Assembly (NCBI RefSeq): GCF_000718135.1
Contig: NZ_JOEM01000009.1
Span: forward strand, 186,001-250,000
Direction: 5' to 3'
Origin: Streptomyces cyaneofuscatus
Lineage (GTDB): Bacteria; Actinomycetota; Actinomycetes; Streptomycetales; Streptomycetaceae
DNA: 64,000 nucleotides
The notes under the pieces are model-generated. The model saw nothing but the letters and a program-made list of their open reading frames with translations. It searched no databases and was not told the DNA's origin. The translations under genes were made by a program, and so were the position numbers. This document shows positions 1-64,000 of this stretch, piece by piece (position 1 is the first letter of the stretch; every line of letters begins with the position of its first letter).

Positions 1-1439
<1,439 letters not shown>

Positions 1440-1443
<4 letters not shown>

Positions 1444-2420
1444 CGGCCGGCCTCCTTGCGTGCGCGGCGGCGCGCGATCAGGGCGTTGACCCCGACGAGC
1501 ACCACGATCAGGACGAACATCACCCAGGCGATGGCCGCGGCCCGGCCCAGGTGGAAGAAGCCCCAGCCCTGCTCGTACATGTACAGGCCGAGGGTCTGGT
1601 ACTGGTGCGAGATGCCACCCGAGATCGAACCCTCGAACAGCAGCGGCTCACCGAAGAGCTGGGTCGCCCCGATGGTCGAGATGATGACCGTGAAGATGAT
1701 CGTGGGGCGCAGGCCGGGGAGCGTGACGTGGACGAACTGCCGCCAGCGCGACGCCCCGTCCATCTCCGCCGCCTCGTACAGCTCGTGCGGGATCGACTGC
1801 ATGCCCGCCAGGTAGATCAGCGCGTTGTACCCCGTCCACCGCCAGATCACGATCGTCGACACCGCGATCTGCGAGGCGACCGTGCCCGTCTGCCAGTCCA
1901 CCGGGTCGAAACCGACCAGGCCGATCACGTAGTTGATCAGCCCGAAGTCGCGGCCGAAGAGCTGAGCGAAGACGAGCGTGGCGGCGGCGACGGACGTCGC
2001 GTAGGGGAGAAGGATCGCGGTCCGGATGAACGTCCGGCCGCGGAGCTTGTAGTTGAGCAGGTGGGCGAGGCCGAGCGCCATCGCCAGCTGCGGGACCGTG
2101 GACAGCACGCCGATCGTGAACGTGTTGCGCAGCGAGATCCAGAAGTACTCGTCGGTGAAGAGCGCCGTGTAGTTGGCGATGCCCCGCCACTCCATCTCGC
2201 CGCTCGTCTGGAGTTCGACCCGGTAGAGGGAGACGAACGCCGTGTAGAGGAGCGGGAAGAGGCCGAAGGCGAGGAAGAGGGTGAAGAAGGGGGCGATGTA
2301 GGCGTACGGGGACGCCTTGCGCCAGGTACGCCGGAGCGTGGCTGCCCGGCCGTCGTCGGGCCCGGGTCCGGTGGAGGCGGGGCCGCGGGGCCCGGCCTTC
2401 GCGGTGGCGGTGAGGGACAC
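1440..2420 (-). CDS. Carbohydrate ABC transporter permease (MalF/CebF type)
   Basis: Second CUT1 sugar permease, 326 residues. It has a long N-terminal cytoplasmic tail, a first membrane helix near residues 38-60 (AYIAPFFTLFLAFGLFPLLY) and an EAA loop, ELYEAAEMDGASRWRQF, near residues 215-232. It sits between the binding-protein gene and the MalG-type gene. The 142-base gap upstream holds a strong hairpin (2475-2514). Paired with the neighbouring permease it should form the channel for oligosaccharides delivered by the lipoprotein at 2563-3873. Confidence 0.9.
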
Positions 2421-2474
2421 GGTGCGGCCCTTCGGGGTCGGGAGCGGAGAAACAGGGAGCAGGGGTACGGGGGT

Positions 2475-2514
2475 GGGGCCGGGCCACCGTGGTGCGTACG
2501 GGTGGACCGGCCCC
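2475..2514 (-). terminator. Intercistronic hairpin between binding protein and permease genes
   Basis: Two 14-base arms (2475-2488 and 2501-2514) are complementary with one mismatch around a 12-base loop. In minus-strand mRNA this lies just after the binding-protein stop codon and before the permease. Such hairpins in sugar ABC operons usually act as partial terminators or 3'-end stabilisers, giving excess binding protein. That role is inferred here. The long GC stem is visible directly; there is no U-tract. Confidence 0.6.
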
Positions 2515-2562
2515 AGGCAGGAAGGGGAGGAGAGGGAAGAGCGGAGAGGCAGCGCGCCGGCG

Positions 2563-3873
2563 TCAGCCGATCACGTTCGCCACGCCCTTCTTCGCCGTCT
2601 CCCACGCCTTGTCCGACGAGACGCCCTTGCGCTCGACCTCGCTCAGCGCGTTCGTCAGCTGCTGCATCACGTTCTGGTCGTGCACACCCAGCACCTGCAC
2701 CGGGGACTCCTTGGCCGCGTCACCGAAGATCTGGCCGATCGGGGCGCCGGAGAAGTAGTCGTCCTCGGCGTCCGCGATCTTCTCGATGGCGCCCGTCGAG
2801 GAGGGGAAGTTGCCCTGCTTCTGGAAGACCTTCGCCTGCTGCTCGGGGGCGGTCAGCCACTCGATCAGCTCGTAGGCCTCCTTCTTGTGCTTGGCCGCAC
2901 GCGGGATGGAGAGGTACGAGCCGCCCCAGTTGCCGGCCCCGCCGGGGAGCTTGGCGATGTCCCACTTGCCCTGGCCGCCGTCACCGGCCTGGCCCTTGAT
3001 GTAGCCGAGCATCCAGGCCGGGCAGGGGATCGTGGCGAACGAACCGGCCGCGAACGCCTGGTTCCACTGCGGGGACCACTGGTCGAGCTTGGCGCTCAGG
3101 TCCGCCTCGGCGGCCTTCACGGAGGTGTCCCAGGCGGTCTTCACCGCCGGGTTCTTCTCGTAGATCAGCTCACCGGAGGCGTCGTAGTACCGCTCCTCCT
3201 CCTGGCCGATCATGATCCCGTAGAGCGAGCCGATGCTGTCCAGCCAGGCGCTCTTGGCGGGGGCCTTCTTCTTGTACTCCTTGCCGAGCTCCAGGTAGCC
3301 GTCCCACGTGGACCACTTCTTCGCGAGCTCCTCGCGGTCGGTGGGGAGGCCGGCCTTCTTGAAGAGGTCGGTGCGGTAGCACATCGCCTCGGGGCCGACG
3401 TCCGTGCCGAGGCCGAGGACCTTGCCGTCCTTCGTGGTCGCCGCCGACCACTTGGCCTCGGCGAACTCGCCCTTGAGCTTGTCGGCGCCGAACTCCTTCA
3501 GGTCCTGGAACTTGTCGGACTGCTGCTGGGTGACCGACGCGATGCGGCCGACCTCCACGCCTTGCACGTCCGCGAGACCACCGCCGCCCGCGAGGCGGGT
3601 CTGGAGCGACTTCCAGTAGTCCGCCTCGTCCTGGGTGTCGCTCTGCTTGATCGTCACGTTCGGGTGGAGCTTCTGGTACTCGTCGTAGAGTCCGGCCTCC
3701 TTGAAGCCGAACGATCCGAACAGGTCGACCGTGAGCGTGACCTTCCCGCCCGCGCTGTCGGAGGTGTCCGACGAGTCGCCGGATCCGGATCCACAGGCGG
3801 CGAGGAGCGCCCCGGCGAGGACGACCGCGCCGAGGCGGACGGTGGCTCTCTTGGCGGCTCGGGCGATGGGCAT
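2563..3873 (-). CDS. Sugar-binding lipoprotein of ABC transporter
   Basis: Extracellular solute-binding protein (SBP_bac_1 type), 436 residues. The start chosen is the ATG at 3873, which has AGGGAGG six bases upstream. An upstream in-frame ATG at 3981 would span the operator and promoter and is unlikely. The N-terminus is a lipoprotein signal (MPIARAAKR, then a hydrophobic stretch) with lipobox LLAAC and Cys27 as the lipid anchor, followed by a Ser/Asp/Gly linker. The mature part has typical features: DLFGSFGFKEAGLYDEY, a DVQGVEVGRIASVT segment and a Trp-rich binding region. First gene of the operon. Ligand is probably a beta-1,3-gluco-oligosaccharide, inferred from the divergent GH81 gene and shared operators. 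Confidence 0.9.
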   Translation of the reverse strand: MPIARAAKRATVRLGAVVLAGALLAACGSGSGDSSDTSDSAGGKVTLTVDLFGSFGFKEAGLYDEYQKLHPNVTIKQSDTQDEADYWKSLQTRLAGGGGLADVQGVEVGRIASVTQQQSDKFQDLKEFGADKLKGEFAEAKWSAATTKDGKVLGLGTDVGPEAMCYRTDLFKKAGLPTDREELAKKWSTWDGYLELGKEYKKKAPAKSAWLDSIGSLYGIMIGQEEERYYDASGELIYEKNPAVKTAWDTSVKAAEADLSAKLDQWSPQWNQAFAAGSFATIPCPAWMLGYIKGQAGDGGQGKWDIAKLPGGAGNWGGSYLSIPRAAKHKKEAYELIEWLTAPEQQAKVFQKQGNFPSSTGAIEKIADAEDDYFSGAPIGQIFGDAAKESPVQVLGVHDQNVMQQLTNALSEVERKGVSSDKAWETAKKGVANVIG

Positions 3874-3909
3874 GGGAAGCCTCCCTTGGCTTCGGGATGA
3901 ACCGAGCGC

Positions 3910-3927
3910 TTTGAGAGCGCTCTCAAA
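3910..3927. promoter_or_regulatory. LacI-family operator, perfect 18-bp palindrome
   Basis: TTTGAGAGCGCTCTCAAA is a perfect palindrome 37-54 bases upstream of the binding-protein start. The central CG is typical of LacI-family operators. The same core GAGAGCGC recurs at 4075-4090 and 8238-8252. The likely repressor is the LacI protein at 7080-8123. A TTGACG at 3963-3968 (minus strand) could be the -35 element, but no good -10 box was found. Confidence 0.8.
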
Positions 3928-4035
3928 ACCTGCGTCTGGAGCGTCTCCCACCACCTCCGCCCCGTCAAGACTCGAACGCATAACAGCTTGGCGTTACGTG
4001 CGGCGGTCGCCCAACTGCCTTCTGTGTGCGTTCTC

Positions 4036-4065
4036 TTGACACTGAGGTTTCAGGAGTTTTACGTT
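4036..4065 (+). promoter_or_regulatory. Promoter of the GH81 glucanase gene
   Basis: A consensus -35 TTGACA (4036-4041) and a -10 TACGTT (4060-4065) are separated by 18 bases, predicting a transcript start near 4072. The second LacI-type operator (4075-4090) begins right after this start point. A bound repressor would therefore block initiation. Confidence 0.65.
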
Positions 4066-4074
4066 CCTTGGCAC

Positions 4075-4090
4075 TTGAGAGCGCTCTCGA
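4075..4090. promoter_or_regulatory. LacI-family operator at GH81 promoter
   Basis: The sequence TTGAGAGCGCTCTCGA contains a perfect 12-bp palindromic core, GAGAGCGCTCTC (4077-4088). It is nearly identical to the operator at 3910-3927. It lies just downstream of the predicted transcript start and 18 bases before the first possible start codon. A further partial copy (GGCGCTCTC) follows at about 4093-4101. Confidence 0.8.
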
Positions 4091-4107
4091 AGGCGCTCTC
4101 TCCCCCC

Positions 4108-6945
4108 ATGATGACCATGATCGAGGTGCTGCTCGTGCAAGCCTCCCTCTCCAGACTCGCCTCCCGTGCCGGGGCAAGACCCGCCGCGGCCACGCTCCTC
4201 GCCGTCGCCCTGGCCGCCGTCACCCTGGGCCCCGCCGCCTCCCCCGCGGCCGCCGCCACCATCCCCGCCGGCGCCGGCAGCTACACCGACTCCCGCCCCG
4301 CCGGCACCCAGGGCCCGACCACCAACACCGGCGCCCCCGTCACGCCCAAGCTCACCACCGCCGCCCGGGACAAGCCGGTCCCGACCAACGACTGGTGGTC
4401 CTCGCTCGCCTTCCAGCGCTACGGCGACAACCCGTACTCCACCCCCATGTACGGGCACCCGCTCACCTACCAGGCCAAGGCCTCCGGCCTGGAGGTCGGC
4501 TACCCGACCACGCCCGCGATCGTCGGCGACGGCCGGCAGTACGAGTACGCCCACAAGGCCGACCTCACCGTCGGCCTCACCGGCCTGAACTCGCCCGACA
4601 CCAAGGCCGACGCCTGGTCCGACTGGACGGTCACCCCGTACTGGGCGGACGGCTCCCGCACCTTCCGGGCCACCATCGGCCACGGACTGCCGTTCGTGTA
4701 CGCCAAGGGGTCCGGCGGCGACGCCCGCGTCACGACCGCCTCCACGCCCACCGTCTTCTCCGACCAGGGCAACGTCGTCGGCATCACGGTCGCCGGGCAC
4801 CACTACGCCCTCTTCGCCCCGACCGGCGCCGACTGGAACATCTCCGGCACCACGATCACCGCCGGGCTCGGCTCCAAGGACTACTTCTCGCTCGCCGTGC
4901 TGCCCTCCACGGACGCGCTCGCGACCTACCGCAAGTACGCCTTCAGCTTCGTCACCGGCTCCCAGGTCGCCTGGCAGAGCACGGGCGGCAACGTCCGGGC
5001 GACCTACTCCCTGACCACGGAGGCCCGCGAGGGCACCGAGCGCGGCACGCTCCAGGCGCTCTACCGCCACCAGTGGCTGCATACGACCGACGCGCTGACC
5101 CCGTACACGTACGTCTCACCGCGCGGCACGATGAAGGTGCGCGAGTCCGCCACCTTCACCACCAGCCAGAAGAACCAGGGCGTGGTGCCCGCGCTGCCCG
5201 TCTCCAACGGCGTCGACCGGGCCCGGCTGACCGGCTACCTCAACGAGGTCGCCAACGCCTCCGACCCGTTCTCCGGGGCCCGGGACACCTACTGGACCGG
5301 CAAGGCGCTCGGCAAGCTCGCCCAGCTGGTGCCCGTCGCCGACCAGATCGGCCAGACCGCCACGCGCGACAAGCTCCTCGGCCTGATGAAGGGCCGGTTG
5401 CAGGAGTGGTTCACGGCGGGCGGCGCCAGTGAGTTCAGCTACGACAAGGACTGGAAGACCCTCACCGGGTACCCGGCCTCGTACGGCAGCGACACCGAGC
5501 TCAACGACCACCACTTCCACTACAGCTACTACGTGTACGCGGCGGCGATCATCGCCCAGTACGACCAGGCCTGGGCGGCCGGCTCGGCCTGGGGCACGAT
5601 GATCAAGCACCTCATCCGCGACACCGCCAACCCGAGCCGCACCGACTCGGCCTACCCCTTCCTGCGCGGCTTCGACGTCTACGCGGGCCACAGCTGGGCC
5701 TCCGGCCACCAGGGCTTCGCGGCGGGCAACAACCAGGAGTCCTCGTCCGAGTCCATCAACCTCAGCGCCGGGCTGGTGCTGTGGGGTTCGGCCATGGGTG
5801 ACAACTCCCTGCGTGACCTCGGCAGTTACCTGCTGACGACCGAGTCCGAGGCGATCACCCAGTACTGGTTCGACGCCAACGACACCGTCTTCCCCGCCTC
5901 GTACAAGTACGGCACGGTCGGCATGGTCTGGGGCAGCGGCGCCTCCTACTCCACCTGGTGGACGGCGAACCCGGAGGAGATCCACGGCATCAACGTCCTT
6001 CCCGTGACCGGTGGTTCACTCCACCTGGCCCGTGAGAAGGCGGCCATCAAGCGGAACATCGCCGAGATGGAGCGCGAGAACGGCGGGCCTGCCCAGGAGT
6101 GGCGCGACCTGCTCTGGGAGTTCGAGGCCCTCTCCGACCCGACGTCGGCGAAAGCCAAGTTCGATGGTGTCAACGGGAATTACGAGCCGGAGCAGGGTGA
6201 GTCCAAAGCACACACCTACCACTGGATCAACACCCTCAACACGGTCGGCGCCCCGGACATGACCGTCACCGGCGACCTGCCGACCTCCGCCGTCTTCTCC
6301 AAGAACGGCACCCGCACCTACACCGCCCACAACCACAGCTCCGCCACCCGTACGGTGACCTTCTCCGACGGCAAGACCCTCTCCGTACCGGCCCGTTCGC
6401 AGGCCGTCAGCACGGGACCCGGCGGCAGCGACCCGGACCCGGATCCCGACCCGGGCAACCCCTCCACCGGCAACACCTTCCGCCTCAAGACCGGCGGCGT
6501 CCTCACCACCGCCACCACCGACCCGGCGGGCGCCGACACCATCGCCTCCGCCGACGGCGTGAACCGGGACGGCACCCCGTACCGCCCGACCGTCTACGAG
6601 GTGAAGCGCGTCAACGGCAAGGTCTCCGCCGGGGCCGCCACCGCGTTCCGCCTCCGGGTCGACGCGGGCACCAAGGTCGGGCTCGCCCCGCAGGTCCGGG
6701 TCAGCTACGACCTGACCGGCGACGGCACCTTCGACCGCACCGAGACCTTCCGCTACTTCGCCACCGATCCGGTGGGCGGGTGGGAGGAGTACACGCAGGC
6801 GGTCGGCGCACAGGCGACCACCGGCAGCCTGGGCGAACTGAAGAACGGCACGGTCCGCCTGGAGATCTGGAACGCGCTGGGCAACGGCACGTCCCAGGTC
6901 CAGACGGGCACGGACGCGGCGGTGCTGCGGATCCCGTACGCGTAA
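4108..6945 (+). CDS. Secreted GH81 endo-beta-1,3-glucanase with C-terminal accessory domain
   Basis: Glycoside hydrolase family 81 enzyme that cuts beta-1,3-glucan (laminarin, callose, fungal wall glucan) outside the cell. An N-terminal secretion signal (hydrophobic TLLAVALAAVTLG ending near SPAAAA) is followed by the GH81 domain: VPTNDWWSSLAFQ, MYGHPLTYQ, then catalytic-region blocks LNDHHFHYSYY and GNNQESSSESINLS. After about residue 780 an Asp/Pro linker leads to a roughly 150-residue C-terminal domain of unknown family, probably carbohydrate binding. Start is uncertain: ATG 4108, 4111 or 4117, or GTG 4135, which has GAGG eight bases upstream and gives a tidy signal peptide. Divergent from the sugar transporter with matching operators. 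Confidence 0.9.
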   Translation: MMTMIEVLLVQASLSRLASRAGARPAAATLLAVALAAVTLGPAASPAAAATIPAGAGSYTDSRPAGTQGPTTNTGAPVTPKLTTAARDKPVPTNDWWSSLAFQRYGDNPYSTPMYGHPLTYQAKASGLEVGYPTTPAIVGDGRQYEYAHKADLTVGLTGLNSPDTKADAWSDWTVTPYWADGSRTFRATIGHGLPFVYAKGSGGDARVTTASTPTVFSDQGNVVGITVAGHHYALFAPTGADWNISGTTITAGLGSKDYFSLAVLPSTDALATYRKYAFSFVTGSQVAWQSTGGNVRATYSLTTEAREGTERGTLQALYRHQWLHTTDALTPYTYVSPRGTMKVRESATFTTSQKNQGVVPALPVSNGVDRARLTGYLNEVANASDPFSGARDTYWTGKALGKLAQLVPVADQIGQTATRDKLLGLMKGRLQEWFTAGGASEFSYDKDWKTLTGYPASYGSDTELNDHHFHYSYYVYAAAIIAQYDQAWAAGSAWGTMIKHLIRDTANPSRTDSAYPFLRGFDVYAGHSWASGHQGFAAGNNQESSSESINLSAGLVLWGSAMGDNSLRDLGSYLLTTESEAITQYWFDANDTVFPASYKYGTVGMVWGSGASYSTWWTANPEEIHGINVLPVTGGSLHLAREKAAIKRNIAEMERENGGPAQEWRDLLWEFEALSDPTSAKAKFDGVNGNYEPEQGESKAHTYHWINTLNTVGAPDMTVTGDLPTSAVFSKNGTRTYTAHNHSSATRTVTFSDGKTLSVPARSQAVSTGPGGSDPDPDPDPGNPSTGNTFRLKTGGVLTTATTDPAGADTIASADGVNRDGTPYRPTVYEVKRVNGKVSAGAATAFRLRVDAGTKVGLAPQVRVSYDLTGDGTFDRTETFRYFATDPVGGWEEYTQAVGAQATTGSLGELKNGTVRLEIWNALGNGTSQVQTGTDAAVLRIPYA

Positions 6946-6976
6946 GGCGTGCTGGTGAGCATCCCGTACGCGTAGG
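6931..6976 (+). repeat. 30-bp tandem duplication of the GH81 gene end
   Basis: ATCCCGTACGCGTA, which encodes the last residues and stop of the glucanase, recurs exactly 30 bases later (6931-6944 and 6961-6974), with similar preceding bases. The second copy is non-coding downstream sequence. It looks like a replication-slippage duplication of the 3' end. Confidence 0.7.
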
Positions 6977-7002
6977 ACGCTGATGTACGGGCACGATCGG
7001 TG

Positions 7003-7039
7003 CGGCGGGTCTCCGGCTCCTCAGGGCGGAGGCCCGCCG
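7003..7039. terminator. Bidirectional terminator hairpin between GH81 and lacI-type genes
   Basis: Arms 7003-7015 and 7027-7039 are 13 bases each, complementary apart from one G-U pair on the plus strand, with an 11-base loop. The hairpin lies between two convergent genes (stops at 6945 and 7080), so it can serve both. Confidence 0.7.
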
Positions 7040-7079
7040 TACTCATGCACCCGGTGCTGCCGTGATCGGGCGCCGGGTG

Positions 7080-8123
7080 TCACGCCGAGGCGCGGCGGAC
7101 CAGCGTCGTCGGGGTGATCACCGAGTCGGGCGCCGAGCCGTTCCCCGTACGGTCCCGGTCCAGGCCGCGCAGCAGCAGCCGGGCCATCAGCCGGCCCTGG
7201 CCCTCGATGTCCTGGTTCACCGTGGTCAGCGGCGGGTCGGTCTCCTCGGCCACCCCGTCCATGTCGTCGAACCCGACGATCGCCACCTGCTCCGGCACCG
7301 CGATGCCGCGCTCCCGCAGGACCCGCAGCGCACCCGAGGCCATCAGGTCGTTGGCGACGAAGACCGCGTCCAGGTCGGGCCGCCGCTCCAGCAGCTCGGC
7401 CATCGCCCGCGCCCCGCTCTCCACGGTGAACCCGCCCTCGGCGACGAGCGTCGGGTCCACGTCGATGAGGACGTCCCGGTAGCCGTCGAGGCGGTCCATC
7501 GCGGAGGTCTGGTCTGGCGGCCCGCCGATGTGCGCGATCCGCTCCCGCCCGAGGTCCCGCAGATACTGCACGGCGACCCGCGCGCCGCCCCGGTTGTCGG
7601 CGTCCACGTACGGAACGGCCTGGTCACCGGGGTCGGCGGTCCAGCTGGGCCGGCCCCCGTACACCGTCGGGATCCCCGCCCGCCGGGTGATCGCGGGCAG
7701 CGGGTCGTCGGTGTGGAGGGAGAAGGCGAGCGCGCCGTCCACGTGGCCGCCGGAGAGATAGCGCGCGATCCGGTCGAAGTCGCCGGGCCCCTCCACCAGC
7801 AGCAGGACGAGCTGGGTGTCGTGGGCGGTCAGCTCCTTGCTGATGCCCCGGATCTGCTGGGAGAAGAAGGGGTCCGAGAAGATCCGTATCTCCGGCTCGG
7901 CGATGACGACGGCCACCGCGCCGGTCCGCCGGGTGACCAGGGTCCGGGCCGCGTGGTTGGGGATGTAGCCGAGCTCGTCGACCGCCTGGAGCACCTTGTC
8001 GACCAGCGGTTTGCGGACTCCGTCACCGCCGTTGACGACCCGCGAGGCGGTGGCCCGGGAGACCCCCGCACGCGCCGCGACGGCTTCCAGGGTGGGCCGG
8101 GACCCGGGGGACTGCTCGGGCAA
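7080..8123 (-). CDS. LacI-family transcriptional regulator
   Basis: 347-residue repressor. The N-terminal helix-turn-helix and hinge are textbook: TLEAVAARAGVSRATASRVVNG (residues about 11-32), then LGYIPNHAARTLVTRR. A periplasmic-binding-protein-like sensor domain follows, with AVVIAEPEIRIFSDPFF, DGALAFSLHTDDP and VFVANDLMASGALRVLRE. It most likely senses a beta-1,3-gluco-oligosaccharide and represses the divergent glucanase and transporter promoters. It also probably represses its own promoter, where an operator copy lies at 8238-8252. Regulation is inferred from shared operators, not from known orthology. Confidence 0.92.
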   Translation of the reverse strand: MPEQSPGSRPTLEAVAARAGVSRATASRVVNGGDGVRKPLVDKVLQAVDELGYIPNHAARTLVTRRTGAVAVVIAEPEIRIFSDPFFSQQIRGISKELTAHDTQLVLLLVEGPGDFDRIARYLSGGHVDGALAFSLHTDDPLPAITRRAGIPTVYGGRPSWTADPGDQAVPYVDADNRGGARVAVQYLRDLGRERIAHIGGPPDQTSAMDRLDGYRDVLIDVDPTLVAEGGFTVESGARAMAELLERRPDLDAVFVANDLMASGALRVLRERGIAVPEQVAIVGFDDMDGVAEETDPPLTTVNQDIEGQGRLMARLLLRGLDRDRTGNGSAPDSVITPTTLVRRASA

Positions 8124-8237
8124 GGCGGTCGCTCCTCGTCGACGGGGGCGGCGGCACGCGGGGTGGTGCTGGCCTGGGGCCTGAGGCCTGTGCCGTCGCC
8201 GGATCGTCTACAGCCTAGCGCCGGGCTGGACACAGGG

Positions 8238-8252
8238 TTGAGAGCGCTTCCA
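8238..8252. promoter_or_regulatory. LacI-family operator upstream of the regulator gene
   Basis: TTGAGAGCGCTTCCA shares the TTGAGAGCGC half with the two operators at 3910-3927 and 4075-4090; the other half has diverged. It lies about 115 bases upstream of the regulator start, suggesting autoregulation. The rest of the 8124-8370 gap shows only GC-rich sequence with a few GGCCTG repeats. Confidence 0.6.
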
Positions 8253-8370
8253 TTCGGTGCGGAGGCGGTGGGATGGACTCCGGTTCACTCGTGGGCGCCT
8301 CCTAGGGGCCCGCCGCGCGTTGGACACGCTGGGTAGGCATTGCGCTTACCCGGAGTGAAAGGTGTGCAGC

Positions 8371-8613
8371 ATGGAAGCGACGGAGCGGCGCAGGGCGGCG
8401 GCGGAGAAGGTGCGGGCGGCGGAGGACACGGTGGAACAGCTGAAGGCGGGGCTCGCCGGTCTGGGCGTGACGCTGCCTTCGCTGCGGGTCGACCCCGTCT
8501 CGTGCGCGGGCAACGAACCGACGCCACTGGTCGACCTGGGCCGCTGCAACATCGACACCGCGTTGCGGCTGTGCGAGGTGCTGGCGGAGAAGGAGAGCGG
8601 TCATGACGGGTGA
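8371..8613 (+). CDS. Small conserved hypothetical protein
   Basis: 80-residue protein. The first half is a charged amphipathic helix (ERRRAAAEKVRAAEDTVEQLKAGL), probably a coiled coil. The second half contains one conserved-looking Cys in DPVSCAG and another in LGRCNIDTA. No known domain is recognised. Start ATG 8371 has AAAGG eight bases upstream; a GTG at 8362 is an alternative. The stop overlaps the next gene by 11 bases, so the pair is co-translated. The protein has the look of a widely kept Streptomyces small protein, but no function can be given. Confidence 0.7.
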   Translation: MEATERRRAAAEKVRAAEDTVEQLKAGLAGLGVTLPSLRVDPVSCAGNEPTPLVDLGRCNIDTALRLCEVLAEKESGHDG

Positions 8614-8725
8614 GGGGCTGAGGAGCGAGGGGCTGACGGGGGAGGGGCGGACCGGTGACGGGCTGACGGGCGCGGGGCGGGCCGGTGAGGGGCTGACGAG
8701 TGACGGGCTGACGGGTGATGCGCGT
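8602..8725 (+). repeat. Imperfect 15-bp tandem repeat inside coding sequence
   Basis: Variants of GGGGCTGACGGGTGA recur about eight times, giving the Gly-Leu-Thr-Gly pattern in the protein. The copy variation suggests slippage. Confidence 0.65.
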
Positions 8726-8944
8726 GAGCGGTGGACGCCCGAGCCGGGGTCGTTCGCGGTGGACGGCCGGGACGGGCGCGTCGGCCGGGTGATGGGCCGG
8801 GCCGGGGATGATGTGCGGTTGCGGCCGCCGGGCGGCGGGCCGGAGTGGTCCTGTCCGCCGGACGTCCTGCGGCCGGCCCCGCCGGGTGTGGCGCTGCGGG
8901 CCCGGGTGACGGAGATCAACCGGGAGGGGCAGCTGCCGCGTTGA
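8603..8944 (+). CDS. Hypothetical protein with Gly/Leu/Thr repeat N-terminus
   Basis: 113 residues. The first 45 residues are built from an imperfect repeat (EGLTGEGRTGDGLTG and so on) encoded by a roughly 15-bp DNA repeat. The C-terminal part (ERWTPEPGSFAVDGRDGRVGRVMGRAGDDVRLRPPGG ending ARVTEINREG, read as short segments) is non-repetitive and is probably the conserved part. It resembles small Streptomyces proteins with a WxPxPGxxAVDxRxGRVG start, so the repeat may be an added N-terminal extension. The true start could lie after the repeat. Coupled to the preceding gene. Confidence 0.55.
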   Translation: MTGEGLRSEGLTGEGRTGDGLTGAGRAGEGLTSDGLTGDARERWTPEPGSFAVDGRDGRVGRVMGRAGDDVRLRPPGGGPEWSCPPDVLRPAPPGVALRARVTEINREGQLPR

Positions 8945-9054
8945 GGGGAGTGGCCGCACCTGGAGGCGGCGGGGCCGACCCCTCCTCGGGGTCGGGCCCG
9001 CCGCCGTTCAGGGGCGTACGCCACGCCGACGGGGGCGGCGTACGCGGATGCGGA

Positions 9055-9408
9055 TCACATGATGCGGAAAGCCATGTAGTACGCGGAGATCTGTGCGTGG
9101 TAGCCCGGGTCCTCGGCCTGTCGGTGGCGGTCGAACTCCGGCGAGTCCTTGACCTGCTCCTTGGTGAGGTCCACGTAGACCTTGCGGTCCTCGGTGTCGA
9201 TGCGCCGGACCGTACCCGCAGGGAGCAGGACGTCCTTGCCGAAGATCCAGACCCCGGTGTCGACGAGCAGATAGGCGGAGCCGGCCTCGTCGGAGTGCTT
9301 GTCGACCTTTCCGATGCTGCCGTCGGTCGCCTCCACCGTGTATCCGGAGAGGTCGATGCCCGCGGTGTGACCGCTCGCCGGCTGGTAGCCCCACAGGGAT
9401 TCGCTCAT
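9055..9408 (-). CDS. PRC-barrel domain protein
   Basis: 117-residue protein. A PRC-barrel core is visible: GYTVEATDGSIGKVDKHSDEA followed by AYLLVDTGVWIFGKDVLLPAG and VRRIDTEDRKVYVDLTKEQV. The C-terminal third (DSPEFDRHRQAEDPGYHAQISAYY) resembles the tails of stress-related PRC-barrel proteins. ATG 9408 is chosen because AAAGGGG lies five bases upstream. The sequence to its 5' side (9409-9540) is distinctly AT-richer than the surroundings and probably holds the promoter, but no element could be assigned. Role unknown; proteins of this type are often stress-induced. Confidence 0.8.
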   Translation of the reverse strand: MSESLWGYQPASGHTAGIDLSGYTVEATDGSIGKVDKHSDEAGSAYLLVDTGVWIFGKDVLLPAGTVRRIDTEDRKVYVDLTKEQVKDSPEFDRHRQAEDPGYHAQISAYYMAFRIM

Positions 9409-9651
9409 TGTGGCCCCTTTCGCGAAGGTCAATTCAGCTCATCCTCGATGAATTCATTGATAGGTCCGCCGGTTATTCGCGTTCCCGGCATCGCTTTTCT
9501 TACGCGCCACCGGCACCCATAAATCTTAGTTTTTCTTCACATGCAGAAAGTGCCTGGTGAGGGGGTGTGCGCGAGGATGGGAGCGGGCAGGCGCAGTGAC
9601 CGCGTGATCTGTGTGATCCGTGGGATCCGTACGAGGAGTCGAGGAGTCATC

Positions 9652-10104
9652 GTGGTCGACGTCAGGCGTTCGTTCACCGTCGCGTGCCCGCTGGACCGGG
9701 TCGTCGCGTATCTCGCCGATTTCTCCCGGGCGAAGGAGTGGGACCCGGGGACGCAGGAGTGCGACCGGACCGACGGCCCGGCCGGTGCCCCCGTCGTTCA
9801 GGGAGCCACCTGGCACAACGTCTCCGAGTTCCGGGGGCGTCGTACGGAGCTGACGTACCGGCTGGAGGTGAAGGAGCCGGACCGGCTGGTCTTCGTCGGC
9901 ACCAACAAGACGGCGGACTCCACCGACGACCTCACGTTCCGCGCCGAGGGTGAGGGCGCGACCCGGATCACGTACCACGCGCACATCCGCTTCAAGGGCG
10001 TCGCCCGGCTCGCCGACCCGTTCCTGCGGCGGGAGTTCGAGCGGCTCGGCGACGAGATCACCCGGACCATGCCGCGCGCGGTGCTCGCCCACTGCGGGGC
10101 CTGA
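9652..10104 (+). CDS. SRPBCC-family (polyketide cyclase/dehydrase-like) protein
   Basis: 150-residue START-like hydrophobic-pocket protein. It begins VDVRRSFTVACPLDRVVAYLADF, then AKEWDPGT, the classic opening of SRPBCC proteins, and closes with a C-terminal helix (FLRREFERLGDEITRTM). GTG 9652 is preferred over the ATG at 9541 because GAGGAG is five bases upstream and the family motif starts there. The 9409-9651 gap otherwise holds promoter-like AT-rich sequence. Ligand unknown. It ends about 60 bases before the phytochrome gene and may be co-transcribed with it. Confidence 0.75.
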   Translation: MVDVRRSFTVACPLDRVVAYLADFSRAKEWDPGTQECDRTDGPAGAPVVQGATWHNVSEFRGRRTELTYRLEVKEPDRLVFVGTNKTADSTDDLTFRAEGEGATRITYHAHIRFKGVARLADPFLRREFERLGDEITRTMPRAVLAHCGA

Positions 10105-10163
10105 GGCGCCGGGTGGTAGGAAGACGCGAGCGGGGCGACGGGCGGCGGGACGGAGAGAAGGCA

Positions 10164-12581
10164 GTGTCCGACGAGGTACGGGGATCCGACGAGGTGGGCA
10201 GATCCGGTGACGTACGAGGGTCCGACGACGTACGGGGGTGGCTCTCCCCGAAAGCGGTGGCGGCCGAGGCCGGTGTGAGCCAGGAGTTCGACCTCTCCCA
10301 GTGCGTGCGGGAGCCGATCCACCTGCTCGGCGGCGTCCAGTCGTACGGGGCCCTGGTCGCCGCCCGGCTGCACGACGCCGTTGTGGACACGGTGAGCCGG
10401 AACGCGGGCGACGTACTGGGCCGGGCGGCCGGGGAGCTGGTGGGGCGACCGGTCACGGAGCTCGTCGGGGACGAGCAGTGGGCGCTGGCGCGGGAGAGCG
10501 CGGAGGTGGTGGGCGCCGGAGAGGGGACGCCGGACGGGCCCGCCGCCTCCGGTGTGCTGTCCCTCTCGCTGGAGTCGGACGACGGGCGGATGCGGCTCTT
10601 CGACGTGACCGTCCACCGGGTCGCCGAGCTGCTGGTGCTGGAGTTCGAACCACGGGCCGCGGACGGGCCGTTCGTGTTCCGGAACTTCTATCCCCGGGTG
10701 CGGCGCGCCCTGCACCGGCTTCAGGGCGCCACCAACGTCACCGAGTGCTGTGCGGCCGCCGTACGGGAGGTCCAGGCGCTCACCGGGTACGACCGGGTGG
10801 TGGCGTACCGGTTCGACGGCGCCGAAGGACCCGGCCAGGTCATCGCGGAGGTGCGTAACGAGGGGCGGGAGCCGTGGCTGGGGCTGTGGTTCCCGGCCAG
10901 CGACATCCCGCCGCAGGCCCGCCGCCTCTACGCCCGCAACTGGATCCGGGTCATCGGGGACGTGGACGACGCGACGGTGGGGCTGCTGCCGGAGCTGCGG
11001 GAGGGGACCGGGGAGCCGCTGGACCTGTCGGGCTCGATACTCCGTACCGTCTCCGGCTACCACCTGGAGTACCTGCGCAACATCGGTGTGGCCTCGTCCA
11101 TGTCCGTATCGCTGCTGCATGACGGCGAGTTGTGGGGGCTGATCGCCTGCCACGGCGATGAGCCGCGCCGGCTGACCCCCGAAGTGCGGGCGGCCTGCGA
11201 GTTCTTCGGGATCGCGCTGTCCCTGCAACTGGCGGCCGTCGCCGAGCGCGAGCAGGCGGACGAGCTGTCCGGGCGTCGGCGGGCGCTCGCCGCGCTGCTG
11301 GCCCGGCTCAGCTCGCAGGAGCCGGACGCGTTGCTGCGACCTGGCTCCGGAATGGCCGAACTCCTGCGCGCGGACGGTGCGTTGCTCGTACGGGGTGCGG
11401 AGGTGGCGGCGACGGGTGACCCGGTCCCCGCCGCGCTCCCCGGGCTGCTGGAGCGGCTGTCGGGCATGGGTCCGGTGGGCGAGGTGTGGAGCAGCGACCG
11501 GGTGCCGGAGGTGCTGGGGCTCGACGCTGCGGAGGCGGAGGCGCAGGGGGTGCCGGCGGGCCTGCTCTTCCTCCCCTTCAACCGGGACGGCGACCTGCTG
11601 GCGTGGTGGCGCCGTGAGCAGCCCGCGCCCCGGGAGTGGGCGGCCGATCCGGCGCGCCCGGTGCGGACGGGGCCGGGCGGTGAGCGGCTGACCCCGCGCG
11701 GTTCCGCCGCCGTCCACCGGGCGACCGTACGCGGACGGAGCATGCCGTGGAGTCCCGCGCAGCGCGTCGTGGCCGGGGAGCTGTGGCGGGAGATGTCGGG
11801 CCTGCTCAGCCGTCAGATGGCGGAGCTGGAGGCGCGGAACACCGAGCTCGCCCGGACCAACGAGGACCTGGACTCCTTCGCCCACGCGGCGGCCCACGAC
11901 CTGAAGGAGCCGTTGCGGGGGATCTCGAACGCGGCCGCCTTCATCGTCGAGGACGCCGGTGCCGTACTGGACGCCACCTCACTGCGCCGTCTGACCACCG
12001 TACGCCGGCTCGCGGAGCGCATGGACGGGCTGCTGGATTCCCTGCTGCACTTCTCGCGCCTGGGCCAAGTGGGGCTGGAGCGGGAGGAGTTGTCGTTGGA
12101 CGAGGTGGTGGACGACGCGCTGCTCGTGGCCGGGGGCCGGCTGGCGGAGCAGGGGGTGACGGTGGTGCGCCCGGCCCCGCTGCCCCGGGTGCGGGCGGAC
12201 CGAGAGCGGCTGCGCGAGGTGCTGGAGAACCTGTTCGTCAACGCGGCCAAGTACGCGGCGGACGAGGGGACGGGGGAGCGGCGGGTCTGGGTGGAGGCGG
12301 TGCCGGTGGCGGAGCCGGGCGGAGGTGAGGCGGTCGCCGTCGTCGTACGGGACAACGGCATCGGCATCCCGCCGGGCCAGCACGAGGACGTCCTCCAGCT
12401 GTTCCGCCGGCTGCACCGCCGCGAGGAGCGGGGCGGCGGCTCGGGCGTGGGCCTCGCCGTGGTCAAGCGGATCGTGGAGCGTCACGGGGGGCGGCTGTGG
12501 CTGGAGAGCCCGGTGGCGGCGCCGGGTGGTGGGCCGGGGACGGCGGTGTGGTTCACGCTGGGCGCCACGGACATCCCCTAG
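10164..12581 (+). CDS. Bacteriophytochrome sensor histidine kinase
   Basis: 805-residue red/far-red light sensor kinase. N-terminal PAS domain with CVREPIHLLGGVQSYG: Cys47 is at the position of the biliverdin-binding Cys of bacteriophytochromes. The GAF domain has PASDIPPQARRLY (244-256) and SGYHLEYLRN with His300. The usual CHH near the end of GAF is CHG here (Cys329-His330-Gly331). The PHY region ends in LTPRGS and RGRSMPWSP. The kinase core has HDLKEPLR (phosphoacceptor His578), an N-box near 689, DNGIGIP and a GSGVGLAVV glycine loop. GTG 10164 has GGAG upstream. The first 30 residues are SDEVRG-type repeats. The probable partner is the convergent response regulator. Confidence 0.9.
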   Translation: MSDEVRGSDEVGRSGDVRGSDDVRGWLSPKAVAAEAGVSQEFDLSQCVREPIHLLGGVQSYGALVAARLHDAVVDTVSRNAGDVLGRAAGELVGRPVTELVGDEQWALARESAEVVGAGEGTPDGPAASGVLSLSLESDDGRMRLFDVTVHRVAELLVLEFEPRAADGPFVFRNFYPRVRRALHRLQGATNVTECCAAAVREVQALTGYDRVVAYRFDGAEGPGQVIAEVRNEGREPWLGLWFPASDIPPQARRLYARNWIRVIGDVDDATVGLLPELREGTGEPLDLSGSILRTVSGYHLEYLRNIGVASSMSVSLLHDGELWGLIACHGDEPRRLTPEVRAACEFFGIALSLQLAAVAEREQADELSGRRRALAALLARLSSQEPDALLRPGSGMAELLRADGALLVRGAEVAATGDPVPAALPGLLERLSGMGPVGEVWSSDRVPEVLGLDAAEAEAQGVPAGLLFLPFNRDGDLLAWWRREQPAPREWAADPARPVRTGPGGERLTPRGSAAVHRATVRGRSMPWSPAQRVVAGELWREMSGLLSRQMAELEARNTELARTNEDLDSFAHAAAHDLKEPLRGISNAAAFIVEDAGAVLDATSLRRLTTVRRLAERMDGLLDSLLHFSRLGQVGLEREELSLDEVVDDALLVAGGRLAEQGVTVVRPAPLPRVRADRERLREVLENLFVNAAKYAADEGTGERRVWVEAVPVAEPGGGEAVAVVVRDNGIGIPPGQHEDVLQLFRRLHRREERGGGSGVGLAVVKRIVERHGGRLWLESPVAAPGGGPGTAVWFTLGATDIP

Positions 12582-12611
12582 GCACCCGGGGCCCGGGAGC
12601 CTAGGGGATGT
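12571..12611. terminator. Large bidirectional terminator overlapping a stop codon
   Basis: Two 20-base arms (12571-12590 and 12592-12611) are complementary with a single A/A mismatch and share one central base. The left arm includes the last codons and TAG stop of the phytochrome gene. The right arm ends five bases before the stop of the response regulator. It fills the whole convergent junction. Confidence 0.8.
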
Positions 12612-12615
12612 CCGG

Positions 12616-13023
12616 CTACGCCTTCTGCGCCATCCAGAAGTCGACCGCGCCCCGCAGAACCGTCTGGAACAGCTCGAAGTTGACGGGCTTGTAGATGTAG
12701 CTGTCGGCGCCCGCCGCGTAGCACGCGTCCTCCTCCGCCGAGGAGGTGGACGAGGTGAAGACCACCACGGTCAGCGAGGCGCACGCGGGCTGCGCGCGCA
12801 GGTTCGACAGGAGCGCCAGACCGTTCATGCCCGGCATGTTGAGGTCGAGCAGCACCAGGTCCGGCGTGGGGGCGGCCGGGTCGAGGAGGCGCGGCACCAC
12901 GGCGTCGCTGCGCGGGGCGAACTCCACGTGCAGGGAGGGGTGGGAGCGGGACAGGGCGCGCTGGATGGCCTCGGTGTCCTCCTCCGAGTCCTCCACGACG
13001 AGGATCAGTCCGTCGCGGTTCAT
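12616..13023 (-). CDS. Single-domain response regulator (Rcp1-like)
   Basis: 135-residue receiver domain with no output domain. Acidic pocket in ILVVEDSEEDTE, phosphoacceptor Asp60 in LVLLDLNMPGMNG, then VVVFTSSTSS and ADSYIYKPVNF with the conserved Thr/Ser and Lys. The inserted residues and the KPVNF ending match the Rcp1 group that pairs with phytochrome kinases. It is convergent with the bacteriophytochrome and 34 bases downstream of the GAF/SpoIIE phosphatase on the same strand. A phosphorelay phytochrome - receiver - phosphatase is plausible but inferred. Confidence 0.9.
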   Translation of the reverse strand: MNRDGLILVVEDSEEDTEAIQRALSRSHPSLHVEFAPRSDAVVPRLLDPAAPTPDLVLLDLNMPGMNGLALLSNLRAQPACASLTVVVFTSSTSSAEEDACYAAGADSYIYKPVNFELFQTVLRGAVDFWMAQKA

Positions 13024-13057
13024 CGGGGCCCCGTCTGTCCGCCGGTTCGGATGGTCA

Positions 13058-14923
13058 TCATCGAAGGGCCGCCTGTTCGATCCGGGGGGCACGGGGGAGC
13101 AGGTCCGCGTCCGGCGGAACACCGGTCCAGCGGGCCACGAGCAGGGCGATGTCGTCCTGCCCGGAGTCGCGGAACGTCTCGGCCTGCTGCGCCAGGCTCT
13201 CCGCGATGTGTGCGGCGCCGGAACCGCGCAGGGCGGAGAGCCGCGCGGGCAGGACGCTCTCGAAGAACGCACCGCCGGCCTCACGGGACTCGGTGAGCCC
13301 GTCGGTGAACAGCACCAGGGTGTCGTCCGGGGCGATCAGTTCCTCGTGGCTCTCGTACGAGACGTCGTCCAGGACACCGAGGAGCAGGCCGCCGGAGAGC
13401 ACTTCGGAGACCGTGCCGTCGCTGCGGAGCACCAGGGGCGGGGGGTGTCCCGCGCTGCACGTGCTGAGCAGGGCCGTGCCGTCGGGCCGGGGCGTCAGTG
13501 TGGCGACGACGGCGGTGAGGAAGCGGCTCGCCCGTTCCTGGCGCAGGGCCCGGTTGAGCCGGCTGAGGGCGGTGCCCGGGTCGTTGCCCTCCTCCAGCAG
13601 GGTGCGCAGGGTGTGGCGGGCCAGGCCGGTGAGGGCCGCCGCCTCGGCGCCGCGTCCGCAGACGTCGCCGATCAGCAGGGCGATGGATCCGTCGGGCCGG
13701 GGTACGGCGTCGTAGAAGTCGCCGCCCACGTCGAGCATGGGGTCGCCGACCGCGTAACTCGCCGAGAGGTCCCACTGGACGCTCTCGGGGAGCTGCGAGG
13801 GGAGCAGGTGCTCCTGGAGCGAGAGGACGGCGGTGCGGCGGAGCTCGTAGAGCAGGGCGTTGTCGATGGCGAGCGCGGCGCGGGTGGCGAGGCTGCGGAG
13901 GAAGGCGCTGTCCGGCAGCCGGGCCTCGGGCCGCTGATAGACGAAGGTGATGCTGCCGACGACGCGGCCCCGGGCGCGGAGGGTGCTGATGCTGACGACG
14001 GTGGGGTGGGGGCCGTCCCCGGCCGGTCTCGCGCCGGCGGCGGTGGTATTCGCGCCACCGTTCGCACTACCGTTCGCGCCACCGTCCGTGCCGCCGGCTT
14101 CGGCGAAGGGCGAGCCCTCCAGCGCGGCGCCGCTCAGGAACACCGTGTCCTCGTCCTCGCCCCGGCGCGCGAGCAGCGCGGCCAGCCACGGGTCGTGGCG
14201 GCCGGCCTCCTCCAGCGCGCGCTGCTGCTGGACGGCGACATGCGTGGCGGCGACGAACTCCGGCCCCTCGCTGCGCAGCAGGTGGACGAGGGCGCCGTCG
14301 GCGACGGCCGGTACGGCGATCCGGGCCACCCGGCGCAGGGTGTCCTCCACGTCCAGGGACGAGTCCATCTGGAGCGAGGCTTCGGCGAGCAGCGCGTCGT
14401 CGGAGGCCCGGCGGGCCTCGCGGCCGCGCTGGAGGATGCCGGTGTGGCAGGCGACGATGACGTCGACGGCCTGCGTCAGCCGGCTCTCGACGACGCTCAG
14501 GTCCGCCGTTCCGTCCACGGCGAGGGCCAGTGCCGCCCAGCCGCGCTGGTCCAGCCGGAAGGTGCAGGCCACGACGGAGGCCCCCGGCGCCTGCCGCAGG
14601 AACTCCGCCTCCGGCCACATCGAGTCGTCCATCCCGTCCACGGCGGACCGGGTCACCACGGGTTCGCCGCCCGGCTCCCGTACGGCCGCTCCGGGCATCG
14701 ACCGCGTGGTGGCGACGATCACCGGGGTGTCGCTCCCGGCGCTCAGCGCACGCATGTACCGCAGGACGTGCTTCCCGTCCCACCGCGTGCCCACCACGAG
14801 GTGGACCCCCGGGGTGGCGAGGAGCGGCGCGTAGACGTCGTCCGCGAGCGCCGCGACCTCCTCGGCCCGCGAGGCGGCCTGCCAGAGCCGGTGCAGCGCA
14901 CTGGACCAGGTGTCGTCGACCAT
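13058..14923 (-). CDS. GAF-domain SpoIIE-type PP2C serine phosphatase
   Basis: 621-residue regulatory phosphatase. Residues about 1-190 form an uncharacterised sensor region that includes a MEDS/DICT-like stretch with conserved Trp. A GAF-like domain covers about 195-370. The C-terminal SpoIIE/PP2C domain (about 380-605) has metal-binding motifs GGDFYDAVP, IGDVCGRGAEAA, CSAGHPPPLVL, LVLFTDGLTES and GQDDIALLVAR. Such proteins usually dephosphorylate anti-sigma-factor antagonists. ATG 14923 has GGAGG eight bases upstream. A 12-bp DNA repeat near 14046-14095 gives an Asn/Gly/Ala-rich linker. It is upstream of and probably co-transcribed with the response regulator. Confidence 0.88.
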   Translation of the reverse strand: MVDDTWSSALHRLWQAASRAEEVAALADDVYAPLLATPGVHLVVGTRWDGKHVLRYMRALSAGSDTPVIVATTRSMPGAAVREPGGEPVVTRSAVDGMDDSMWPEAEFLRQAPGASVVACTFRLDQRGWAALALAVDGTADLSVVESRLTQAVDVIVACHTGILQRGREARRASDDALLAEASLQMDSSLDVEDTLRRVARIAVPAVADGALVHLLRSEGPEFVAATHVAVQQQRALEEAGRHDPWLAALLARRGEDEDTVFLSGAALEGSPFAEAGGTDGGANGSANGGANTTAAGARPAGDGPHPTVVSISTLRARGRVVGSITFVYQRPEARLPDSAFLRSLATRAALAIDNALLYELRRTAVLSLQEHLLPSQLPESVQWDLSASYAVGDPMLDVGGDFYDAVPRPDGSIALLIGDVCGRGAEAAALTGLARHTLRTLLEEGNDPGTALSRLNRALRQERASRFLTAVVATLTPRPDGTALLSTCSAGHPPPLVLRSDGTVSEVLSGGLLLGVLDDVSYESHEELIAPDDTLVLFTDGLTESREAGGAFFESVLPARLSALRGSGAAHIAESLAQQAETFRDSGQDDIALLVARWTGVPPDADLLPRAPRIEQAALR

Positions 14924-15133
14924 GTCCCCGCCCTCCGGTTCCGTCCGAGGCCTCGTCCCCGGTCCTCGGCCAGTATGACCGGCGGGCCGGAATTCATGCC
15001 GTGGGAGAGGTCACGGGCGGGCGAGCTGTCCTGCGCGCGGCCACTCGTTCGTGGGACGCTGGGAGAAGCGGCGTACGGCCGCCAAGCCTCCGATCTAGCT
15101 TTCTCGGCGAGGCCACTGAAGAAGGGACCCGCG

Positions 15134-15751
15134 ATGACCGCAGCGTTCGTCGAGAACAGTCACGCACCGGGTGCGCGCGCGTGGGACTACCTGCTCCAGA
15201 CATGGCGAGAACTGGACGTGCCCGAGGGGTGGCGCGCCGAGATCGACGAGGGGCAGATCGTCTTGGTACCGCCGCCGCACGCGCATCACAACGGCATCGC
15301 TGCGAAGGTGCAGCGCAGTCTCTACGCGACATTGCCCGACGATCTGGAGGTCTACCAGACGCTCGGCATCCACGTCGCACCGCTCGGCAAGCTGTACGTC
15401 CCCGACCTCGTGGTCATGCCGACCGAGCTGATCGACGCCGCCGACCCGGAGACCAGCGACCCCCTCGACGCCGCCGAGGCGCTGCTCGTCGTCGAGATCA
15501 CGTCGAGGGGCAACGCGCGCGAGGACCGGACCAAGAAGTACCGCGCCTACGCCCGCGCGGGCGTTCCGATGTACCTGCTGATCGACCGCTTCGACACCCG
15601 CGGCCCGATGTCCACGCTGTTCACGGAGCCGAACGACGACGGCACGTTCAAGCACACGGACGCGGCGCCGTTCGGCAAGCCGCTGGCCCTCCCGGCACCC
15701 TTCGACGTGTCGCTCCCGACGGGGGAGTTCCCGGGAGCTGTCGCCCCGTAG
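15134..15751 (+). CDS. Uma2 family (DUF820) PD-(D/E)XK nuclease-like protein
   Basis: 205-residue restriction-endonuclease-fold protein. Uma2 features: EIDEGQIVLVPPPHAHHNGIAAKV, then KLYVPDLVVMP (metal-binding Asp), LLVVEITSRGN (Glu) and DRTKKYRAYARAGVPMYLLID (Lys/Tyr helix). ATG 15134 follows GAAGGGA at a good distance. Many Streptomyces genomes carry dozens of such genes; their substrates are unknown. It is transcribed alone from the 14924-15133 gap, where no clear promoter boxes were identified. Confidence 0.85.
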   Translation: MTAAFVENSHAPGARAWDYLLQTWRELDVPEGWRAEIDEGQIVLVPPPHAHHNGIAAKVQRSLYATLPDDLEVYQTLGIHVAPLGKLYVPDLVVMPTELIDAADPETSDPLDAAEALLVVEITSRGNAREDRTKKYRAYARAGVPMYLLIDRFDTRGPMSTLFTEPNDDGTFKHTDAAPFGKPLALPAPFDVSLPTGEFPGAVAP

Positions 15752-15797
15752 GCGTACGGGGCCCGCCCCCCGCCCTTCTCCCGCAGGCTCCCGCAGG

Positions 15798-16337
15798 TCA
15801 ACCCGCCGACGGGCCCCCGGGGTCGCCCTCCCGGCCACCCTCGCTCCGCTCGGCGATGTAGCCGTCCATGCTCCGGCTCAGGTCGCCGAGCAGGGCCTCG
15901 AAGCCGGCCAGGACCTCGGGCGGGTGCCCGGCCATGACGGCGTCCAGGCGGACGCCCAGGGGGCGGAAGAACTCGTCCGCGCGCTCCTGGACGTACGCGC
16001 TGCTGCGCAGCGTGATGACCCGCCGGTCGGTGTGTTCCCGGCTGCGGATGATGTGACCCGCCTGTTCGAGGCGGTTCAGCAAGGCGGTCGTCGCGCTCGG
16101 GGAGAGCAGGATCCGCTCGCTGAGGCGGGCCGGGGAGAGTGGGGTGCCCCGTTCCTCCGCCGCCGCGACCTCCAGCAGGGCGGCCGCGTCGGTGGAGTGC
16201 AGGCCCAGCCAGTCGGCGAAGAGGCGGCTCAGCTCGGTGAACTGGCCGCCGTAGGCCCGGAGCCCTTCGATCAGCCGCTCCCGCTGCGCCGCCACACCGC
16301 TGTGTGCCGATTCCTCCACGGCCAACGCCAACGCCAC
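15798..16337 (-). CDS. MarR-family transcriptional regulator
   Basis: 179-residue winged-helix regulator. The DNA-binding region reads LSPARLSERILLSPSATTALL then NRLEQAGHIIRSREHTDRR (recognition helix and wing, near residues 75-120). It is divergent from the MFS efflux gene, the usual MarR arrangement. The longest reading starts at a TTG (16400) inside the efflux promoter. GTG 16337, preceded by GGAGG, is the better start. It probably binds the inverted repeat at 16425-16443 and is released by a drug-like ligand. Confidence 0.85.
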   Translation of the reverse strand: MALALAVEESAHSGVAAQRERLIEGLRAYGGQFTELSRLFADWLGLHSTDAAALLEVAAAEERGTPLSPARLSERILLSPSATTALLNRLEQAGHIIRSREHTDRRVITLRSSAYVQERADEFFRPLGVRLDAVMAGHPPEVLAGFEALLGDLSRSMDGYIAERSEGGREGDPGGPSAG

Positions 16338-16393
16338 CCTTCCTCCGGGATCGACCCCCGTGACTGCCACGGTCCGCACCACACCCACGGCCT

Positions 16394-16422
16394 TTGACAA
16401 CCTATCGCCCCCAGCTTACTTT
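16394..16422 (+). promoter_or_regulatory. Promoter of the MFS efflux gene
   Basis: A consensus -35 TTGACA (16394-16399), a 17-base spacer and a -10 TACTTT (16417-16422) predict a start near 16429. This falls inside the MarR-type inverted repeat and rules out ATG 16440 as a likely translation start. Confidence 0.75.
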
Positions 16423-16424
16423 CT

Positions 16425-16443
16425 TCATGGAACTATTCCATGA
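16425..16443. promoter_or_regulatory. MarR-type operator, TCATGGAA-N3-TTCCATGA
   Basis: A perfect 8-bp inverted repeat with a 3-bp centre covers the predicted transcript start of the efflux gene. An overlapping second dyad, TTCCATGATGGAA (16436-16448), shares one arm. It is the probable binding site of the divergent MarR protein. Confidence 0.75.
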
Positions 16444-16457
16444 TGGAAGGAATTGTT

Positions 16458-18083
16458 GTGCGTGAACCGTCCGCCACCCGCCGGTGGCTCGGCCTGATCG
16501 CGATCGCGTTGGGGGTGGCACTGATCGTGGTGGACACCACGATCGTGAACGTGATCGTCCCCTCGGTCATCGAGGACCTGGACGCCACCTCCGTCCAGGC
16601 GCAGTGGATCCAGGAGTCGTACGCGATCGTCTTCGCGGCGCTGCTCCTGCTCACCGGCCGGCTGGCCGACATCTTCGGGGCCCGCCGGATCTTCCTGAGC
16701 GGTGTCGTCGTCTTCGGGGCGACCAGCGTGCTGGCCGGTCTCGCGCCCGACAGTGGGCTGCTGATCCTGGCCCGCTTCCTCCAGGGCGCCGGAGCGGCGA
16801 TGCTGCTGCCGACCTCGCTCTCGCTGCTGAAGGCGACCTTCACCGGCAAGGCGCGCGGCCAGGCGTTCGCGGTGTGGGGGTCGACCATCGGCGCCGCCGC
16901 CGCGCTCGGCCCGCTGCTGGGCGGCTGGCTCGCCGAGCACGTCTCGTGGCGCTGGGCCTTCGGCATCAACGTGCCGCTGTCCGTGCTGGTCGGGGCCGGG
17001 GTGCTGCTGTACATGGCGCCCTCGCCCCGGGCCCGGGGCCGTATCGACGTGCCCGGAGCGCTGCTCTCCGTCGCGGCTCTCGGGCTGCTCGCCTTCGGGC
17101 TGGTCGAGGGGCGTACGTACGGCTGGATCACCACCGTGCACCCGCTGGAGGTCCTCGGCCTCACCTGGTCCGGTGGCCCCTCGCCCGTCCTGGTGGCGCT
17201 CGTCCTCTCGGCGGTCAGCCTCTTCGCGTTCGTACGGCGGCAGATCGTCCTCGGCCGGGCCGGTGACCCGGACCGGGTGCTGATGGACGTGAGCCTGTTC
17301 TCCATCGCCTCGTTCCGGAGCGGCAACATTGCCACGCTGATCATCGGCATCGGCGAGTTCGGCGTCGTCGCGATCCTGCCGCTCTGGCTCCAGTTCACCC
17401 TCGGCTACAGCGCCCTCCAGGCCGGACTGGCCCTGGTCCCCGTGGCCATCGGCTCCTTCGTCGCCAGCGGCGCCAGCTTCGGCATGGCCGCCAAGGTGGC
17501 CCCGCTCGGCCAGCTGCGCGTCGGACTCGCGCTGGAGGTCGTGGGGCTCGCCGGGATCGGGCTGATCGCCGCCCCGGACAGCTCCTGGTGGTCCGTCTCC
17601 CTGGTGCTCTTCCTGTACGGGATCGGCGTCGGCTTCGCGACCGCGCAGGTCACCAACGTCGTCCTCAACGACGTTCCTGAGGCCAGCTCCGGGCAGGCGT
17701 CCGGGGTGCAGAGCGCCTTCCGCCAGCTCGGCTCCGCGCTCGGGATCGCCGCTCTGACCACGGTGTTCTTCACGACGCTCAGCACCCGGCTGAACGACCG
17801 CCTCACCGGCGGCGGCCTGCCCGCGGGCGAGGCGGACCGGCTCACCGGGGCCGTCACCGACAGCGCGGGGGCCGCGATCGGCCCCCTGGCCGCGAACCCG
17901 CAGACGGCCTCCGTCGCGGACGCGGCCCGGGCGGCGATGACGGACGGCGTCGTCCTCGGCGGATACGTGGCCGCCGGGTTCGTCCTGTTGGGGCTGATCG
18001 CGTCGTTCCTCATCCCGTCCGCTCCGGCGGCGGACGGGGACGCTTCGGGCCCTGCGCGGGAAGCGGAACCGGCGTTGCACTGA
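16458..18083 (+). CDS. MFS drug efflux transporter (DHA2/EmrB-QacA family)
   Basis: 541-residue, 14-helix proton-coupled exporter. Family motifs: IVVDTTIVNVIVPSVIEDL in helix 1 (motif D1), GRLADIFGARRIFL (motif A), ARFLQGAGAAMLLPTSL, and WRWAFGINVP (motif C region). The start is GTG 16458: GGAAGGA sits six bases upstream and the predicted transcript begins near 16429. The short cytoplasmic tail is Ala/Asp/Glu-rich. Regulated by the divergent MarR protein. The substrate cannot be predicted. Confidence 0.9.
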   Translation: MREPSATRRWLGLIAIALGVALIVVDTTIVNVIVPSVIEDLDATSVQAQWIQESYAIVFAALLLLTGRLADIFGARRIFLSGVVVFGATSVLAGLAPDSGLLILARFLQGAGAAMLLPTSLSLLKATFTGKARGQAFAVWGSTIGAAAALGPLLGGWLAEHVSWRWAFGINVPLSVLVGAGVLLYMAPSPRARGRIDVPGALLSVAALGLLAFGLVEGRTYGWITTVHPLEVLGLTWSGGPSPVLVALVLSAVSLFAFVRRQIVLGRAGDPDRVLMDVSLFSIASFRSGNIATLIIGIGEFGVVAILPLWLQFTLGYSALQAGLALVPVAIGSFVASGASFGMAAKVAPLGQLRVGLALEVVGLAGIGLIAAPDSSWWSVSLVLFLYGIGVGFATAQVTNVVLNDVPEASSGQASGVQSAFRQLGSALGIAALTTVFFTTLSTRLNDRLTGGGLPAGEADRLTGAVTDSAGAAIGPLAANPQTASVADAARAAMTDGVVLGGYVAAGFVLLGLIASFLIPSAPAADGDASGPAREAEPALH

Positions 18084-18109
18084 CGACGGAACCCCGGCCG
18101 CCTCCTCCC

Positions 18110-18742
18110 TTAACGGGCGGCCGGGCGCGTCACCACCTTGATGTTGAAGGTGTGCGACCCGACTCCGCCCGCGATCCCCATGAACAGGAACGCGAAGTGC
18201 TCCTGGCCGCGTGCGGTGGTGATGGAGCCGATGTCCAGCTGCGAGGAGGCCGGCCAGCCGAGGTCGGTGAGCAGCAGCCCGGTGATCCGCTTGGCCTCGG
18301 CGTCGTCGCCGGAGAGGAAGACCGTGCCGGGCTCGGTCAGATCGCCCGGGGCGGTCATCGTGGTGGAGTCCATCGTGCAGAGCGTCTTGACGACGGGGGT
18401 CAGGGGGAAGGCCTCCTGGATCAGCTCGCCCAGGCTGCTGTTGGGGTGGGTGAGCCGGGTGAAGTCGTCGGAGAGGCCGACCCCGACGTCGATCAGCGGA
18501 ATCCCGGCCAGCGCCGGGGCCCCGATGGAGTGCAGCAGCTCCACGGAGACACCCCCCGGCGTCGCGTTGACGAGCACCTCCGCGTGTGCGGCCGTCTCGT
18601 CGAGGGTGGCGACGGGAAGAGGGCCGAGGTCGGTGCGCTCCTTCGGGTGGCGTGAGCCGAGGAGGACGTCGTGTCCTGCGGCGCGCCAGCCGTGGGCCAG
18701 GGCGCGGGCGACATTTCCGGTGCCGAGCAGTCCTATACGCAT
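18110..18742 (-). CDS. F420-dependent NADP reductase-like NAD(P)-binding protein
   Basis: 210-residue Rossmann protein. It begins MRIGLLGTGNVARALAHGW (GxGxxA nucleotide loop) and LLGSRHPKER (likely NADP phosphate contact), then VLVNATPGGVSVELL, DVGVGLSDDF and VVKTLCTMDS. This layout matches the small NADPH-dependent F420 reductase (Npgd/FNO-like) family. It could instead act on another substrate, as many actinobacterial paralogues are uncharacterised. Convergent with the MFS gene, only 26 bases apart. Confidence 0.8.
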   Translation of the reverse strand: MRIGLLGTGNVARALAHGWRAAGHDVLLGSRHPKERTDLGPLPVATLDETAAHAEVLVNATPGGVSVELLHSIGAPALAGIPLIDVGVGLSDDFTRLTHPNSSLGELIQEAFPLTPVVKTLCTMDSTTMTAPGDLTEPGTVFLSGDDAEAKRITGLLLTDLGWPASSQLDIGSITTARGQEHFAFLFMGIAGGVGSHTFNIKVVTRPAAR

Positions 18743-18841
18743 AGGACGACGCTAGCCAGCGGGGGCCGCGGGGCGTATCGGGCAGGAGGCGGGGGTGGGG
18801 CGGGACCTGAGGCGTAGTTCTCAGGCCGCGCCTCGGACCGG

Positions 18842-19210
18842 TCAGGCCGCTGTGCGGGCTACGAAGACGACTTCCTCCTGCTCCTCGTCCATGGCGATGC
18901 TGAGGGAGGCGTCCAGGGCGCGAGCCAGTCGCCGGAGCAGGGGGAGGGTCGGCACCGCATCGGCGCCCTCGATACGGGAGACCTTCGCCTGGGTCAGCCC
19001 CGCCCGTTGGGCGACGTCGCTCTGGGAAAGGCCGAGCTCCTTGCGGCGGTCGTACACCGCCTTGGCGAAGGCCATGGCGAGTCGGATCTCCGCGCGCTCG
19101 GCGCGGATCTCCTCGGTCTCGCTGTGGTCGGCGCCGAGTTCCTGCTCGCGCTCCAGCTTTTGACGTGCATGTATGTCACGCCCAGCACCGTAATATGTCG
19201 TGAACGACAT
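18842..19210 (-). CDS. XRE-family helix-turn-helix regulator
   Basis: 122-residue protein. The HTH lies in the C-terminal half: LGLSQSDVAQRAGLTQAKVSRIEGAD (about 59-84), followed by LPLLRRLARALDASL. The N-terminal half is a charged helix with SETEEIRAERAEI. The layout resembles HigA/MqsA-type antitoxins, but no toxin-sized partner is adjacent, so it may be an orphan. Its ATG is the last triplet of a perfect inverted repeat (19195-19210), implying autoregulation. It sits downstream of, and on the same strand as, the MurNAc PTS gene. Confidence 0.8.
   Translation of the reverse strand: MSFTTYYGAGRDIHARQKLEREQELGADHSETEEIRAERAEIRLAMAFAKAVYDRRKELGLSQSDVAQRAGLTQAKVSRIEGADAVPTLPLLRRLARALDASLSIAMDEEQEEVVFVARTAA
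19195..19210. promoter_or_regulatory. Inverted repeat over the XRE gene start codon
   Basis: ATGTCGT and ACGACAT (7 bp each, 2-bp centre) form a dyad whose end is the start codon of the XRE gene. A regulator binding here would block its own expression. The surrounding AATAT and TTATC bases form a local AT-rich patch typical of a promoter. The rest of 19211-19289 shows no assignable element. Confidence 0.65.
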
Positions 19211-19289
19211 TATCGGGCGTGTGGGGTGCGTTCTACCTGTTGGAGTGAGCTGGGCCTTCCAGCTTGACGTTGCCTCCGCCCCCGGGCTG

Positions 19290-20852
19290 TCAGACCCGGG
19301 CCGGTGCCTTCTCCGGAAAGTCGGGGCCCGCGGAGCCGGGGCCGTTCGCCCGGCCCGGGTCCGTGTCCGTGTCCGAGGTCGGGTGCGGGCCGCCCGTCGC
19401 CGCGACCGTCGACGGGGCCGGGTCCTGGGAGACGTTGAACTCGGTCAGCAGGTCCTTGCTGAAGCCGAAGAAGTACGTGGCCAGGAAGCCCGCCACGTAG
19501 CCGACCAGCAGGCCCGCCCCGTAGATCGCGATCGTCGAGCCCAGGCCGTGGTTGCCGTCCAGGAGCGGGAACAGGGCCCAGCCGGAGGGGCCGATGGCCG
19601 TCGAGCCGACCGTGTCGCCGAGCTGGTTGAACAGGCCGACGAACCCGCCGCCGAACGCCCCGCCCACGCACGCCGTGATGAAGGGGCGGCCCAGGGGCAG
19701 CGAGACGCCGTAGATCAGGGGTTCGCCGACGCCCAGCAGGCCCGCCGGGAGCGCCGACTTGATGGTGCGGCGGATCGACTCGTTGCGGGGGAGGCGGAAG
19801 TAGACCGCCATCGCCGCGCCGACCTGGCCCGCGCCCGCCATCGCCAGGATCGGGAGCAGGACCGTGTAGCCCTGCTGCTCGATGAGGGTGGTGTGGATCG
19901 GGATCAGCGCCTGGTGCAGGCCGAGCATCACCAGGGGCAGGAACAGGCCGCCGAGGACGAAGCCCGCGCCCGCGCCGCCGTTGGAGAGCAGCCAGTCGGC
20001 GAACGTACCGATCGCGGAGGAGATCTCCCCGGCCACGTACATCAGGCCGAAGATCGTCGCCAGGCCGGAGATCAGCACCGTCAGCGTCGGCGTGACCAGC
20101 ACGTCCAGCGCCTCCGGCACCCAGCGGCGGCACCACTTCTCCACGTACACGGCGAGGACCGCCGCCCCCAGCGCGCCGAGCACACCGCCCTGGCCGGGTG
20201 AGAGGGTCTGGCCGAAGGCGTCGATGTTCGCGACGCCCGGGAAGACGATGATCGCCGCGACCGCACCGCCCAGGATCGGCGTACCGCCGAACTCCTTCGC
20301 CGTGTTGTAGCCCACGAACACCGCGATCAGCGCCATGAAACCGGACGCCATCGCCGCCAGCGCGGGCGTCACGGCGGGCAGCCAGCCCAGGTTCACCAGC
20401 AGCCCGTTGAGGCCCGCGATGATGCCGCAGCCGATGAGGGCCGGGATCAGCGGGACGAAGATGTTGGCGATCTTGCGCAGGAACAGCTTGAAGGGGGTGG
20501 CGTTCTTCGCCTTCTGCTGGGCCTTGATCGCCGCGCCCTGCGCCGCCAGATCGTCCGACGAGACGGCAGCCTGCGGGGGCGCTGTCTCGCGGCCCTCCTC
20601 CACCAGCTGCTCGAACTCCGGCGTGACCCGCGCGACCGTGCCCGGACCCAGCACGATCTGGTACGTGTCGTCCTCGACCACGCCCATCACGGCGGGCAGG
20701 GCCTTCAGCGCCTCGTCGTCGACGAGGGACCGGTCGTGCAGACCGAGGCGGAGCCGGGTCATGCAGTGGGCGATGGAGCTGACGTTCGCGGCGCCGCCCA
20801 CGAGCGGGAGGATCGCGGCGGCGGTGGCGCGGTTCTTGTCTTCTGTGGCCAT
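19290..20852 (-). CDS. murP: PTS N-acetylmuramic acid-type transporter subunit IIBC
   Basis: 520-residue phosphotransferase permease. The N-terminal EIIB domain has the phospho-Cys in SSIAHCMTRLRL (Cys30). The EIIC domain from about residue 115 has many membrane helices and GVGEPLIYGVSLPLGRPF, the sugar-site signature of this glucose-superfamily branch. There is no EIIA domain, so a separate EIIA must donate phosphate. The genes murQ and murR directly upstream identify the substrate as N-acetylmuramic acid, imported as the 6-phosphate. The extreme C-terminus is a disordered Pro/Asp/Gly tail. Confidence 0.85.
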   Translation of the reverse strand: MATEDKNRATAAAILPLVGGAANVSSIAHCMTRLRLGLHDRSLVDDEALKALPAVMGVVEDDTYQIVLGPGTVARVTPEFEQLVEEGRETAPPQAAVSSDDLAAQGAAIKAQQKAKNATPFKLFLRKIANIFVPLIPALIGCGIIAGLNGLLVNLGWLPAVTPALAAMASGFMALIAVFVGYNTAKEFGGTPILGGAVAAIIVFPGVANIDAFGQTLSPGQGGVLGALGAAVLAVYVEKWCRRWVPEALDVLVTPTLTVLISGLATIFGLMYVAGEISSAIGTFADWLLSNGGAGAGFVLGGLFLPLVMLGLHQALIPIHTTLIEQQGYTVLLPILAMAGAGQVGAAMAVYFRLPRNESIRRTIKSALPAGLLGVGEPLIYGVSLPLGRPFITACVGGAFGGGFVGLFNQLGDTVGSTAIGPSGWALFPLLDGNHGLGSTIAIYGAGLLVGYVAGFLATYFFGFSKDLLTEFNVSQDPAPSTVAATGGPHPTSDTDTDPGRANGPGSAGPDFPEKAPARV

Positions 20853-20900
20853 GGTGCGAGGTGCCTTGCTGTGCGGGGCGTGGGGGCGCCCAGGGGTGGG

Positions 20901-21884
20901 TCAGGTGGTGCGCACGGCCGCGAGGGCGGCGCGGAGGTGGCCGTCCGACTCGGTCAGGAGCCGGGCGGCGGTGGGGCCGTCGACCTGGCCGAGGGCGACC
21001 AGGATCGCGTTCTTGACCTCGCCGTCGGTGGCGGCGAGCGCGGCCTCGATCTCGGCGTCGGACGCGCCGGTGGCGAGGGAGACGATGTGCCGGGAGCGGG
21101 CCCGGAGCTTCTCGTTGGAGGCGCGGACGTCGACCATGAGATTCCCGTACGTCTTGCCGAGCCGGATCATGGTGATCGTCGAGATCATGTTGAGGACGAG
21201 CTTCTGTGCCGTGCCCGCCTTCAGCCGGGTCGAGCCGGTGAGCAGCTCGGGGCCGGTGACGATCTCCAGGCCGTGCTCGGCCGCTGCGGCGAGCGCCGAC
21301 CCCGCGTTGCAGGAGAGGCCGATGGTGAGGGCGCCCTGGTCCCGGGCGTGCTCGACCGCGCCGATCGCGTACGGCGTACGGCCGGAGGCGGAGATGCCGA
21401 CCACCGTGTCGTCCGCCGTCAGCTTCAGCGCGTCCAGGTCGGACGCGGCCAGCTCCTTGCTGTCCTCGGCCCCTTCCACCGCCTTCACCATCGCGGACGG
21501 GCCGCCCGCGATCAGGCCGACGACCTCGGCCGGGTCGGTGTTGAAGGTGGGCGGGCACTCGCTGGCGTCCAGCACCCCGAGCCGGCCCGCCGTGCCCGCG
21601 CCCGCGTAGATCAGCCGGCCGCCGCGGGCCATGCGCTCGGCGGCGGCGTCGATCGCGGCGGCGATCTGCGGCAGCCGCTCGGCGACGGCGGTGGGGACGG
21701 TGGCGTCCTCGCCGTTCATGATCCGCGCGATCTCGGCCGTGGGCAGCCGGTCGATCTCGGCGAGCTCGGGGCGGAACGCCTCGGTGGTGAGCGTGGCCAG
21801 CTGGGCGCGGAGCTCGCCGTAGCTGTCGGTGCCGGAGGCGCTGGTGGTGCCGGTGGTGCCGGAAGCGTCGGTGGTGGAGGTCAT
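20901..21884 (-). CDS. murQ: N-acetylmuramic acid 6-phosphate etherase
   Basis: 327-residue SIS-domain enzyme that removes the lactyl ether from MurNAc-6-phosphate, giving GlcNAc-6-phosphate and D-lactate in cell-wall recycling. Signatures: LPTAEIARIMNGEDATVPTA, then GRLIYAGAGTAGRLGVLDAS followed by ECPPTF, and GISASGRTPYAIGA. ATG 21884 is chosen over the TTG at 21962 because the extra 26 residues are a His/Glu-rich repeat that does not look like the enzyme, although no clear Shine-Dalgarno was found for either. 48 bases upstream of murP, co-directional. Confidence 0.92.
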   Translation of the reverse strand: MTSTTDASGTTGTTSASGTDSYGELRAQLATLTTEAFRPELAEIDRLPTAEIARIMNGEDATVPTAVAERLPQIAAAIDAAAERMARGGRLIYAGAGTAGRLGVLDASECPPTFNTDPAEVVGLIAGGPSAMVKAVEGAEDSKELAASDLDALKLTADDTVVGISASGRTPYAIGAVEHARDQGALTIGLSCNAGSALAAAAEHGLEIVTGPELLTGSTRLKAGTAQKLVLNMISTITMIRLGKTYGNLMVDVRASNEKLRARSRHIVSLATGASDAEIEAALAATDGEVKNAILVALGQVDGPTAARLLTESDGHLRAALAAVRTT

Positions 21885-21897
21885 GGAGGGCGGCTCT

Positions 21898-21950
21898 GCT
21901 TTCTCGTGCTCGTGCTTGTGCGTGTTCTCGTGCTCGTACGCGTACGAGGC
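21898..21950 (-). repeat. CGTGCT/CGTGTT short repeats between murR and murQ
   Basis: Several 6-bp steps of CTCGTG/CTTGTG/TTCTCG (plus-strand reading) form a degenerate hexamer repeat followed by CGTACGCGTACGAG. If translated from the TTG at 21962 it would give a His/Glu-rich segment. It is more likely an untranslated intergenic repeat. Confidence 0.5.
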
Positions 21951-21958
21951 GTGCGGGG

Positions 21959-22879
21959 TCAACGGGTGGAGCGCGGGCTGTGGCGGTGCGCCAGCGCCTC
22001 ATAGGAAGCGGCGAGGGCGGGCGCGGCCGTCTCGTACGTCCGCTGGGCCACGCCTATGAACAGGCAGTCCACGACGAGCAGCTGGCTCGTCCGGCTCGAC
22101 ATGGCGGCGGGCCGCAGCTCGCTCTCGCGCGCGGTGGACGTGGTCAGCACGTGGTCCGCGTACTGCGATACGGGTCCGTCGGGCCGCCCGGTGATCGCGA
22201 CGGTCGTCGCCCCCCGGTCGAACGCGACCCGCAGCGGCTCGATGACGTCACCGGTCGAGCCCGAGTGCGTGATCGCTATCGCAACATCGCCGGCGCGCAG
22301 CTGCACGGCGTTGGTCACCGCGAGGTGCGGGTCGGTGTGCGCGTGGGCTATCAGCCCGATCCGGAGCAGCTTCTGCGCCAGGTCCTGGCCGACGAGGGAG
22401 GAGGCGCCCACGCCGTAGATGTCGATGCGGCGGGCGGTCGACGCGGCGGCCACGGCGGCGCCCAGCTGTACGGTGTCCAGCCCGGCGGCGGTGTCCGCGA
22501 GGGTCTGCTGCTCGTCGAAGGCGAGCTTGGCGACCACCTCGGCGATGGGGTCGTCCACCGCGATGTCCGCCGTGACGGCGGGCGACCGCCCCGACTCCTG
22601 GTGCGCGGCCAGCCCGGCCAGCGCGAGGCGCAGGTCCCGGTAGCCGGGGTAGCCGAGGAGGCGGGCGGTGCGGACGACGGTCGCCTCGCTGGTGCCGGTG
22701 AGTTCGGCGAGACCGGTGACGGTGAGGGCGGCACATCCGGCCGGGTCGCCCGCGACGGCTTCGGCGACCAGCTGCATGGAGCGGGTCATGGAGGGCGCGA
22801 GCGTCCGCACCTTGGCGGCGAGGGCCGCGGGGGCGGGCGGGGAGTCGCCGCTGAAAATTTCCTTCACGTCGTGGGTCAC
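21959..22879 (-). CDS. murR: RpiR-family regulator of MurNAc catabolism
   Basis: 306-residue regulator. The N-terminal RpiR helix-turn-helix (VTGLAELTGTSEATVVRTARLLG, about 55-77) is followed by a SIS sugar-phosphate-binding domain: RRIDIYGVGASSLVGQDLAQK and IAITHSGSTGDVIEPL. It starts with GTG at 22879. Position directly upstream of murQ and murP, with a SIS sensor, indicates a repressor or activator responding to MurNAc-6-phosphate. Two operator-like dyads flank its start codon. Confidence 0.88.
   Translation of the reverse strand: MTHDVKEIFSGDSPPAPAALAAKVRTLAPSMTRSMQLVAEAVAGDPAGCAALTVTGLAELTGTSEATVVRTARLLGYPGYRDLRLALAGLAAHQESGRSPAVTADIAVDDPIAEVVAKLAFDEQQTLADTAAGLDTVQLGAAVAAASTARRIDIYGVGASSLVGQDLAQKLLRIGLIAHAHTDPHLAVTNAVQLRAGDVAIAITHSGSTGDVIEPLRVAFDRGATTVAITGRPDGPVSQYADHVLTTSTARESELRPAAMSSRTSQLLVVDCLFIGVAQRTYETAAPALAASYEALAHRHSPRSTR
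22852..22866. promoter_or_regulatory. RpiR-type operator copy 1 (inside murR start region)
   Basis: TGAAAATTTCCTTCA is a TGAAA-N5-(C/T)TTCA dyad with one mismatch, located in codons 5-9 of murR. It pairs with the copy at 22883-22897, centre-to-centre 31 bp (about three helical turns). Both stand out as AT-rich in a GC-rich background. Confidence 0.6.
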
Positions 22880-22882
22880 AAG

Positions 22883-22897
22883 TGAAAGATATTTTCA
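22883..22897. promoter_or_regulatory. RpiR-type operator copy 2 (upstream of murR)
   Basis: TGAAAGATATTTTCA is a perfect TGAAA-N5-TTTCA dyad just upstream of the murR GTG. Together with copy 1 it would let a dimer of dimers cover the promoter and start codon. Confidence 0.65.
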
Positions 22898-22984
22898 ACC
22901 CGGGGGCCCGTCAACCCCTCCCGGTGGTCCTGTGGTCTCTGCCTCTGGCGCCGCCCCGCCCGCACGCGGGCGCACAATGGGGGC

Positions 22985-23353
22985 ATGGAGCTGAACCCCC
23001 TGGAGCAGGCGCTGCACACCGCCCGCGCGCTGGTCATGGCCGATCTCGTCGCGGGCGATGTCGCCGAGGCCGATGTCGTATCGCTCGTCGAGGACGCCGT
23101 GACACACCGCCGGTGGTGGGTCGAGCAGTGGCCCGAGGGTGCGGAGTTCGTCGCCGGGCTGGTCGCCCAGGACGTGCAGGACGCCCTGCTGGAGAAGTAC
23201 GGGCGGTGGCCGCTGTGTCCCGCCTGCACCGAGGACGAGCCGCACGCGCTGGACGTCGAACCGGAGCTGGGGCCCGACCCGCACTGGGTGTGCACGAAGG
23301 CGGCCGTGGCCGTCGCGCCGGTGGGGGCGCTGGGCGAGGTACTGCGGCGGTGA
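22985..23353 (+). CDS. Conserved hypothetical protein with CPxC motif
   Basis: 122 residues. Mostly helical and acidic, with THRRWWVEQWPEG and a single Cys pair in WPLCPACTEDEPH plus a later WVCTKA Cys. The CPxC and His suggest a small zinc-binding or redox site, but no known family is recognised. The stop overlaps the next GTG start by 4 bases (GTGA). The two genes are therefore translationally coupled and may work together. Confidence 0.75.
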   Translation: MELNPLEQALHTARALVMADLVAGDVAEADVVSLVEDAVTHRRWWVEQWPEGAEFVAGLVAQDVQDALLEKYGRWPLCPACTEDEPHALDVEPELGPDPHWVCTKAAVAVAPVGALGEVLRR

Positions 23354-23619
23354 CCCTCTACATCGACCCGCCCACCTGGCCCGGACACGGCCGCCTCTGG
23401 TCGCACCTGGTCAGCGACGAGTCGTTCGACGAGCTGCACACGTTCGCCGCCGCGATCGGCTGCCCGCCGCGCGCCTTCGAGCGCGACCACTACGACGTAC
23501 CGGAGGCGTATTACGCGGACGCGGTACGCGCCGGGGCGCGGGAGATCGGCTCGAAGGAGCTGGTGCGCCGCCTCACCGCCGCCGGGCTCCGGCGGCCGAA
23601 GGGGCGCGCGACGGCTTAA
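23350..23619 (+). CDS. DUF4031 domain protein
   Basis: 89-residue protein with the DUF4031 pattern: TLYIDPPTWPGHGRLWSHL at the N-terminus, then SFDELHTFAAAIGCPPRAFE, DHYDVPE and ELVRRLTAAGLRR. The family is small, widespread in bacteria and of unknown function. GTG start within the stop of the upstream gene. A 35-base gap separates it from the convergent MFS gene. Confidence 0.85.
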   Translation: MTLYIDPPTWPGHGRLWSHLVSDESFDELHTFAAAIGCPPRAFERDHYDVPEAYYADAVRAGAREIGSKELVRRLTAAGLRRPKGRATA

Positions 23620-23654
23620 GGGTGGCGCGACGGCTAAAGGGCCGTCTGAGGTGC

Positions 23655-24965
23655 TCAGGGCTGGGTGGGGGAGGGGCCCTGTGCCCCCGCCGCGCACTCG
23701 GCCGTCCCGGCGACAGGTGCCGTACGCTCCCCACGCGCCGCTCCGCCCTTCGCGATCAGCCGCGACCGGACCAGGCCGCCCCCGTCCCCGCCGCGCTGGA
23801 GCCGCAGCGACACCGCCACTGCCGCCAGGGCCAGGACCGTCATCGCCGCGCCCGCCCACGCCGTGGAGGCGAAGCCGAAGTCCGCGTCGATCACCGTGCC
23901 GCCCAGCCACGGGCCGCTCGTGTTGCCCAGGTTGAACGCGGCCGTCGTCGTGGCACCGGCCAGCGTCGGGGCCGCCCCCGCCACGTTGAACATCCGGGCG
24001 TTCAGGGCCGGGGCCGTGAAGAACGCCGACAGGCCCAGCAGGAACGCCAGCGCGACCACCGCGACCTGGCTGGAGGCGAACAGGGCCAGCGCCGCCAGGA
24101 ACACCGTGGACGCCGTGATCCCGCTGAGCAGCACCCCGAAGAGGTGCGCGTCCGCGACCCGGCCGCCGATCGTCGTACCGATCAGCGCGCCGACCCCGAA
24201 CAGACCGAGGATCCACGGCACCCAGCCCGAGTCCAGGCCCGCCACATCCGTCAGCAGCGGCGCCAGGTAGCTGAACGCGCAGAACACCCCGCCCGCCGCG
24301 AGGGCGGTGATCACGATCGCCAGCCAGACCTGCCGGTCCCGGTAGATCGCCAGCTCCTGCCGCAGCTGCGGCTTCTTCTCCGGCAGCGGGATGTACGGGA
24401 TGCGGGTGACGACCCCCACCAGCGCCACCGCCGACGCCACCCCCACCGCCCAGAACGCCGACCGCCAGCCGAGGTGCTCGCCGAGGAAGGCCCCCATCGG
24501 CACGCCCAGCACGTTGGCGATGGACAGCCCGCCGATCATCACGGCCATCGCCCGGGCCCGCTGGTTCACCGGGACCATCGCGATGGCCACCGCCGCCCCG
24601 ACCGCCCAGAACCCCGCGCAGGCGAGCGCGCTCACCACCCGGGAGGCGAAGAGCACCTCGTACGTCGGCGCCAGCGCGCCCGCCACCTGCCCGAGGCCGA
24701 AGACCGAGATCAGCGCGATCAGGGTCGTCCTGCGCGGCAGCCGCAGCGTGGCCACGGCGAGCAGCGGGGCGCCGACCACCATGCCGATCGCGAAGGCGGA
24801 TATGAGGAGCCCGGCCTGCGGGATCGACACGTTCATGTCGTCGGCGATCGGCGGCAGCAGACCCGACAGCATGAACTCGCTGGTGCCGAGGGCGAAGACC
24901 GAGAGGCCGAGGATGTATACGGCCAGCGGCATAGGAGTGCGGCGGCGGGAGGTGGAGTCGGGCAT
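23655..24965 (-). CDS. MFS transporter (Cmx/AraJ-like DHA1 family)
   Basis: 436-residue 12-helix transporter. It starts close to MPLAVYILGLSVFALGTSEF, the signature of chloramphenicol/arabinose efflux-like DHA1 exporters, and has LLISAFAIGMVVGAPLLA. The C-terminal tail after about residue 395 is charged and disordered. ATG 24965 is taken; ATG 24932 is an alternative that begins exactly at the family motif. Neither has a convincing Shine-Dalgarno. Two 13-bp direct repeats lie just upstream (25018-25048) and may be a regulator site. Substrate unknown. Confidence 0.85.
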   Translation of the reverse strand: MPDSTSRRRTPMPLAVYILGLSVFALGTSEFMLSGLLPPIADDMNVSIPQAGLLISAFAIGMVVGAPLLAVATLRLPRRTTLIALISVFGLGQVAGALAPTYEVLFASRVVSALACAGFWAVGAAVAIAMVPVNQRARAMAVMIGGLSIANVLGVPMGAFLGEHLGWRSAFWAVGVASAVALVGVVTRIPYIPLPEKKPQLRQELAIYRDRQVWLAIVITALAAGGVFCAFSYLAPLLTDVAGLDSGWVPWILGLFGVGALIGTTIGGRVADAHLFGVLLSGITASTVFLAALALFASSQVAVVALAFLLGLSAFFTAPALNARMFNVAGAAPTLAGATTTAAFNLGNTSGPWLGGTVIDADFGFASTAWAGAAMTVLALAAVAVSLRLQRGGDGGGLVRSRLIAKGGAARGERTAPVAGTAECAAGAQGPSPTQP

Positions 24966-25017
24966 GACTCGTTCGAACACCGGAGAACCTATCCGCATTC
25001 CCGGCTCTCGGTATGTG

Positions 25018-25048
25018 GACAGTCGTTACGACACCGACAGTCGTTACG
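25018..25048. repeat. 13-bp direct repeat GACAGTCGTTACG upstream of MFS gene
   Basis: Two exact copies (25018-25030 and 25036-25048) with 5 bases between, period 18. They lie 53-83 bases upstream of the MFS start and overlap the stop of the preceding gene. They could be tandem regulator half-sites or a chance duplication. Confidence 0.55.
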
Positions 25049-26294
25049 CGCCAGGCAGGGCGTGGAGCTTCTTGCCGTGCAGGGCGAACACGCGCTTGCC
25101 GTCGGTCGCCACCAGCCAGGCGTGGTAGTCGTCGGACTTGTCGTTGAACGTCCAGCGCAGGGCGCCGTTCTCCGCGTCGAAGGCGTGGATGCCGCCCTGC
25201 TTGTCGAGGTCGGTGGCCCCGTAGAGGGTGGAGCCGACCCGGACGAACTGCCGGGGCACCTGCGCGCCCGAGTCCTTGAGCGCCGTGGACTGCCAGACCT
25301 TCTTTCCGGTCCGCGGGTCCAGGGCCCACAGCGTCCGGCCGCTGTCCGCGATGTACAGCACGTCGTCCAGGACCGTCGGCTCCCGGAAGGTGGTGAACTG
25401 CTCGGCCTCCACGGACCACTTCTCGGACCCGTCGGACAGGGCGAAGGCCTGGAGCTTCTGCCCCTGCGGGACGATCACCAGGTCCTGGTGGACGGCGAAG
25501 GGGCCGTAACTCGTCTTCGTCGTCTTCTGCGTCCACACCTGCCGGCCGGTGGCGGTGTCGCGCACCGTGAGGTTCTTCTTGAAGTCGGTGTAGACGAGGT
25601 GGCGGCCCTGGACGGCGGCGTGGACACCGTTCTGCTGGGTGCCGAGGTCGCGCTGCTCCTTCCAGACCAGCTTGCCCGTGCCGCTGTTCAGGGCGGCGAT
25701 CACATTGGTACGGGACGAGCCGTCGGCCTCCAGGATCTCGGCGATGACGTACACCTGCGTGCCGTCCACCGCGACCGGCCTCGGCTGCCGGTACTCCTTG
25801 CCCAGGTGGCTGCGCCAGGTCTCCTTGCCGGAGGCCGGGGCGTATCCGATGACGCTGCCGTCGTACTTGCCGCTGGCCAGGTACAGGGTGCCGTCGCCGA
25901 GGAGCAGCGGGGCGCCGGGGATCGCGCCGCCCGGCAGCGACCACCGCTCGGCGCCGGTCGCCCCGTCGAGGGCGGCCAGCGGGTCGCCGCTCGCGATCAC
26001 GACGCCGTCCACGGCCACGAGCTCGTCATTGTCGCCGTAGGTCGCGGCGGAGGTGGACTTCGTCCACAGGGGGGCGGGGGTCTGCCCGTCCTCGGGGGCC
26101 TTGCCGCCGTCTTCCGGAGAGGCGGTGCGCGGCGGCGGGATGCTGCCCTCGCCGCCGGTCTCGGACGTGTCCTCACAGCCGGTCAGCCCGGCCCCGAGCG
26201 TCGCCATCGTGAGCCCGGCCCCGGCCAGTCGCAGTATTCGCCGCCGTGAAGATCTGCCGGCCGTCGTGCCGTATCCCGTGGATCCCTTGGACAT
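25044..26294 (-). CDS. PQQ-like beta-propeller lipoprotein
   Basis: 416-residue exported protein. The N-terminus has a twin-arginine-like SSRRRILRLAGAG and lipobox LTGC with Cys40, then an acidic Pro-rich linker. The rest is a seven- or eight-bladed PQQ-type WD-like repeat: LWTKSTSAATYGDNDELVAV, ALDGATGAERW, LDPRTGKKVWQS and similar G-x-x-x-W blades. It lacks an enzyme signature and most likely acts as an outer-surface scaffold or sensor. ATG 26294 has a GGGGGGCGG purine run upstream. Confidence 0.85.
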   Translation of the reverse strand: MSKGSTGYGTTAGRSSRRRILRLAGAGLTMATLGAGLTGCEDTSETGGEGSIPPPRTASPEDGGKAPEDGQTPAPLWTKSTSAATYGDNDELVAVDGVVIASGDPLAALDGATGAERWSLPGGAIPGAPLLLGDGTLYLASGKYDGSVIGYAPASGKETWRSHLGKEYRQPRPVAVDGTQVYVIAEILEADGSSRTNVIAALNSGTGKLVWKEQRDLGTQQNGVHAAVQGRHLVYTDFKKNLTVRDTATGRQVWTQKTTKTSYGPFAVHQDLVIVPQGQKLQAFALSDGSEKWSVEAEQFTTFREPTVLDDVLYIADSGRTLWALDPRTGKKVWQSTALKDSGAQVPRQFVRVGSTLYGATDLDKQGGIHAFDAENGALRWTFNDKSDDYHAWLVATDGKRVFALHGKKLHALPGA

Positions 26295-26431
26295 GGTGCC
26301 GCCCCCCGTGGAGTCGTCAGAGTGTGTGCAACTGCGATGCCAGACGTTAGCTGCCGTCAGGTGCCCAGGGCCGGGCCAGGGCGTGACCGGAACAACTCCG
26401 TGAAGGAACCGGAACATTTGCCGATCACAGC

Positions 26432-26491
26432 GGACCGGACGACCACTCCGGACCCGGACCGGACGACCACTCCGGACCTGGACCGGACGAT
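26432..26491. repeat. 24-bp tandem repeat, about 2.5 copies
   Basis: Units at 26432-26455 and 26456-26479 differ by one base; a degenerating third begins at 26480 and reaches the 3' end of the HD-domain gene. The unit begins GGACCGGACGACCACTCCGG. It lies in the 26295-26490 gap between two minus-strand genes. Otherwise that gap shows only the upstream region of the lipoprotein gene. Confidence 0.75.
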
Positions 26492-27171
26492 CAGCGCAGA
26501 TCGGACGACGACCCCAGCAACTCCAGCTCGGTCGCCAGGTTGTGCCGGGCCCGCGCCTCCCACTCGGCGGCCCCGTGCGGCGTACGGAACAGCCTGGGCA
26601 GCGCGAGGAGTTGCCGCAGCATCGCCGCCCGCCCCGCCAGGAACGCCTCGTCGGGCAAGAACCCGTACTCCTCCCGCACCTGCGCCGCATAGGCCGCGTA
26701 CTCCTGCGGGCTCCCCGCCAGCACCGCCAGGTCCGCATCGCACAGCACCTCGCCGTTGCCGTCCCCCTCGGCCGGGTCGTGCGTCACGGTGAGCCGGACC
26801 AGCCGCGCGACCTCCGCCGTCACCGCCTCCCCCACCCCCGCCTCGGGCAGCGCCCGCTCGGCGAGGGCGGCGCTGCGCTCCTCGTTCTCCGTACGGTCGG
26901 GCCGGTACACCGCGTCGTGGAACCAGGCGGCCAGCCGCACCGCGTGCACATCGGCGGCGTACGGGGCCAGGGTGTCGATCCGGTCCAGGACCGCCGTGAG
27001 GTGGGCGGTGGTGTGGTAGTGCCGCTGCGGCTCGTCCCAGCGGGCCAGGAGATTCTCGGCGTACGGCAGCGGGTCGGGGCCGGGCGCTCCCGAACGGGTG
27101 GCGAGGAGCGTGTCCCGCCAGCGGTCGACCAGGGCGGTACGGGGGTCGCGGGGGCGCGGGCTGTCCGTCAT
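26491..27171 (-). CDS. HD-domain predicted metal-dependent phosphohydrolase
   Basis: 226 residues. HD-fold metal ligands are visible: RHYHTTAHLTAVLDR (His-rich entry), LAAWFHDAVYRPDRTENEERSA (the HD pair, with the Glu-Glu-Arg-Ser signature of this subfamily) and LTVTHDPAEGDGNGEVLCDADLAVL. Such proteins are annotated as N-methyl-D-aspartate receptor NMDAR2C-like or predicted phosphohydrolases in actinomycetes. The substrate is unknown. It is divergent from the mycothiol-enzyme-like gene, with 26-bp repeats between. Confidence 0.85.
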   Translation of the reverse strand: MTDSPRPRDPRTALVDRWRDTLLATRSGAPGPDPLPYAENLLARWDEPQRHYHTTAHLTAVLDRIDTLAPYAADVHAVRLAAWFHDAVYRPDRTENEERSAALAERALPEAGVGEAVTAEVARLVRLTVTHDPAEGDGNGEVLCDADLAVLAGSPQEYAAYAAQVREEYGFLPDEAFLAGRAAMLRQLLALPRLFRTPHGAAEWEARARHNLATELELLGSSSDLR

Positions 27172-27200
27172 GGGACGACCCTAGAGGCTGGGTCGTCCCG

Positions 27201-27279
27201 TACGGATGCGAGGCGCCGCCCCCCTGTACGGATGCGAGGCGCCGCCCCCCTGTACGGATGCGAGGCGCCCCGTACGGAT
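27201..27279. repeat. 26-bp tandem repeat, about 3 copies
   Basis: Unit TACGGATGCGAGGCGCCG plus CCCCCCTG repeats exactly at 27201-27226 and 27227-27252, then a truncated third copy (27253-27272) and the start of a fourth (TACGGATT). It fills the gap between the divergent HD and DinB-like genes, where promoters should be. No spacer structure, so not CRISPR. Confidence 0.8.
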
Positions 27280-27328
27280 TCCGGCATCCCGCCGCGACCG
27301 GCGACCTCCCTGCGGTTGGCTGAGGGTC

Positions 27329-28033
27329 ATGACTTCTGCTCCCGTACGCGACCCCGAACTACCCGGCCTCCTCCTGCGCACCGAGCGCGATGTCTTCCTC
27401 CCGCTGCTGCGCGCCACCCCCGAGCCCGCGTACGCCCTGCGCACCGCGTGCCCCGGCTGGACCGTCCGCGATGTCCTCGCGCACTGCGCCGCCGCCCTGA
27501 CCCGGGTGGTCGCAGACCGGCTGGAGAAAGGGGTGTTCTCGCCCGAGTCCAACGAACGGGACATCGAGGAGCGGGCCGGGCTGCCCCTGCCCGCCCTCCT
27601 CGACGAGCTGGAGCGCGGAATGACCGAGGCCGGTCCGGTGATCGCCGCCGCAGGCGGGAAGCTGGACGGGGTCGCGCTCGGTGAGTGGGTGCACGCGGGG
27701 GACGTGCGCGAGGCGTGGGGCCTCGACGGGGCGTACGCCGGGCGCGGACTGGCGTACGCCCTGGGCCTGCTGGAGGGCGTGGCGTACCGGAAGGAGATGC
27801 CGCAGATCGTCGCGGACGTGGACCTTGACGTGGACCTGGAGGGCTGGGGAGCGCCGCGCCCGCTCGGTGTCCCCTCGCCCGAAGGCCGGCCGGCGGGCCG
27901 GTACCACGGCGACGGGCCCACCCTGATCCGCCTGTACGCCAACCGGCCGCTGGTAGGCACACGGTACGAGCTCCACGGCGTACGCGAAGGTGACCTGCAC
28001 CTCTTCGACCGGCCGCCGAAGCTGGACGGCTGA
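27329..28033 (+). CDS. Maleylpyruvate isomerase-family (mycothiol-dependent, DinB-like) protein
   Basis: 234 residues. The N-terminal MDMPI domain has CPGWTVRDVLAHCAAALTRV, with metal-ligand type His, and LGEWVHAGDVREAWG with the second His. The C-terminal part resembles the MDMPI C domain (GPTLIRLYANRPLVG). Such proteins use mycothiol or act as metal-dependent S-transferases; the substrate is unknown. ATG 27329 lies just after GAGGG. The longer reading from 27206 runs through the 26-bp repeat and was not used. Confidence 0.8.
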   Translation: MTSAPVRDPELPGLLLRTERDVFLPLLRATPEPAYALRTACPGWTVRDVLAHCAAALTRVVADRLEKGVFSPESNERDIEERAGLPLPALLDELERGMTEAGPVIAAAGGKLDGVALGEWVHAGDVREAWGLDGAYAGRGLAYALGLLEGVAYRKEMPQIVADVDLDVDLEGWGAPRPLGVPSPEGRPAGRYHGDGPTLIRLYANRPLVGTRYELHGVREGDLHLFDRPPKLDG

Positions 28034-28083
28034 GGGCGGGTGGCGACCGGTCTCCTGACCGCGTTTCGGGTGACCGCGTTTCG

Positions 28084-31000
28084 TCAGCCGCCGGAAAGTG
28101 CCGTGCGGGACAGGAGTTCCCTCGCCGCCGTCCTCGTCGCCTCGTCCTCGTCGTTCAGGGCCACCTCGCGCAGGACGGCACCCGTGCGGGGGCTCGACGG
28201 CCAGCCCAGTGCCAGCATGTGGAGGACCTTCCGCCGTACCTCCGGGTGGGCGTCCCCGGCCGCCCGGGAGCCGACCAGAGCCTCCCCCTCCTCGCCGCCG
28301 GCCCCGGTCACCCACCAGCGGAGCGCGGTGAACCGCACGTAGTGGTCGGGGTCGGTGACGGCGCACCGGCGGAAGGCCTCCTGGGTGTCCTGAAGGCCGC
28401 CCCAGCGGAGGCCCAGCGCGTTGAGCGCACCCACGCGGGTGCGCTGGTCGGTGTCGTCGGTGCCCTCGGTGACGGCGCGCACCAGAACGTCCCGGACGCC
28501 CGGGAGATGGGCCCAGTGCTCACACAGGGCGTGCAGCGCCGTGTTCCGACAGCGGTGCCCGGGATCTGCCGCGGCGTTCGTCACCAAGGCACCGACATCG
28601 GCACGGTCCGTCCACCGTGTGGCCAGCAGCTTCATGGCGGTACTGCCGACCAGGCGGTCCTCGTGCTCGGCCACGATCCGCATCAGCACGGCCAGGGCTT
28701 CGTCGTCGTCGGGCCAGTCGTCCGCCAGCGCGTCGAGTGCGTTGGCGCTGGTGAAGTGGTAGGGGTGGTCGGCAGCGGCGAGGACCAGCGCGCGCGCTTC
28801 CTGATGGGAGGACCAGTGCTTCGCCAGACCTAGCAGCACGGTGGCGCGGGTGAGTCCGTCCCACTCGTCGTCGCCGCAGGCGCGAATCAGCAGGTCGCGA
28901 ACCTCGTCCCGATCGGCCCAGTGGTCGGCCAGCGTCCACAGCGCTGTTCTGCGAACCTCGGGGCTCCGATCGTCGGTGGCCACCCGGACGACGACACTGG
29001 GGGCGTCCTGGTCGTCGTCGGCGTAACGGACGCCGATCACCTCCACAGCGGCGCCGCGGACCTGCTCGGGCCTGTCCTCGTGGGTGCTGAGGAGGATCAG
29101 GGACCGGACGTGCGGATCGCGGGACCACCGCTCGCCCAGGTGTTTGAGGGCGGCTACCTGGACGTCGGGGCTCTGGTCCGCCGTGGCGGCACGGACGAGT
29201 GCCTCGCGGACGCCGACGTACGACGGCCACTTCCTCGCCAGTATCCCCAAGGCCGTGGTGCGGGTGGCCTCGTGGCCCGCGGCGGAGGAACGGCTGATGA
29301 GGAGGTCACGGATCGCGTCGCTCCGGGGGGCGTGTTCGCCGAGTGCACGGATCGCATGCCGGGGCAGCTCCTGGCCGGTGTCGTCGGCGGCCAGCCGCAT
29401 AAGGAACGCGAGAGCGTCCGGGTAGCCGGTGCAGTAGCGTTCGAGCGCCTCGACCGCGACGCTGCGCGTGTTCGCCTGCTCGTCGTCCTGGGCCCGCCGG
29501 ATGAGCAGCGACCGGACCCGCTCGTCGCCGTGCCACCGTTGGCCGAGGGCCCGCAGTGCGTCGCTGCGCATGAACGGATGGCCGCCCTCGATCGCGGTCC
29601 GCATGGCCAGATCACGGATGGACTCGTCGTCGGACCACCAGGCGCAGAGGACGTGGAGCGCCGCGCCGCGCGTACCCTCGGCGGGGTCCTCGGTCACCCG
29701 GGAGATGAGGAACGCCCGGACGTCCTCCCTGGCGTGCCACACCTCACCGAGCACCTCCAGCGCCATGGAGCGGACTCTGCGACCGGAGGGGGCCGTCGCC
29801 TCGCGCAGGACGAGCCCGCGGAGTACGTCGTCGTCCGGTCTCCGCAGCGCCAGCTCCGAGAGGAACATCAGACGGTCGAAGCCGTGCCAGCTCCCCCGGG
29901 CGAGTGCGGCCAGCTCCTCCTCGTCCTGTTCCAGGGCGAAGGCCAGGACCGCGGCCGGCTCCTCGCTGAAGGAGAACTGGCCGCTGAGCCGGTACCACCT
30001 CAGGTAGGGGGCGCGCCCGGCCCAGTACCGGCTGAAGGACGACAGGGCGGACCAGGCCTCGCCCAGGAGCCAGGGCCCTTTGGAACCACGCGTGTTCAGG
30101 ACAGCTGTCAGAGCACCGACGACGGCGACGCTCCGGGCCGCCAGCGCTCCCGGCTTCGCCACCTCCGCCAGCGCACGCAGGGCCAGCACCGCGCAGGAGG
30201 CATCGACCGGATCCCGGCGCCGGGCGTGGAGCTCCAGGAGACGGTCGACGGCGGCCGTCGCGTCGGCGCTGTCCAGTTGCCCGATGAGCAGCAGCAGTGC
30301 CTCGTGCCAGGCGGGGTCGGCGGCTCGCGCGGCCACGACCTCCTCGATGAGCTCGTCGGGAGTCCAGCGGCCTTCCTCCTGGTAGCGGTACGCGATGTCG
30401 GCCGCCGCCAGGTATTCGAGGAACGCGCGGTGGACGAAACCGTAGATCTGACCCCCGTAGTGGGCCAGGATGAAGTTGCGTTCGTGCAGCTGCGTGACCA
30501 TGGCCCGCGCGGCGGGCACGGCCTGGACCCGGGGCACTCCGCGCTGTCCCAGGTAGTCGCCGAAAGCGCCTTCCAGGTCTCTCACGTGCAGGTGGTTGCC
30601 GGCGATACCGCTGTGGCCCTCCTGCATGCGGGAGGCCAGCAGGCGCAGGAGTTCCAGGCGCTCGGGCGGCCCCAGGGCGTCCAGCACCGCCGCGGCGGCC
30701 GGGGCCGAGGGGACGGTGAGCAGCTTGGCGGTCCGGTCCCAGTGCTCGACGAGAACCGCGACCGCCTGCTCGTACGCTTCGCGCCGGTTGTTCGGGAGGG
30801 CACGGCGGCTGCCGATGATGGCCAGGATGGTGAGGAGGAGGGGGTTGCCCGCCATCTCCTCCAGGGGCCGTGAGTTCTCCGTCGCCGACGTCATCCGCTG
30901 CGCCAGCTCCTTCGCCCGCGCGGGATCGTCGGCGAAGGCGCTGCGGTACCAGCGGTCCAGGAAGGCGGAGATCCGTTCCTCGTCCAGGTCCTGGACCTTG

Positions 31001-31998
31001 AAGTGGGCGAAGCCCGCTCCGTCCAGGACCGCGCGCTGGTAGCCGATGACACGGGACGTCACGGTGATCCGGGCCGCGGGCCAGCGGTCGGCGAAGGCGG
31101 CCATGCGGTCGGTGGCCTCCGCCCGCACCTGGGGGTCGAAGATCTCGTCAAGGCCTTCGAAGACCACCCAGGCCCGCCCCTCGGCCAGCAGGCACTCCCG
31201 TACGGAGGGAGGGACACCGAGCCCGAAATCGCTGTGCCGGTGGTCGAGGAACTCCTCGAAGCCGCTGTGCCGCCAGCGGTCGTCGGCGTACTGCCGCAGC
31301 TCCACCATCAGGGGGACCAGGCCCCGCAGCGGGCGCGGGGCCTCCTCCGGCTCGCCGCGGGTGAGCAGCAGCGTCAGGTAGCGCATGAGCGCGGACTTGC
31401 CCCCGCCGGGATCACCGAGGAGGACCGTACGCTCGCCGGAGGGTCCGGCCAGCGCTTCCAGCACCCCCTGCTCCGGCCGTTCCAGGTAGGAGTTCCGCAG
31501 GTGCTCGAACGACTCCCGGTCCGTGCCCGGTGGCAGGAACCCGTCGTCCCCGAAGCCCTCCTCCAGCAGGCGTCTCTCCAGCTCCCGGGGCAGTTGTACG
31601 GGTGGTGGATCGGCCCGCACGGCGGGGACGACGAAGACGTCCGTCAGCCGGATCACCGGGGCGTTCTCTCCCGGCGGGGTGAGAACTCCCAGGTCCAGGC
31701 GGCCGTACACCTGCTCGGCACGCGACGCGTACCGCGCGACGGCATCCGCGACCTCCTGATCGGAGGCCCGGTCGGGGGTGGCCGGCCCCGGAGCCGTGGC
31801 CAGCGTCAGGCTCTTGATGATCGTGGCGCCGTCCCCGGTGACCACGATCTCCGCGTCCCCGCCGACGGCGACGGCCCGTTCGGCGCCCGCGTGCGTCTTG
31901 CCCCGCTTTTCCGCACCGGGCGACGGTCCTCCGATCAACGGTCCTCCAAGTGATGCGGGGCGCAGCGGCCGGACAAGGTTATCGGCGGATTCCGGCAT
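28084..31998 (-). CDS. NACHT-type STAND NTPase with C-terminal HEAT-like repeats
   Basis: 1304-residue signalling NTPase. The N-terminus carries RAVAVGGDAEIVVTGDG (41-57), a motif shared with the divergent membrane protein. The NACHT core has a Walker A loop GDPGGGKS (195-202), Walker B in AWVVFEGLDEIFD (276-288) and sensor ITVTSR (311-316). Then come the EMAGNPLLLTILA and FVHRAFLEYLAAADIAYRY blocks typical of NACHT winged-helix regions. From about residue 690 there are 17 HEAT-like repeats of about 35 residues, each with a xxALxxLxxxW pattern. Related bacterial NACHT proteins act in anti-phage defence. ATG 31998 has AAGGGGA upstream. Immune function is inferred. Confidence 0.9.
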   Translation of the reverse strand: MPESADNLVRPLRPASLGGPLIGGPSPGAEKRGKTHAGAERAVAVGGDAEIVVTGDGATIIKSLTLATAPGPATPDRASDQEVADAVARYASRAEQVYGRLDLGVLTPPGENAPVIRLTDVFVVPAVRADPPPVQLPRELERRLLEEGFGDDGFLPPGTDRESFEHLRNSYLERPEQGVLEALAGPSGERTVLLGDPGGGKSALMRYLTLLLTRGEPEEAPRPLRGLVPLMVELRQYADDRWRHSGFEEFLDHRHSDFGLGVPPSVRECLLAEGRAWVVFEGLDEIFDPQVRAEATDRMAAFADRWPAARITVTSRVIGYQRAVLDGAGFAHFKVQDLDEERISAFLDRWYRSAFADDPARAKELAQRMTSATENSRPLEEMAGNPLLLTILAIIGSRRALPNNRREAYEQAVAVLVEHWDRTAKLLTVPSAPAAAAVLDALGPPERLELLRLLASRMQEGHSGIAGNHLHVRDLEGAFGDYLGQRGVPRVQAVPAARAMVTQLHERNFILAHYGGQIYGFVHRAFLEYLAAADIAYRYQEEGRWTPDELIEEVVAARAADPAWHEALLLLIGQLDSADATAAVDRLLELHARRRDPVDASCAVLALRALAEVAKPGALAARSVAVVGALTAVLNTRGSKGPWLLGEAWSALSSFSRYWAGRAPYLRWYRLSGQFSFSEEPAAVLAFALEQDEEELAALARGSWHGFDRLMFLSELALRRPDDDVLRGLVLREATAPSGRRVRSMALEVLGEVWHAREDVRAFLISRVTEDPAEGTRGAALHVLCAWWSDDESIRDLAMRTAIEGGHPFMRSDALRALGQRWHGDERVRSLLIRRAQDDEQANTRSVAVEALERYCTGYPDALAFLMRLAADDTGQELPRHAIRALGEHAPRSDAIRDLLISRSSAAGHEATRTTALGILARKWPSYVGVREALVRAATADQSPDVQVAALKHLGERWSRDPHVRSLILLSTHEDRPEQVRGAAVEVIGVRYADDDQDAPSVVVRVATDDRSPEVRRTALWTLADHWADRDEVRDLLIRACGDDEWDGLTRATVLLGLAKHWSSHQEARALVLAAADHPYHFTSANALDALADDWPDDDEALAVLMRIVAEHEDRLVGSTAMKLLATRWTDRADVGALVTNAAADPGHRCRNTALHALCEHWAHLPGVRDVLVRAVTEGTDDTDQRTRVGALNALGLRWGGLQDTQEAFRRCAVTDPDHYVRFTALRWWVTGAGGEEGEALVGSRAAGDAHPEVRRKVLHMLALGWPSSPRTGAVLREVALNDEDEATRTAARELLSRTALSGG

Positions 31999-32057
31999 CC
32001 GATTCCCCTTCGGGCAAAGCCTGTTGGGTGCCGTGTGACGGTGCCAGGATGGTGCTC
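31999..32057. promoter_or_regulatory. 59-bp divergent promoter region of the NACHT system
   Basis: The start codons of the NACHT gene and of the membrane-protein gene are only 59 bases apart on opposite strands. Both Shine-Dalgarno sequences lie inside it (AAGGGGA on the minus strand, AGGA on the plus strand). Promoters must overlap each other or the other gene, so the pair is probably co-regulated. No -10/-35 pair could be assigned with confidence. Confidence 0.5.
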
Positions 32058-32522
32058 ATGACTCGACGGGCAAGGATCATCGTGTGGGGCGCCTCCGTCC
32101 TGTGCGTGCTGGTGGCCGCAGGGCTCGGCGCCCTGGCGGTCGCGGGAGGCCTGGACCGGGCGGACAAGGTGGCGAGCATCGTGGGGGCGGTCATCGGCCT
32201 GGCCGGGCTGGTCGTCTCCCTCTACGCGTTGCACCGCAGCCCTGCCCCGGGGCCGGTTCCCCCGGCTCCCGGCCCGGCCGCGGGGACGGGAAGTGCCACT
32301 GTCGCGGAAGGCGTCCGGTCGGTGGCCGCCGGTGGGAGCATCGGGCGGGCCGTCACGGGTGACGGCGTCTCGCTCACGGGCCCCGCTCCCGTGCTGCCTC
32401 CGAGCAGCGGCAGCGGCGGCGGCGGCGGGGCGGCAGGCTCGGCCCGGGCCACGGGCGAGCGGAGTGTCGCGGCCGGCGGTGACATCGGTGAGGCCGTCAC
32501 CGGCGACGGGCCCCGGGCCTGA
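32058..32522 (+). CDS. Two-helix membrane protein sharing a motif with the NACHT NTPase
   Basis: 154 residues. Two membrane helices (about 7-29 and 38-58) are separated by a short DRADK loop. A Pro/Ala/Gly-rich cytoplasmic or external tail carries two copies of a 17-residue motif, RSVAAGGSIGRAVTGDG (87-103) and RSVAAGGDIGEAVTGDG (135-151). The divergent NACHT protein has a third version at its residues 41-57. This suggests the membrane protein is the partner, anchor or effector of the NTPase. ATG 32058 has AGGA eight bases upstream. No known domain name fits the tail. Confidence 0.75.
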   Translation: MTRRARIIVWGASVLCVLVAAGLGALAVAGGLDRADKVASIVGAVIGLAGLVVSLYALHRSPAPGPVPPAPGPAAGTGSATVAEGVRSVAAGGSIGRAVTGDGVSLTGPAPVLPPSSGSGGGGGAAGSARATGERSVAAGGDIGEAVTGDGPRA

Positions 32523-32624
32523 CCCACTCCGGCGCCGCGGCCCGGCGGTGTCCGACCACGTCGGCCTTCCGCCCCTCGGACCGGCCCTTGTCGCCCCCGG
32601 GCGCAGTCAATAGCGTGCGCTCTC

Positions 32625-33380
32625 GTGAAGATGGACCTGAACGCGGATCTCGGCGAGGGCTTCGGCCGCTGGACCCTGACCGACGACGAAGCGCTCCTCG
32701 CCTGTGTCACCAGCGCCAACGTGGCGTGCGGGTTCCACGCGGGCGACGCCTCCGTCATGCGGCGGGTCTGCGATGCGGCGGCCGCAGGTGGCGTACGGAT
32801 CGGGGCGCAGGTCTCCTACCGGGATCTGGCCGGGTTCGGGCGGCGGGCGATGGAGGTGCCGGCCGACGAGCTGGCCGCCGAGGTCGCCTACCAGATCGGT
32901 GCCCTGCGGGTGTTCGCCGAAGCGGCCGGCTCCACCGTCTCGTACGTCAAACCGCACGGCGCCCTCTACAACCGGACCGTCCACGACGAGGAGCAGGCCG
33001 CCGCCGTCGTCGCGGGCGTCCGGCTCGCGGGCGGGGGCCTCGCCGTCCTCGGGCTGCCCGGCTCCCATCTGCTCGCCCACGCCTCCGCCGCCGGGCTGCC
33101 CGCCGTGGAGGAGGCCTTCGCCGACCGGGCGTACACCGCGCGGGGCACGCTGGTCCCGCGCGGCGAGGCGGGCGCGGTGGTGCACGACGCCGACGACGTC
33201 GTACGCCGCGGGGTCGGCATGGCGCTGGACCGGGCGGTCACGGCGGTGGACGGCAGCCGGATACCCGTCGAGGCGCGCTCGCTCTGCGTCCACGGCGACA
33301 CCCCGGGCGCTGCCGCCCTCGCGCGCCGGGTGCGGGCGGCGCTGGAGGACGCGGGCGTGCTGGTGGAGGCGTTCACATGA
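32625..33380 (+). CDS. pxpA: 5-oxoprolinase subunit A (LamB/YcsF family)
   Basis: 251 residues. The family start MKMDLNADLGEGFGRW is unmistakable, followed by VTSANVACGFHAGDASVMRR, VSYRDLAGFGRR, YVKPHGALYN and LCVHGDTPGA. PxpA works with PxpB and PxpC to hydrolyse 5-oxoproline (pyroglutamate) to glutamate with ATP. GTG 32625 is taken; ATG 32631 is possible. It overlaps pxpB by 4 bases (ATGA). The 32523-32624 gap before it shows no obvious element. Confidence 0.93.
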   Translation: MKMDLNADLGEGFGRWTLTDDEALLACVTSANVACGFHAGDASVMRRVCDAAAAGGVRIGAQVSYRDLAGFGRRAMEVPADELAAEVAYQIGALRVFAEAAGSTVSYVKPHGALYNRTVHDEEQAAAVVAGVRLAGGGLAVLGLPGSHLLAHASAAGLPAVEEAFADRAYTARGTLVPRGEAGAVVHDADDVVRRGVGMALDRAVTAVDGSRIPVEARSLCVHGDTPGAAALARRVRAALEDAGVLVEAFT

Positions 33381-34123
33381 GGCTGGAGGACGACGGTCAG
33401 GGCGGTACGCAGGCCCGCGAGGTGCGTGTGCTGCCTGCCGGGGCGCACGCCCTCCTCGTCGAACTGGCCGACGGCGACCACGCCGAGGCCTTCCACGCCG
33501 AGCTCCTCCGCCGGCGCGAGCGGGGCGCACTGCCCGGTGTGCGCGACATCGTCCCCGGCGCCCGGACCGTCCTGCTCGACGGCATCGACGGCATCGACGG
33601 CATCGAGGACCGGGGCGGGCGCACCACCGCCGCCCGCGACCGGCTCGCGCGCGAACTCGTCTCCTGGACCCTGCCGCCCCCGCGCCGTGAGGTGCGCGAC
33701 GCGGTCGAGATCCCCGTCGTGTACGACGGTCCCGACCTGGCGGAAGTCGCCGCGCTCTGGGGCGTCGGCGCCGACGAGGTGCCCGCACTCCACTCCCGTA
33801 CCGCGTTCCGGGTGGCCTTCTGCGGGTTCGCGCCCGGGTTCGGGTACCTCACCGGGCTGCCCGAGCGGCTGCATGTGCCCCGGCGCACGACCCCGCGTAC
33901 GAGGGTTCCGGCCGGGGCGCTGGCCCTCGCCGGGCCGTACACCGGGGTCTACCCGCGCCCTTCGCCCGGCGGCTGGCAGCTCATCGGGCGGATGGTGGAC
34001 CCGGCGGCGGCCCTGTGGGACCCGGGCAGGGAGCCGGCGGCGCTGCTGGGGCCCGGGACCCGGGTACGGTTCGTGGCATCCCGGGCCTCCGTGCCCGTAC
34101 CTCGTACGGAGACCCGTTCATGA
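33377..34123 (+). CDS. pxpB: 5-oxoprolinase subunit B
   Basis: 248 residues of the PxpB/KipI family. Characteristic segments: VEIPVVYDGPDLAEVAALWG, FCGFAPGFGYLTGLPERLHVPR, PRTRVPAGALALAG and TGVYPRPSPGGWQLIGR. A DNA repeat GGCATCGAC x3 (33580-33606) inserts an Asp-Gly-Ile run between the two halves. It is coupled to both neighbours by ATGA overlaps. It forms the ATP-dependent oxoprolinase with PxpA and PxpC. Confidence 0.92.
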   Translation: MRLEDDGQGGTQAREVRVLPAGAHALLVELADGDHAEAFHAELLRRRERGALPGVRDIVPGARTVLLDGIDGIDGIEDRGGRTTAARDRLARELVSWTLPPPRREVRDAVEIPVVYDGPDLAEVAALWGVGADEVPALHSRTAFRVAFCGFAPGFGYLTGLPERLHVPRRTTPRTRVPAGALALAGPYTGVYPRPSPGGWQLIGRMVDPAAALWDPGREPAALLGPGTRVRFVASRASVPVPRTETRS

Positions 34124-34989
34124 CCCCCGTACGGGGCGGGCTCCTCCGCATCGTCCGCGCCGGCGCCCTCACCACCGTCCAGGACGCCGGCCGGCCCGGC
34201 TGGGCGCATCTCGGCGTCGGGCGGGCCGGGGCCCTCGACGCGCCCGCCGCCCGGCTGGCCAACCGGCTCCTGGGCAACCCGCCGGGCGCCGCCCTCCTGG
34301 AGACCACCGTCACCGGGTGCGCCGTCCGCCCCGACCGGACCGTGGTGGCCGTCGTCGGCGGTGCGGGGTGCCGGGTGACCGTCGACGGGCGGCCCGTGGC
34401 GTGGGGCGCGCCCGTACGGGTTCCGGCGGGCGCGGTGCTGGACGTGGGCCCCGCGCTCGACGGCGTACGCGGCTATCTGGCGTTCGCGGGCGGCCTGGAG
34501 CCGGAACCGGTGCTGGGCAGCCGCTCCGCCGACCTCCTCTCCGGGCTGGGCCCGGCCCCCCTGAGCGACGGTGACACGCTGCCCCTGGGCGAACCGGCCG
34601 ACGGGCCACCGCAAGGCCCCACTCCCTGGCCCGGAGCCCCCGCCGAGCTGGTGCTGCCCCTCCACCTCGGCCCGCGCCACGCGTGGTTCACGGCCGCCGC
34701 CCTGCGCACGCTCACCACCGCCGCGTACCGGGTCTCCCCGCACAGCAACCGCATCGGCCTCCGCACCGAAGGCCCCGCCCTGGAGCGGGCCCGCGACGGC
34801 GAACTGCCCAGCGAGGGCATGGTCCTGGGGGCGGTCCAGGTGCCCCCGGACGGCCGGCCCGTCGTCTTCCTCAACGACCACCCGACGACGGGCGGCTACC
34901 CGGTCGTCGGCGTCGTACCGGAAACCGCCCTCGCCGGGGCGGCGCAGGCGGTTCCGGGAACGCGGGTGCGGTTCTCCGTACGAGCGTGA
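34120..34989 (+). CDS. pxpC: 5-oxoprolinase subunit C (biotin-dependent carboxyltransferase-like)
   Basis: 289 residues, PxpC/KipA family. Hallmarks: LRIVRAGALTTVQDAGRPGW, AHLGVGRAGALDAPAARLANR, LGNPPGAALLETTVTG, and near the end YRVSPHSNRIGLRTEGP with PSEGMVLGAVQVPPDGRPVV and LNDHPTTGGYPVVGVV. Last gene of pxpABC, convergent with the copper ATPase gene only four bases away. Confidence 0.92.
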   Translation: MTPVRGGLLRIVRAGALTTVQDAGRPGWAHLGVGRAGALDAPAARLANRLLGNPPGAALLETTVTGCAVRPDRTVVAVVGGAGCRVTVDGRPVAWGAPVRVPAGAVLDVGPALDGVRGYLAFAGGLEPEPVLGSRSADLLSGLGPAPLSDGDTLPLGEPADGPPQGPTPWPGAPAELVLPLHLGPRHAWFTAAALRTLTTAAYRVSPHSNRIGLRTEGPALERARDGELPSEGMVLGAVQVPPDGRPVVFLNDHPTTGGYPVVGVVPETALAGAAQAVPGTRVRFSVRA

Positions 34990-34993
34990 GCTC

Positions 34994-36937
34994 TCAGGCC
35001 CCCTTGAAGCCCCGCAGCCGCAGCGAGTTGCCGACCACGAACACCGACGAGAACGCCATCGCGGCCCCGGCGATCATCGGGCTGAGCAGCCCCGCCGCGG
35101 CCAGCGGCAGTGCGCCGACGTTGTAGGCGAAGGCCCAGAAAAGGTTCGTCCGGATCGTGGAGAGCGTGCGGCGCGAGAGCCGGATGGCGTCCGCGGCGAC
35201 CCGCAGGTCTCCCCGTACGAGGGTGAGGTCACCGGCCTCGATCGCGGCATCCGTCCCGGTACCCATGGCCAGACCCAGGTCGGCCTGGGCGAGGGCGGCG
35301 GCGTCGTTGACCCCGTCGCCGACCATCGCGACGCTCCGGCCCTCCGCCTGGAGGCGCTGGACGACGTCGACCTTGTCCTCGGGCATGACCTCCGCGTACA
35401 CCTGCTCGGCGTCGATGCCGACCTCGGCCGCCACCGCCTCCGCGACGGCCCGGTTGTCGCCGGTGAGGAGGATCGGGGTGAGCCCCAGGGCACGCAGCCG
35501 CTCGATGGCCTCGGCGCTGGTGTCCTTCACCGCGTCCGCCACCTCCAGGACCGCCCGTGCCTCCCCGTCCCACGCGACCGCGATCGCCGTGCGCCCGGCG
35601 CGCTCGGCCTCGGCCTTGGCCCGGGCCAGACCGTCCGGCAGCCGGATCTCCCACTCGGCCAGCAGCTTCTCCCGGCCGACGAGGACGGCGTGTCCGTCCA
35701 CCACGCCCTGGACGCCGAGTCCGGGGATGTTGGTGAAGTCCTCGGGGGTGGGGAGGGGGGATCCGTCGCCGAGGCGTTCGACGGCGCCGGCCGCCACTGC
35801 CTGGGCGATGGGGTGTTCGGAGGAGTGTTCCAGGGCGCCGGCCAGGCGCAGGACGTCGTTCTCGTCCGTGCCGTCGGCGGTGTGGACGGCGAGGAGGGTC
35901 ATCTTGCCGGTCGTCACTGTCCCCGTCTTGTCGAGGACGATGGTGTCGACGCGGCGGGTGGTTTCGAGGACTTCGGGGCCCTTGATGAGGATGCCGAGCT
36001 GGGCGCCGCGTCCGGTGCCGACCATGAGGGCGGTGGGGGTGGCGAGGCCGGGGACGAAGACGGCGGAGATGCGGTCGGCGAGGCGTTGGGCTGCTGCTTT
36101 GCCGTTCTGGGCGTCTTCGACGAGGCGGGCCATGCGGGCGAGTTGGGTGCCCAGCTCCATGAGCGCCCGGAGCGCGGCCCCGGCCTTCCGCTTGGAGCGG
36201 GCCTCGAACCAGCGCCCGGCGAGGATGAAGGCGGTCACTCCGGCGGCGGCTTCGAGGTAGATGTTCCCGGCGCCGTCGCTGCGCGCGATGGTCAGCTCGA
36301 ACGGGTGGGTCATGCCGGTCATGCCCGCCGTACCGAAGAACAGCGCCCAGACCGACCACAGGAACGCCGCCGACGTGCCGACCGAGATCAGTGTGTCCAT
36401 CGTCGCCGCGCCGTGCCGGAGGTTGGTCCAGGCGGCGCGGTGGAAGGGCCAGCCGGCGTAGGTGACGACGGGGGCGGCGAGGGTCAGGGAGAGCCACTGC
36501 CAGTTGTCGAACTGGAGGGCCGGGATCATCGCCATCGCGATCACCGGGACGGCGAGGACGAGCGAGGTGATCAGGCGCTGGCGGAGTGCGGTGAGCCCGT
36601 CGTCGGGTTCGGGCTCCGCGGCCTCGCTCCTCTCCGTATCCGGCGGCGGTGGTTCCTGAGCGGTGTAGCCGGTGGCCTCGACGGTGGAAATCAGGTCCTG
36701 TACGGAGACGTCCTCGCCCCGGTAGGTGACTTTCGCCTTCTCGGTGGCGTAGTTGACGGTCGCCTCCACGCCGTCCATCCGGTTGAGCTTCTTCTCGATG
36801 CGGGCCGCGCAGGAGGCGCAGGTCATCCCGCCGATGGAGAGCTCGACGGTGCCGGTGGCCGGAGCGGTTGCGGAAGCGGTGTCCATGCCGGTGACGGGTG
36901 TGACGGGTGTGACGGGGGTGGCGGAGTGAGTGGGCAC
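34994..36937 (-). CDS. copA: Copper-type P1B ATPase with two internal deletions
   Basis: 647 residues; related Streptomyces copper ATPases are about 750. Present: metal-binding GMTCASC (37-43), the first membrane helices, phosphorylation motif DKTGT (Asp336), [20 protein letters not shown] and the last two helices. Missing at junction 263/264 (base 36148/36149): the entire actuator domain with its TGES loop, between ALMELG and TQLARM. Missing at junction 296/297 (base 36049/36050): two membrane helices with the copper-binding CPC motif, between AVFVP and GLATPT. Both gaps keep the frame. GTG 36937 has AGGAGG five bases upstream. It is unlikely to pump copper and may be a decaying gene, unless the gaps are assembly errors. 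Confidence 0.85.
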
Positions 36938-36962
36938 GGGGTCCTCCTGGCGGCGGTCTCAG

Positions 36963-36979
36963 ATACCCCTGGGGGGTAT
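36963..36979. promoter_or_regulatory. CsoR-type copper operator
   Basis: ATACCCCTGGGGGGTAT is a perfect 7-bp inverted repeat with a 3-bp centre, 26-42 bases upstream of the copper ATPase start. It matches the ATACCCxxxGGGTAT pattern of CsoR operators in actinomycetes. A second partial site, TATACCCCCCACCCC, follows at about 36997-37011. Confidence 0.75.
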
Positions 36980-37123
36980 CACTTCCTCTCCCCATGTATA
37001 CCCCCCACCCCTATGAAGCGCAAGGCGCGCCGGGGGGCATCTGCCGGGCGGGGTCGCGCACCTCCGCGATCATGCGTTCAGACGGAGGGCTGCGCGGCCA
37101 CTCGGCCGCCCCGTAGGCTGGCC

Positions 37124-37139
37124 ATTGGACTAGACCTAT
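37124..37139. promoter_or_regulatory. DasR-box (dre)-like site upstream of cutC
   Basis: ATTGGACTAGACCTAT matches about 12 of 16 positions of the DasR consensus (ACTGGTCTAGACCACT, from memory), including the central CTAGACC. It lies 38-53 bases upstream of the cutC start. Candidate only: single site with mismatches in the outer arms. Confidence 0.35.
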
Positions 37140-37176
37140 AGCTGCGTTCAGCTGCGTATCGGAGGAATGGGGACCC

Positions 37177-37866
37177 ATGAGCAACCGTGCAGTCCTGGAG
37201 GTGATCGCTCTCGACGCGGAGGACGCGGTCGCCGCCCAGGCAGGTGGTGCAGACCGCCTCGAACTGGTCACCGACATGGCCGCGGACGGCCTGACCCCGT
37301 CACGGGAGACCTTCGCGGCGATCCGGTCGGCCGTGGACATCCCGCTGCGCGTGATGCTCAGGGTGGCGGACGGCTTCGCCGCGGGTGACATCGATGTGCT
37401 GGTCGGCAAGGCCCGCGAGATGCGGAGGGCGGGCGCCGACGAGTATGTCCTCGGCTTCCTCGACGAGGACGGCCACGCCGACCTCGTGGCCGTCGAGCGG
37501 ATCGTCGCCGAGCTGGACGGCGCCCGGTGGACGTACCACCGCGCGATCGACCGGGCCGCCGACCGCGACGCCCTGCGCAAGCAGCTCGCGGACCTGCCCG
37601 GCCTGGACACGTACCTCACGGCGGGTTCGCCGGCCGGGGTCGACGACGGCATCCCGACGCTCCTCACCGAGGCCGCCCGCACCGGGCAGCCGGGGTACGA
37701 GCCGCAGATCCTGGTGGGCGGCGGCCTCCAGCTCCACCACCTGCCGCAGCTGCGGGCGGCGGGCATCGACGCCTTCCACATCGGCGGCGCGGCCCGTCCG
37801 GCCGGCTGGTCGGCACCGGTGGACGCGGCGGCGGTACGGGAGTGGCGCGAGGCGCTCGACGCCTGA
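37177..37866 (+). CDS. cutC: Copper homeostasis protein CutC family
   Basis: 229-residue TIM-barrel protein of the CutC family. Pattern: VLEVIALDAEDAVAAQAGGADRLELV at the N-terminus (two short blocks), GLTPSRETFAAIR, LRVMLRVADGF, GADEYVLGFLDEDG, WTYHRAIDRAADR and LQLHHLPQLRAAGIDAFHIGGA. The role of CutC in copper handling is disputed, and a metabolic enzyme role has been proposed. GGAGGA lies upstream of ATG 37177. It sits divergent from the copper ATPase, which supports a copper link, but a dre-like box suggests amino-sugar control instead. Confidence 0.88.
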   Translation: MSNRAVLEVIALDAEDAVAAQAGGADRLELVTDMAADGLTPSRETFAAIRSAVDIPLRVMLRVADGFAAGDIDVLVGKAREMRRAGADEYVLGFLDEDGHADLVAVERIVAELDGARWTYHRAIDRAADRDALRKQLADLPGLDTYLTAGSPAGVDDGIPTLLTEAARTGQPGYEPQILVGGGLQLHHLPQLRAAGIDAFHIGGAARPAGWSAPVDAAAVREWREALDA

Positions 37867-37893
37867 TCCAGGAGGCCCTGATCCAGGAGGCAT

Positions 37894-37922
37894 GGGGCGG
37901 GCGCCGCGACAGGCCCCGCCCC
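37894..37922 (+). terminator. Hairpin after cutC
   Basis: GGGGCGGG (37894-37901) pairs with CCCGCCCC (37915-37922) around a 13-base loop, just after a 14-bp direct repeat (37862-37875, 37877-37890) that overlaps the cutC stop. Probably a terminator between cutC and the convergent helicase-like gene. Confidence 0.5.
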
Positions 37923-37969
37923 TCCCCGGCCGCAACAGGCCCCGACCCTCCCCCCTCCCCTCGGGGGGA

Positions 37970-40051
37970 CTACCCCAGCGCCTCCGGCAACGCAGCCGCG
38001 TGCACCACCGTCAGCCCCGACACCGCACGGGTCAGCGCGACGTACAGCCGCCGCAGCCCGGTCCGCTCGTCCGGCTCGCCGTCCACCACGGCCGCCGGCT
38101 CGTCCAGCACCACGTAGTCGTACTCCAGCCCCTTCGCCAGCGACGCGGGCACCAGCGTCAGCCGCGACTCGGCGGTGGTCTCCTCACCGGGGGACAGGTA
38201 CGCGTGGCCCGCCGCCTCCAGCGCCGCGCCCAGCGCCGGAATCCGGGCGTCGGCGGCGATCAGCCCGATGGACCCCTCCTGCAGCAGCGACTCCTCGCAG
38301 GCGGCGACCACGGCAGCGTCCAAGGCATCCGCGCCCGCCACCTCCCGTACCACCAGCGAACCCGGTGACTCCCGCACCGACTCCACCGCCGCGAGCCCCG
38401 GCGAGATCGCGGGCAGCAGCCGGGAGGCGTACGCGATCACCTCGCGCGGCACGCGGAAGCCCGCGGTCAGCTCCTCCACCACCGCGTCCCCCTTCCCGAG
38501 GTGGAACAGCGCCTCGTCCCAGCTCTCCGTGGACCACGGCGTCGTCCCCTGCGCGAGGTCTCCCAGCACGGTCGCGGAACCGGTCGAACACCGCCGCCCC
38601 ACCGCCCGGTACTGCATGGGCGAGAGGTCCTGCGCCTCGTCGAGCACCACATGGCCGAGCGAGTGCGTACGGGCCACCAGGTCACGGGCCTCGTCGATGA
38701 GGACCGCGTCCGCCGCCGACCACCTGGCCGACTTCACGCTCCGGGCGGGCTTCGCCCAGAGGATCAGCTTCTGCTCGTCCTCGCTGAGCAGCCCCTCGGC
38801 GTGGACGGCCAGGAACTCCGGGTCGGCCAGCAGCCGCAGCACCAGCTTCTCCGGGTCGACGGCGGGCCAGATCGCCTTCACGGCCGCCTTGACCGCCGGG
38901 TTGCGGGCCACGGTGTTCTGCACCCGGTCGTCCGGGGCCTCGCCCGCCTCCTCCATCCGAACGAGGACGGCGTGCGCGATCCGCTGCGGCAGGGCCTCGT
39001 GGGCGGAGCCGTACCGCATGTCCCGGGCGAGCAGCTCGTCGACCATCTCCTCGATCTCGTACGCGGGCACCCGCCAGCGCCGTGATCCGCGCACGACCAC
39101 GACGGGCTCGGTCGGACGGGTCACATGCGAGCGGATGGCCCGGCGCAGCACCTCGGCCATCCGGGCATCGCCCTTGATGACGGCGGTGGCCGCGTCGTCC
39201 GTGCCGCGCACCTCCACCCCCGCCGTCACCAGGTCGTCGACCGTGGCCTGTTTGACCTCCAGCTCACCGAGGGCGGGCAGGACCTGCTCGATGTAGTGGA
39301 GGAAGGACCGGTTCGGCCCGATGACGAGGGTGCCGGTACGGGCCAGCCGCTCGCGGTGCGCGTACAGCAGGAACGCCACCCGGTGGAGGCCGACGGCGGT
39401 CTTCCCGGTGCCGGGACCCCCTTGCACGCAGACGGTGCCGCCGAGGCCGCTTCGTACGATCTCGTCCTGCTCGGGCTGGATGGTGGCCACGATGTCGCGC
39501 ATCGGGCCGACGCGGGGCCGCTCGATCTCGGCCTGGAGGAGGCGGCTGGTGTGCGCGACCTCGGCGGGGTCGGTGAGGTGCTCGTCCTCGTACGCGGTCA
39601 GCTCGCCGGCCGTGTACCCGAAGCGGCGGCGGAGCCCGACGTCCTGGGGGTTCTTGGGGGAGGCCTGGTAGTACGGCTGGGAGACCGGGGCCCGCCAGTC
39701 GATGACCATCGGGTCCCCGGCGGCGTCATGGACGTGGCGGCGCCCGATGTAGAACCGCTCGCCCTCCGAACCTTCGGCGAACTCGCCGCCGACGGCGTGG
39801 AGGTAGTCGAGGCGGCCGAAGAACAGGGGGGTGTGGGAGAGGTCGGCGAGCGCCTTGATGCGGTCGTCCATCTGGGACTGGAGCACGGCGGCGTTGACCC
39901 AGTTCGCCGTGACATCACGGATGTCGAGGGCCTGGACGTCCTCGCGCATCGCGCGCAGGGCGGCGCGGGACGCGGCGAGATGGGCGCGTTCGTGCGCCAG
40001 GGGGTCGGCGGGGTCGGTGGTGGAATCGCTCTCTGCTACGTGCGCGGGCAC
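37970..40051 (-). CDS. HelD/HelR-type UvrD-like RNA polymerase-associated helicase
   Basis: 693 residues. N-terminal coiled-coil region (AHERAHLAASRAALRAMREDVQ), then FFGRLDYL and IGRRHVHDAAGDPMVIDWRAP, the insert typical of HelD proteins. Walker A is VQGGPGTGKTAVGLHRVAFLLY, with GPNRSFLHYIEQVLPALGE. Later motifs: HVVLDEAQDLSPMQYR, LGDLAQGT, LVPASLAKGLEYDYVVLDEP and RRLYVALTRA. HelD proteins free stalled RNA polymerase; the HelR branch confers rifamycin tolerance. GTG 40051 has GGAGG seven bases upstream. No rifamycin-associated element was found upstream. Confidence 0.85.
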   Translation of the reverse strand: MPAHVAESDSTTDPADPLAHERAHLAASRAALRAMREDVQALDIRDVTANWVNAAVLQSQMDDRIKALADLSHTPLFFGRLDYLHAVGGEFAEGSEGERFYIGRRHVHDAAGDPMVIDWRAPVSQPYYQASPKNPQDVGLRRRFGYTAGELTAYEDEHLTDPAEVAHTSRLLQAEIERPRVGPMRDIVATIQPEQDEIVRSGLGGTVCVQGGPGTGKTAVGLHRVAFLLYAHRERLARTGTLVIGPNRSFLHYIEQVLPALGELEVKQATVDDLVTAGVEVRGTDDAATAVIKGDARMAEVLRRAIRSHVTRPTEPVVVVRGSRRWRVPAYEIEEMVDELLARDMRYGSAHEALPQRIAHAVLVRMEEAGEAPDDRVQNTVARNPAVKAAVKAIWPAVDPEKLVLRLLADPEFLAVHAEGLLSEDEQKLILWAKPARSVKSARWSAADAVLIDEARDLVARTHSLGHVVLDEAQDLSPMQYRAVGRRCSTGSATVLGDLAQGTTPWSTESWDEALFHLGKGDAVVEELTAGFRVPREVIAYASRLLPAISPGLAAVESVRESPGSLVVREVAGADALDAAVVAACEESLLQEGSIGLIAADARIPALGAALEAAGHAYLSPGEETTAESRLTLVPASLAKGLEYDYVVLDEPAAVVDGEPDERTGLRRLYVALTRAVSGLTVVHAAALPEALG

Positions 40052-40459
40052 GGTGTTGCCTCCGGCTCTTCAACGGCTCTTCAACGGCTCGTCGACGACC
40101 TCTCGACGGCTTTCGACGGCTCTTCGACGCAGGACGGCGGACCGCCCACCGGGTTCCGGCGGGAGCCGGAGCAGGACGGTCCGCTCGGAAGGTTCGTTCG
40201 CGTGTGTCGGCCGGTTTCCGTCCGGTCGGCGGCGCTCCCGGGGCCGTCGATACGGCGTGGGAGGCGGGCAGACCGGCGATTGTAGCCACAGGGCGGGGCG
40301 GCGGCGAAACGGATTACGGCCCTCCCGGGGGTGGAGGGGCCAGGGGTACCCGTAGGGGATGTGTGCGGCCCGAGCGGTACCGGAGAGCTACGAGCCCGGC
40401 GCGCAGGTTCCCTCTGCGGGCCGACGCGCCCAAACGGGTGACGGGAGCACCATGGATAC
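40052..40459. other. Non-coding gap of 408 bases with degenerate repeats
   Basis: No credible gene is seen here. The first part (40063-40131) holds degenerate copies of a GACGGCTCTTC-like unit directly upstream of the HelD-type gene. Three adjacent copies of CAACGGCTCTT-like sequence are the clearest. The remainder is GC-rich and should contain the promoter of the small gene at 40460. No -35/-10 pair stood out. Confidence 0.5.
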
Positions 40460-40648
40460 ATGAGCACAACCACCCTGAACCCCCGCAGGACCGGCCCCGC
40501 GCACGGCGCGACCGCGGTCACCGGTCACCATCGACCCCATCGCGTCGGCGACGCGGTGCGCGCCGTGAAGGTGTTCGTGACGGCGGCGTTCAGCGTGGTC
40601 GTCCTGGGGGAGTACGCGGAGGGCGCGGGCGTACGACGCGGCCACTGA
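40460..40648 (+). CDS. Small conserved hypothetical protein
   Basis: 62 residues. Basic, His-rich N-terminal half (ATAVTGHHRPHRVGDAVRAVK), then a short hydrophobic segment (VFVTAAFSVVVLGEYAEGA) that could be a membrane helix. No known domain. Codon use and compact composition look genuine. It is convergent with the C39-like peptidase gene 11 bases away. Confidence 0.65.
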   Translation: MSTTTLNPRRTGPAHGATAVTGHHRPHRVGDAVRAVKVFVTAAFSVVVLGEYAEGAGVRRGH

Positions 40649-40659
40649 GCCGTCCCCCC

Positions 40660-41766
40660 TCAGCGCACCCCTCCCCCTCCCCCTCCCCCTCCCCCTCCCC
40701 GTCCCTCTCCGCGAACCCCTCCCCGGCCTCCGATGCGCACCGCGCCCCGGACCCCGTCCTGACCGACCAGCGCCATCGCGTCGAGCGACCCGTCGGGAAC
40801 GGGCAGCAGATGGGCGTCCACCCAGGTCTCTCCCGCAGCCGTGGTGAACCACGGATCGTCCACCACCACCGCACCCGGCACGGCCCCGTGGCACAGCACC
40901 CAGTGCGGTACGTCGAACCCCTGCATCGTGGCCAGCGACACGAGCAGCAGCACATGCTCCCGTCGCCCCACCGCGTCCCGAATCCCGGCCACCGACAGCC
41001 GCCGCGCCTCGACCGGGACACCGAGCCGCCCGGCATCCGCCCGTGACGCGCGCTGGAGCACGGCCCGCCACTCCCGCTCGTCCCCGGAGAGGTGGTCGAG
41101 GAGGACGGGCCCGTCCGTGTCGAGGAGCACCTCCACCGGCGACGACGGCCACCGGCGGCGGACCGCGACGCCCAGTCCTACCGGCTCGCACGCGGGGAAG
41201 TTGGTCGCGTCCCGCCACAGCTTCAGCTCCGCCTCCCGGTCGAGCGACTCCCACGCCTCCACGCCCGCATGCGCCTGCGCGGCCAGCGCGGTGACGGCGC
41301 CGCAGGTGAAGTGGGTGCTCTGCCGGTAGTACGGCGGCGGCTCGGCGACCCCGTCCCCACCCTCGTACAACCAGCGCACATATCCGGCCCCGGGCCCCTC
41401 CGCCCCCTGCCCGTGCGTGAGCGGCAGCCGCAGCGGAGCGAAGCCGGCCGCCGCCGCGTCCTCGGGGCCCGCCGTCCACCCCTCCCACTTGACCTGCGCG
41501 AGGCCCTGCTCGTACGCGTACGAGAGAACCGCTCCGACCGCCGCCGGTACGTCCCCGACCGCGTCCACGATCTTCACGTAGGCGGTCCCGGGGCGTGCCG
41601 TCAGCAGTGCGGCGCCGTCACCGCCGGGCGCGACCACCAGGCGGGGAGCGTGCGGGGAGCGGTCGACCGCGCCCCAGCGCTCCAGCACCTCGGGCCGGGC
41701 GGTCCGCCGCAGCGCGTCCGGCCACGCGCCCGGCTCGTACGGAACGACGGTGTACGTCGACGTCAT
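40660..41766 (-). CDS. C39-like cysteine peptidase in siderophore operon
   Basis: 368 residues. The N-terminal part (about 1-130) resembles a GNAT-like fold (YAYEQGLAQVKWEGWTAG). The C-terminal part is C39-peptidase-like: YYRQSTHFTCGAVTALAAQ (candidate active-site Cys), PHWVLCHG (His) and VVVDDPW (Asp). It ends in a poly-Gly tail from the hexamer repeat. Start ATG 41766 overlaps the permease stop (ATGA), with GGAGG eight bases upstream, so it is the last gene of the iron-uptake operon. It could mature or degrade a peptide siderophore or peptide ligand; this is inference. Confidence 0.75.
   Translation of the reverse strand: MTSTYTVVPYEPGAWPDALRRTARPEVLERWGAVDRSPHAPRLVVAPGGDGAALLTARPGTAYVKIVDAVGDVPAAVGAVLSYAYEQGLAQVKWEGWTAGPEDAAAAGFAPLRLPLTHGQGAEGPGAGYVRWLYEGGDGVAEPPPYYRQSTHFTCGAVTALAAQAHAGVEAWESLDREAELKLWRDATNFPACEPVGLGVAVRRRWPSSPVEVLLDTDGPVLLDHLSGDEREWRAVLQRASRADAGRLGVPVEARRLSVAGIRDAVGRREHVLLLVSLATMQGFDVPHWVLCHGAVPGAVVVDDPWFTTAAGETWVDAHLLPVPDGSLDAMALVGQDGVRGAVRIGGRGGVRGEGRGGGGGGGGGGVR
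40669..40705. repeat. CCCCCT hexamer microsatellite
   Basis: At least five tandem copies of CTCCCC encode a run of Gly at the C-terminus of the minus-strand C39-like gene. It is prone to copy-number change; each unit adds or removes two residues without shifting the frame. Confidence 0.7.
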
Positions 41767-43856
41767 GCGCGGGACCTCCGGAGCAGCCAGACGAAGTACG
41801 GGGCGCCGACCAGGGCGACCATGAGCCCGGCGGGGATCTGGGCGGGCGCGATGAGCGTGCGGCCCAGGGTGTCGGCCACACAGACCAGCACCCCGCCGAT
41901 GAGCATCGCGACCGGGACCGCGCGGCCGTGCCGGGCGCCGACCAGGGACCGGGCGAGGTGCGGGGCGACGAGCCCGACGAAGCCGACGACACCGATCGCG
42001 ATCACGCCGAGCGCCGCGAGGACGGCGGCGATGGTGAGCGAGGCGAAGCGGGTGCGGGCCGGGCTGACGCCGAGGATGCGCGGGGTGTCCTCGTCCACGG
42101 CGAGCAGGTCCAGTTCGCGCCGCATCGCGAGCAGCAGCGGCAGCGCGACCAGCAGGGCCACCGCGACCGGTACGACGTCGGGGAGCGTGCGCCCGTACGT
42201 CGTACCGGAGAGCCAGGTGAGGATCCGGGGCGTGTTCCACGGGTCGGCGCGCAGCAGGAGAAAGGTGGAGACGGCGCTGAGCCCGTACCCGCAGCCGATG
42301 CCGATCAGCACGAACCGGTCGGGCAGGAAGCCGCCGCGCCAGGCCAGCAGCGCGATCAGCGCGAACGTGGCGAGCCCGGTGACGACGGCGGCGGCGATGA
42401 GCAGCGGCCGGCCGCCGGGCAGGTCCGACGTCACGACGGCCACCGCGCCGAGCCCGGCCCCCGCCGTGATGCCGAGCACGCCCGGCTCGGCGAGCGGGTT
42501 GCGTACCGCGCTCTGCACGGCGCACCCGGCAAGACCGAGCGCCGCGCCAGCGAGCACGGCGGCCGCCACCCGGGGCATCCGGTCGTCGAGTGCCCGCCCG
42601 ATCAGGTCGGGCGCGGTGCCCTGCACCCAGAGGACGAGGTCCCCCGTACGCAGCCAGAGGCTTCCCGCCAGGATCCCGACGAGCACGGCTCCGGCCAGCA
42701 GCACCACCGCGCCGGTCACCACGAGGAGGAACGACCGGCGCGACCGGGTGGCGGCGCGCGCCTGCGGGGGCTGCCGGACCGGCCCGGCGTCCCGGAGGCG
42801 GAGCGCGAGGACCACGATGACGACGGCGCCGAGCAGCGCGGTCGGGATGCCCGTGGGGACGGAGGCGGCCCCTTCGGCGCCCATCACCGCGCGCAGCGAG
42901 GCGTCCGCGAGCAGGACGAGGAGTGCGCCGAGCAGCCCGGCTCCGGGAATGAGGAGCGCGTGCCGGTGCAGGGCCCGGACGCGTCCGGCGACCAGCCGGG
43001 CCAGGACCGGGGCGCCGAGCCCGACGAACGCGATCGGGCCCGCGAGGGTCACGGCCGTGCTGGTCAGGAGGACGGCGCAGAGCACCGCAACTGTCCGGGT
43101 CGCCCGGATCGGCACGCCGAGCGAGGACGCCGTGTCCTCGCCCAGGCCCAGCACGTCCAGCTTCCGGGAGAGCGCGAGGGCGACGCACAGCACCACGGCC
43201 ACCAGCGGGATCGCGCGCATCGACGCGTCGATGTTGAGCTGCGCGAGGGAGCCGCTGCCCCAGGCGAAGAGGCCGGTGGTGTTCCGGTCGAAGAGGAGCA
43301 GCAGCATCGCGGTCGCCGCGTCCAGCGCCATCGCCGTCGCCGATCCGGCGAGGACGAGACGGGTGCCGGAGGTCCCCGCCGTACGGCCCGTGAGGGCGAG
43401 CACGAGGACCGCCGCGAGCAGGCCGCCCGCGAAGGCGACGGCACCGGAGGCCCAGAGCGGCACGGTGAGCCCGAAGGCGGCGACGGCCGAGAGCGTGAAG
43501 TACGCCCCGGCGGTGACCGCGAGGGTGTCGGGGGATGCGAGGGCGTTGCGGGTGACGGACTGGAGCAGCGCCCCGGCCGCCCCGAGGGCGAAGCCGACGG
43601 CCACCCCCGCGAGCAGCCGAGGCAGCCGCGAACCGGCCACGATGTCCCCCACCGGCACCCCGCCGACGTCCTCCCGCGCCCCGGCGGCGTACCGGATCAG
43701 GTCCCACATGCCCGCGCCGGAGGTCCCCTGGGTCAGATGCCACAGGCCCACCAGCACGATGCAGACGGCGAGGAGGACGAGGACGGCGGCCCCGGCCAGG
43801 CGGCCGGTGCCGGACACCGGCGCCTGTTCCTCTGCGGCAAGGGCCGGAGCGCTCAC
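41763..43856 (-). CDS. Fused FecCD-type siderophore ABC permease (FhuB-like)
   Basis: 697 residues made of two complete FecCD permease halves joined by a cytoplasmic linker (RQPPQARAATRSRRS, about 345-360). Each half repeats the family signatures: LLQSVTRNALASPDTLAVTAGA and VQSAVRNPLAEPGVLGITAGA (about 95 and 445), and AGPIAFVGLGAPVLAR and GFVGLVAPHLARSLVGARHG. A single chain supplies both membrane halves, as in FhuB. GTG start overlaps the stop of the binding-protein gene (GTGA). It carries ferric siderophore into the cytoplasm with the ATPase encoded upstream. Confidence 0.9.
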   Translation of the reverse strand: MSAPALAAEEQAPVSGTGRLAGAAVLVLLAVCIVLVGLWHLTQGTSGAGMWDLIRYAAGAREDVGGVPVGDIVAGSRLPRLLAGVAVGFALGAAGALLQSVTRNALASPDTLAVTAGAYFTLSAVAAFGLTVPLWASGAVAFAGGLLAAVLVLALTGRTAGTSGTRLVLAGSATAMALDAATAMLLLLFDRNTTGLFAWGSGSLAQLNIDASMRAIPLVAVVLCVALALSRKLDVLGLGEDTASSLGVPIRATRTVAVLCAVLLTSTAVTLAGPIAFVGLGAPVLARLVAGRVRALHRHALLIPGAGLLGALLVLLADASLRAVMGAEGAASVPTGIPTALLGAVVIVVLALRLRDAGPVRQPPQARAATRSRRSFLLVVTGAVVLLAGAVLVGILAGSLWLRTGDLVLWVQGTAPDLIGRALDDRMPRVAAAVLAGAALGLAGCAVQSAVRNPLAEPGVLGITAGAGLGAVAVVTSDLPGGRPLLIAAAVVTGLATFALIALLAWRGGFLPDRFVLIGIGCGYGLSAVSTFLLLRADPWNTPRILTWLSGTTYGRTLPDVVPVAVALLVALPLLLAMRRELDLLAVDEDTPRILGVSPARTRFASLTIAAVLAALGVIAIGVVGFVGLVAPHLARSLVGARHGRAVPVAMLIGGVLVCVADTLGRTLIAPAQIPAGLMVALVGAPYFVWLLRRSRA

Positions 43857-44917
43857 TTCTTGGTCAGGACATCGACGTACGCGTCGATCGCCTGCTCGCA
43901 CGAGCGCGGCCCGCCGGCGCCCCAGACGCGCGCGGGGAAGCTGTGCGCGCGGCCTTCCTTCACGGCGGGGAGCGACTTCCAGACCGGGTTCTTCTGGAGG
44001 GCCTTGACGTAGCCTCCGGCGCCTTCGTCGTTGGCGTAGAAGAGGTTGGCCTTGCCGACGGCGGTCAGCCCTTCGGCGTCGGTCTGCGCCAGGCCGTACG
44101 AGGGGTCGACGCCGCCGTCCCCGTACGCCTTGTTGATGTCGTCGGTCCAGGCGGCCTTCATGCCCAGCTCCTCGCCGATCGCGGTGAACAGGGCGGCCTC
44201 GCCGTACGGGCGGACCGTGAGGTTGCCGCCCTGGAGCCAGCCGTCGAAGAACAGGAAGTCCTTCGTCGGCAGATCGGCGTCCGCCACCTGCTTCTTGGCC
44301 TCCGCGAGGCGGCCGTCGAACTCGCCGATCACCTGCTTCGCCCGCTCGGTGCGCCCGGTCGCCTCGCCGATCAGGTTGAACACGTCCCGCACGTTGCCGA
44401 TGGGGTCCTTGGGATTGGCGCCCCGGGTGGCCATGACCGGTATGCCGCGCTTCTCCAGCGCGACGAGGGTCTCGTCCTTGGCGTCGAACGCCTCCACGAC
44501 GACGAGGTCCGGCTTGGCGGCGGCCAGGGTGTCGAGGTCGGGCTCCTCGCGGGTCCCGATGTCCGTCACGCCCTGGGGGAGCTTCTCCGCGCTGACCCAG
44601 GTCCGGTACCCCTTCGCGTCGGAGACCGCGACGGGCGTGACGCAGAGCGTGAGGGCGTCCTCGACCTGCTGCCACTCCAGGACGGCGATGCGCTGAGCGG
44701 GCTTGTCCAGCTCCACCTTCCGGCCGAGGCTGTCGGTGAGGGTCACCGGCTTCGTCGAGGTCGCGGTGGTGTCCCCGGCGCAGTCCTTGGAGGCCGGAGA
44801 CGCGGCGGCGGCGCCTGCCTCGGGCGTCGTGACGTCGGTCGTGCCGCAGGCCGTGGTGGCGAGGGCGACGGCGAGCCCGGTGGCGGCTGACGCCATGAGA
44901 CGGCGGGCGCGGATCAT
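43853..44917 (-). CDS. Ferric siderophore-binding lipoprotein
   Basis: 354-residue PeripBP_2 (FepB/FhuD-like) binding protein. Signal peptide with lipobox LATTAC (Cys24). The core begins VTLTDSLGRKVELDKPAQRIAVL, then DIGTREEPDLDTLAAAKPDLVVVE and IPVMATRGANP. ATG 44917 overlaps the ATPase stop by 4 bases. It is coupled at both ends, giving the order ATPase - binding protein - fused permease - peptidase. The cognate siderophore cannot be told from sequence. Confidence 0.9.
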   Translation of the reverse strand: MIRARRLMASAATGLAVALATTACGTTDVTTPEAGAAAASPASKDCAGDTTATSTKPVTLTDSLGRKVELDKPAQRIAVLEWQQVEDALTLCVTPVAVSDAKGYRTWVSAEKLPQGVTDIGTREEPDLDTLAAAKPDLVVVEAFDAKDETLVALEKRGIPVMATRGANPKDPIGNVRDVFNLIGEATGRTERAKQVIGEFDGRLAEAKKQVADADLPTKDFLFFDGWLQGGNLTVRPYGEAALFTAIGEELGMKAAWTDDINKAYGDGGVDPSYGLAQTDAEGLTAVGKANLFYANDEGAGGYVKALQKNPVWKSLPAVKEGRAHSFPARVWGAGGPRSCEQAIDAYVDVLTKK

Positions 44918-45819
44918 GAGGGGTCCTCTTCTCTGTCACTGCTGTGGCTGTTGCCTGCGGAAGTGGTCGGGGCGGGATGGCGCCCTACGGGGTCGATACG
45001 GACCCGGCCCGTACGCGGGTCGACGTACGCCTCGACGCGGATGTCGTAGACCTCGCCGATGTTCTTCGCGGTCAGGACGTCGGCGGGCGGCCCGGCGGCG
45101 TGGACGCGGCCGGAGCGCATGAGGACGAGGGTGTCGGCGACGCGGGCGGCGTGGTCGAGGTCGTGCAGCACGATGCCGACGGCGATGCCGTGGTCCTGGA
45201 CGAGGTCGCGCACCAGGTCGAGCGTCTCGATCTGGTAGCGCAGGTCCAGGTGGTTGGTCGGCTCGTCCAGCAGCACGACGCCGGTGTTCTGGGCCAGGCA
45301 GGCCGCGAGCCAGACGCGCTGCATCTCGCCGCCGGAGAGCTCCCCGGCGGCCCGGTCGGCCATGCCCCGTACGCCGGTGGCGTCCATGGCGTACGCGATC
45401 GCGGCCCGGTCCTCGGCGGAAAGCCCGGAGAAGCCGCGCCGGTAGGGGTGGCGGCCGAAGGCCACGACCTCCGCCACCGTCAGCCCTTGCGGCGCGGGCC
45501 GCGACTGGGAGAAGAGCGTGACCTCCCGGGCGAACTCCCGTGCGCTGAGCAGGGAGACGACGCGTTCGGGAGCGCCGCCGGGGCCGTCGGGGCTGCCGGG
45601 GCCGCCGCCGAGCGTCACCGTGCCGTCGTCCACCTGGTGGAGCCGGGCGAGCGAGCGCAGCAGCGTGGACTTGCCGCTGCCGTTCGGGCCGACCAGGGCG
45701 GTCGCGCGGCCGGGCTCCAGGGACAGCGAGACACCGTGCACGACCGGCGTCTTTCCGTACCGCAGCACCAGCCGGCGCCCGTTGAGGGCGGCCGAGGGCG
45801 GGGGATGGCTGGGGAGCAT
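44914..45819 (-). CDS. Siderophore ABC transporter ATP-binding protein
   Basis: 301 residues, FepC-like. Walker A ALVGPNGSGKSTLLRSLARL, Q-loop in VTLFSQSRPAPQGLTV, signature ELSGGEMQRVWLAACLAQ, Walker B VVLLDEPTNHLDL and switch His in GIVLHDLDHAARVAD. ATG 45819 is preferred; a GTG at 45918 would add 33 basic residues and is possible. First gene of the operon, with a candidate iron box 120 bases upstream. Confidence 0.9.
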   Translation of the reverse strand: MLPSHPPPSAALNGRRLVLRYGKTPVVHGVSLSLEPGRATALVGPNGSGKSTLLRSLARLHQVDDGTVTLGGGPGSPDGPGGAPERVVSLLSAREFAREVTLFSQSRPAPQGLTVAEVVAFGRHPYRRGFSGLSAEDRAAIAYAMDATGVRGMADRAAGELSGGEMQRVWLAACLAQNTGVVLLDEPTNHLDLRYQIETLDLVRDLVQDHGIAVGIVLHDLDHAARVADTLVLMRSGRVHAAGPPADVLTAKNIGEVYDIRVEAYVDPRTGRVRIDPVGRHPAPTTSAGNSHSSDREEDPS

Positions 45820-45934
45820 GGGGCGTCCGGTCGGGTCGGAGGGGCGGGGGCGCACGGCACCCCGGGCGCCGCGCGCCGCCGACCGGGCCACGCGCTCCTG
45901 GAGCCCGACGACGACCACACGTGGCGGGCAACAA

Positions 45935-45949
45935 CTAAGGGTTACCTAA
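45935..45949. promoter_or_regulatory. Candidate iron box (DmdR1/IdeR type)
   Basis: CTAAGGGTTACCTAA (reverse complement TTAGGTAACCCTTAG) resembles the TTAGGTTAGGCTAACCTAA iron-box consensus in its TTAGGT half and overall dyad. It is the only AT-rich dyad in the 45820-46037 gap upstream of the siderophore operon. Confidence 0.55.
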
Positions 45950-46037
45950 CTCCTGGAAGGCTATATTCCGCCTGCCGTGTCGGCAATCAGGAGGTGGAGA
46001 CACCGGATACGGCGTTCCGGACACCGGACGGGCCGTC

Positions 46038-46910
46038 CTAGCCGCCCCGGGAGCCGCGATCGACGGCCGTACGGAGGGCGGCCCCCGTCGCCGTACTGAA
46101 GAACGCCCCCGGCGTCGTCCCCACGACCCGCCGGAACGCGGCGATGAAGGTGCTGGGCTGCGCATAGCCGAGCTCCTCGCCGACGCTCTGCACCTCCCAC
46201 CCCTCGGAGAGCAGCGTCAACGCCCGGTGGACCCGGAGCGTCTGCCGCCACTGGGTGAAGGACAGCCCCGTGGAGTGGCGGAACGCCCGTGTGACCGTGC
46301 GATCGCTGGTGCCCAGCGCCCGGGCCCACTCCTCCAGCGACCGGGAGTCGGCGGGGTCCTCCAGCAGGGCCTCGGCGATGGTGTCGATCCGGGCGTCGCC
46401 GGGCAGCCGGAGCGCGAACGGGCGCTCCGATGGCAGCAGTACGTCGAACACGACGGACTCCGCCCGCGCCCGGGCCCCGGCGTCGAGGTCCGTACGGGCC
46501 AGATGGGTCAGCAACGACTCCAGCAGCGGGGTCATCTCGACGGCGGTCGGCCCGTCGAAGGCGACGGGGGTCCGCTCGGGCGCGAAGAACGCGTCGTAGA
46601 ACTCGACCCCGGCCGTCAGCCGCCCCCCGTGCACCACCCCGGCGGGCATCCACAGGCCTTGCCCCTCGGAGACGGTGAACACCTGGTCCGCCACCCGGGA
46701 CATCAGGGTGCCGCCGCGCACCCAGACCAGTTCGTGCAAGGGGTGGGTGTGCGGCTCCCACTCGGTCGGGACGCCGGGAACGTGGGACTCGGAGATGATC
46801 ACGAACGGTGCCGCGGCCCCTGCCGGAACCGCCGAGGCCCGGCGCATCACGGTGCCGGGCTCGCGCGGCCACGCCCCGAATCCCGCGAGGTCAGGAGGGC
46901 GAGGGGACAT
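46038..46910 (-). CDS. AraC-family regulator with cupin sensor domain
   Basis: 290 residues. N-terminal cupin-like part (EWEPHTHPLHELVWVRGGTL then GQGLWMPAGVVHGG, with metal-type His residues). The C-terminal AraC double helix-turn-helix reads RSLEEWARALGTSDRTVTRAF, TGLSFTQWRQTLRVHRAL and SVGEELGYAQPSTFIAAFRR. Same strand as and directly upstream of the siderophore operon, so it is a likely local regulator of iron uptake. Start ATG 46910 lacks a strong Shine-Dalgarno. Confidence 0.88.
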   Translation of the reverse strand: MSPRPPDLAGFGAWPREPGTVMRRASAVPAGAAAPFVIISESHVPGVPTEWEPHTHPLHELVWVRGGTLMSRVADQVFTVSEGQGLWMPAGVVHGGRLTAGVEFYDAFFAPERTPVAFDGPTAVEMTPLLESLLTHLARTDLDAGARARAESVVFDVLLPSERPFALRLPGDARIDTIAEALLEDPADSRSLEEWARALGTSDRTVTRAFRHSTGLSFTQWRQTLRVHRALTLLSEGWEVQSVGEELGYAQPSTFIAAFRRVVGTTPGAFFSTATGAALRTAVDRGSRGG

Positions 46911-46980
46911 GGGCCCGACTGTATCCGGTGTGTCCGGCGCGGATCCGGTGTGTCCCCGCGCCCCCTCGCGTAAGCCCTCC

Positions 46981-48624
46981 TCAGTTACCTGCCAGCAGCT
47001 CGTCCGCGTCGACGATCCGGTACGCGTACCCCTGCTCGGCCAGGAACCGCTGGCGGTGCGCCGCGAAGTCCTGGTCGATGGTGTCGCGCGCGACGACCGA
47101 GTAGAACCGCGCCTCGTGCCCGTCGGCCTTCGGCCGCAGGACGCGCCCGAGCCGCTGCGCCTCCTCCTGGCGCGACCCGAAGGTCCCGGAGACCTGGATG
47201 GCGACGGTGGCCTCCGGCAGGTCGATGGAGAAGTTGGCGACCTTGGAGACGACGAGGACGCTGATCTCCCCGTTCCGGAACGCGCCGAAGAGCTTCTCGC
47301 GCTGGGCGTTGCTGGTCTCGCCCTTGATGACGGGGGCGTCCAGATGTTCTCCCAGCTCATCGAGCTGGTCGATGTACTGCCCGATGACGAGGGTCTGCTC
47401 GCCCTGGTGCTTGCGTACGAGCGCCTCGGTCACCTTCCGCTTGGTGGCGGTGGTGGCGCAGAACCGGTACTTCTCCTCCGCCTCGGCCGTCGCGTACGCG
47501 AGCCGCTCGGAGTCGGTGAGGTTGACCCGTACCTCCACGCAGTCGGCGGGCGCGATGTAGCCCTGCGCCTCGATCTCCTTCCACGGGGCGTCGAACCGCT
47601 TGGGCCCGATGAGCGAGAAGACGTCGGACTCGCGCCCGTCCTCGCGTACGAGGGTGGCGGTCAGCCCCAGCCGGCGCCGGGCCTGGAGGTCGGCGGTGAA
47701 CTTGAAGACGGGCGCGGGCAGGAGATGCACCTCGTCGTAGACGACGAGCCCCCAGTCCCGGGAGTCGAAGAGTTCGAGGTGCGGGTAAATACCCTTCCTG
47801 CGGGTGGTCAGCACCTGGTAGGTGGCGATGGTGACCGGCCGGATCTCCTTCTTCGTCCCGCTGTACTCGCCGATCTCGTCCTCGGTGAGCGACGTCCGCT
47901 TCACCAGCTCGTGCTTCCACTGCCGGGCGGAGACGGTGTTGGTGACGAGGATCAGCGTGGTCGCCTTGGCCTCGGCCATGGCACCGGCGCCGACGAGGGT
48001 CTTCCCGGCCCCGCAGGGCAGCACGACGACACCCGATCCACCGTGCCAGAACCCCTCGACGGCCTGCCGCTGATACGGCCGCAGGGCCCAGCCGTCCTCG
48101 GCCAGCTCGATCGGATGGGCCTCGCCGTCCACGTACCCGGCAAGATCCTCGGCGGGCCACCCGAGCTTCAGCAGGGTCTGCTTGATCTGCCCGCGCTCGG
48201 AGGGGTGGACGGCCACGGTGTCCGGGTCGACCCGGGCGCCGACGAGCGGCTGCACCTTCTTCGACCGCAGGATCTCCTCCAGCACGGGCCGGTCGGTGCT
48301 GGTGAGCACGAGCCCGTGCACCGGGTGCTTGGAGAGGGTGAGCCGCCCGTACCGCGCCATCGTCTCGGCGATGTCGACCAGGAGCGCGTGCGGCACGGGG
48401 TAGCGGGAGTACTCCACCAGGGCGTCGACGACCTGCTCGGCGTCGTGCCCGGCGGCGCGGGCGTTCCACAGCCCGAGCGGGGTGACCCGGTACGTGTGGA
48501 TGTGCTCGGGCGCACGCTCCAGCTCCGCGAAGGGTGCGATGACCCGGCGGCAGGCGTCCGCCAGCTCGTGGTCGACCTCGAGGAGCAGCGTCTTGTCGCT
48601 CTGGACGATGAGGGGTCCGGTCAC
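46981..48624 (-). CDS. XPB/Ssl2-like DNA helicase
   Basis: 547-residue superfamily 2 helicase of the XPB type. N-terminal helicase-associated region with HIHTYRVTPLGLWNARAAG, then LRPYQRQAVEGFW, Walker A VVVLPCGAGKTLVGAGAM, DEVH box in LVVYDEVHLLPAPVFKF, motif III LGLTATLVREDGRE and C-terminal RLGRVLRPKADGHEARFYSV. A DNA-repair or transcription-linked motor. Its usual partner, a helicase-associated-domain protein, is at 51537-53999. Here about 2.9 kb of other genes lies between. GTG 48624, GAAAGGG upstream. Confidence 0.92.
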   Translation of the reverse strand: MTGPLIVQSDKTLLLEVDHELADACRRVIAPFAELERAPEHIHTYRVTPLGLWNARAAGHDAEQVVDALVEYSRYPVPHALLVDIAETMARYGRLTLSKHPVHGLVLTSTDRPVLEEILRSKKVQPLVGARVDPDTVAVHPSERGQIKQTLLKLGWPAEDLAGYVDGEAHPIELAEDGWALRPYQRQAVEGFWHGGSGVVVLPCGAGKTLVGAGAMAEAKATTLILVTNTVSARQWKHELVKRTSLTEDEIGEYSGTKKEIRPVTIATYQVLTTRRKGIYPHLELFDSRDWGLVVYDEVHLLPAPVFKFTADLQARRRLGLTATLVREDGRESDVFSLIGPKRFDAPWKEIEAQGYIAPADCVEVRVNLTDSERLAYATAEAEEKYRFCATTATKRKVTEALVRKHQGEQTLVIGQYIDQLDELGEHLDAPVIKGETSNAQREKLFGAFRNGEISVLVVSKVANFSIDLPEATVAIQVSGTFGSRQEEAQRLGRVLRPKADGHEARFYSVVARDTIDQDFAAHRQRFLAEQGYAYRIVDADELLAGN

Positions 48625-48733
48625 GCGCTTCGGCCCTTTCTGCGGGTGCGGCCGCTGATGCGGCCAAACGTCCAGTGTGCCGCATCGCGGGGCGGGACGG
48701 GTGGGGCGGAGCAGAGGAGGAACTTCGTCTGAA

Positions 48734-48749
48734 TAGAGCGTTCTTTCTA
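48734..48749. promoter_or_regulatory. TetR operator copy 1 upstream of the IRED-like gene
   Basis: TAGAGCGTTCTTTCTA is identical in all 16 bases to the site at 50411-50426 next to the TetR gene. Its ends TAGA...TCTA form a dyad. Located 58-73 bases before the IRED start. Confidence 0.8.
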
Positions 48750-48774
48750 GTACGGTGCTAGCCTGAACGCCAAA

Positions 48775-48790
48775 TAGAACGATCGATTTA
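48775..48790. promoter_or_regulatory. TetR operator-like copy 2 (degenerate)
   Basis: TAGAACGATCGATTTA follows the same TAGAnCGnTC pattern as copy 1, 41 bases downstream and 17 bases before the IRED start codon. It includes a CGATCG palindrome. It could be an auxiliary operator. Confidence 0.5.
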
Positions 48791-48806
48791 GTCTCACGGA
48801 GTGGTG

Positions 48807-49679
48807 ATGCAGAAGAAGTCAGTCACCGTCATCGGGCTGGGCCCGATGGGGCGCGCGATGGTCACGACGTTCCTCGACAACGGTCACCCCGTGACCGTGT
48901 GGAACCGGACCAGGAGCCGGGCGGACGACCTGGTGGCGAAGGGGGCCGTCCTGGCCGATGATCCGGCCGGGGCCCTGGCGGCCGGCGAGATCGTCGTTTT
49001 GAGCCTGACCGACTACGACGCGATGTACGCCATCCTCGGGCCGGCCACGGGCGCGCTGGCCGGAAAGACGCTCGTCAACCTCAGCTCGGACACGCCGGAC
49101 AAGGCGCGCGAGGCGGCCACCTGGGCCGCCGGTCACGGCGCGCAGTACCTCACGGGCGGTGTGCAGGCTCCGCCCGACGGTATCGGGAAGGAGGAGTCCT
49201 TCACCTTCTACAGCGGCCCGAGAAGTGTCTTCGAGAGCAGCCGGGAGGTGCTGGAAGTCCTCACCAGGACCGACTACCGGGGGGAGGACCCGGGGCTGGC
49301 GGCGCTCTACTACCAGCTCCAGCTGGGCGTCTTCTGGACGACCTCGCTGGCGTTCCTGCACGCCCTCGCGGTGGCCGACGCGCACGGGATCAAGGCCGCG
49401 GAGCTGGTGCCCCACCTCTCGGACACGATGGCCACCATGCCCGACTTCTTCGGCTTCTACAGCCCGCGCATCGACGCGGGGGAGCACCCGGGCGATGTCG
49501 ACCGGCTCTCCATGGGCGTCGCCAGCGTCGACCACGTGGTGCAGACGTCCAGGGACGCGGGGGTCGATCCCTCACTGGTCGAGGCGGTCCTCGCGGTCTT
49601 CGAGCAGGGCATGGCGGCCGGGCACGCCGAGGACAGCTTCACGAGCCTGATCGAGATGTTCCGCAAGTCCGCCTCCTGA
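48807..49679 (+). CDS. Imine reductase-like NAD(P)-dependent oxidoreductase
   Basis: 290 residues, 6-phosphogluconate-dehydrogenase/imine-reductase superfamily. The Rossmann start VTVIGLGPMGRAMVTTFLDNG is followed by VWNRTRSRADDLVAKGA (NADP-type). The dimerisation and active-site helix has LYYQLQLGVFWTTSLAFLHA, which resembles the imine-reductase helix, and LSDTMATMPDFFGFYSPRID. Substrate unknown. ATG 48807 has GGAG five bases upstream. Controlled by the convergent TetR gene through shared operators. Confidence 0.85.
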   Translation: MQKKSVTVIGLGPMGRAMVTTFLDNGHPVTVWNRTRSRADDLVAKGAVLADDPAGALAAGEIVVLSLTDYDAMYAILGPATGALAGKTLVNLSSDTPDKAREAATWAAGHGAQYLTGGVQAPPDGIGKEESFTFYSGPRSVFESSREVLEVLTRTDYRGEDPGLAALYYQLQLGVFWTTSLAFLHALAVADAHGIKAAELVPHLSDTMATMPDFFGFYSPRIDAGEHPGDVDRLSMGVASVDHVVQTSRDAGVDPSLVEAVLAVFEQGMAAGHAEDSFTSLIEMFRKSAS

Positions 49680-49691
49680 TCAGGAGGCGGA

Positions 49692-50387
49692 TCAGGGGCG
49701 GTGGCGGTGTGCGGCTCCCCGCGCACCGCCATCTCCCTCCCCACCGCCGACGGGCGCCGGGGCGACTCGTAGTGCCCCGTCGACCAGCCTCGCCAGGTGC
49801 TTTCCCGCCAGGTCCAGCGGCTCCCTGCTCTGGGAGAGCTGGGCGGCGAGTTCGGCGCCCTCCAGGGTGCTGATCACGGTGTGGGCGAGCCCTCGCGCCT
49901 CTTCCTCGTCGATGCCGGCTTCCTTGAGCCGCTCGAAGACCACCTCGTGCCAGTGCGCCAGTGCTTCGGCGGCCGCCACCTGGATGTCCGGGAGGCGGCT
50001 GCTGGCACCGAGGGCGGTCGCGGCCACGGGGCAGCCGCTGTGCCATCCCGAGGCGTGCAGCCCGTCGGCCAGCAGTGCGGTGAAGATTCTGAGGGCTTCG
50101 GCCGGATCGCTCTCGGCCCGCATGACGGCGTCCAGCTCGTCGATGAACTCCTGCTCGCCGCTGCGGATCACCGCGACGGCCAACTCCTGCTTCCCACCGG
50201 GGAAGAAGTGGTAGACCGAGCCGGCTGTGGCGTTCGCCGTGACGGAGATCTGCTTGATCCCCGTGCCGTCGTAGCCGTGTCGCTGCATCAGCTGCGAGGC
50301 GGCCCGGACGATCCGTTCGCGCGTGCCGACGAGGAGCTCGGAGGGGGATTCCTGCTCCTGCGCGGTGCCGACCGGCAACTCTTCCAT
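49692..50387 (-). CDS. TetR-family regulator (LmrA/YxaF-like)
   Basis: 231 residues. The HTH near 22-70 reads RERIVRAASQLMQRHGYDGTG, IKQISVTANATAGSVYHFFPGGKQEL. The C-terminal part carries CPVAATALGASSRLPDIQ, the LmrA/YxaF-type ligand domain. It is convergent with the IRED-like gene, 12 bases apart, and regulates it through the shared 16-bp operator. A -10-like TATTCT (50395-50400, minus strand) only 7 bases before ATG 50387 suggests a leaderless mRNA; no Shine-Dalgarno is present. Confidence 0.88.
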   Translation of the reverse strand: MEELPVGTAQEQESPSELLVGTRERIVRAASQLMQRHGYDGTGIKQISVTANATAGSVYHFFPGGKQELAVAVIRSGEQEFIDELDAVMRAESDPAEALRIFTALLADGLHASGWHSGCPVAATALGASSRLPDIQVAAAEALAHWHEVVFERLKEAGIDEEEARGLAHTVISTLEGAELAAQLSQSREPLDLAGKHLARLVDGALRVAPAPVGGGEGDGGARGAAHRHRP

Positions 50388-50410
50388 GAGGGAGAGAATA
50401 CTCCCCCCGC

Positions 50411-50426
50411 TAGAGCGTTCTTTCTA
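50411..50426. promoter_or_regulatory. TetR operator at its own promoter
   Basis: TAGAGCGTTCTTTCTA, identical to 48734-48749. It covers the expected -35 region of the TetR gene, and its last three bases are the TAG stop (as CTA) of the DUF2071 gene. This implies autorepression. Confidence 0.8.
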
Positions 50427-51227
50427 CTCCTGGGCCATGCGCCCAGGACCGGCCCCGCGCCGCTGCGGCCCGAAGCGCACGGGAACGCCGGGGGAGTACA
50501 GCACGCTCACCGGCTCCCCGACCGGCGCGGGCAGCCCCCCGGCCGCCACCAGGTCCTCGTCGCGCTCCAGCAGCTCCGCCCGGTGCAGCGGCCACTGCGG
50601 ATGGACGTTGGGCAGATACGCGGTCCGCCCGAAGAACGAGCTGTGCAGGGCCCAACGGGCGGTCAGGAAGTGCTCCAGGGGCGTGGGTTCGCCGATCGCC
50701 TCTCCCACCCGCAGCACGATCCTGCTCCGCGCACCTCGCGGCCCGGGCCACCGCCGGGTGCTCGTGTACGTGAGGGTGTCGCCGGAGCGCTCGATGCCCA
50801 TCCGGGCCCACACGTACGGCAGTCGTACCGCGGCCCGCGCCACGAGAACGGGGATCAGCCGCGAGGCGTCGAGGGACCGGAAGACGACACCGCGCCGCCC
50901 GCGCTCATCGACCGAGTACAGCCGCACATTGGTCTCGGGAAAGGTCCCCAGGTAGGGGATGCCCGGCAGCCCGAGCCACCCCACCCGGTGCATCCGGAAC
51001 GCGACGAGCCCCACGTAGGTCACCCCGTCGAAGGTGTCCGGCACGGTCCCCGCCGGCAACAGCGGCGCCACATCCGCCGGATCGGCCGCCCAGTGCAGGA
51101 ACGCCAGATCCAGCCAGGACTGCGTGAGCAGCGGCGGCATCGGCGCGGCGGGTGGTGCGGGTGACACCGGTTCAGGCAGCACCGGTTCAGGCGGCACCGG
51201 TTCGGGGACCCGGTCGGCGGAGGCCAT
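50424..51227 (-). CDS. DUF2071 (YqjF-like) protein
   Basis: 267 residues, DUF2071/YqjF family. Features: LLTQSWLDLAFLHWAADPADVAPLLP, VGLVAFRMHRVGWLG, LGTFPETNVRLYSVDERG and RRGVVFRSLDASRL. The N-terminal tail has an EPVPPEPV repeat encoded by a 15-bp DNA repeat (51169-51215); it may be an addition before the conserved domain, so the true start could be near MPPLLTQ. Function unknown. The stop overlaps the TetR operator. Confidence 0.85.
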   Translation of the reverse strand: MASADRVPEPVPPEPVLPEPVSPAPPAAPMPPLLTQSWLDLAFLHWAADPADVAPLLPAGTVPDTFDGVTYVGLVAFRMHRVGWLGLPGIPYLGTFPETNVRLYSVDERGRRGVVFRSLDASRLIPVLVARAAVRLPYVWARMGIERSGDTLTYTSTRRWPGPRGARSRIVLRVGEAIGEPTPLEHFLTARWALHSSFFGRTAYLPNVHPQWPLHRAELLERDEDLVAAGGLPAPVGEPVSVLYSPGVPVRFGPQRRGAGPGRMAQE

Positions 51228-51242
51228 CTCCGTACGCGGCTG

Positions 51243-51368
51243 CTACTCGGCCTCGCCGGACTGCCCGGAGCGCTTGCTCCGCCTGACGCCGAATACGGCG
51301 AGACCGAGGACGGCCACCACGACGATCGCCATCATGATCTGCTCGCCGACGGTCAGAGTTCCGATCAT
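51243..51368 (-). CDS. Small single-helix membrane peptide (41 aa)
   Basis: 41 residues: a short polar start (MIGTLTVGEQ), a hydrophobic helix (IMMAIVVVAVLGLAVFGV) and a basic tail (RRSKRSGQSGEAE). ATG 51368 has GAGGAG six bases upstream; an earlier ATG at 51374 is too close to it. Lies 15 bases upstream of the DUF2071 start, same strand. Genuine-looking small gene, function unknown. The 51369-51536 gap upstream has an 8-bp GGTGGATC repeat and a promoter region. Confidence 0.6.
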   Translation of the reverse strand: MIGTLTVGEQIMMAIVVVAVLGLAVFGVRRSKRSGQSGEAE

Positions 51369-51512
51369 CGTCATCTCCTCGGTGGATCGGTGGATCGGTG
51401 CATCGACTGGACGCGTACGGCGAACATGTCATGCCGGACGACCCGCGACAACCAGGAACTTCATCCTCTGAGCTTCCCTTGAGCACACCGGAAGCGAGCG
51501 CGGGGGCGAGCC

Positions 51513-51530
51513 GGGCAGGGACCCCTGCCC
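51513..51530. terminator. Hairpin after the helicase-associated gene
   Basis: GGGCAGGG (51513-51520) and CCCTGCCC (51523-51530) form a GC-rich hairpin immediately downstream of the stop at 51537 on the minus strand. Tight loop; likely terminator. Confidence 0.5.
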
Positions 51531-51536
51531 CTGGCC

Positions 51537-53999
51537 CTACCCCGGCCCGTCCTCCGCCAGTTCCGCCACCCCCGTGATCCGGTGCAGGGCGAACGTGCGG
51601 ACCTCGTCGGCCGTGTGGTCGTACGCCGTGACGAAGCCGCCCTCCACGCGGACCGGGGCGATCACGCGCTGGCTGGCCGCGCCCTCCGCGTTGACGTAGC
51701 CGATCCAGACCGCGGTGCCCGTCATCGCGGCCGCCTGGACCGTGGCCAGGGTCTCCGCCGAGGTGGTGCGGGGGAGGGAGCCGGAGGCCTGTGTCCCCGT
51801 AGCGGCCTCGGCCGGGTCCTTGCGGACCACCGTGGCGGCCGTGTCGCCCGCGCGGATGGCCCGGACCGCCGCGCCCAGGAGGGTTTCGTCCGGGGTCGGG
51901 GGGCCTTCGGGGACCGGGACCGGAGGGGTGCGGGGCGGGGTGCGGCGGGCGCCGGCTCGGGTGATCAGGACGTCGCCCTCGGCGGATTCGGCGGCGGGGG
52001 CGTAGCCCATCTCGCGGAGCGCTTCGAGGAGCGAGCCGGGGTCGGCCTGGGAGGCCAGGACCGTGGGGGCCAGGCGGCGGAGGCGCAGGCCCGTGGAGCG
52101 GCGGTCGGCCAGGATCTCGTTGAGGACCGCCTCGTCGTCGCAGCGCACGTACGCGGAGGCGGCCCCGATCCGCAGGTGGCCGTGGCGGCGGGCCACGTCG
52201 TCGATCAGGTAGCTCAGCGGCTGCGGCACCGGCGTACGGCTGTGCGCGGCCAGGAACGCGTGCAGGTCGGCCGCCGCCTGCCCGGCGTCCAGCGCGCGGC
52301 GGACGGAGCCGGGCGTGAAGCGGTAGACCGTGGCCCCGCCCTTCGACTCGACGTCGGCCAGGACGGAGAGGGTTTCCGCCAGCGGGCGTTCCAGGGGGCC
52401 CGGGGCCACCGCCGTCAGGTCCGCCTGGAGCAGGACGTGGTCCAGGGGTTCGGGGAGGAGGGGTGCCAGAAGGGCCCCCGCCGACTCCTCGCCTTCCTCC
52501 AGCAGGGCGCGGGCCTGGGAGGAGAGCGCGCCCCGGCCCGTGATCCCTAGCAGCTCCGCCTCGTTCAGCGTCCACAGGGCGAGGCGCGAGCGCAGGTCCG
52601 TGCCCTCTCCGGAAGGCGCGGAGCCTCGCAACGGGCGCTCCCAGCGCAGCCGTCGCAGCAGCGTCTCCGGGTCCGGCGCGGTGCCCGGCTCCAGTTCGGC
52701 GAAGAGGGCCAGCACCCGGCGGCGTACGTCGGGGGCGGCCGAGCGGTCCAGCTCGGGGCCGAGGGCGGACAGTGCCCGGCCCTTCGCGTCCTGGCCGCCG
52801 ACCAGGCCGGGGACCCGGGTGGCCGGGAGCCAGGCGGTGGCGAGGTGGGTCCAGCGGTCCTGGGCGGGGAGGTCGAGCCACTCGTCGTACGCGGGCGTCG
52901 GCGCGTACCGCTCGTCGCTCTCGCCGTCGGTGGCCAGCAGCCCGGCCGCGTAGGCGAGTTCGACCCAGAACGCGGCGATCGGCTCGGTCACCTCCAGCGC
53001 GGCCGCCACCCGTTTCAGCTCCCGCACGCTCAGGCCGCCCGCGCGCAGGATCGCCGGGCCGCCGCCGTTCCAGAGCTTCAGCAGCTCCTCGACCGTGGAC
53101 AGCGCTGTGAACGCCTGACCGGCCGCCGCTCTGTCCACAGCCTGTGGATCGCGTTCGGCGGCCGCCGCGACGACCGGCGGGACCGGTTCCGGTACGCGGT
53201 GCGCGCGCCCGGCGCGCAGATGCAGGGCCGCCTCGCGCGGCAGGACCACCGTGCGCGTCGACACCGGGAGGAGCAGGCCCCGGTCGCGCAGCCACTTCAC
53301 GGGGGGAGTGGGGTTCGGGGTGACCTCCCCGTACGGCGGGCCCCACACCAGCCGGTCCAGGACCGAAAGCGCCTCCACCGGGGCCGTGTCCAGCAGCTCC
53401 GCCATCCGCGTCCGGTCGGTGAAGAGGGAGGACAGTGCCGCCACCGCCGAGACCGGGTCGTGCGTGGCGGGGAGCCCGGACGCCACCAGGATCTCCTGGA
53501 GCCGGCCCGGCGACATCCCGGCCGTCGCCTCCGCGACCGTGGGCCCCAGGCCCGTGGGGGAGGGGTGCTGCGGGGACGGGGCGAGCAGCTCGCGGGCCGT
53601 ACGCACCAGCCGCAGCCGTTCGTCCTCGCCCCAGACCAGGGCCTGTTCGCGCAGCGTGGTCAGCGCGCCCGGCAGCGCGGCGGTGACCGCCGCCCCCGCG
53701 TCGTCGCGCTGCTCGCCGTCGTCGAGCCCGTCGCCGGTGAGGAGGGAGAGCAGTGTTGCGTACGGGGCCGGGTCCGGGGCCACCGCCAGCGCTTCGGCGG
53801 TCTGGAGTGCGAACCGGTCCAGGTGCTCCAGCGCGCGCACCACCGAGGCCCGGGTCCCGGCCCTGGTGGCGAGCTGCGTGATGTCGTTCGGCACCGGGTT
53901 GAGGAGGTCGGGGCGGGCACGCAGCAGCCCGGCCAGCGATTCGTCGCCCCGGGCGCGCAGGGCTTCGGCGAGCGTGCGCGGTGGTGTGGTCGTCCCCAT
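51537..53999 (-). CDS. Helicase-associated domain protein with WYL-like C-terminus
   Basis: 820 residues, the usual partner of actinobacterial XPB helicase. The N-terminal region (LAEALRARGDESLAGLLRARPDL, LATRAGTRASVVRALEHLDRF) and middle (LLQADLTAVAPGPLERPLAETL, RFTPGSVRRALDAGQAA) match Helicase_C_3-type proteins. Residues about 765-815 look WYL-like: VWIGYVNAEGAASQRVIAPV then VEGGFVTAYDHTADEVRTF and LHRITGV. It lacks a Walker A, so it is not itself an ATPase. It probably supports a DNA-repair complex with the XPB protein. Confidence 0.85.
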   Translation of the reverse strand: MGTTTPPRTLAEALRARGDESLAGLLRARPDLLNPVPNDITQLATRAGTRASVVRALEHLDRFALQTAEALAVAPDPAPYATLLSLLTGDGLDDGEQRDDAGAAVTAALPGALTTLREQALVWGEDERLRLVRTARELLAPSPQHPSPTGLGPTVAEATAGMSPGRLQEILVASGLPATHDPVSAVAALSSLFTDRTRMAELLDTAPVEALSVLDRLVWGPPYGEVTPNPTPPVKWLRDRGLLLPVSTRTVVLPREAALHLRAGRAHRVPEPVPPVVAAAAERDPQAVDRAAAGQAFTALSTVEELLKLWNGGGPAILRAGGLSVRELKRVAAALEVTEPIAAFWVELAYAAGLLATDGESDERYAPTPAYDEWLDLPAQDRWTHLATAWLPATRVPGLVGGQDAKGRALSALGPELDRSAAPDVRRRVLALFAELEPGTAPDPETLLRRLRWERPLRGSAPSGEGTDLRSRLALWTLNEAELLGITGRGALSSQARALLEEGEESAGALLAPLLPEPLDHVLLQADLTAVAPGPLERPLAETLSVLADVESKGGATVYRFTPGSVRRALDAGQAAADLHAFLAAHSRTPVPQPLSYLIDDVARRHGHLRIGAASAYVRCDDEAVLNEILADRRSTGLRLRRLAPTVLASQADPGSLLEALREMGYAPAAESAEGDVLITRAGARRTPPRTPPVPVPEGPPTPDETLLGAAVRAIRAGDTAATVVRKDPAEAATGTQASGSLPRTTSAETLATVQAAAMTGTAVWIGYVNAEGAASQRVIAPVRVEGGFVTAYDHTADEVRTFALHRITGVAELAEDGPG

Positions 54000-54062
54000 C
54001 CGTCCCACGTTAGCCCCTGAAACGCTACCGTCGGGGCAGGGCGGCAAGAGGGGATGCACGGC

Positions 54063-55235
54063 GTGGGGATCGAGAGCGACCAGCTCGTCTACGACTACCT
54101 GAGCCGGGTCGGTGACCTGGCCCAGCAGCAACAGCTGTCGTCGGGCGCCCGGATGCGGCTCGTCTCGACGCTGCGGGGCGAGATCGACCGCCGCCGCGCG
54201 AGCGAGGGCGCGGACTCCCCGGCGGCCGTGCGGCGGATCATCGGCAGGCTCGGGAGCCCGGCCGAACTGGTCAGCGCGGCGGCGGAGTCGGGCGACGGGA
54301 CGGTGCCGCTGTCGTCGGCGCGTACGGGGGGCGGCGCGGCGGTCCCCAAGCCCCGGACCGGCTTCCTCCGCAAGGGCCCGAAGGAGCCGGAGGGGCCGGA
54401 GGGGTCGAAGGGGCCGGGCGAGCCGTATGAGCCGGACGAGCCGGGGGCAGCCACCGATCCTGCCTCCGGTCCCGCCCCCCGTACCGGATCCGGCCCCGGA
54501 AACCATCCCCGTACGAACCTGAACCTCACCAAGCCCACCACCCCCGCCGACACCACCCCCTGGCCCCACCCCTCCGCCCCCCACGTCCTCGGCCCCGACC
54601 AGCAGAGCAGCGGCGGGGAGGACTGGTGGCGTCTGGAGCCCGGGCCCTTCGACGCGGGGACCGCCATCCCCGGGTTCTTCGGCGGCATCGAGGCCCCGGA
54701 GCTCCTCGGCAGGCGGCCGGTGAAGCCCGAGGCCGCGGACAAGGAGGAGGCGGCGGCGGAAGAGGGCCCGGAAGACGGCGAGGACGGCGCCGAAACGGCA
54801 CCCCGCCGCCGCGCCCTCCGCATCCCGAGGCCCCGGCGCCGCAAGCCGGTCGTCGCCGTCGCCGAACCCGTGGTCGCCGCGGCCCCCGCCCCCCGTGGCG
54901 GCTTCGCCCACCCCCTGCTGCTCCTGGCCGCCGTGCTGCTGATCGCCGGGGTGGTCACCGGGTCCTGGATCCCGCTCGCGGGCGGCTGGCTCATCGCCTA
55001 CGGCTCCCGGACCCTCTCCCGTACGGAGGCGAAGTGGGCGGCCCTGGGGCTGCCGGGCGTCGTCGTCGCCGGGGCGCTCGTCTGGGTGTGGGGGCGGGTG
55101 GACGGGCGCTGGGGCGAGCCCATCGAGGACGGGGCGCTCCGCGAGGTGCTGATGGGCGCCTGGCCCGTGGTCGTCCGCATTGCGGCCGTCGCCTCCGCGC
55201 TCTACCTGGTGTGGCGGGCGCGGAGGCGGGGGTGA
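54063..55235 (+). CDS. Membrane protein with HAAS-type N-terminal domain
   Basis: 390 residues. The N-terminal 70 residues (LVYDYLSRVGDLAQQQQLSSG, LVSTLRGEIDRRRASEG, IIGRLGSPAELVSAA) match the HAAS/DUF1700 signalling domain of PadR-linked proteins. A disordered Pro/Glu/Gly and basic region with PRRRALRIPRPRRRKP follows, then three membrane helices (about 286-306, 330-350, 360-380). GTG 54063 has GAGGGG nine bases upstream. It is divergent from the helicase-associated gene across 63 bases. Confidence 0.75.
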   Translation: MGIESDQLVYDYLSRVGDLAQQQQLSSGARMRLVSTLRGEIDRRRASEGADSPAAVRRIIGRLGSPAELVSAAAESGDGTVPLSSARTGGGAAVPKPRTGFLRKGPKEPEGPEGSKGPGEPYEPDEPGAATDPASGPAPRTGSGPGNHPRTNLNLTKPTTPADTTPWPHPSAPHVLGPDQQSSGGEDWWRLEPGPFDAGTAIPGFFGGIEAPELLGRRPVKPEAADKEEAAAEEGPEDGEDGAETAPRRRALRIPRPRRRKPVVAVAEPVVAAAPAPRGGFAHPLLLLAAVLLIAGVVTGSWIPLAGGWLIAYGSRTLSRTEAKWAALGLPGVVVAGALVWVWGRVDGRWGEPIEDGALREVLMGAWPVVVRIAAVASALYLVWRARRRG

Positions 55236-55239
55236 CGGG

Positions 55240-56280
<1,041 letters not shown>

Positions 56281-56283
56281 GGC

Positions 56284-57168
56284 TCAGAGGGCCTTTCCGG
56301 GAGTCGGGACGGAGGCGGAAGAAGCGGGGGCCGGGGTCCAGGGGGCGCCCGGGACGACGAGCGGCGAACCCGTCACCGGGTCCGGGACGATCACCGCCTC
56401 CAGGCCGAAGACCTCGCGGACGAGCCCGGCCGTGACGACATCCCCCGGCCGGCCCTCGGCGACGATCCGGCCCTCCTTCATGGCGACCAGGTGATCGGCG
56501 TACCGCGCCGCCTGGTTGAGGTCGTGCAGCACGGTGACGACGGTACGGCCCCGGGTGCCGTCGGCGGCAGGGGACGCCAACTGGCGTACCAGGTCCAGGA
56601 CTTCCACCTGGTGCGCGATGTCCAGATAGGTCGTCGGCTCGTCGAGCAGCAGCAGGTCCGTCTCCTGCGCGAGCGCCATCGCGATCCACACCCGCTGGCG
56701 CTGCCCGCCCGACAGCTCGTCCACCGACCGGTCGGCCAGCGCCGTCACATCCGTACGGGCCATGGCGTCGGTCACCGCCCGCTCGTCCGCGTCCGACCAC
56801 TGCTGCCACCAGCTCTGGTGCGGCTGGCGGCCCCGGGCGACGAGGTCGGAGACGGTGATCGCCTCGGGGGCCACCGGGGTCTGCGGGAGCAGCCCGATGG
56901 ACTGGGCGATGCGCCTGGTCGGTATCCGCGCCAGCTCCGTACCGTCCAGCAGGACCGCCCCGCCGCGCGGCTTCAGCAGCCGGCCGAGCGCGCGCAGGGT
57001 GGTGGACTTGCCGCAGGCGTTCGGGCCGACGATGACGGTGACCTGCCCGTCGGGCACGGCGAGGTCCAGCTCGTGGACGACGGGGCGGTCCTCGTACGCG
57101 AGGGTCAGGGCGCGGGCGGCCAGGCGGGAGTCCGTCTGCGCTGCGTCGGTCGTCGGGCTCGGGCTCAT
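56284..57168 (-). CDS. Siderophore ABC ATP-binding protein (FepC-like)
   Basis: 294 residues. Walker [22 protein letters not shown]-loop [11 protein letters not shown], signature [19 protein letters not shown], Walker [14 protein letters not shown] and switch region [20 protein letters not shown] overlaps the second permease stop by 4 bases (57165-57168). Energises the two FecCD permeases encoded upstream. Confidence 0.92.
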
Positions 57169-58235
57169 GCGGTGCCTCCACTGCGGCCGCGGTGACCGCG
57201 GATGATCAGCCAGATCAGGTACGGGGCGCCGACCGCCGCCGTGAGGACGCCCACCGGCAGTTCGGTGGGCGAGAACAGCCTGCGGGCGAGCAGGTCGCCG
57301 AGGACCACGATCACCGCGCCCAGCAGCGCCGAGGAGACCAGCGGGATCTGTGCCGTACGGGTCATCCGGCGGGCGATCTGCGGGGCGAGCAGCGCCACGA
57401 AGTCCACCGGGCCCGCCGTGCCCGTCGCCACGGAGGCCAGGACCACACCGAGCGCGACGAGTCCGAGCCGTACGCGCCCCAGGCGCACGCCCAGCGCGGT
57501 GGCGGTGTCGTCGTCCATCGCGACGGTGCGCTGCGCGCGGGCCGCCCACGCGACGGCGGGCAGCAGGAGCAGCAGCGTCCAGGCGAGCGGGGCGGCCTCC
57601 GGCCAGCCGCGCCCGTTCAGCGAACCGGTCATCCAGATCTGCGCCTGCTGCGCGACCAGGTAGTCGCCCTTGGTCAGGAACAGCGTGGTCACCGACCGCA
57701 GCGCGACGGCGAAGCCGATGCCGATGAGGACGAACCGGGTGGCGTGCAGCCCGCCGCGCCAGGCGAAGACGTACACGAGGGCGGCGGCCGCGATGCCGCC
57801 GATGACGGAGAGGTAGGGCAGGAACGCGTACGAGGTGATCCCGAAGGTCATCGCCCCGACCGTGAGCGCGCTCGCGCCCTGGCTGATGCCGATGATGTCG
57901 GGGCTGGCGAGCGGGTTGCGGGCGACGGTCTGGATCAGCGCCCCCGCGATCCCGAAGGCCGCGCCCACCAGCAGCCCGACGGCCATGCGCGGCAGCCGCA
58001 GCGTGCCCACGACCAGCTCGGCGGAGGACGGCTGCCCGAGGAGCACCTTCACGACCTCACCGGGCGCGACGAAGCTCTCGCCGACACAGAGGTACGCGAC
58101 ACAGACGGTGGCCAGCAGCACGAGAAGACCCGCCGCGACGACGGACGACCGCCGGTGCAGCAGGAACCGGCCACGTGGCCCGGCCTTCACGACGGAGTAC
58201 CCCGAGGGCCGGACCCGTACAGGGGTGCTGCTCAT
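57165..58235 (-). CDS. FecCD-type siderophore ABC permease 2
   Basis: 356 residues. Signatures [23 protein letters not shown] and [22 protein letters not shown], with about nine to ten membrane helices. It overlaps its neighbours by 4 bases on both sides. Forms a heterodimeric channel with permease 1. The order permease-permease-ATPase-binding protein is complete, in contrast to the fused permease in the first system. Confidence 0.92.
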
Positions 58236-59284
58236 GCCGGCACCGCCTTCCGGCGTACGAGGGCGACCAGGAACGGCACCCCGATCAGCGCCGTCATCAC
58301 ACCCGCCGGGATCTCGCTCGGCGGGAACACGATCCGGCCGACGACGTCTGAGACGAGCAGCATCACCGGCCCGATCAGCGCGGCCATCGGCAGTACCCAG
58401 CGGTGGTCGTTGCCGACGACCGCGCGGGCGATGTGCGGGACGGCGAGCCCGATGAACGCGATCGGCCCGGCGGCGGCCACCCCGACCCCGGTCAGCACGG
58501 TCGCCCCGATCCCGCCGACGATCCGGACCGCCGCCACGTTCTGCCCGAGCCCCTTCGCCCCGTCCTCGCCGAGCGCGAGCGCGTCCAGGCCGCGGGCGAC
58601 GGAGAGCACGAGGACAACGCCGACGAGGAGGAACGGCCACACCTGCTGGACGACGTCCGCCTCCCGCCCCGCGATCGACCCGACCTGCCAGAAGCGGAAC
58701 TCGTCCAGCGCGGACGCCTTCGTCGTGAGGACCCCCATCGTCACCGACACCAGCAGCGCGTTGATCGCGGCCCCGCCGAGCGCGAGCTTCACGGGCGTCG
58801 CCCCGCCGCGCCCCCTCGACGCGATGGCGTACACCGCGACCGAGGCGACGGCGGCCCCCGCGAAGGCGAACCAGACGTATCCCGTCAGCGTGTGGACCCC
58901 GGCGAACGCGATGGCCATCACCACCGCCACCGACGCCCCCTGGCTGATGCCGAGGATGCCGGGGTCGGCGATGGGGTTACGGGTGATCCCCTGGAGCACC
59001 GTGCCCGCGAGGGCCAGCGCCGCGCCGACCATGAGCCCGATGAGCGTGCGCGGCACCCGCATGGTCCGGATCACCTCGGCGGCATCCGACGTTCCGCCGT
59101 GCAGCAGGGCGTCGAACACCTCGCCCGGCGGGATGGACCGCGCCCCGACCGCGAGGCTCAGCAGGACGGCCAGCAGCAGCGCGACGACGGCGGTGGCGGT
59201 GGCGGCCGCGCGTCGGGAGAGACGGGGTGCGCGGGGTATCGGGGGTGCGACGGCCGGTGCCGGTGCTGGCGCGGGCGCTGACAT
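58232..59284 (-). CDS. FecCD-type siderophore ABC permease 1
   Basis: 350 residues. A short Pro/Ala tail precedes the first helix. Signatures GTVLQGITRNPIADPGILGISQG and GPIAFIGLAVPHIARAVVG. First gene of the operon. ATG 59284 has no good Shine-Dalgarno. Just upstream are a perfect 20-bp palindrome and an iron-box-like dyad. Confidence 0.92.
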   Translation of the reverse strand: MSAPAPAPAPAVAPPIPRAPRLSRRAAATATAVVALLLAVLLSLAVGARSIPPGEVFDALLHGGTSDAAEVIRTMRVPRTLIGLMVGAALALAGTVLQGITRNPIADPGILGISQGASVAVVMAIAFAGVHTLTGYVWFAFAGAAVASVAVYAIASRGRGGATPVKLALGGAAINALLVSVTMGVLTTKASALDEFRFWQVGSIAGREADVVQQVWPFLLVGVVLVLSVARGLDALALGEDGAKGLGQNVAAVRIVGGIGATVLTGVGVAAAGPIAFIGLAVPHIARAVVGNDHRWVLPMAALIGPVMLLVSDVVGRIVFPPSEIPAGVMTALIGVPFLVALVRRKAVPA

Positions 59285-59337
59285 CTGAACCAATCGGCAG
59301 GGACTCGGGGACTCAGGGACTCGGGGAAGGACTTCGC

Positions 59338-59357
59338 GTAGTCCTCGCGAGGACTAC
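59338..59357. promoter_or_regulatory. Perfect 20-bp palindrome upstream of iron operon 2
   Basis: GTAGTCCTCGCGAGGACTAC is an uninterrupted perfect palindrome 54-73 bases upstream of the permease start. It may be a regulator operator or an RNA hairpin in the leader. Confidence 0.7.
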
Positions 59358-59372
59358 TAAGGCTTGGCTAAG
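59357..59372. promoter_or_regulatory. Iron-box-like site adjacent to the palindrome
   Basis: CTAAGGCTTGGCTAAG has CTAAG/CTAAG ends and AGGC/GGCT internal similarity to DtxR-type iron boxes, but it is only partly palindromic. Plausible because it is directly upstream of a siderophore operon. Confidence 0.4.
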
Positions 59373-59463
59373 TGCGGGCTCAGTCTAGGTGGCGGGGGTT
59401 TCGCCGAGGACGCCGGTGGGCGGGCCCGAGGGACCCGCCGGGCGGGTCGGCACAATGGTCCCC

Positions 59464-60126
59464 ATGGCTTCCACGGCTTCGAGCCCCCTCCCCGCCCCGC
59501 ACACAGCCCCCCTCACGGTCGGCTTCGACCTCGACATGACCCTCGTCGACTCCCGGGCCGGTATCGCCGCCACCTACCGGGCGCTGTCCACCGAGACCGG
59601 GGTGCCCATCGACGAGGAACTGGTCGTCAGCCGGATCGGCCCGCCGCTGGAGGAGGAGCTGGCGCACTGGTTCCCGGCCGGCCAGGTGGCCGCCGCCGGT
59701 GACCGCTACCGGGAGCTCTACCCCGACCACGCGATAGCGCCGAGCACGGCCCTCGCCGGGGCGCGGGAGTCGATCGCCGAGGTACGGGCGCTCGGCGGCC
59801 GGGCGATCGTGGTGACGGCGAAGTACGAGCCGAACGCCAAGCTGCACCTGGCCCACCTCGGGATCGAGCCGGACTCGGTGATCGGCTGGCTCTGGGCGGA
59901 GGCCAAGGGCGAGGCGCTGCGGGAGCACGGGGCGCAGGTGTACGTGGGCGACCACGTGGGGGACGTCCGCGGGGCGCGCGTCGCCGGGGCGCTGTCGGTC
60001 GCCGTGACGACGGGCCCGTGCGACGAGCGGGAGCTGCGGGCGGCGGGCGCGGACGTGGTGCTGGCGGACCTGACGGAGTTCCCGGCCTGGCTGCGGACGT
60101 TCGAGGCGAACCGCACGGCGGCCTGA
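59464..60126 (+). CDS. HAD-superfamily phosphatase (phosphoglycolate-phosphatase-like)
   Basis: 220 residues. HAD motifs: nucleophile region FDLDMTLVDS (motif I), IVVTAKYE with the following Lys (motif II region) and VYVGDHVGDVRGARVAG (motif IV). The Gph-like cap lies between. ATG 59464 is chosen; ATG 59455 is equally possible, neither with a strong Shine-Dalgarno. Substrate unknown. Confidence 0.82.
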   Translation: MASTASSPLPAPHTAPLTVGFDLDMTLVDSRAGIAATYRALSTETGVPIDEELVVSRIGPPLEEELAHWFPAGQVAAAGDRYRELYPDHAIAPSTALAGARESIAEVRALGGRAIVVTAKYEPNAKLHLAHLGIEPDSVIGWLWAEAKGEALREHGAQVYVGDHVGDVRGARVAGALSVAVTTGPCDERELRAAGADVVLADLTEFPAWLRTFEANRTAA

Positions 60127-60178
60127 GACCCCCTTGGCCCCACCGAGCGTCGGCCTGAGAACCCCCAGGCCCTGAGCC

Positions 60179-60484
60179 CTACCCCGCGTCGGTCACCCGG
60201 TCGATCACCCAGTCCAGCCCGTGCGGCCCCGGCGCGTACGAGGGCGCCTGCCGCCAGACCTCGCTGAACCCGTCGACGAGGGCGGACCGGGCGTCCGCGC
60301 CCTCCGGCAGCCGGGAGCGCAGCAGCTCCAGCAGGAGCGGGGCGAGCAGGTCGTACAACTCACCGAGCGCCTCCCGGCTGCCGTGGGCGATCTGTACGAG
60401 GAGGTCGTCGACGTGCGCCGTCGCCCGGCCCGGAACGCTACAGGCTGGGGGAGGCGGCGAGAGGGCATGCCCTGCGTGCTTCAC
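60179..60484 (-). CDS. Sigma-70 region 2-only protein
   Basis: 101 residues. The body (VDDLLVQIAHGSREALGELYDLL, then ELLRSRLPEGADARSALVDGFSEVW with RQAPSYAPG) matches region 2 of ECF sigma factors, but there is no region 4, so it cannot recognise a -35 element like a normal sigma. Could be a regulator, a remnant or a small adaptor. GTG 60484 is the working start; GTG 60502 is possible. A longer reading through the 18-bp repeats upstream was rejected. Confidence 0.6.
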   Translation of the reverse strand: MKHAGHALSPPPPACSVPGRATAHVDDLLVQIAHGSREALGELYDLLAPLLLELLRSRLPEGADARSALVDGFSEVWRQAPSYAPGPHGLDWVIDRVTDAG

Positions 60485-60521
60485 ACGAGGGAGCCTAGCC
60501 ACTTCGCCGGACCGGTGTGAG

Positions 60522-60619
60522 CCGGACGACCGACGTGATCCGGACGACCGACGTGATCCGGACGACCGACGTGATCCGGACGACCGACGTGATCCGGACG
60601 ACCGACGTGATCCGGACGA
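60522..60619. repeat. 18-bp tandem repeat, 5.4 perfect copies
   Basis: The unit CCGGACGACCGACGTGAT is repeated exactly five times (60522-60611) with a sixth partial copy to 60619. It lies between two minus-strand genes. Perfect identity means recent expansion. No spacers, so not CRISPR. Confidence 0.9.
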
Positions 60620-60634
60620 AAGATCCAAGGGACC

Positions 60635-60874
60635 TCAGGTGCGGCTCGCGGCCCGCTTGGGCGAGCTGAGCCAGACCGAGCGCACGACGCCCGCCCCGGC
60701 GATCAGGAAGCCGAGGCCCATGAACATGCTGACCCCGTACGCGATCGGAGGGAACGGCTCCGTGCCGAGGAAGAGCGGGGCGACCGTCACCAGAGTGGCC
60801 AGTGCGCCGATGAAGAACACGATCGCGCCGACCGATACGAGCCGGTCGCCGGCGCCTGAAGGAGTAGTGGTCAC
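60635..60874 (-). CDS. Small two-helix membrane protein
   Basis: 79 residues. Two hydrophobic segments (VSVGAIVFFIGALATLVTVAP and AYGVSMFMGLGFLIAGAG) and a basic C-terminus (SSPKRAASRT). GTG 60874 is taken as the start. No domain recognised, but it looks like a conserved actinomycete membrane protein. Upstream of the sigma-region-2 gene, separated by the 18-bp repeats. Confidence 0.7.
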   Translation of the reverse strand: MTTTPSGAGDRLVSVGAIVFFIGALATLVTVAPLFLGTEPFPPIAYGVSMFMGLGFLIAGAGVVRSVWLSSPKRAASRT

Positions 60875-61053
60875 CCCACCAGGGTAGTTCCCTGCCCGGA
60901 GGAACACTCCGGCGACGTCTTGTCACCGGACGCAGGGCCATTAGCCTGGGACCAGGCGGGTCACGGTGACCCGCTCTCCTGCTATCCGGAGCCGTGCCCG
61001 AGGTCGAGCACGGCTCTTTCCGCACATCGACACGTACGAGGACGGGGACAGAC

Positions 61054-61437
61054 GTGCCCACCGGCAAGGTGAAGTGGTTCAACAGCGAGAAGGGCTTCGG
61101 CTTTCTCTCCCGCGACGACGGCGGCGACGTCTTCGTGCACTCGTCGGTACTCCCTGCCGGGGTCGACGCCCTCAAGCCCGGCCAGCGTGTGGAGTTCGGC
61201 GTGGTCGCGGGCCAGCGCGGTGACCAGGCCCTGTCCGTGGTGGTCCTCGACCCCACCCCGTCCGTCGCGGCCGCCCAGCGCCGCAAGCCGGACGAGCTGG
61301 CGTCGATCGTGCAGGACCTGACGACGGTCCTGGAGAACATCACGCCCCAGCTGGAACGCGGCCGCTACCCGGACAAGGCCGCCGGCGCCAAGATCGCGGG
61401 CCTGCTGCGCGCCGTCGCGGACCAGCTGGACGTGTAG
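61054..61437 (+). CDS. Cold-shock domain protein with C-terminal extension
   Basis: 127 residues. Residues 1-68 are a cold-shock domain with RNP1 KGFGFLSR and RNP2 DVFVHSSVL, single-stranded nucleic-acid binding. The remaining 60 residues form a helical extension (LASIVQDLTTVLENITPQLE then AAGAKIAGLLRAVADQL), absent from the short CspA type. GTG 61054 follows GGGGA. Convergent with mqnD. Confidence 0.92.
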   Translation: MPTGKVKWFNSEKGFGFLSRDDGGDVFVHSSVLPAGVDALKPGQRVEFGVVAGQRGDQALSVVVLDPTPSVAAAQRRKPDELASIVQDLTTVLENITPQLERGRYPDKAAGAKIAGLLRAVADQLDV

Positions 61438-61475
61438 CCGGCGGACTCTCAGGGGGCGTGTGGCCGGCGGACTCC

Positions 61476-62345
61476 TTACGGCGCGGCCGGGAACGCCAGC
61501 GCGTCCGGGCCGAGGGGCGGTACGAGTCCCTCGGCCGCGGCGCGGGTGAGCAGGCCGCGGATGGCCGCGTAGCCGTCCTCGCCCAGGTCGGCGGTGAACT
61601 CGTTCACGTACAGGCCGATGTGCTGGTCCGCGACCGCCGGGTCCATCTCCTGGGCGTGCTCCTGGACGTACGGCCGCGAGACCTCGGGGTGGTCCCAGGC
61701 CAGCCGGACCGAGCTGCGGATGGTGTCGGCCAGGCGGCGCAGGGTCTCCTCGCCGAGGGAGCGCTTGGCGATGATCGCGCCGAGGGGGATCGGGAGGCCG
61801 GTGGTGTCCTCCCAGTGGCGTCCCATGTCGGCCAGGTTGTGGAGCCCGAAGGTGTGGTACGTGAAGCGGGCTTCGTGAATGACGAGGCCCGCGTCCACCT
61901 TGCCGTCGCGGACCGCCGGCATGATCTCGTCGAACGGCATGACGACGACCTCGCCGACCCCGCCCGGGACCATCTCCGCCGCCCAGAGCCGGAACAGCAG
62001 GTACGCCGTCGAGCGCTCGCTCGGCACCGCGACCGTCCGGCCGGTCAGGTCGAGGCCCAGCTCCTTGGTGAGGACGAGCGGACCGCAGCCCCGGCCCAGC
62101 GCCCCGCCGCACGGCAGGAGCGCGTACTCGTCCAGGACCCAGGGCAGGACCGCGTACGACACCTTCAGGACGTCCAGCTCGCCGCGCTCGGCCATGCCGT
62201 TGGTGATGTCGATGTCCGCGAAGGTCACGGCCGGCGCGGGCGCGCCGGGCACCCGGCCGTGGGCCCAGGCGTCGAAGACGAACGTGTCGTTGGGGCAGGG
62301 CGAGAAGGCGATCTCGATCGGGCCCGGGTGTGCGTCAGTGGTCAT
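61476..62345 (-). CDS. mqnD: 1,4-dihydroxy-6-naphthoate synthase
   Basis: 289 residues. Key segments: IAFSPCPNDTFVFDAWAHGRV, VTFADIDITNGMAERGELDVL, KVSYAVLPWVLDEYALLPCG and VVMPFDEIMPAVRDGKVDAG followed by LVIHEARFTY. It converts cyclic dehypoxanthine futalosine to 1,4-dihydroxy-6-naphthoate in the futalosine menaquinone pathway. It overlaps the end of mqnB by 11 bases. Confidence 0.93.
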   Translation of the reverse strand: MTTDAHPGPIEIAFSPCPNDTFVFDAWAHGRVPGAPAPAVTFADIDITNGMAERGELDVLKVSYAVLPWVLDEYALLPCGGALGRGCGPLVLTKELGLDLTGRTVAVPSERSTAYLLFRLWAAEMVPGGVGEVVVMPFDEIMPAVRDGKVDAGLVIHEARFTYHTFGLHNLADMGRHWEDTTGLPIPLGAIIAKRSLGEETLRRLADTIRSSVRLAWDHPEVSRPYVQEHAQEMDPAVADQHIGLYVNEFTADLGEDGYAAIRGLLTRAAAEGLVPPLGPDALAFPAAP

Positions 62346-63039
62346 GCCGGTTCCAACCTTCCAGTACGGGTGCGCTCTTCCCGAACGCCTCCGTGAGCGC
62401 GGCCAGCGCGTCGCCGATGCGCCAGGCGTCCCGGTCGCGGGGGCCGACGGTGTTCGAGACGGCGCGCAGCTCCAGGACGGGCACGCCGGCCCGCTCGGCC
62501 GCCTCCGCCACCCCGAACCCCTCCATCGCCTCGGCCAGCGCACCCGGGTGCGCGGCGAGCAGGGCGGCGGTGCGGGCGGCGGTGCCGGTGACGGTGGAGA
62601 CGGTGAGGACGGGGCCGGGGGCGGCGCCGGTGGCCGCCGCCACCTCCCGTACGAGCGCGGGCGGGGGGACGAAGCGGTCCCGGCCGAAGCCGAGCGCGGT
62701 GACGGGCAGGAAGCCGTCCGGGGTCTCGGCGCCCAGATCGGCCGCGACGATGTCGCTCGCCACGACGAGGGAGCCGAGGGGGGCGGCGGGGGCGAACCCG
62801 CCGCCGATCCCGGCGGAGATGACGAGTCCGTACGGGTGTGGAGCCGAGGCCGAGGACGCCAGGGCGAACGCTGCCGCCGCGGCAGCGGCCGCCGGGCCCG
62901 CGCCGCCCGCCAGGACGTCGAACGCCCCGCAGCGGTGCAGCTCCGCCCCGGGCACGGCGAGGACCTCCGGCGTACCCCCGAACGCACGCGTGACCGCGTC
63001 CCGTTCCACCGGGACAGCGGTCACGACGAGCACACGCAC
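62335..63039 (-). CDS. mqnB: Futalosine hydrolase
   Basis: 234-residue nucleoside phosphorylase-fold enzyme. RVLVVTAVPVERDAVTRAFG at the start, YGLVISAGIGGGFAPAAPLG and EAMEGFGVAEAAERAGVPVLE (with the ME purine-binding pair) near the end. Removes hypoxanthine from futalosine. GTG 63039. Its 3' end overlaps mqnD by 11 bases, so the two are co-translated. Confidence 0.92.
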   Translation of the reverse strand: MRVLVVTAVPVERDAVTRAFGGTPEVLAVPGAELHRCGAFDVLAGGAGPAAAAAAAAFALASSASAPHPYGLVISAGIGGGFAPAAPLGSLVVASDIVAADLGAETPDGFLPVTALGFGRDRFVPPPALVREVAAATGAAPGPVLTVSTVTGTAARTAALLAAHPGALAEAMEGFGVAEAAERAGVPVLELRAVSNTVGPRDRDAWRIGDALAALTEAFGKSAPVLEGWNRHDH

Positions 63040-63099
63040 AGGGAGAGCCTCAGGGCCTCAGGAGGGACGGAAAGGGGACGTCGGTCAGGACGTCGGCGG

Positions 63100-63579
63100 T
63101 CAGGACGTCTTCTTGAGCTCGAACTGCCAGATGCCGGTGAGCTTCTTGCCGTTGGTCTCCACGATGGAGACGTTCGTCTTGGTGGCGGGCTCGCCCGTCT
63201 GGCTGGCGAAGAAGGCGCTGCCGGGGATCGTCCGGTACGTCTTCTTGAACGGCTCCTGCTCGGCCTGCTGGCCGTTGATGAAGAGCGTCCAGCCCTTCTC
63301 GGCGATCTCGGGGTCGACGCCGAAGCGGACCTTGTCGTCCATCGCGACCTCAAGGGTCTTCTCGGGCTTCTTGTTGAGGCAGCCCTGGATCAGCGACTCC
63401 TTGATCGCCTCACCGTCGTTGTAGCAGGCCGCCTCGGAGTTCACCGAGGTCGTGCCGACCGTCACGGTGGCGAGCGGCGTCGGCTTGTCGCAGGCGGACA
63501 GGACAAGGAGTCCCGCGGACACGGCACCAAGAGCGACGCCGATTCGACGGCCCTTACCGGAGAAGAACGCAACGGTCAT
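63100..63579 (-). CDS. DUF2771 family lipoprotein
   Basis: 159 residues. Signal peptide with lipobox VLSAC (Cys30), then a mostly beta protein with two further Cys (AACYNDGEA and GCLNKKPEK), matching DUF2771. Function unknown. 60 bases upstream of mqnB on the same strand, possibly co-transcribed. Confidence 0.8.
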   Translation of the reverse strand: MTVAFFSGKGRRIGVALGAVSAGLLVLSACDKPTPLATVTVGTTSVNSEAACYNDGEAIKESLIQGCLNKKPEKTLEVAMDDKVRFGVDPEIAEKGWTLFINGQQAEQEPFKKTYRTIPGSAFFASQTGEPATKTNVSIVETNGKKLTGIWQFELKKTS

Positions 63580-63606
63580 GGGCCGAAGGCTATCGGTCGC
63601 CTCCGC

Positions 63607-64000
63607 TCACGCCACGCGGGGGTGCGGCGTGCCGCGCCGTGCGGCGCCCAGGAGACCCCGTACGGACGTGGCCGCGCCGAGGGCGAGGATGCCCGCGGCG
63701 ACCGACATGCCGAGCACCGCGTTGAGCGGCAGCGCGATCCCGATGCCGCCGCCGACCACCCACGCCATCTGGAGCAACGTCTCGGACCGGGCGAAGGCGG
63801 AGGTGCGGACCTCCTCGGGGACGTCCCGCTGGATCATCGCGTCCAGCGACAGCTTGGACAGGGCCTGGGTGAACCCGGCGACCGCGCCGAGCGCGGCGAC
63901 CGCCGCCGTGGAGAAGAAGACCGCGGCGAGGACCGCCGTGCCCAGGGCGAGCCCCAGCACCGTCGCGATGATCACCTCGGGCCCGCGCGCCCGGAGCCAC
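63607..64000 (-). CDS. MFS transporter, C-terminal part (runs off window)
   Basis: About 131 residues of a major facilitator: helices VIIATVLGLALGTAVLAAVF and ALGAVAGFTQALSKLSLDAM, loop IQRDVPEEVRTSAFARSE, then MAWVVGGGIGIALPL and the last helix. Only the 3' end is present, so substrate and family branch cannot be given. Confidence 0.8.
   Translation of the reverse strand, partial: WLRARGPEVIIATVLGLALGTAVLAAVFFSTAAVAALGAVAGFTQALSKLSLDAMIQRDVPEEVRTSAFARSETLLQMAWVVGGGIGIALPLNAVLGMSVAAGILALGAATSVRGLLGAARRGTPHPRVA

Follow-up and report, generated by a model that had tools for sequence, protein, structure and literature searches.

Bacterial NLR amyloid signalosomes, with BASS motifs and Bell-domain effectors, were reportedly described by Dyrka et al. 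(2020, J Mol Biol 432:6005), and Kibby et al. (2023) are said to have described the bNACHT antiphage NLRs. NWD2, which is paired with HET-S, carries WD40 repeats. BASS systems are described as adjacent NLR and effector genes with a tag, sometimes repeated, at the N-terminus of the NLR and the C-terminus of the effector, and as occurring mainly in filamentous actinobacteria and cyanobacteria (PMC7889193, PMC8086366, PMC9815663). BASS motifs common to the N-termini of NLRs and the C-termini of Bell proteins are also reported (PMC7889193, PMC8086366, PMC9815663, PMC12261475), and one of these sources presents amyloid-type NLR signaling in bacteria as mostly predicted and treats its outcome in filamentous bacteria as a matter for future study (PMC7889193). 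In the description of NWD2 and HET-S, NWD2 has one repeat, R0, at its extreme N-terminus, and the membrane-acting HET-S, encoded by the neighboring gene, has the C-terminal repeats R1 and R2; oligomerization of the NLR gives an amyloid that serves as a template, on which the executioner, the partner with the repeated part, is converted and activated (PMC12881547). SLATT proteins are small predicted pore-forming effectors of conflict systems, with two transmembrane segments, and are described with nucleotide-signal systems (PMC7159879).

We analyzed a stretch of 64,000 nucleotides of Streptomyces cyaneofuscatus DNA (the window), in which the gene of a NACHT-HEAT STAND NTPase, an NLR-like sensor, diverges from that of a small membrane protein, its proposed effector (Table 1). 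An earlier, sequence-only reading had recognized a NACHT-HEAT protein and a divergent 154-residue membrane protein with a common 17-residue tag. Pfam bore out the first assignment, hydropathy and AF2 helices the second, and the one sensor copy and two effector copies of the tag lie where that reading had put them. That reading knew of no named system with this exact pair; the layout is precedented by HET-S/NWD2 and by bacterial BASS. The principle of a tag-linked NLR and effector is already known, and we take the window pair as a variant of the NLR amyloid signalosome layout.

As in BASS/Bell systems, the NLR gene of the window adjoins the effector gene (32 of 56 relatives are beside a large Walker-A ORF), and the same short motif is located at the N-terminus of the NLR and the C-terminus of the effector (33 of 56 relatives). 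Where those systems have Bell, the domain of the window effector is a hairpin of two helices and about 60 residues, which is found fused to STAND NTPases as well. The single repeat on the NLR and the two repeats with a variable linker on the effector resemble NWD2/HET-S. Unlike NWD2/HET-S, the window pair is bacterial, and its sensor has HEAT repeats in the place of the WD40 repeats of NWD2. No HeLo domain was recognized in the effector (no Pfam match below E 0.3; a two-helix hairpin by AF2). The amyloid core of HET-S is a two-rung β-solenoid; AF2 predicted strands in the tail of the window effector, and no credible PDB match was found for the model of this type-1 effector. Like bNACHT proteins, the sensor is by Pfam a bacterial NACHT NTPase; unlike them, its proposed effector would act in trans through the tag, and no family of PADLOC 2.0.0 matched either the sensor or the membrane protein up to E 1. 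The effector is comparable to SLATT effectors in being a small two-transmembrane protein in a proposed conflict system, but it has a duplicated tag tail, and Pfam listed no SLATT match up to E 1.

Table 1. Features of the sensor-effector locus, in window coordinates
Feature	Position	Strand	Basis
NACHT-HEAT STAND NTPase (NLR-like sensor), 1304 aa from ATG	28084..31998	-	ORF, Pfam, homologues
Strongest of 11 HEAT_2 stretches, residues 808-887	29338..29577	-	Pfam PF13646, E 8e-33
NACHT domain, residues 191-352	30943..31428	-	Pfam PF05729, E 9.6e-7, 29.2 bits vs cut-off 26.7
Sensor N-terminal tag, residues 41-57, one copy	31828..31878	-	BLASTP and matrix score
Divergent intergenic region, 59 bp (119 bp with TTG sensor start)	31999..32057	.	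ORF starts
Two-helix membrane protein (proposed effector), 154 aa	32058..32522	+	ORF inside longer open frame; homologues, hydropathy, AF2
Helix 1, residues 3-29	32064..32144	+	AF2; hydropathy
Helix 2, residues 32-59	32151..32234	+	AF2; hydropathy
Tag copy 1, residues 87-103	32316..32366	+	Alignment; AF2 strands 81-84, 89-91, 95-100
Variable Pro/Gly-rich linker, copy 1 to copy 2	32367..32459	+	Alignment of homologues
Tag copy 2, residues 135-151	32460..32510	+	Alignment; AF2 strands 129-132, 137-139, 143-148

The sensor scores above the Pfam gathering cut-off for NACHT, which places it among the NACHT-clade STAND NTPases. The separation of 59 bp between the two starts given by the sequence-only reading is correct from the ATG at codon 1. 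An alternative sensor start is the TTG at codon 21 (31938), and because a sensor homologue with 96% identity, P0096, starts at this position, the gap may be 119 bp instead. Among the 120 listed of 448 sensor homologues found, the N-termini vary, with several tag-like motifs or helix-turn-helix-like starts. The only one of these 120 to match the hairpin profile was P0197, in which the two-helix domain is fused ahead of NACHT-HEAT without a tag (E 3e-16). By eye, the genes flanking the window pair have an ordinary chromosomal look.

By eye, most of the 95 membrane-protein homologues have two helices followed by two tail copies of the tag, with a variable Pro/Gly linker between the copies, and an internal repeat stronger than in all 100 shuffles was found in 40 of 55 effector tails. 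The AF2 model of the window protein (mean pLDDT 75, 79-85 across the tag copies, pTM 0.42) has three short strands in each tail copy. The family averages 2.0 Lys and Arg residues before helix 1 and 0.7 after helix 2, and the loop between the helices averages 0.9 Lys and Arg and 2.2 Asp and Glu. These flanking charges suggest that both ends of the hairpin protein are cytosolic, which would place the effector tail on the side of the membrane where the sensor resides. A search of the open-licence literature found no paper on the two-helix hairpin and no occurrence of five motif strings.

In the window pair, the sensor tag is identical to tail copy 2 at 11 of 17 positions and to tail copy 1 at 10 of 17, and the two tail copies are identical to each other at 15 of 17. 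A BLASTP comparison of the two proteins returned the tag segment with 12/18 identities (E 0.007). We constructed a position matrix from the tail segments of the 95 membrane-protein homologues, some of which are not motif. The sensor tag scored 20.4 with this matrix, and the best of 5000 shuffles of the N-terminal 200 residues of the sensor scored 14.9. Among the 226 ORFs of the window the sensor ranked second, after the membrane protein itself, whose top score is expected by construction.

To place the pair among its relatives we used 76 loci, the window included, that came from searches with the sensor and the effector and so are not a random sample; the start sites of the relatives' genes are approximate, being from our own gene calling. 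These loci contain 73 copies of the two-helix domain, of which 56 are stand-alone proteins with a short, usually duplicated tag tail and 17 are fused into a larger protein. More than 250 residues follow the hairpin in 16 of the 17 fusions, and 15 have a Walker A sequence by pattern; L131 was counted as a fusion on its Walker A, though its frame ends 160 residues after the hairpin. Eight of the fusions were scanned with Pfam (E 0.001), which gave NB-ARC with TPR in two, NACHT in three (one just under the cut-off) and only WD40-type repeats in three (one match weak). These cis fusions indicate a functional tie of the hairpin to STAND NTPases, whether it is their output or their anchor.

Stand-alone effectors are strongly linked to large NTPase genes. 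Of the 56 effectors, 32 had an ORF of at least 600 aa with a Walker A sequence within 300 bp, as against 3 of 135 control genes (Fisher p 7e-18), the controls being small genes of the same loci more than 1.5 kb away, for which effector-adjacent ORFs were not counted. This co-occurrence of homologues is what the sequence-only reading had proposed to look for, and many of the relatives are tight co-directional gene pairs. Its description of the partner as NACHT-HEAT is right for the window; elsewhere, NB-ARC-TPR and other STAND-type partners are common. When 24 neighbors of stand-alone effectors (and one extra neighbor in L056) were scanned with Pfam, 19 of the 24 matched an NTPase family (NB-ARC, NACHT, AAA or nSTAND), nine of these above the curated cut-off and many with TPR repeats. 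Two had TPR repeats alone (L055, L058), and Pfam matched nothing in three neighbors of about 350 aa each (L066, L117, L128).

The neighbors also match in their tags. For 33 of the 56 effectors, the N-terminus of a neighboring ORF scored higher against the tail than the 99th percentile of 475 distant ORFs. Among these, the match in L126 seems spurious, as it lies in a wrong overlapping frame, and this pair was dropped from the 32-pair Mantel set below. Since the near match is the best of one to several ORFs per effector, we also drew equal numbers of distant ORFs, which gave a mean of 1.2 matches and a maximum of 5 in 2000 draws (this draw leaves out one effector with a 10-residue tail). The other 23 of the 56 effectors have no significant matching neighbor at this threshold. 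Several loci below it (L066, L134, L136, L140 and L146) look matched by eye and were not counted.

Cognate partners were also compared with permuted ones in a set of 30 Walker-A neighbors chosen without regard to the motif, which includes at least four mis-assigned neighbors (L057, L107, L120 and the second of L121). The mean cognate score between tail and N-terminus was 65.5, against 43.7 (sd 2.5) for permuted partners, and none of 20000 permutations reached the cognate mean. The window row of this set had a false Walker match; with this row corrected, the scores were 67.2 and 44.7. Covariation of the tags beyond relatedness is strong in the pairs selected for matching and weak in the motif-blind sets. 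A partial Mantel test with similarity of the NTPase body and of the hairpin removed gave 0.685 (0/5000) for the 32 pairs chosen for matching. In the motif-blind sets, in which motif extraction is noisy and some neighbors are mis-assigned, the values were 0.103 (424/5000) for all 30 pairs, 0.178 (148/5000) with the four mis-assigned pairs dropped and 0.076 (614/5000) after correction of the window row. Concerted exchange of tags is therefore argued mainly from the cognate permutation and from the seven pairs described next.

The NACHT family of the window has at least 15 members in 199 Streptomyces genomes. Seven of the 15 adjoin a two-helix effector, and in all seven the sensor N-terminus and the effector tail have the same kind of tag, with at least three kinds overall; six of the pairs are above the 99th-percentile threshold and the seventh, L038, was judged by eye. 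The window, L053 and L116 have the type 1 tag, and L065 has a GNA variant. A type 2, ANSG-like tag was found in L071 and, by eye, in L038. L070 has a type 3 tag (Q-I/V...GDV), and its sensor and effector genes overlap by four bases, so the common tag is not one stretch of DNA read twice. In the AF2 model of the L070 effector the tail has no strands and a pLDDT near or below 50; β folding is thus backed for one tag type only. The sequence-only reading had held that homologues of the NTPase regularly lacking the membrane partner would count against it, and this was found in part. Of the other eight members, four differ in their N-terminus, which is HTH-like by eye, and have neither the tag nor a two-helix neighbor of this family, three begin with a tag or tag-like segment and lack an adjacent effector, and one is cut by a contig end. 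The effector tail of L053 looks frame-shifted.

The architecture, the gene linkage, the matching of tags between neighbors, the pair-specific kinds of tag and the cis fusions are all present. We consider it likely that the pair is a two-gene signaling unit of NLR type, in which the tag of the sensor templates the tail of the effector and the membrane effector is thereby triggered. The HEAT repeats probably keep the sensor inactive or read a ligand, and phage could be the trigger. Oligomerization of the sensor, driven by NTP, would cluster the single N-terminal tags into a β-rich template, and the two tags in the effector tail would fold and stack on it, perhaps as amyloid. Such stacking would gather many two-helix hairpins in the membrane and cause damage or depolarization, so that the infected hyphal compartment might be stopped or killed; we infer these steps, and a role in defense, by analogy with the systems described above. 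The tag would be an exchangeable address, by which each sensor stays with its own effector. The suggestion of the sequence-only reading that a sensor NTPase and a membrane effector or anchor are brought together by homotypic contact between their tags is supported, at the level of sequence, by linkage, tag matching and the tagless cis fusions.

Rather unlikely, in our estimate, is that the tags dock homotypically without amyloid and that the hairpin protein is a mere anchor or scaffold placing the sensor at the membrane, any killing being done by something else. A hairpin of only about 60 residues without a Pfam match would suit such a role, as would a type 3 tail without predicted strands, and direct hairpin-STAND fusions are equally expected of a plain membrane anchor. 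Against this, the tags are duplicated on the membrane side (in the 40 of 55 tails noted above) and single, by eye, on the sensor, which is the arrangement of NWD2/HET-S, although this is an argument from analogy. Still less probable is a role of the membrane protein as inhibitor or immunity partner, which would sequester the NTPase at the membrane and release it on a trigger. A divergent promoter region as short as 59 or 119 bp, binding through the tag and the many tight co-directional pairs among the relatives also fit a keeper of this kind, but a hairpin fused ahead of a STAND NTPase, which is the usual effector slot, better fits an output domain.

The sequence-only reading would have been undone by a common low-complexity motif found in unrelated proteins, and the tag, being rich in Gly, Ala, Val and Thr, could be a Gly/Ala/Thr feature of Streptomyces proteins, paired here by chance; the single BLASTP comparison is weak. 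We give this explanation almost no credence. No shuffle in 5000 reached the sensor score and no permutation in 20000 the cognate mean, the neighbor matches (33 of 56) far exceed the 1.2 expected, and the linkage to Walker-A ORFs (32 of 56 against 3 of 135) also speaks against chance. Quite different tags are, moreover, common to both partners in L070, L071, L117 and L128. Chance pairing of low-complexity sequence is refuted at the level of co-occurrence and matching.

A broader form of the templating proposal, to which we give even chances, is that the two-helix hairpin serves STAND NTPases of actinobacteria in general as an output module, one without a name so far, and is joined to them interchangeably in cis by N-terminal fusion or in trans by short, duplicated, self-assembling tags that serve as swappable address codes. 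The partners would switch code together, and the pair would correspond in bacteria to HET-S/NWD2, with another killer domain. If this is true, several NLR-effector lines, insulated from one another, could operate in one genome and share an executioner. The hairpin family offers paired partners, a natural variety of tags and natural cis fusions, so that tag specificity and effector action are directly testable, and it would also link a membrane effector to the cell death controlled by NLRs in fungi and by RHIM in animals. A profile built from the two-helix domain alone matched at least 59 of 199 Streptomyces genomes (E 1e-4 or better) and, at E 1e-6 in a sample across the class, at least 13 of 197 genomes and 6 of 90 genera, these genome counts being lower bounds in that three to four NACHT or 31 hairpin candidates were scored per genome.

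Conserved YbaB and aspartokinase genes, one or both of which were identified by eye, are present in at least 12 of the effector loci (L056, L057, L059, L062, L063, L067, L110, L115, L118, L119, L140, and L160), a lower bound given that the genes were located by exact strings. It is as if this neighbourhood were a preferred chromosomal site for sensor-effector pairs.

Some sensors and effectors occur without an adjoining partner. Genome G049 encodes an effector whose tag is present in three copies and which lacks a matching neighbour (L057) and, approximately 311 kb from it, a tagged NACHT-HEAT protein of the window's sensor family that has no adjoining effector (L068); the two could possibly constitute a split pair. 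A GERAVGAGGDVKAAATGD-like start is typical of a large class of NACHT-HEAT proteins, including those of L034 and L068 and many of the listed homologues (e.g. P0179 and P0199). At both loci of this class that were examined, L034 and L068, a two-helix protein of the window's effector family was absent beside the NACHT-HEAT gene.

Relatives of the NACHT protein also occur without the tag. The sole further relative found in the window's own genome at an E value of 0.001 (L002) has an N-terminus that appears trypsin-like by eye, and neither tag nor hairpin was present in its first 200 residues. Two other tagless relatives (L043 and L072) are each adjoined by a divergent, very small hydrophobic ORF, neither of which was matched by the profile of the two-helix domain. 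At three further loci, two-helix proteins each carry one copy of a different kind of tag (SGNNS...DVNIGDNN-like), and a related tag is found on the adjoining proteins of about 350 residues, for which no Pfam family match was obtained up to an E value of 0.05.

Features of loci with tagless NACHT relatives, another kind of tag, or a TPR protein
Feature	Location	Strand
Further NACHT relative (window's own genome, L002)	G000:C6:27135-28310	
Very small hydrophobic ORF, 68 aa	L043:3723-3929	+
Very small hydrophobic ORF, 74 aa	L072:8152-8376	+
Single-tag two-helix protein and ~350-aa neighbour	L066:4674-5720	-
Single-tag two-helix protein and ~350-aa neighbour	L117:5121-6194	-
Single-tag two-helix protein and ~350-aa neighbour	L128:6525-7607	+
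Two effectors flanking a 1722-aa TPR protein	L121:5803-12337	

Several effector arrangements were unusual. In L121, two effectors flank a single TPR protein, for which a STAND match was obtained that was weak. The upstream effector matches the tag of this protein (z 9.8); the second effector gave no match to that tag (z 1.0), although its tail is, by eye, of the same type. A trans effector pair in L131, from genome G026, lies about 8 kb from a hairpin followed in frame by a Walker A motif, assigned by pattern, after which the reading frame stops. In P0026 of Actinomadura madurae, the annotation places the two-helix protein at the C-terminal end of a DUF397 protein.
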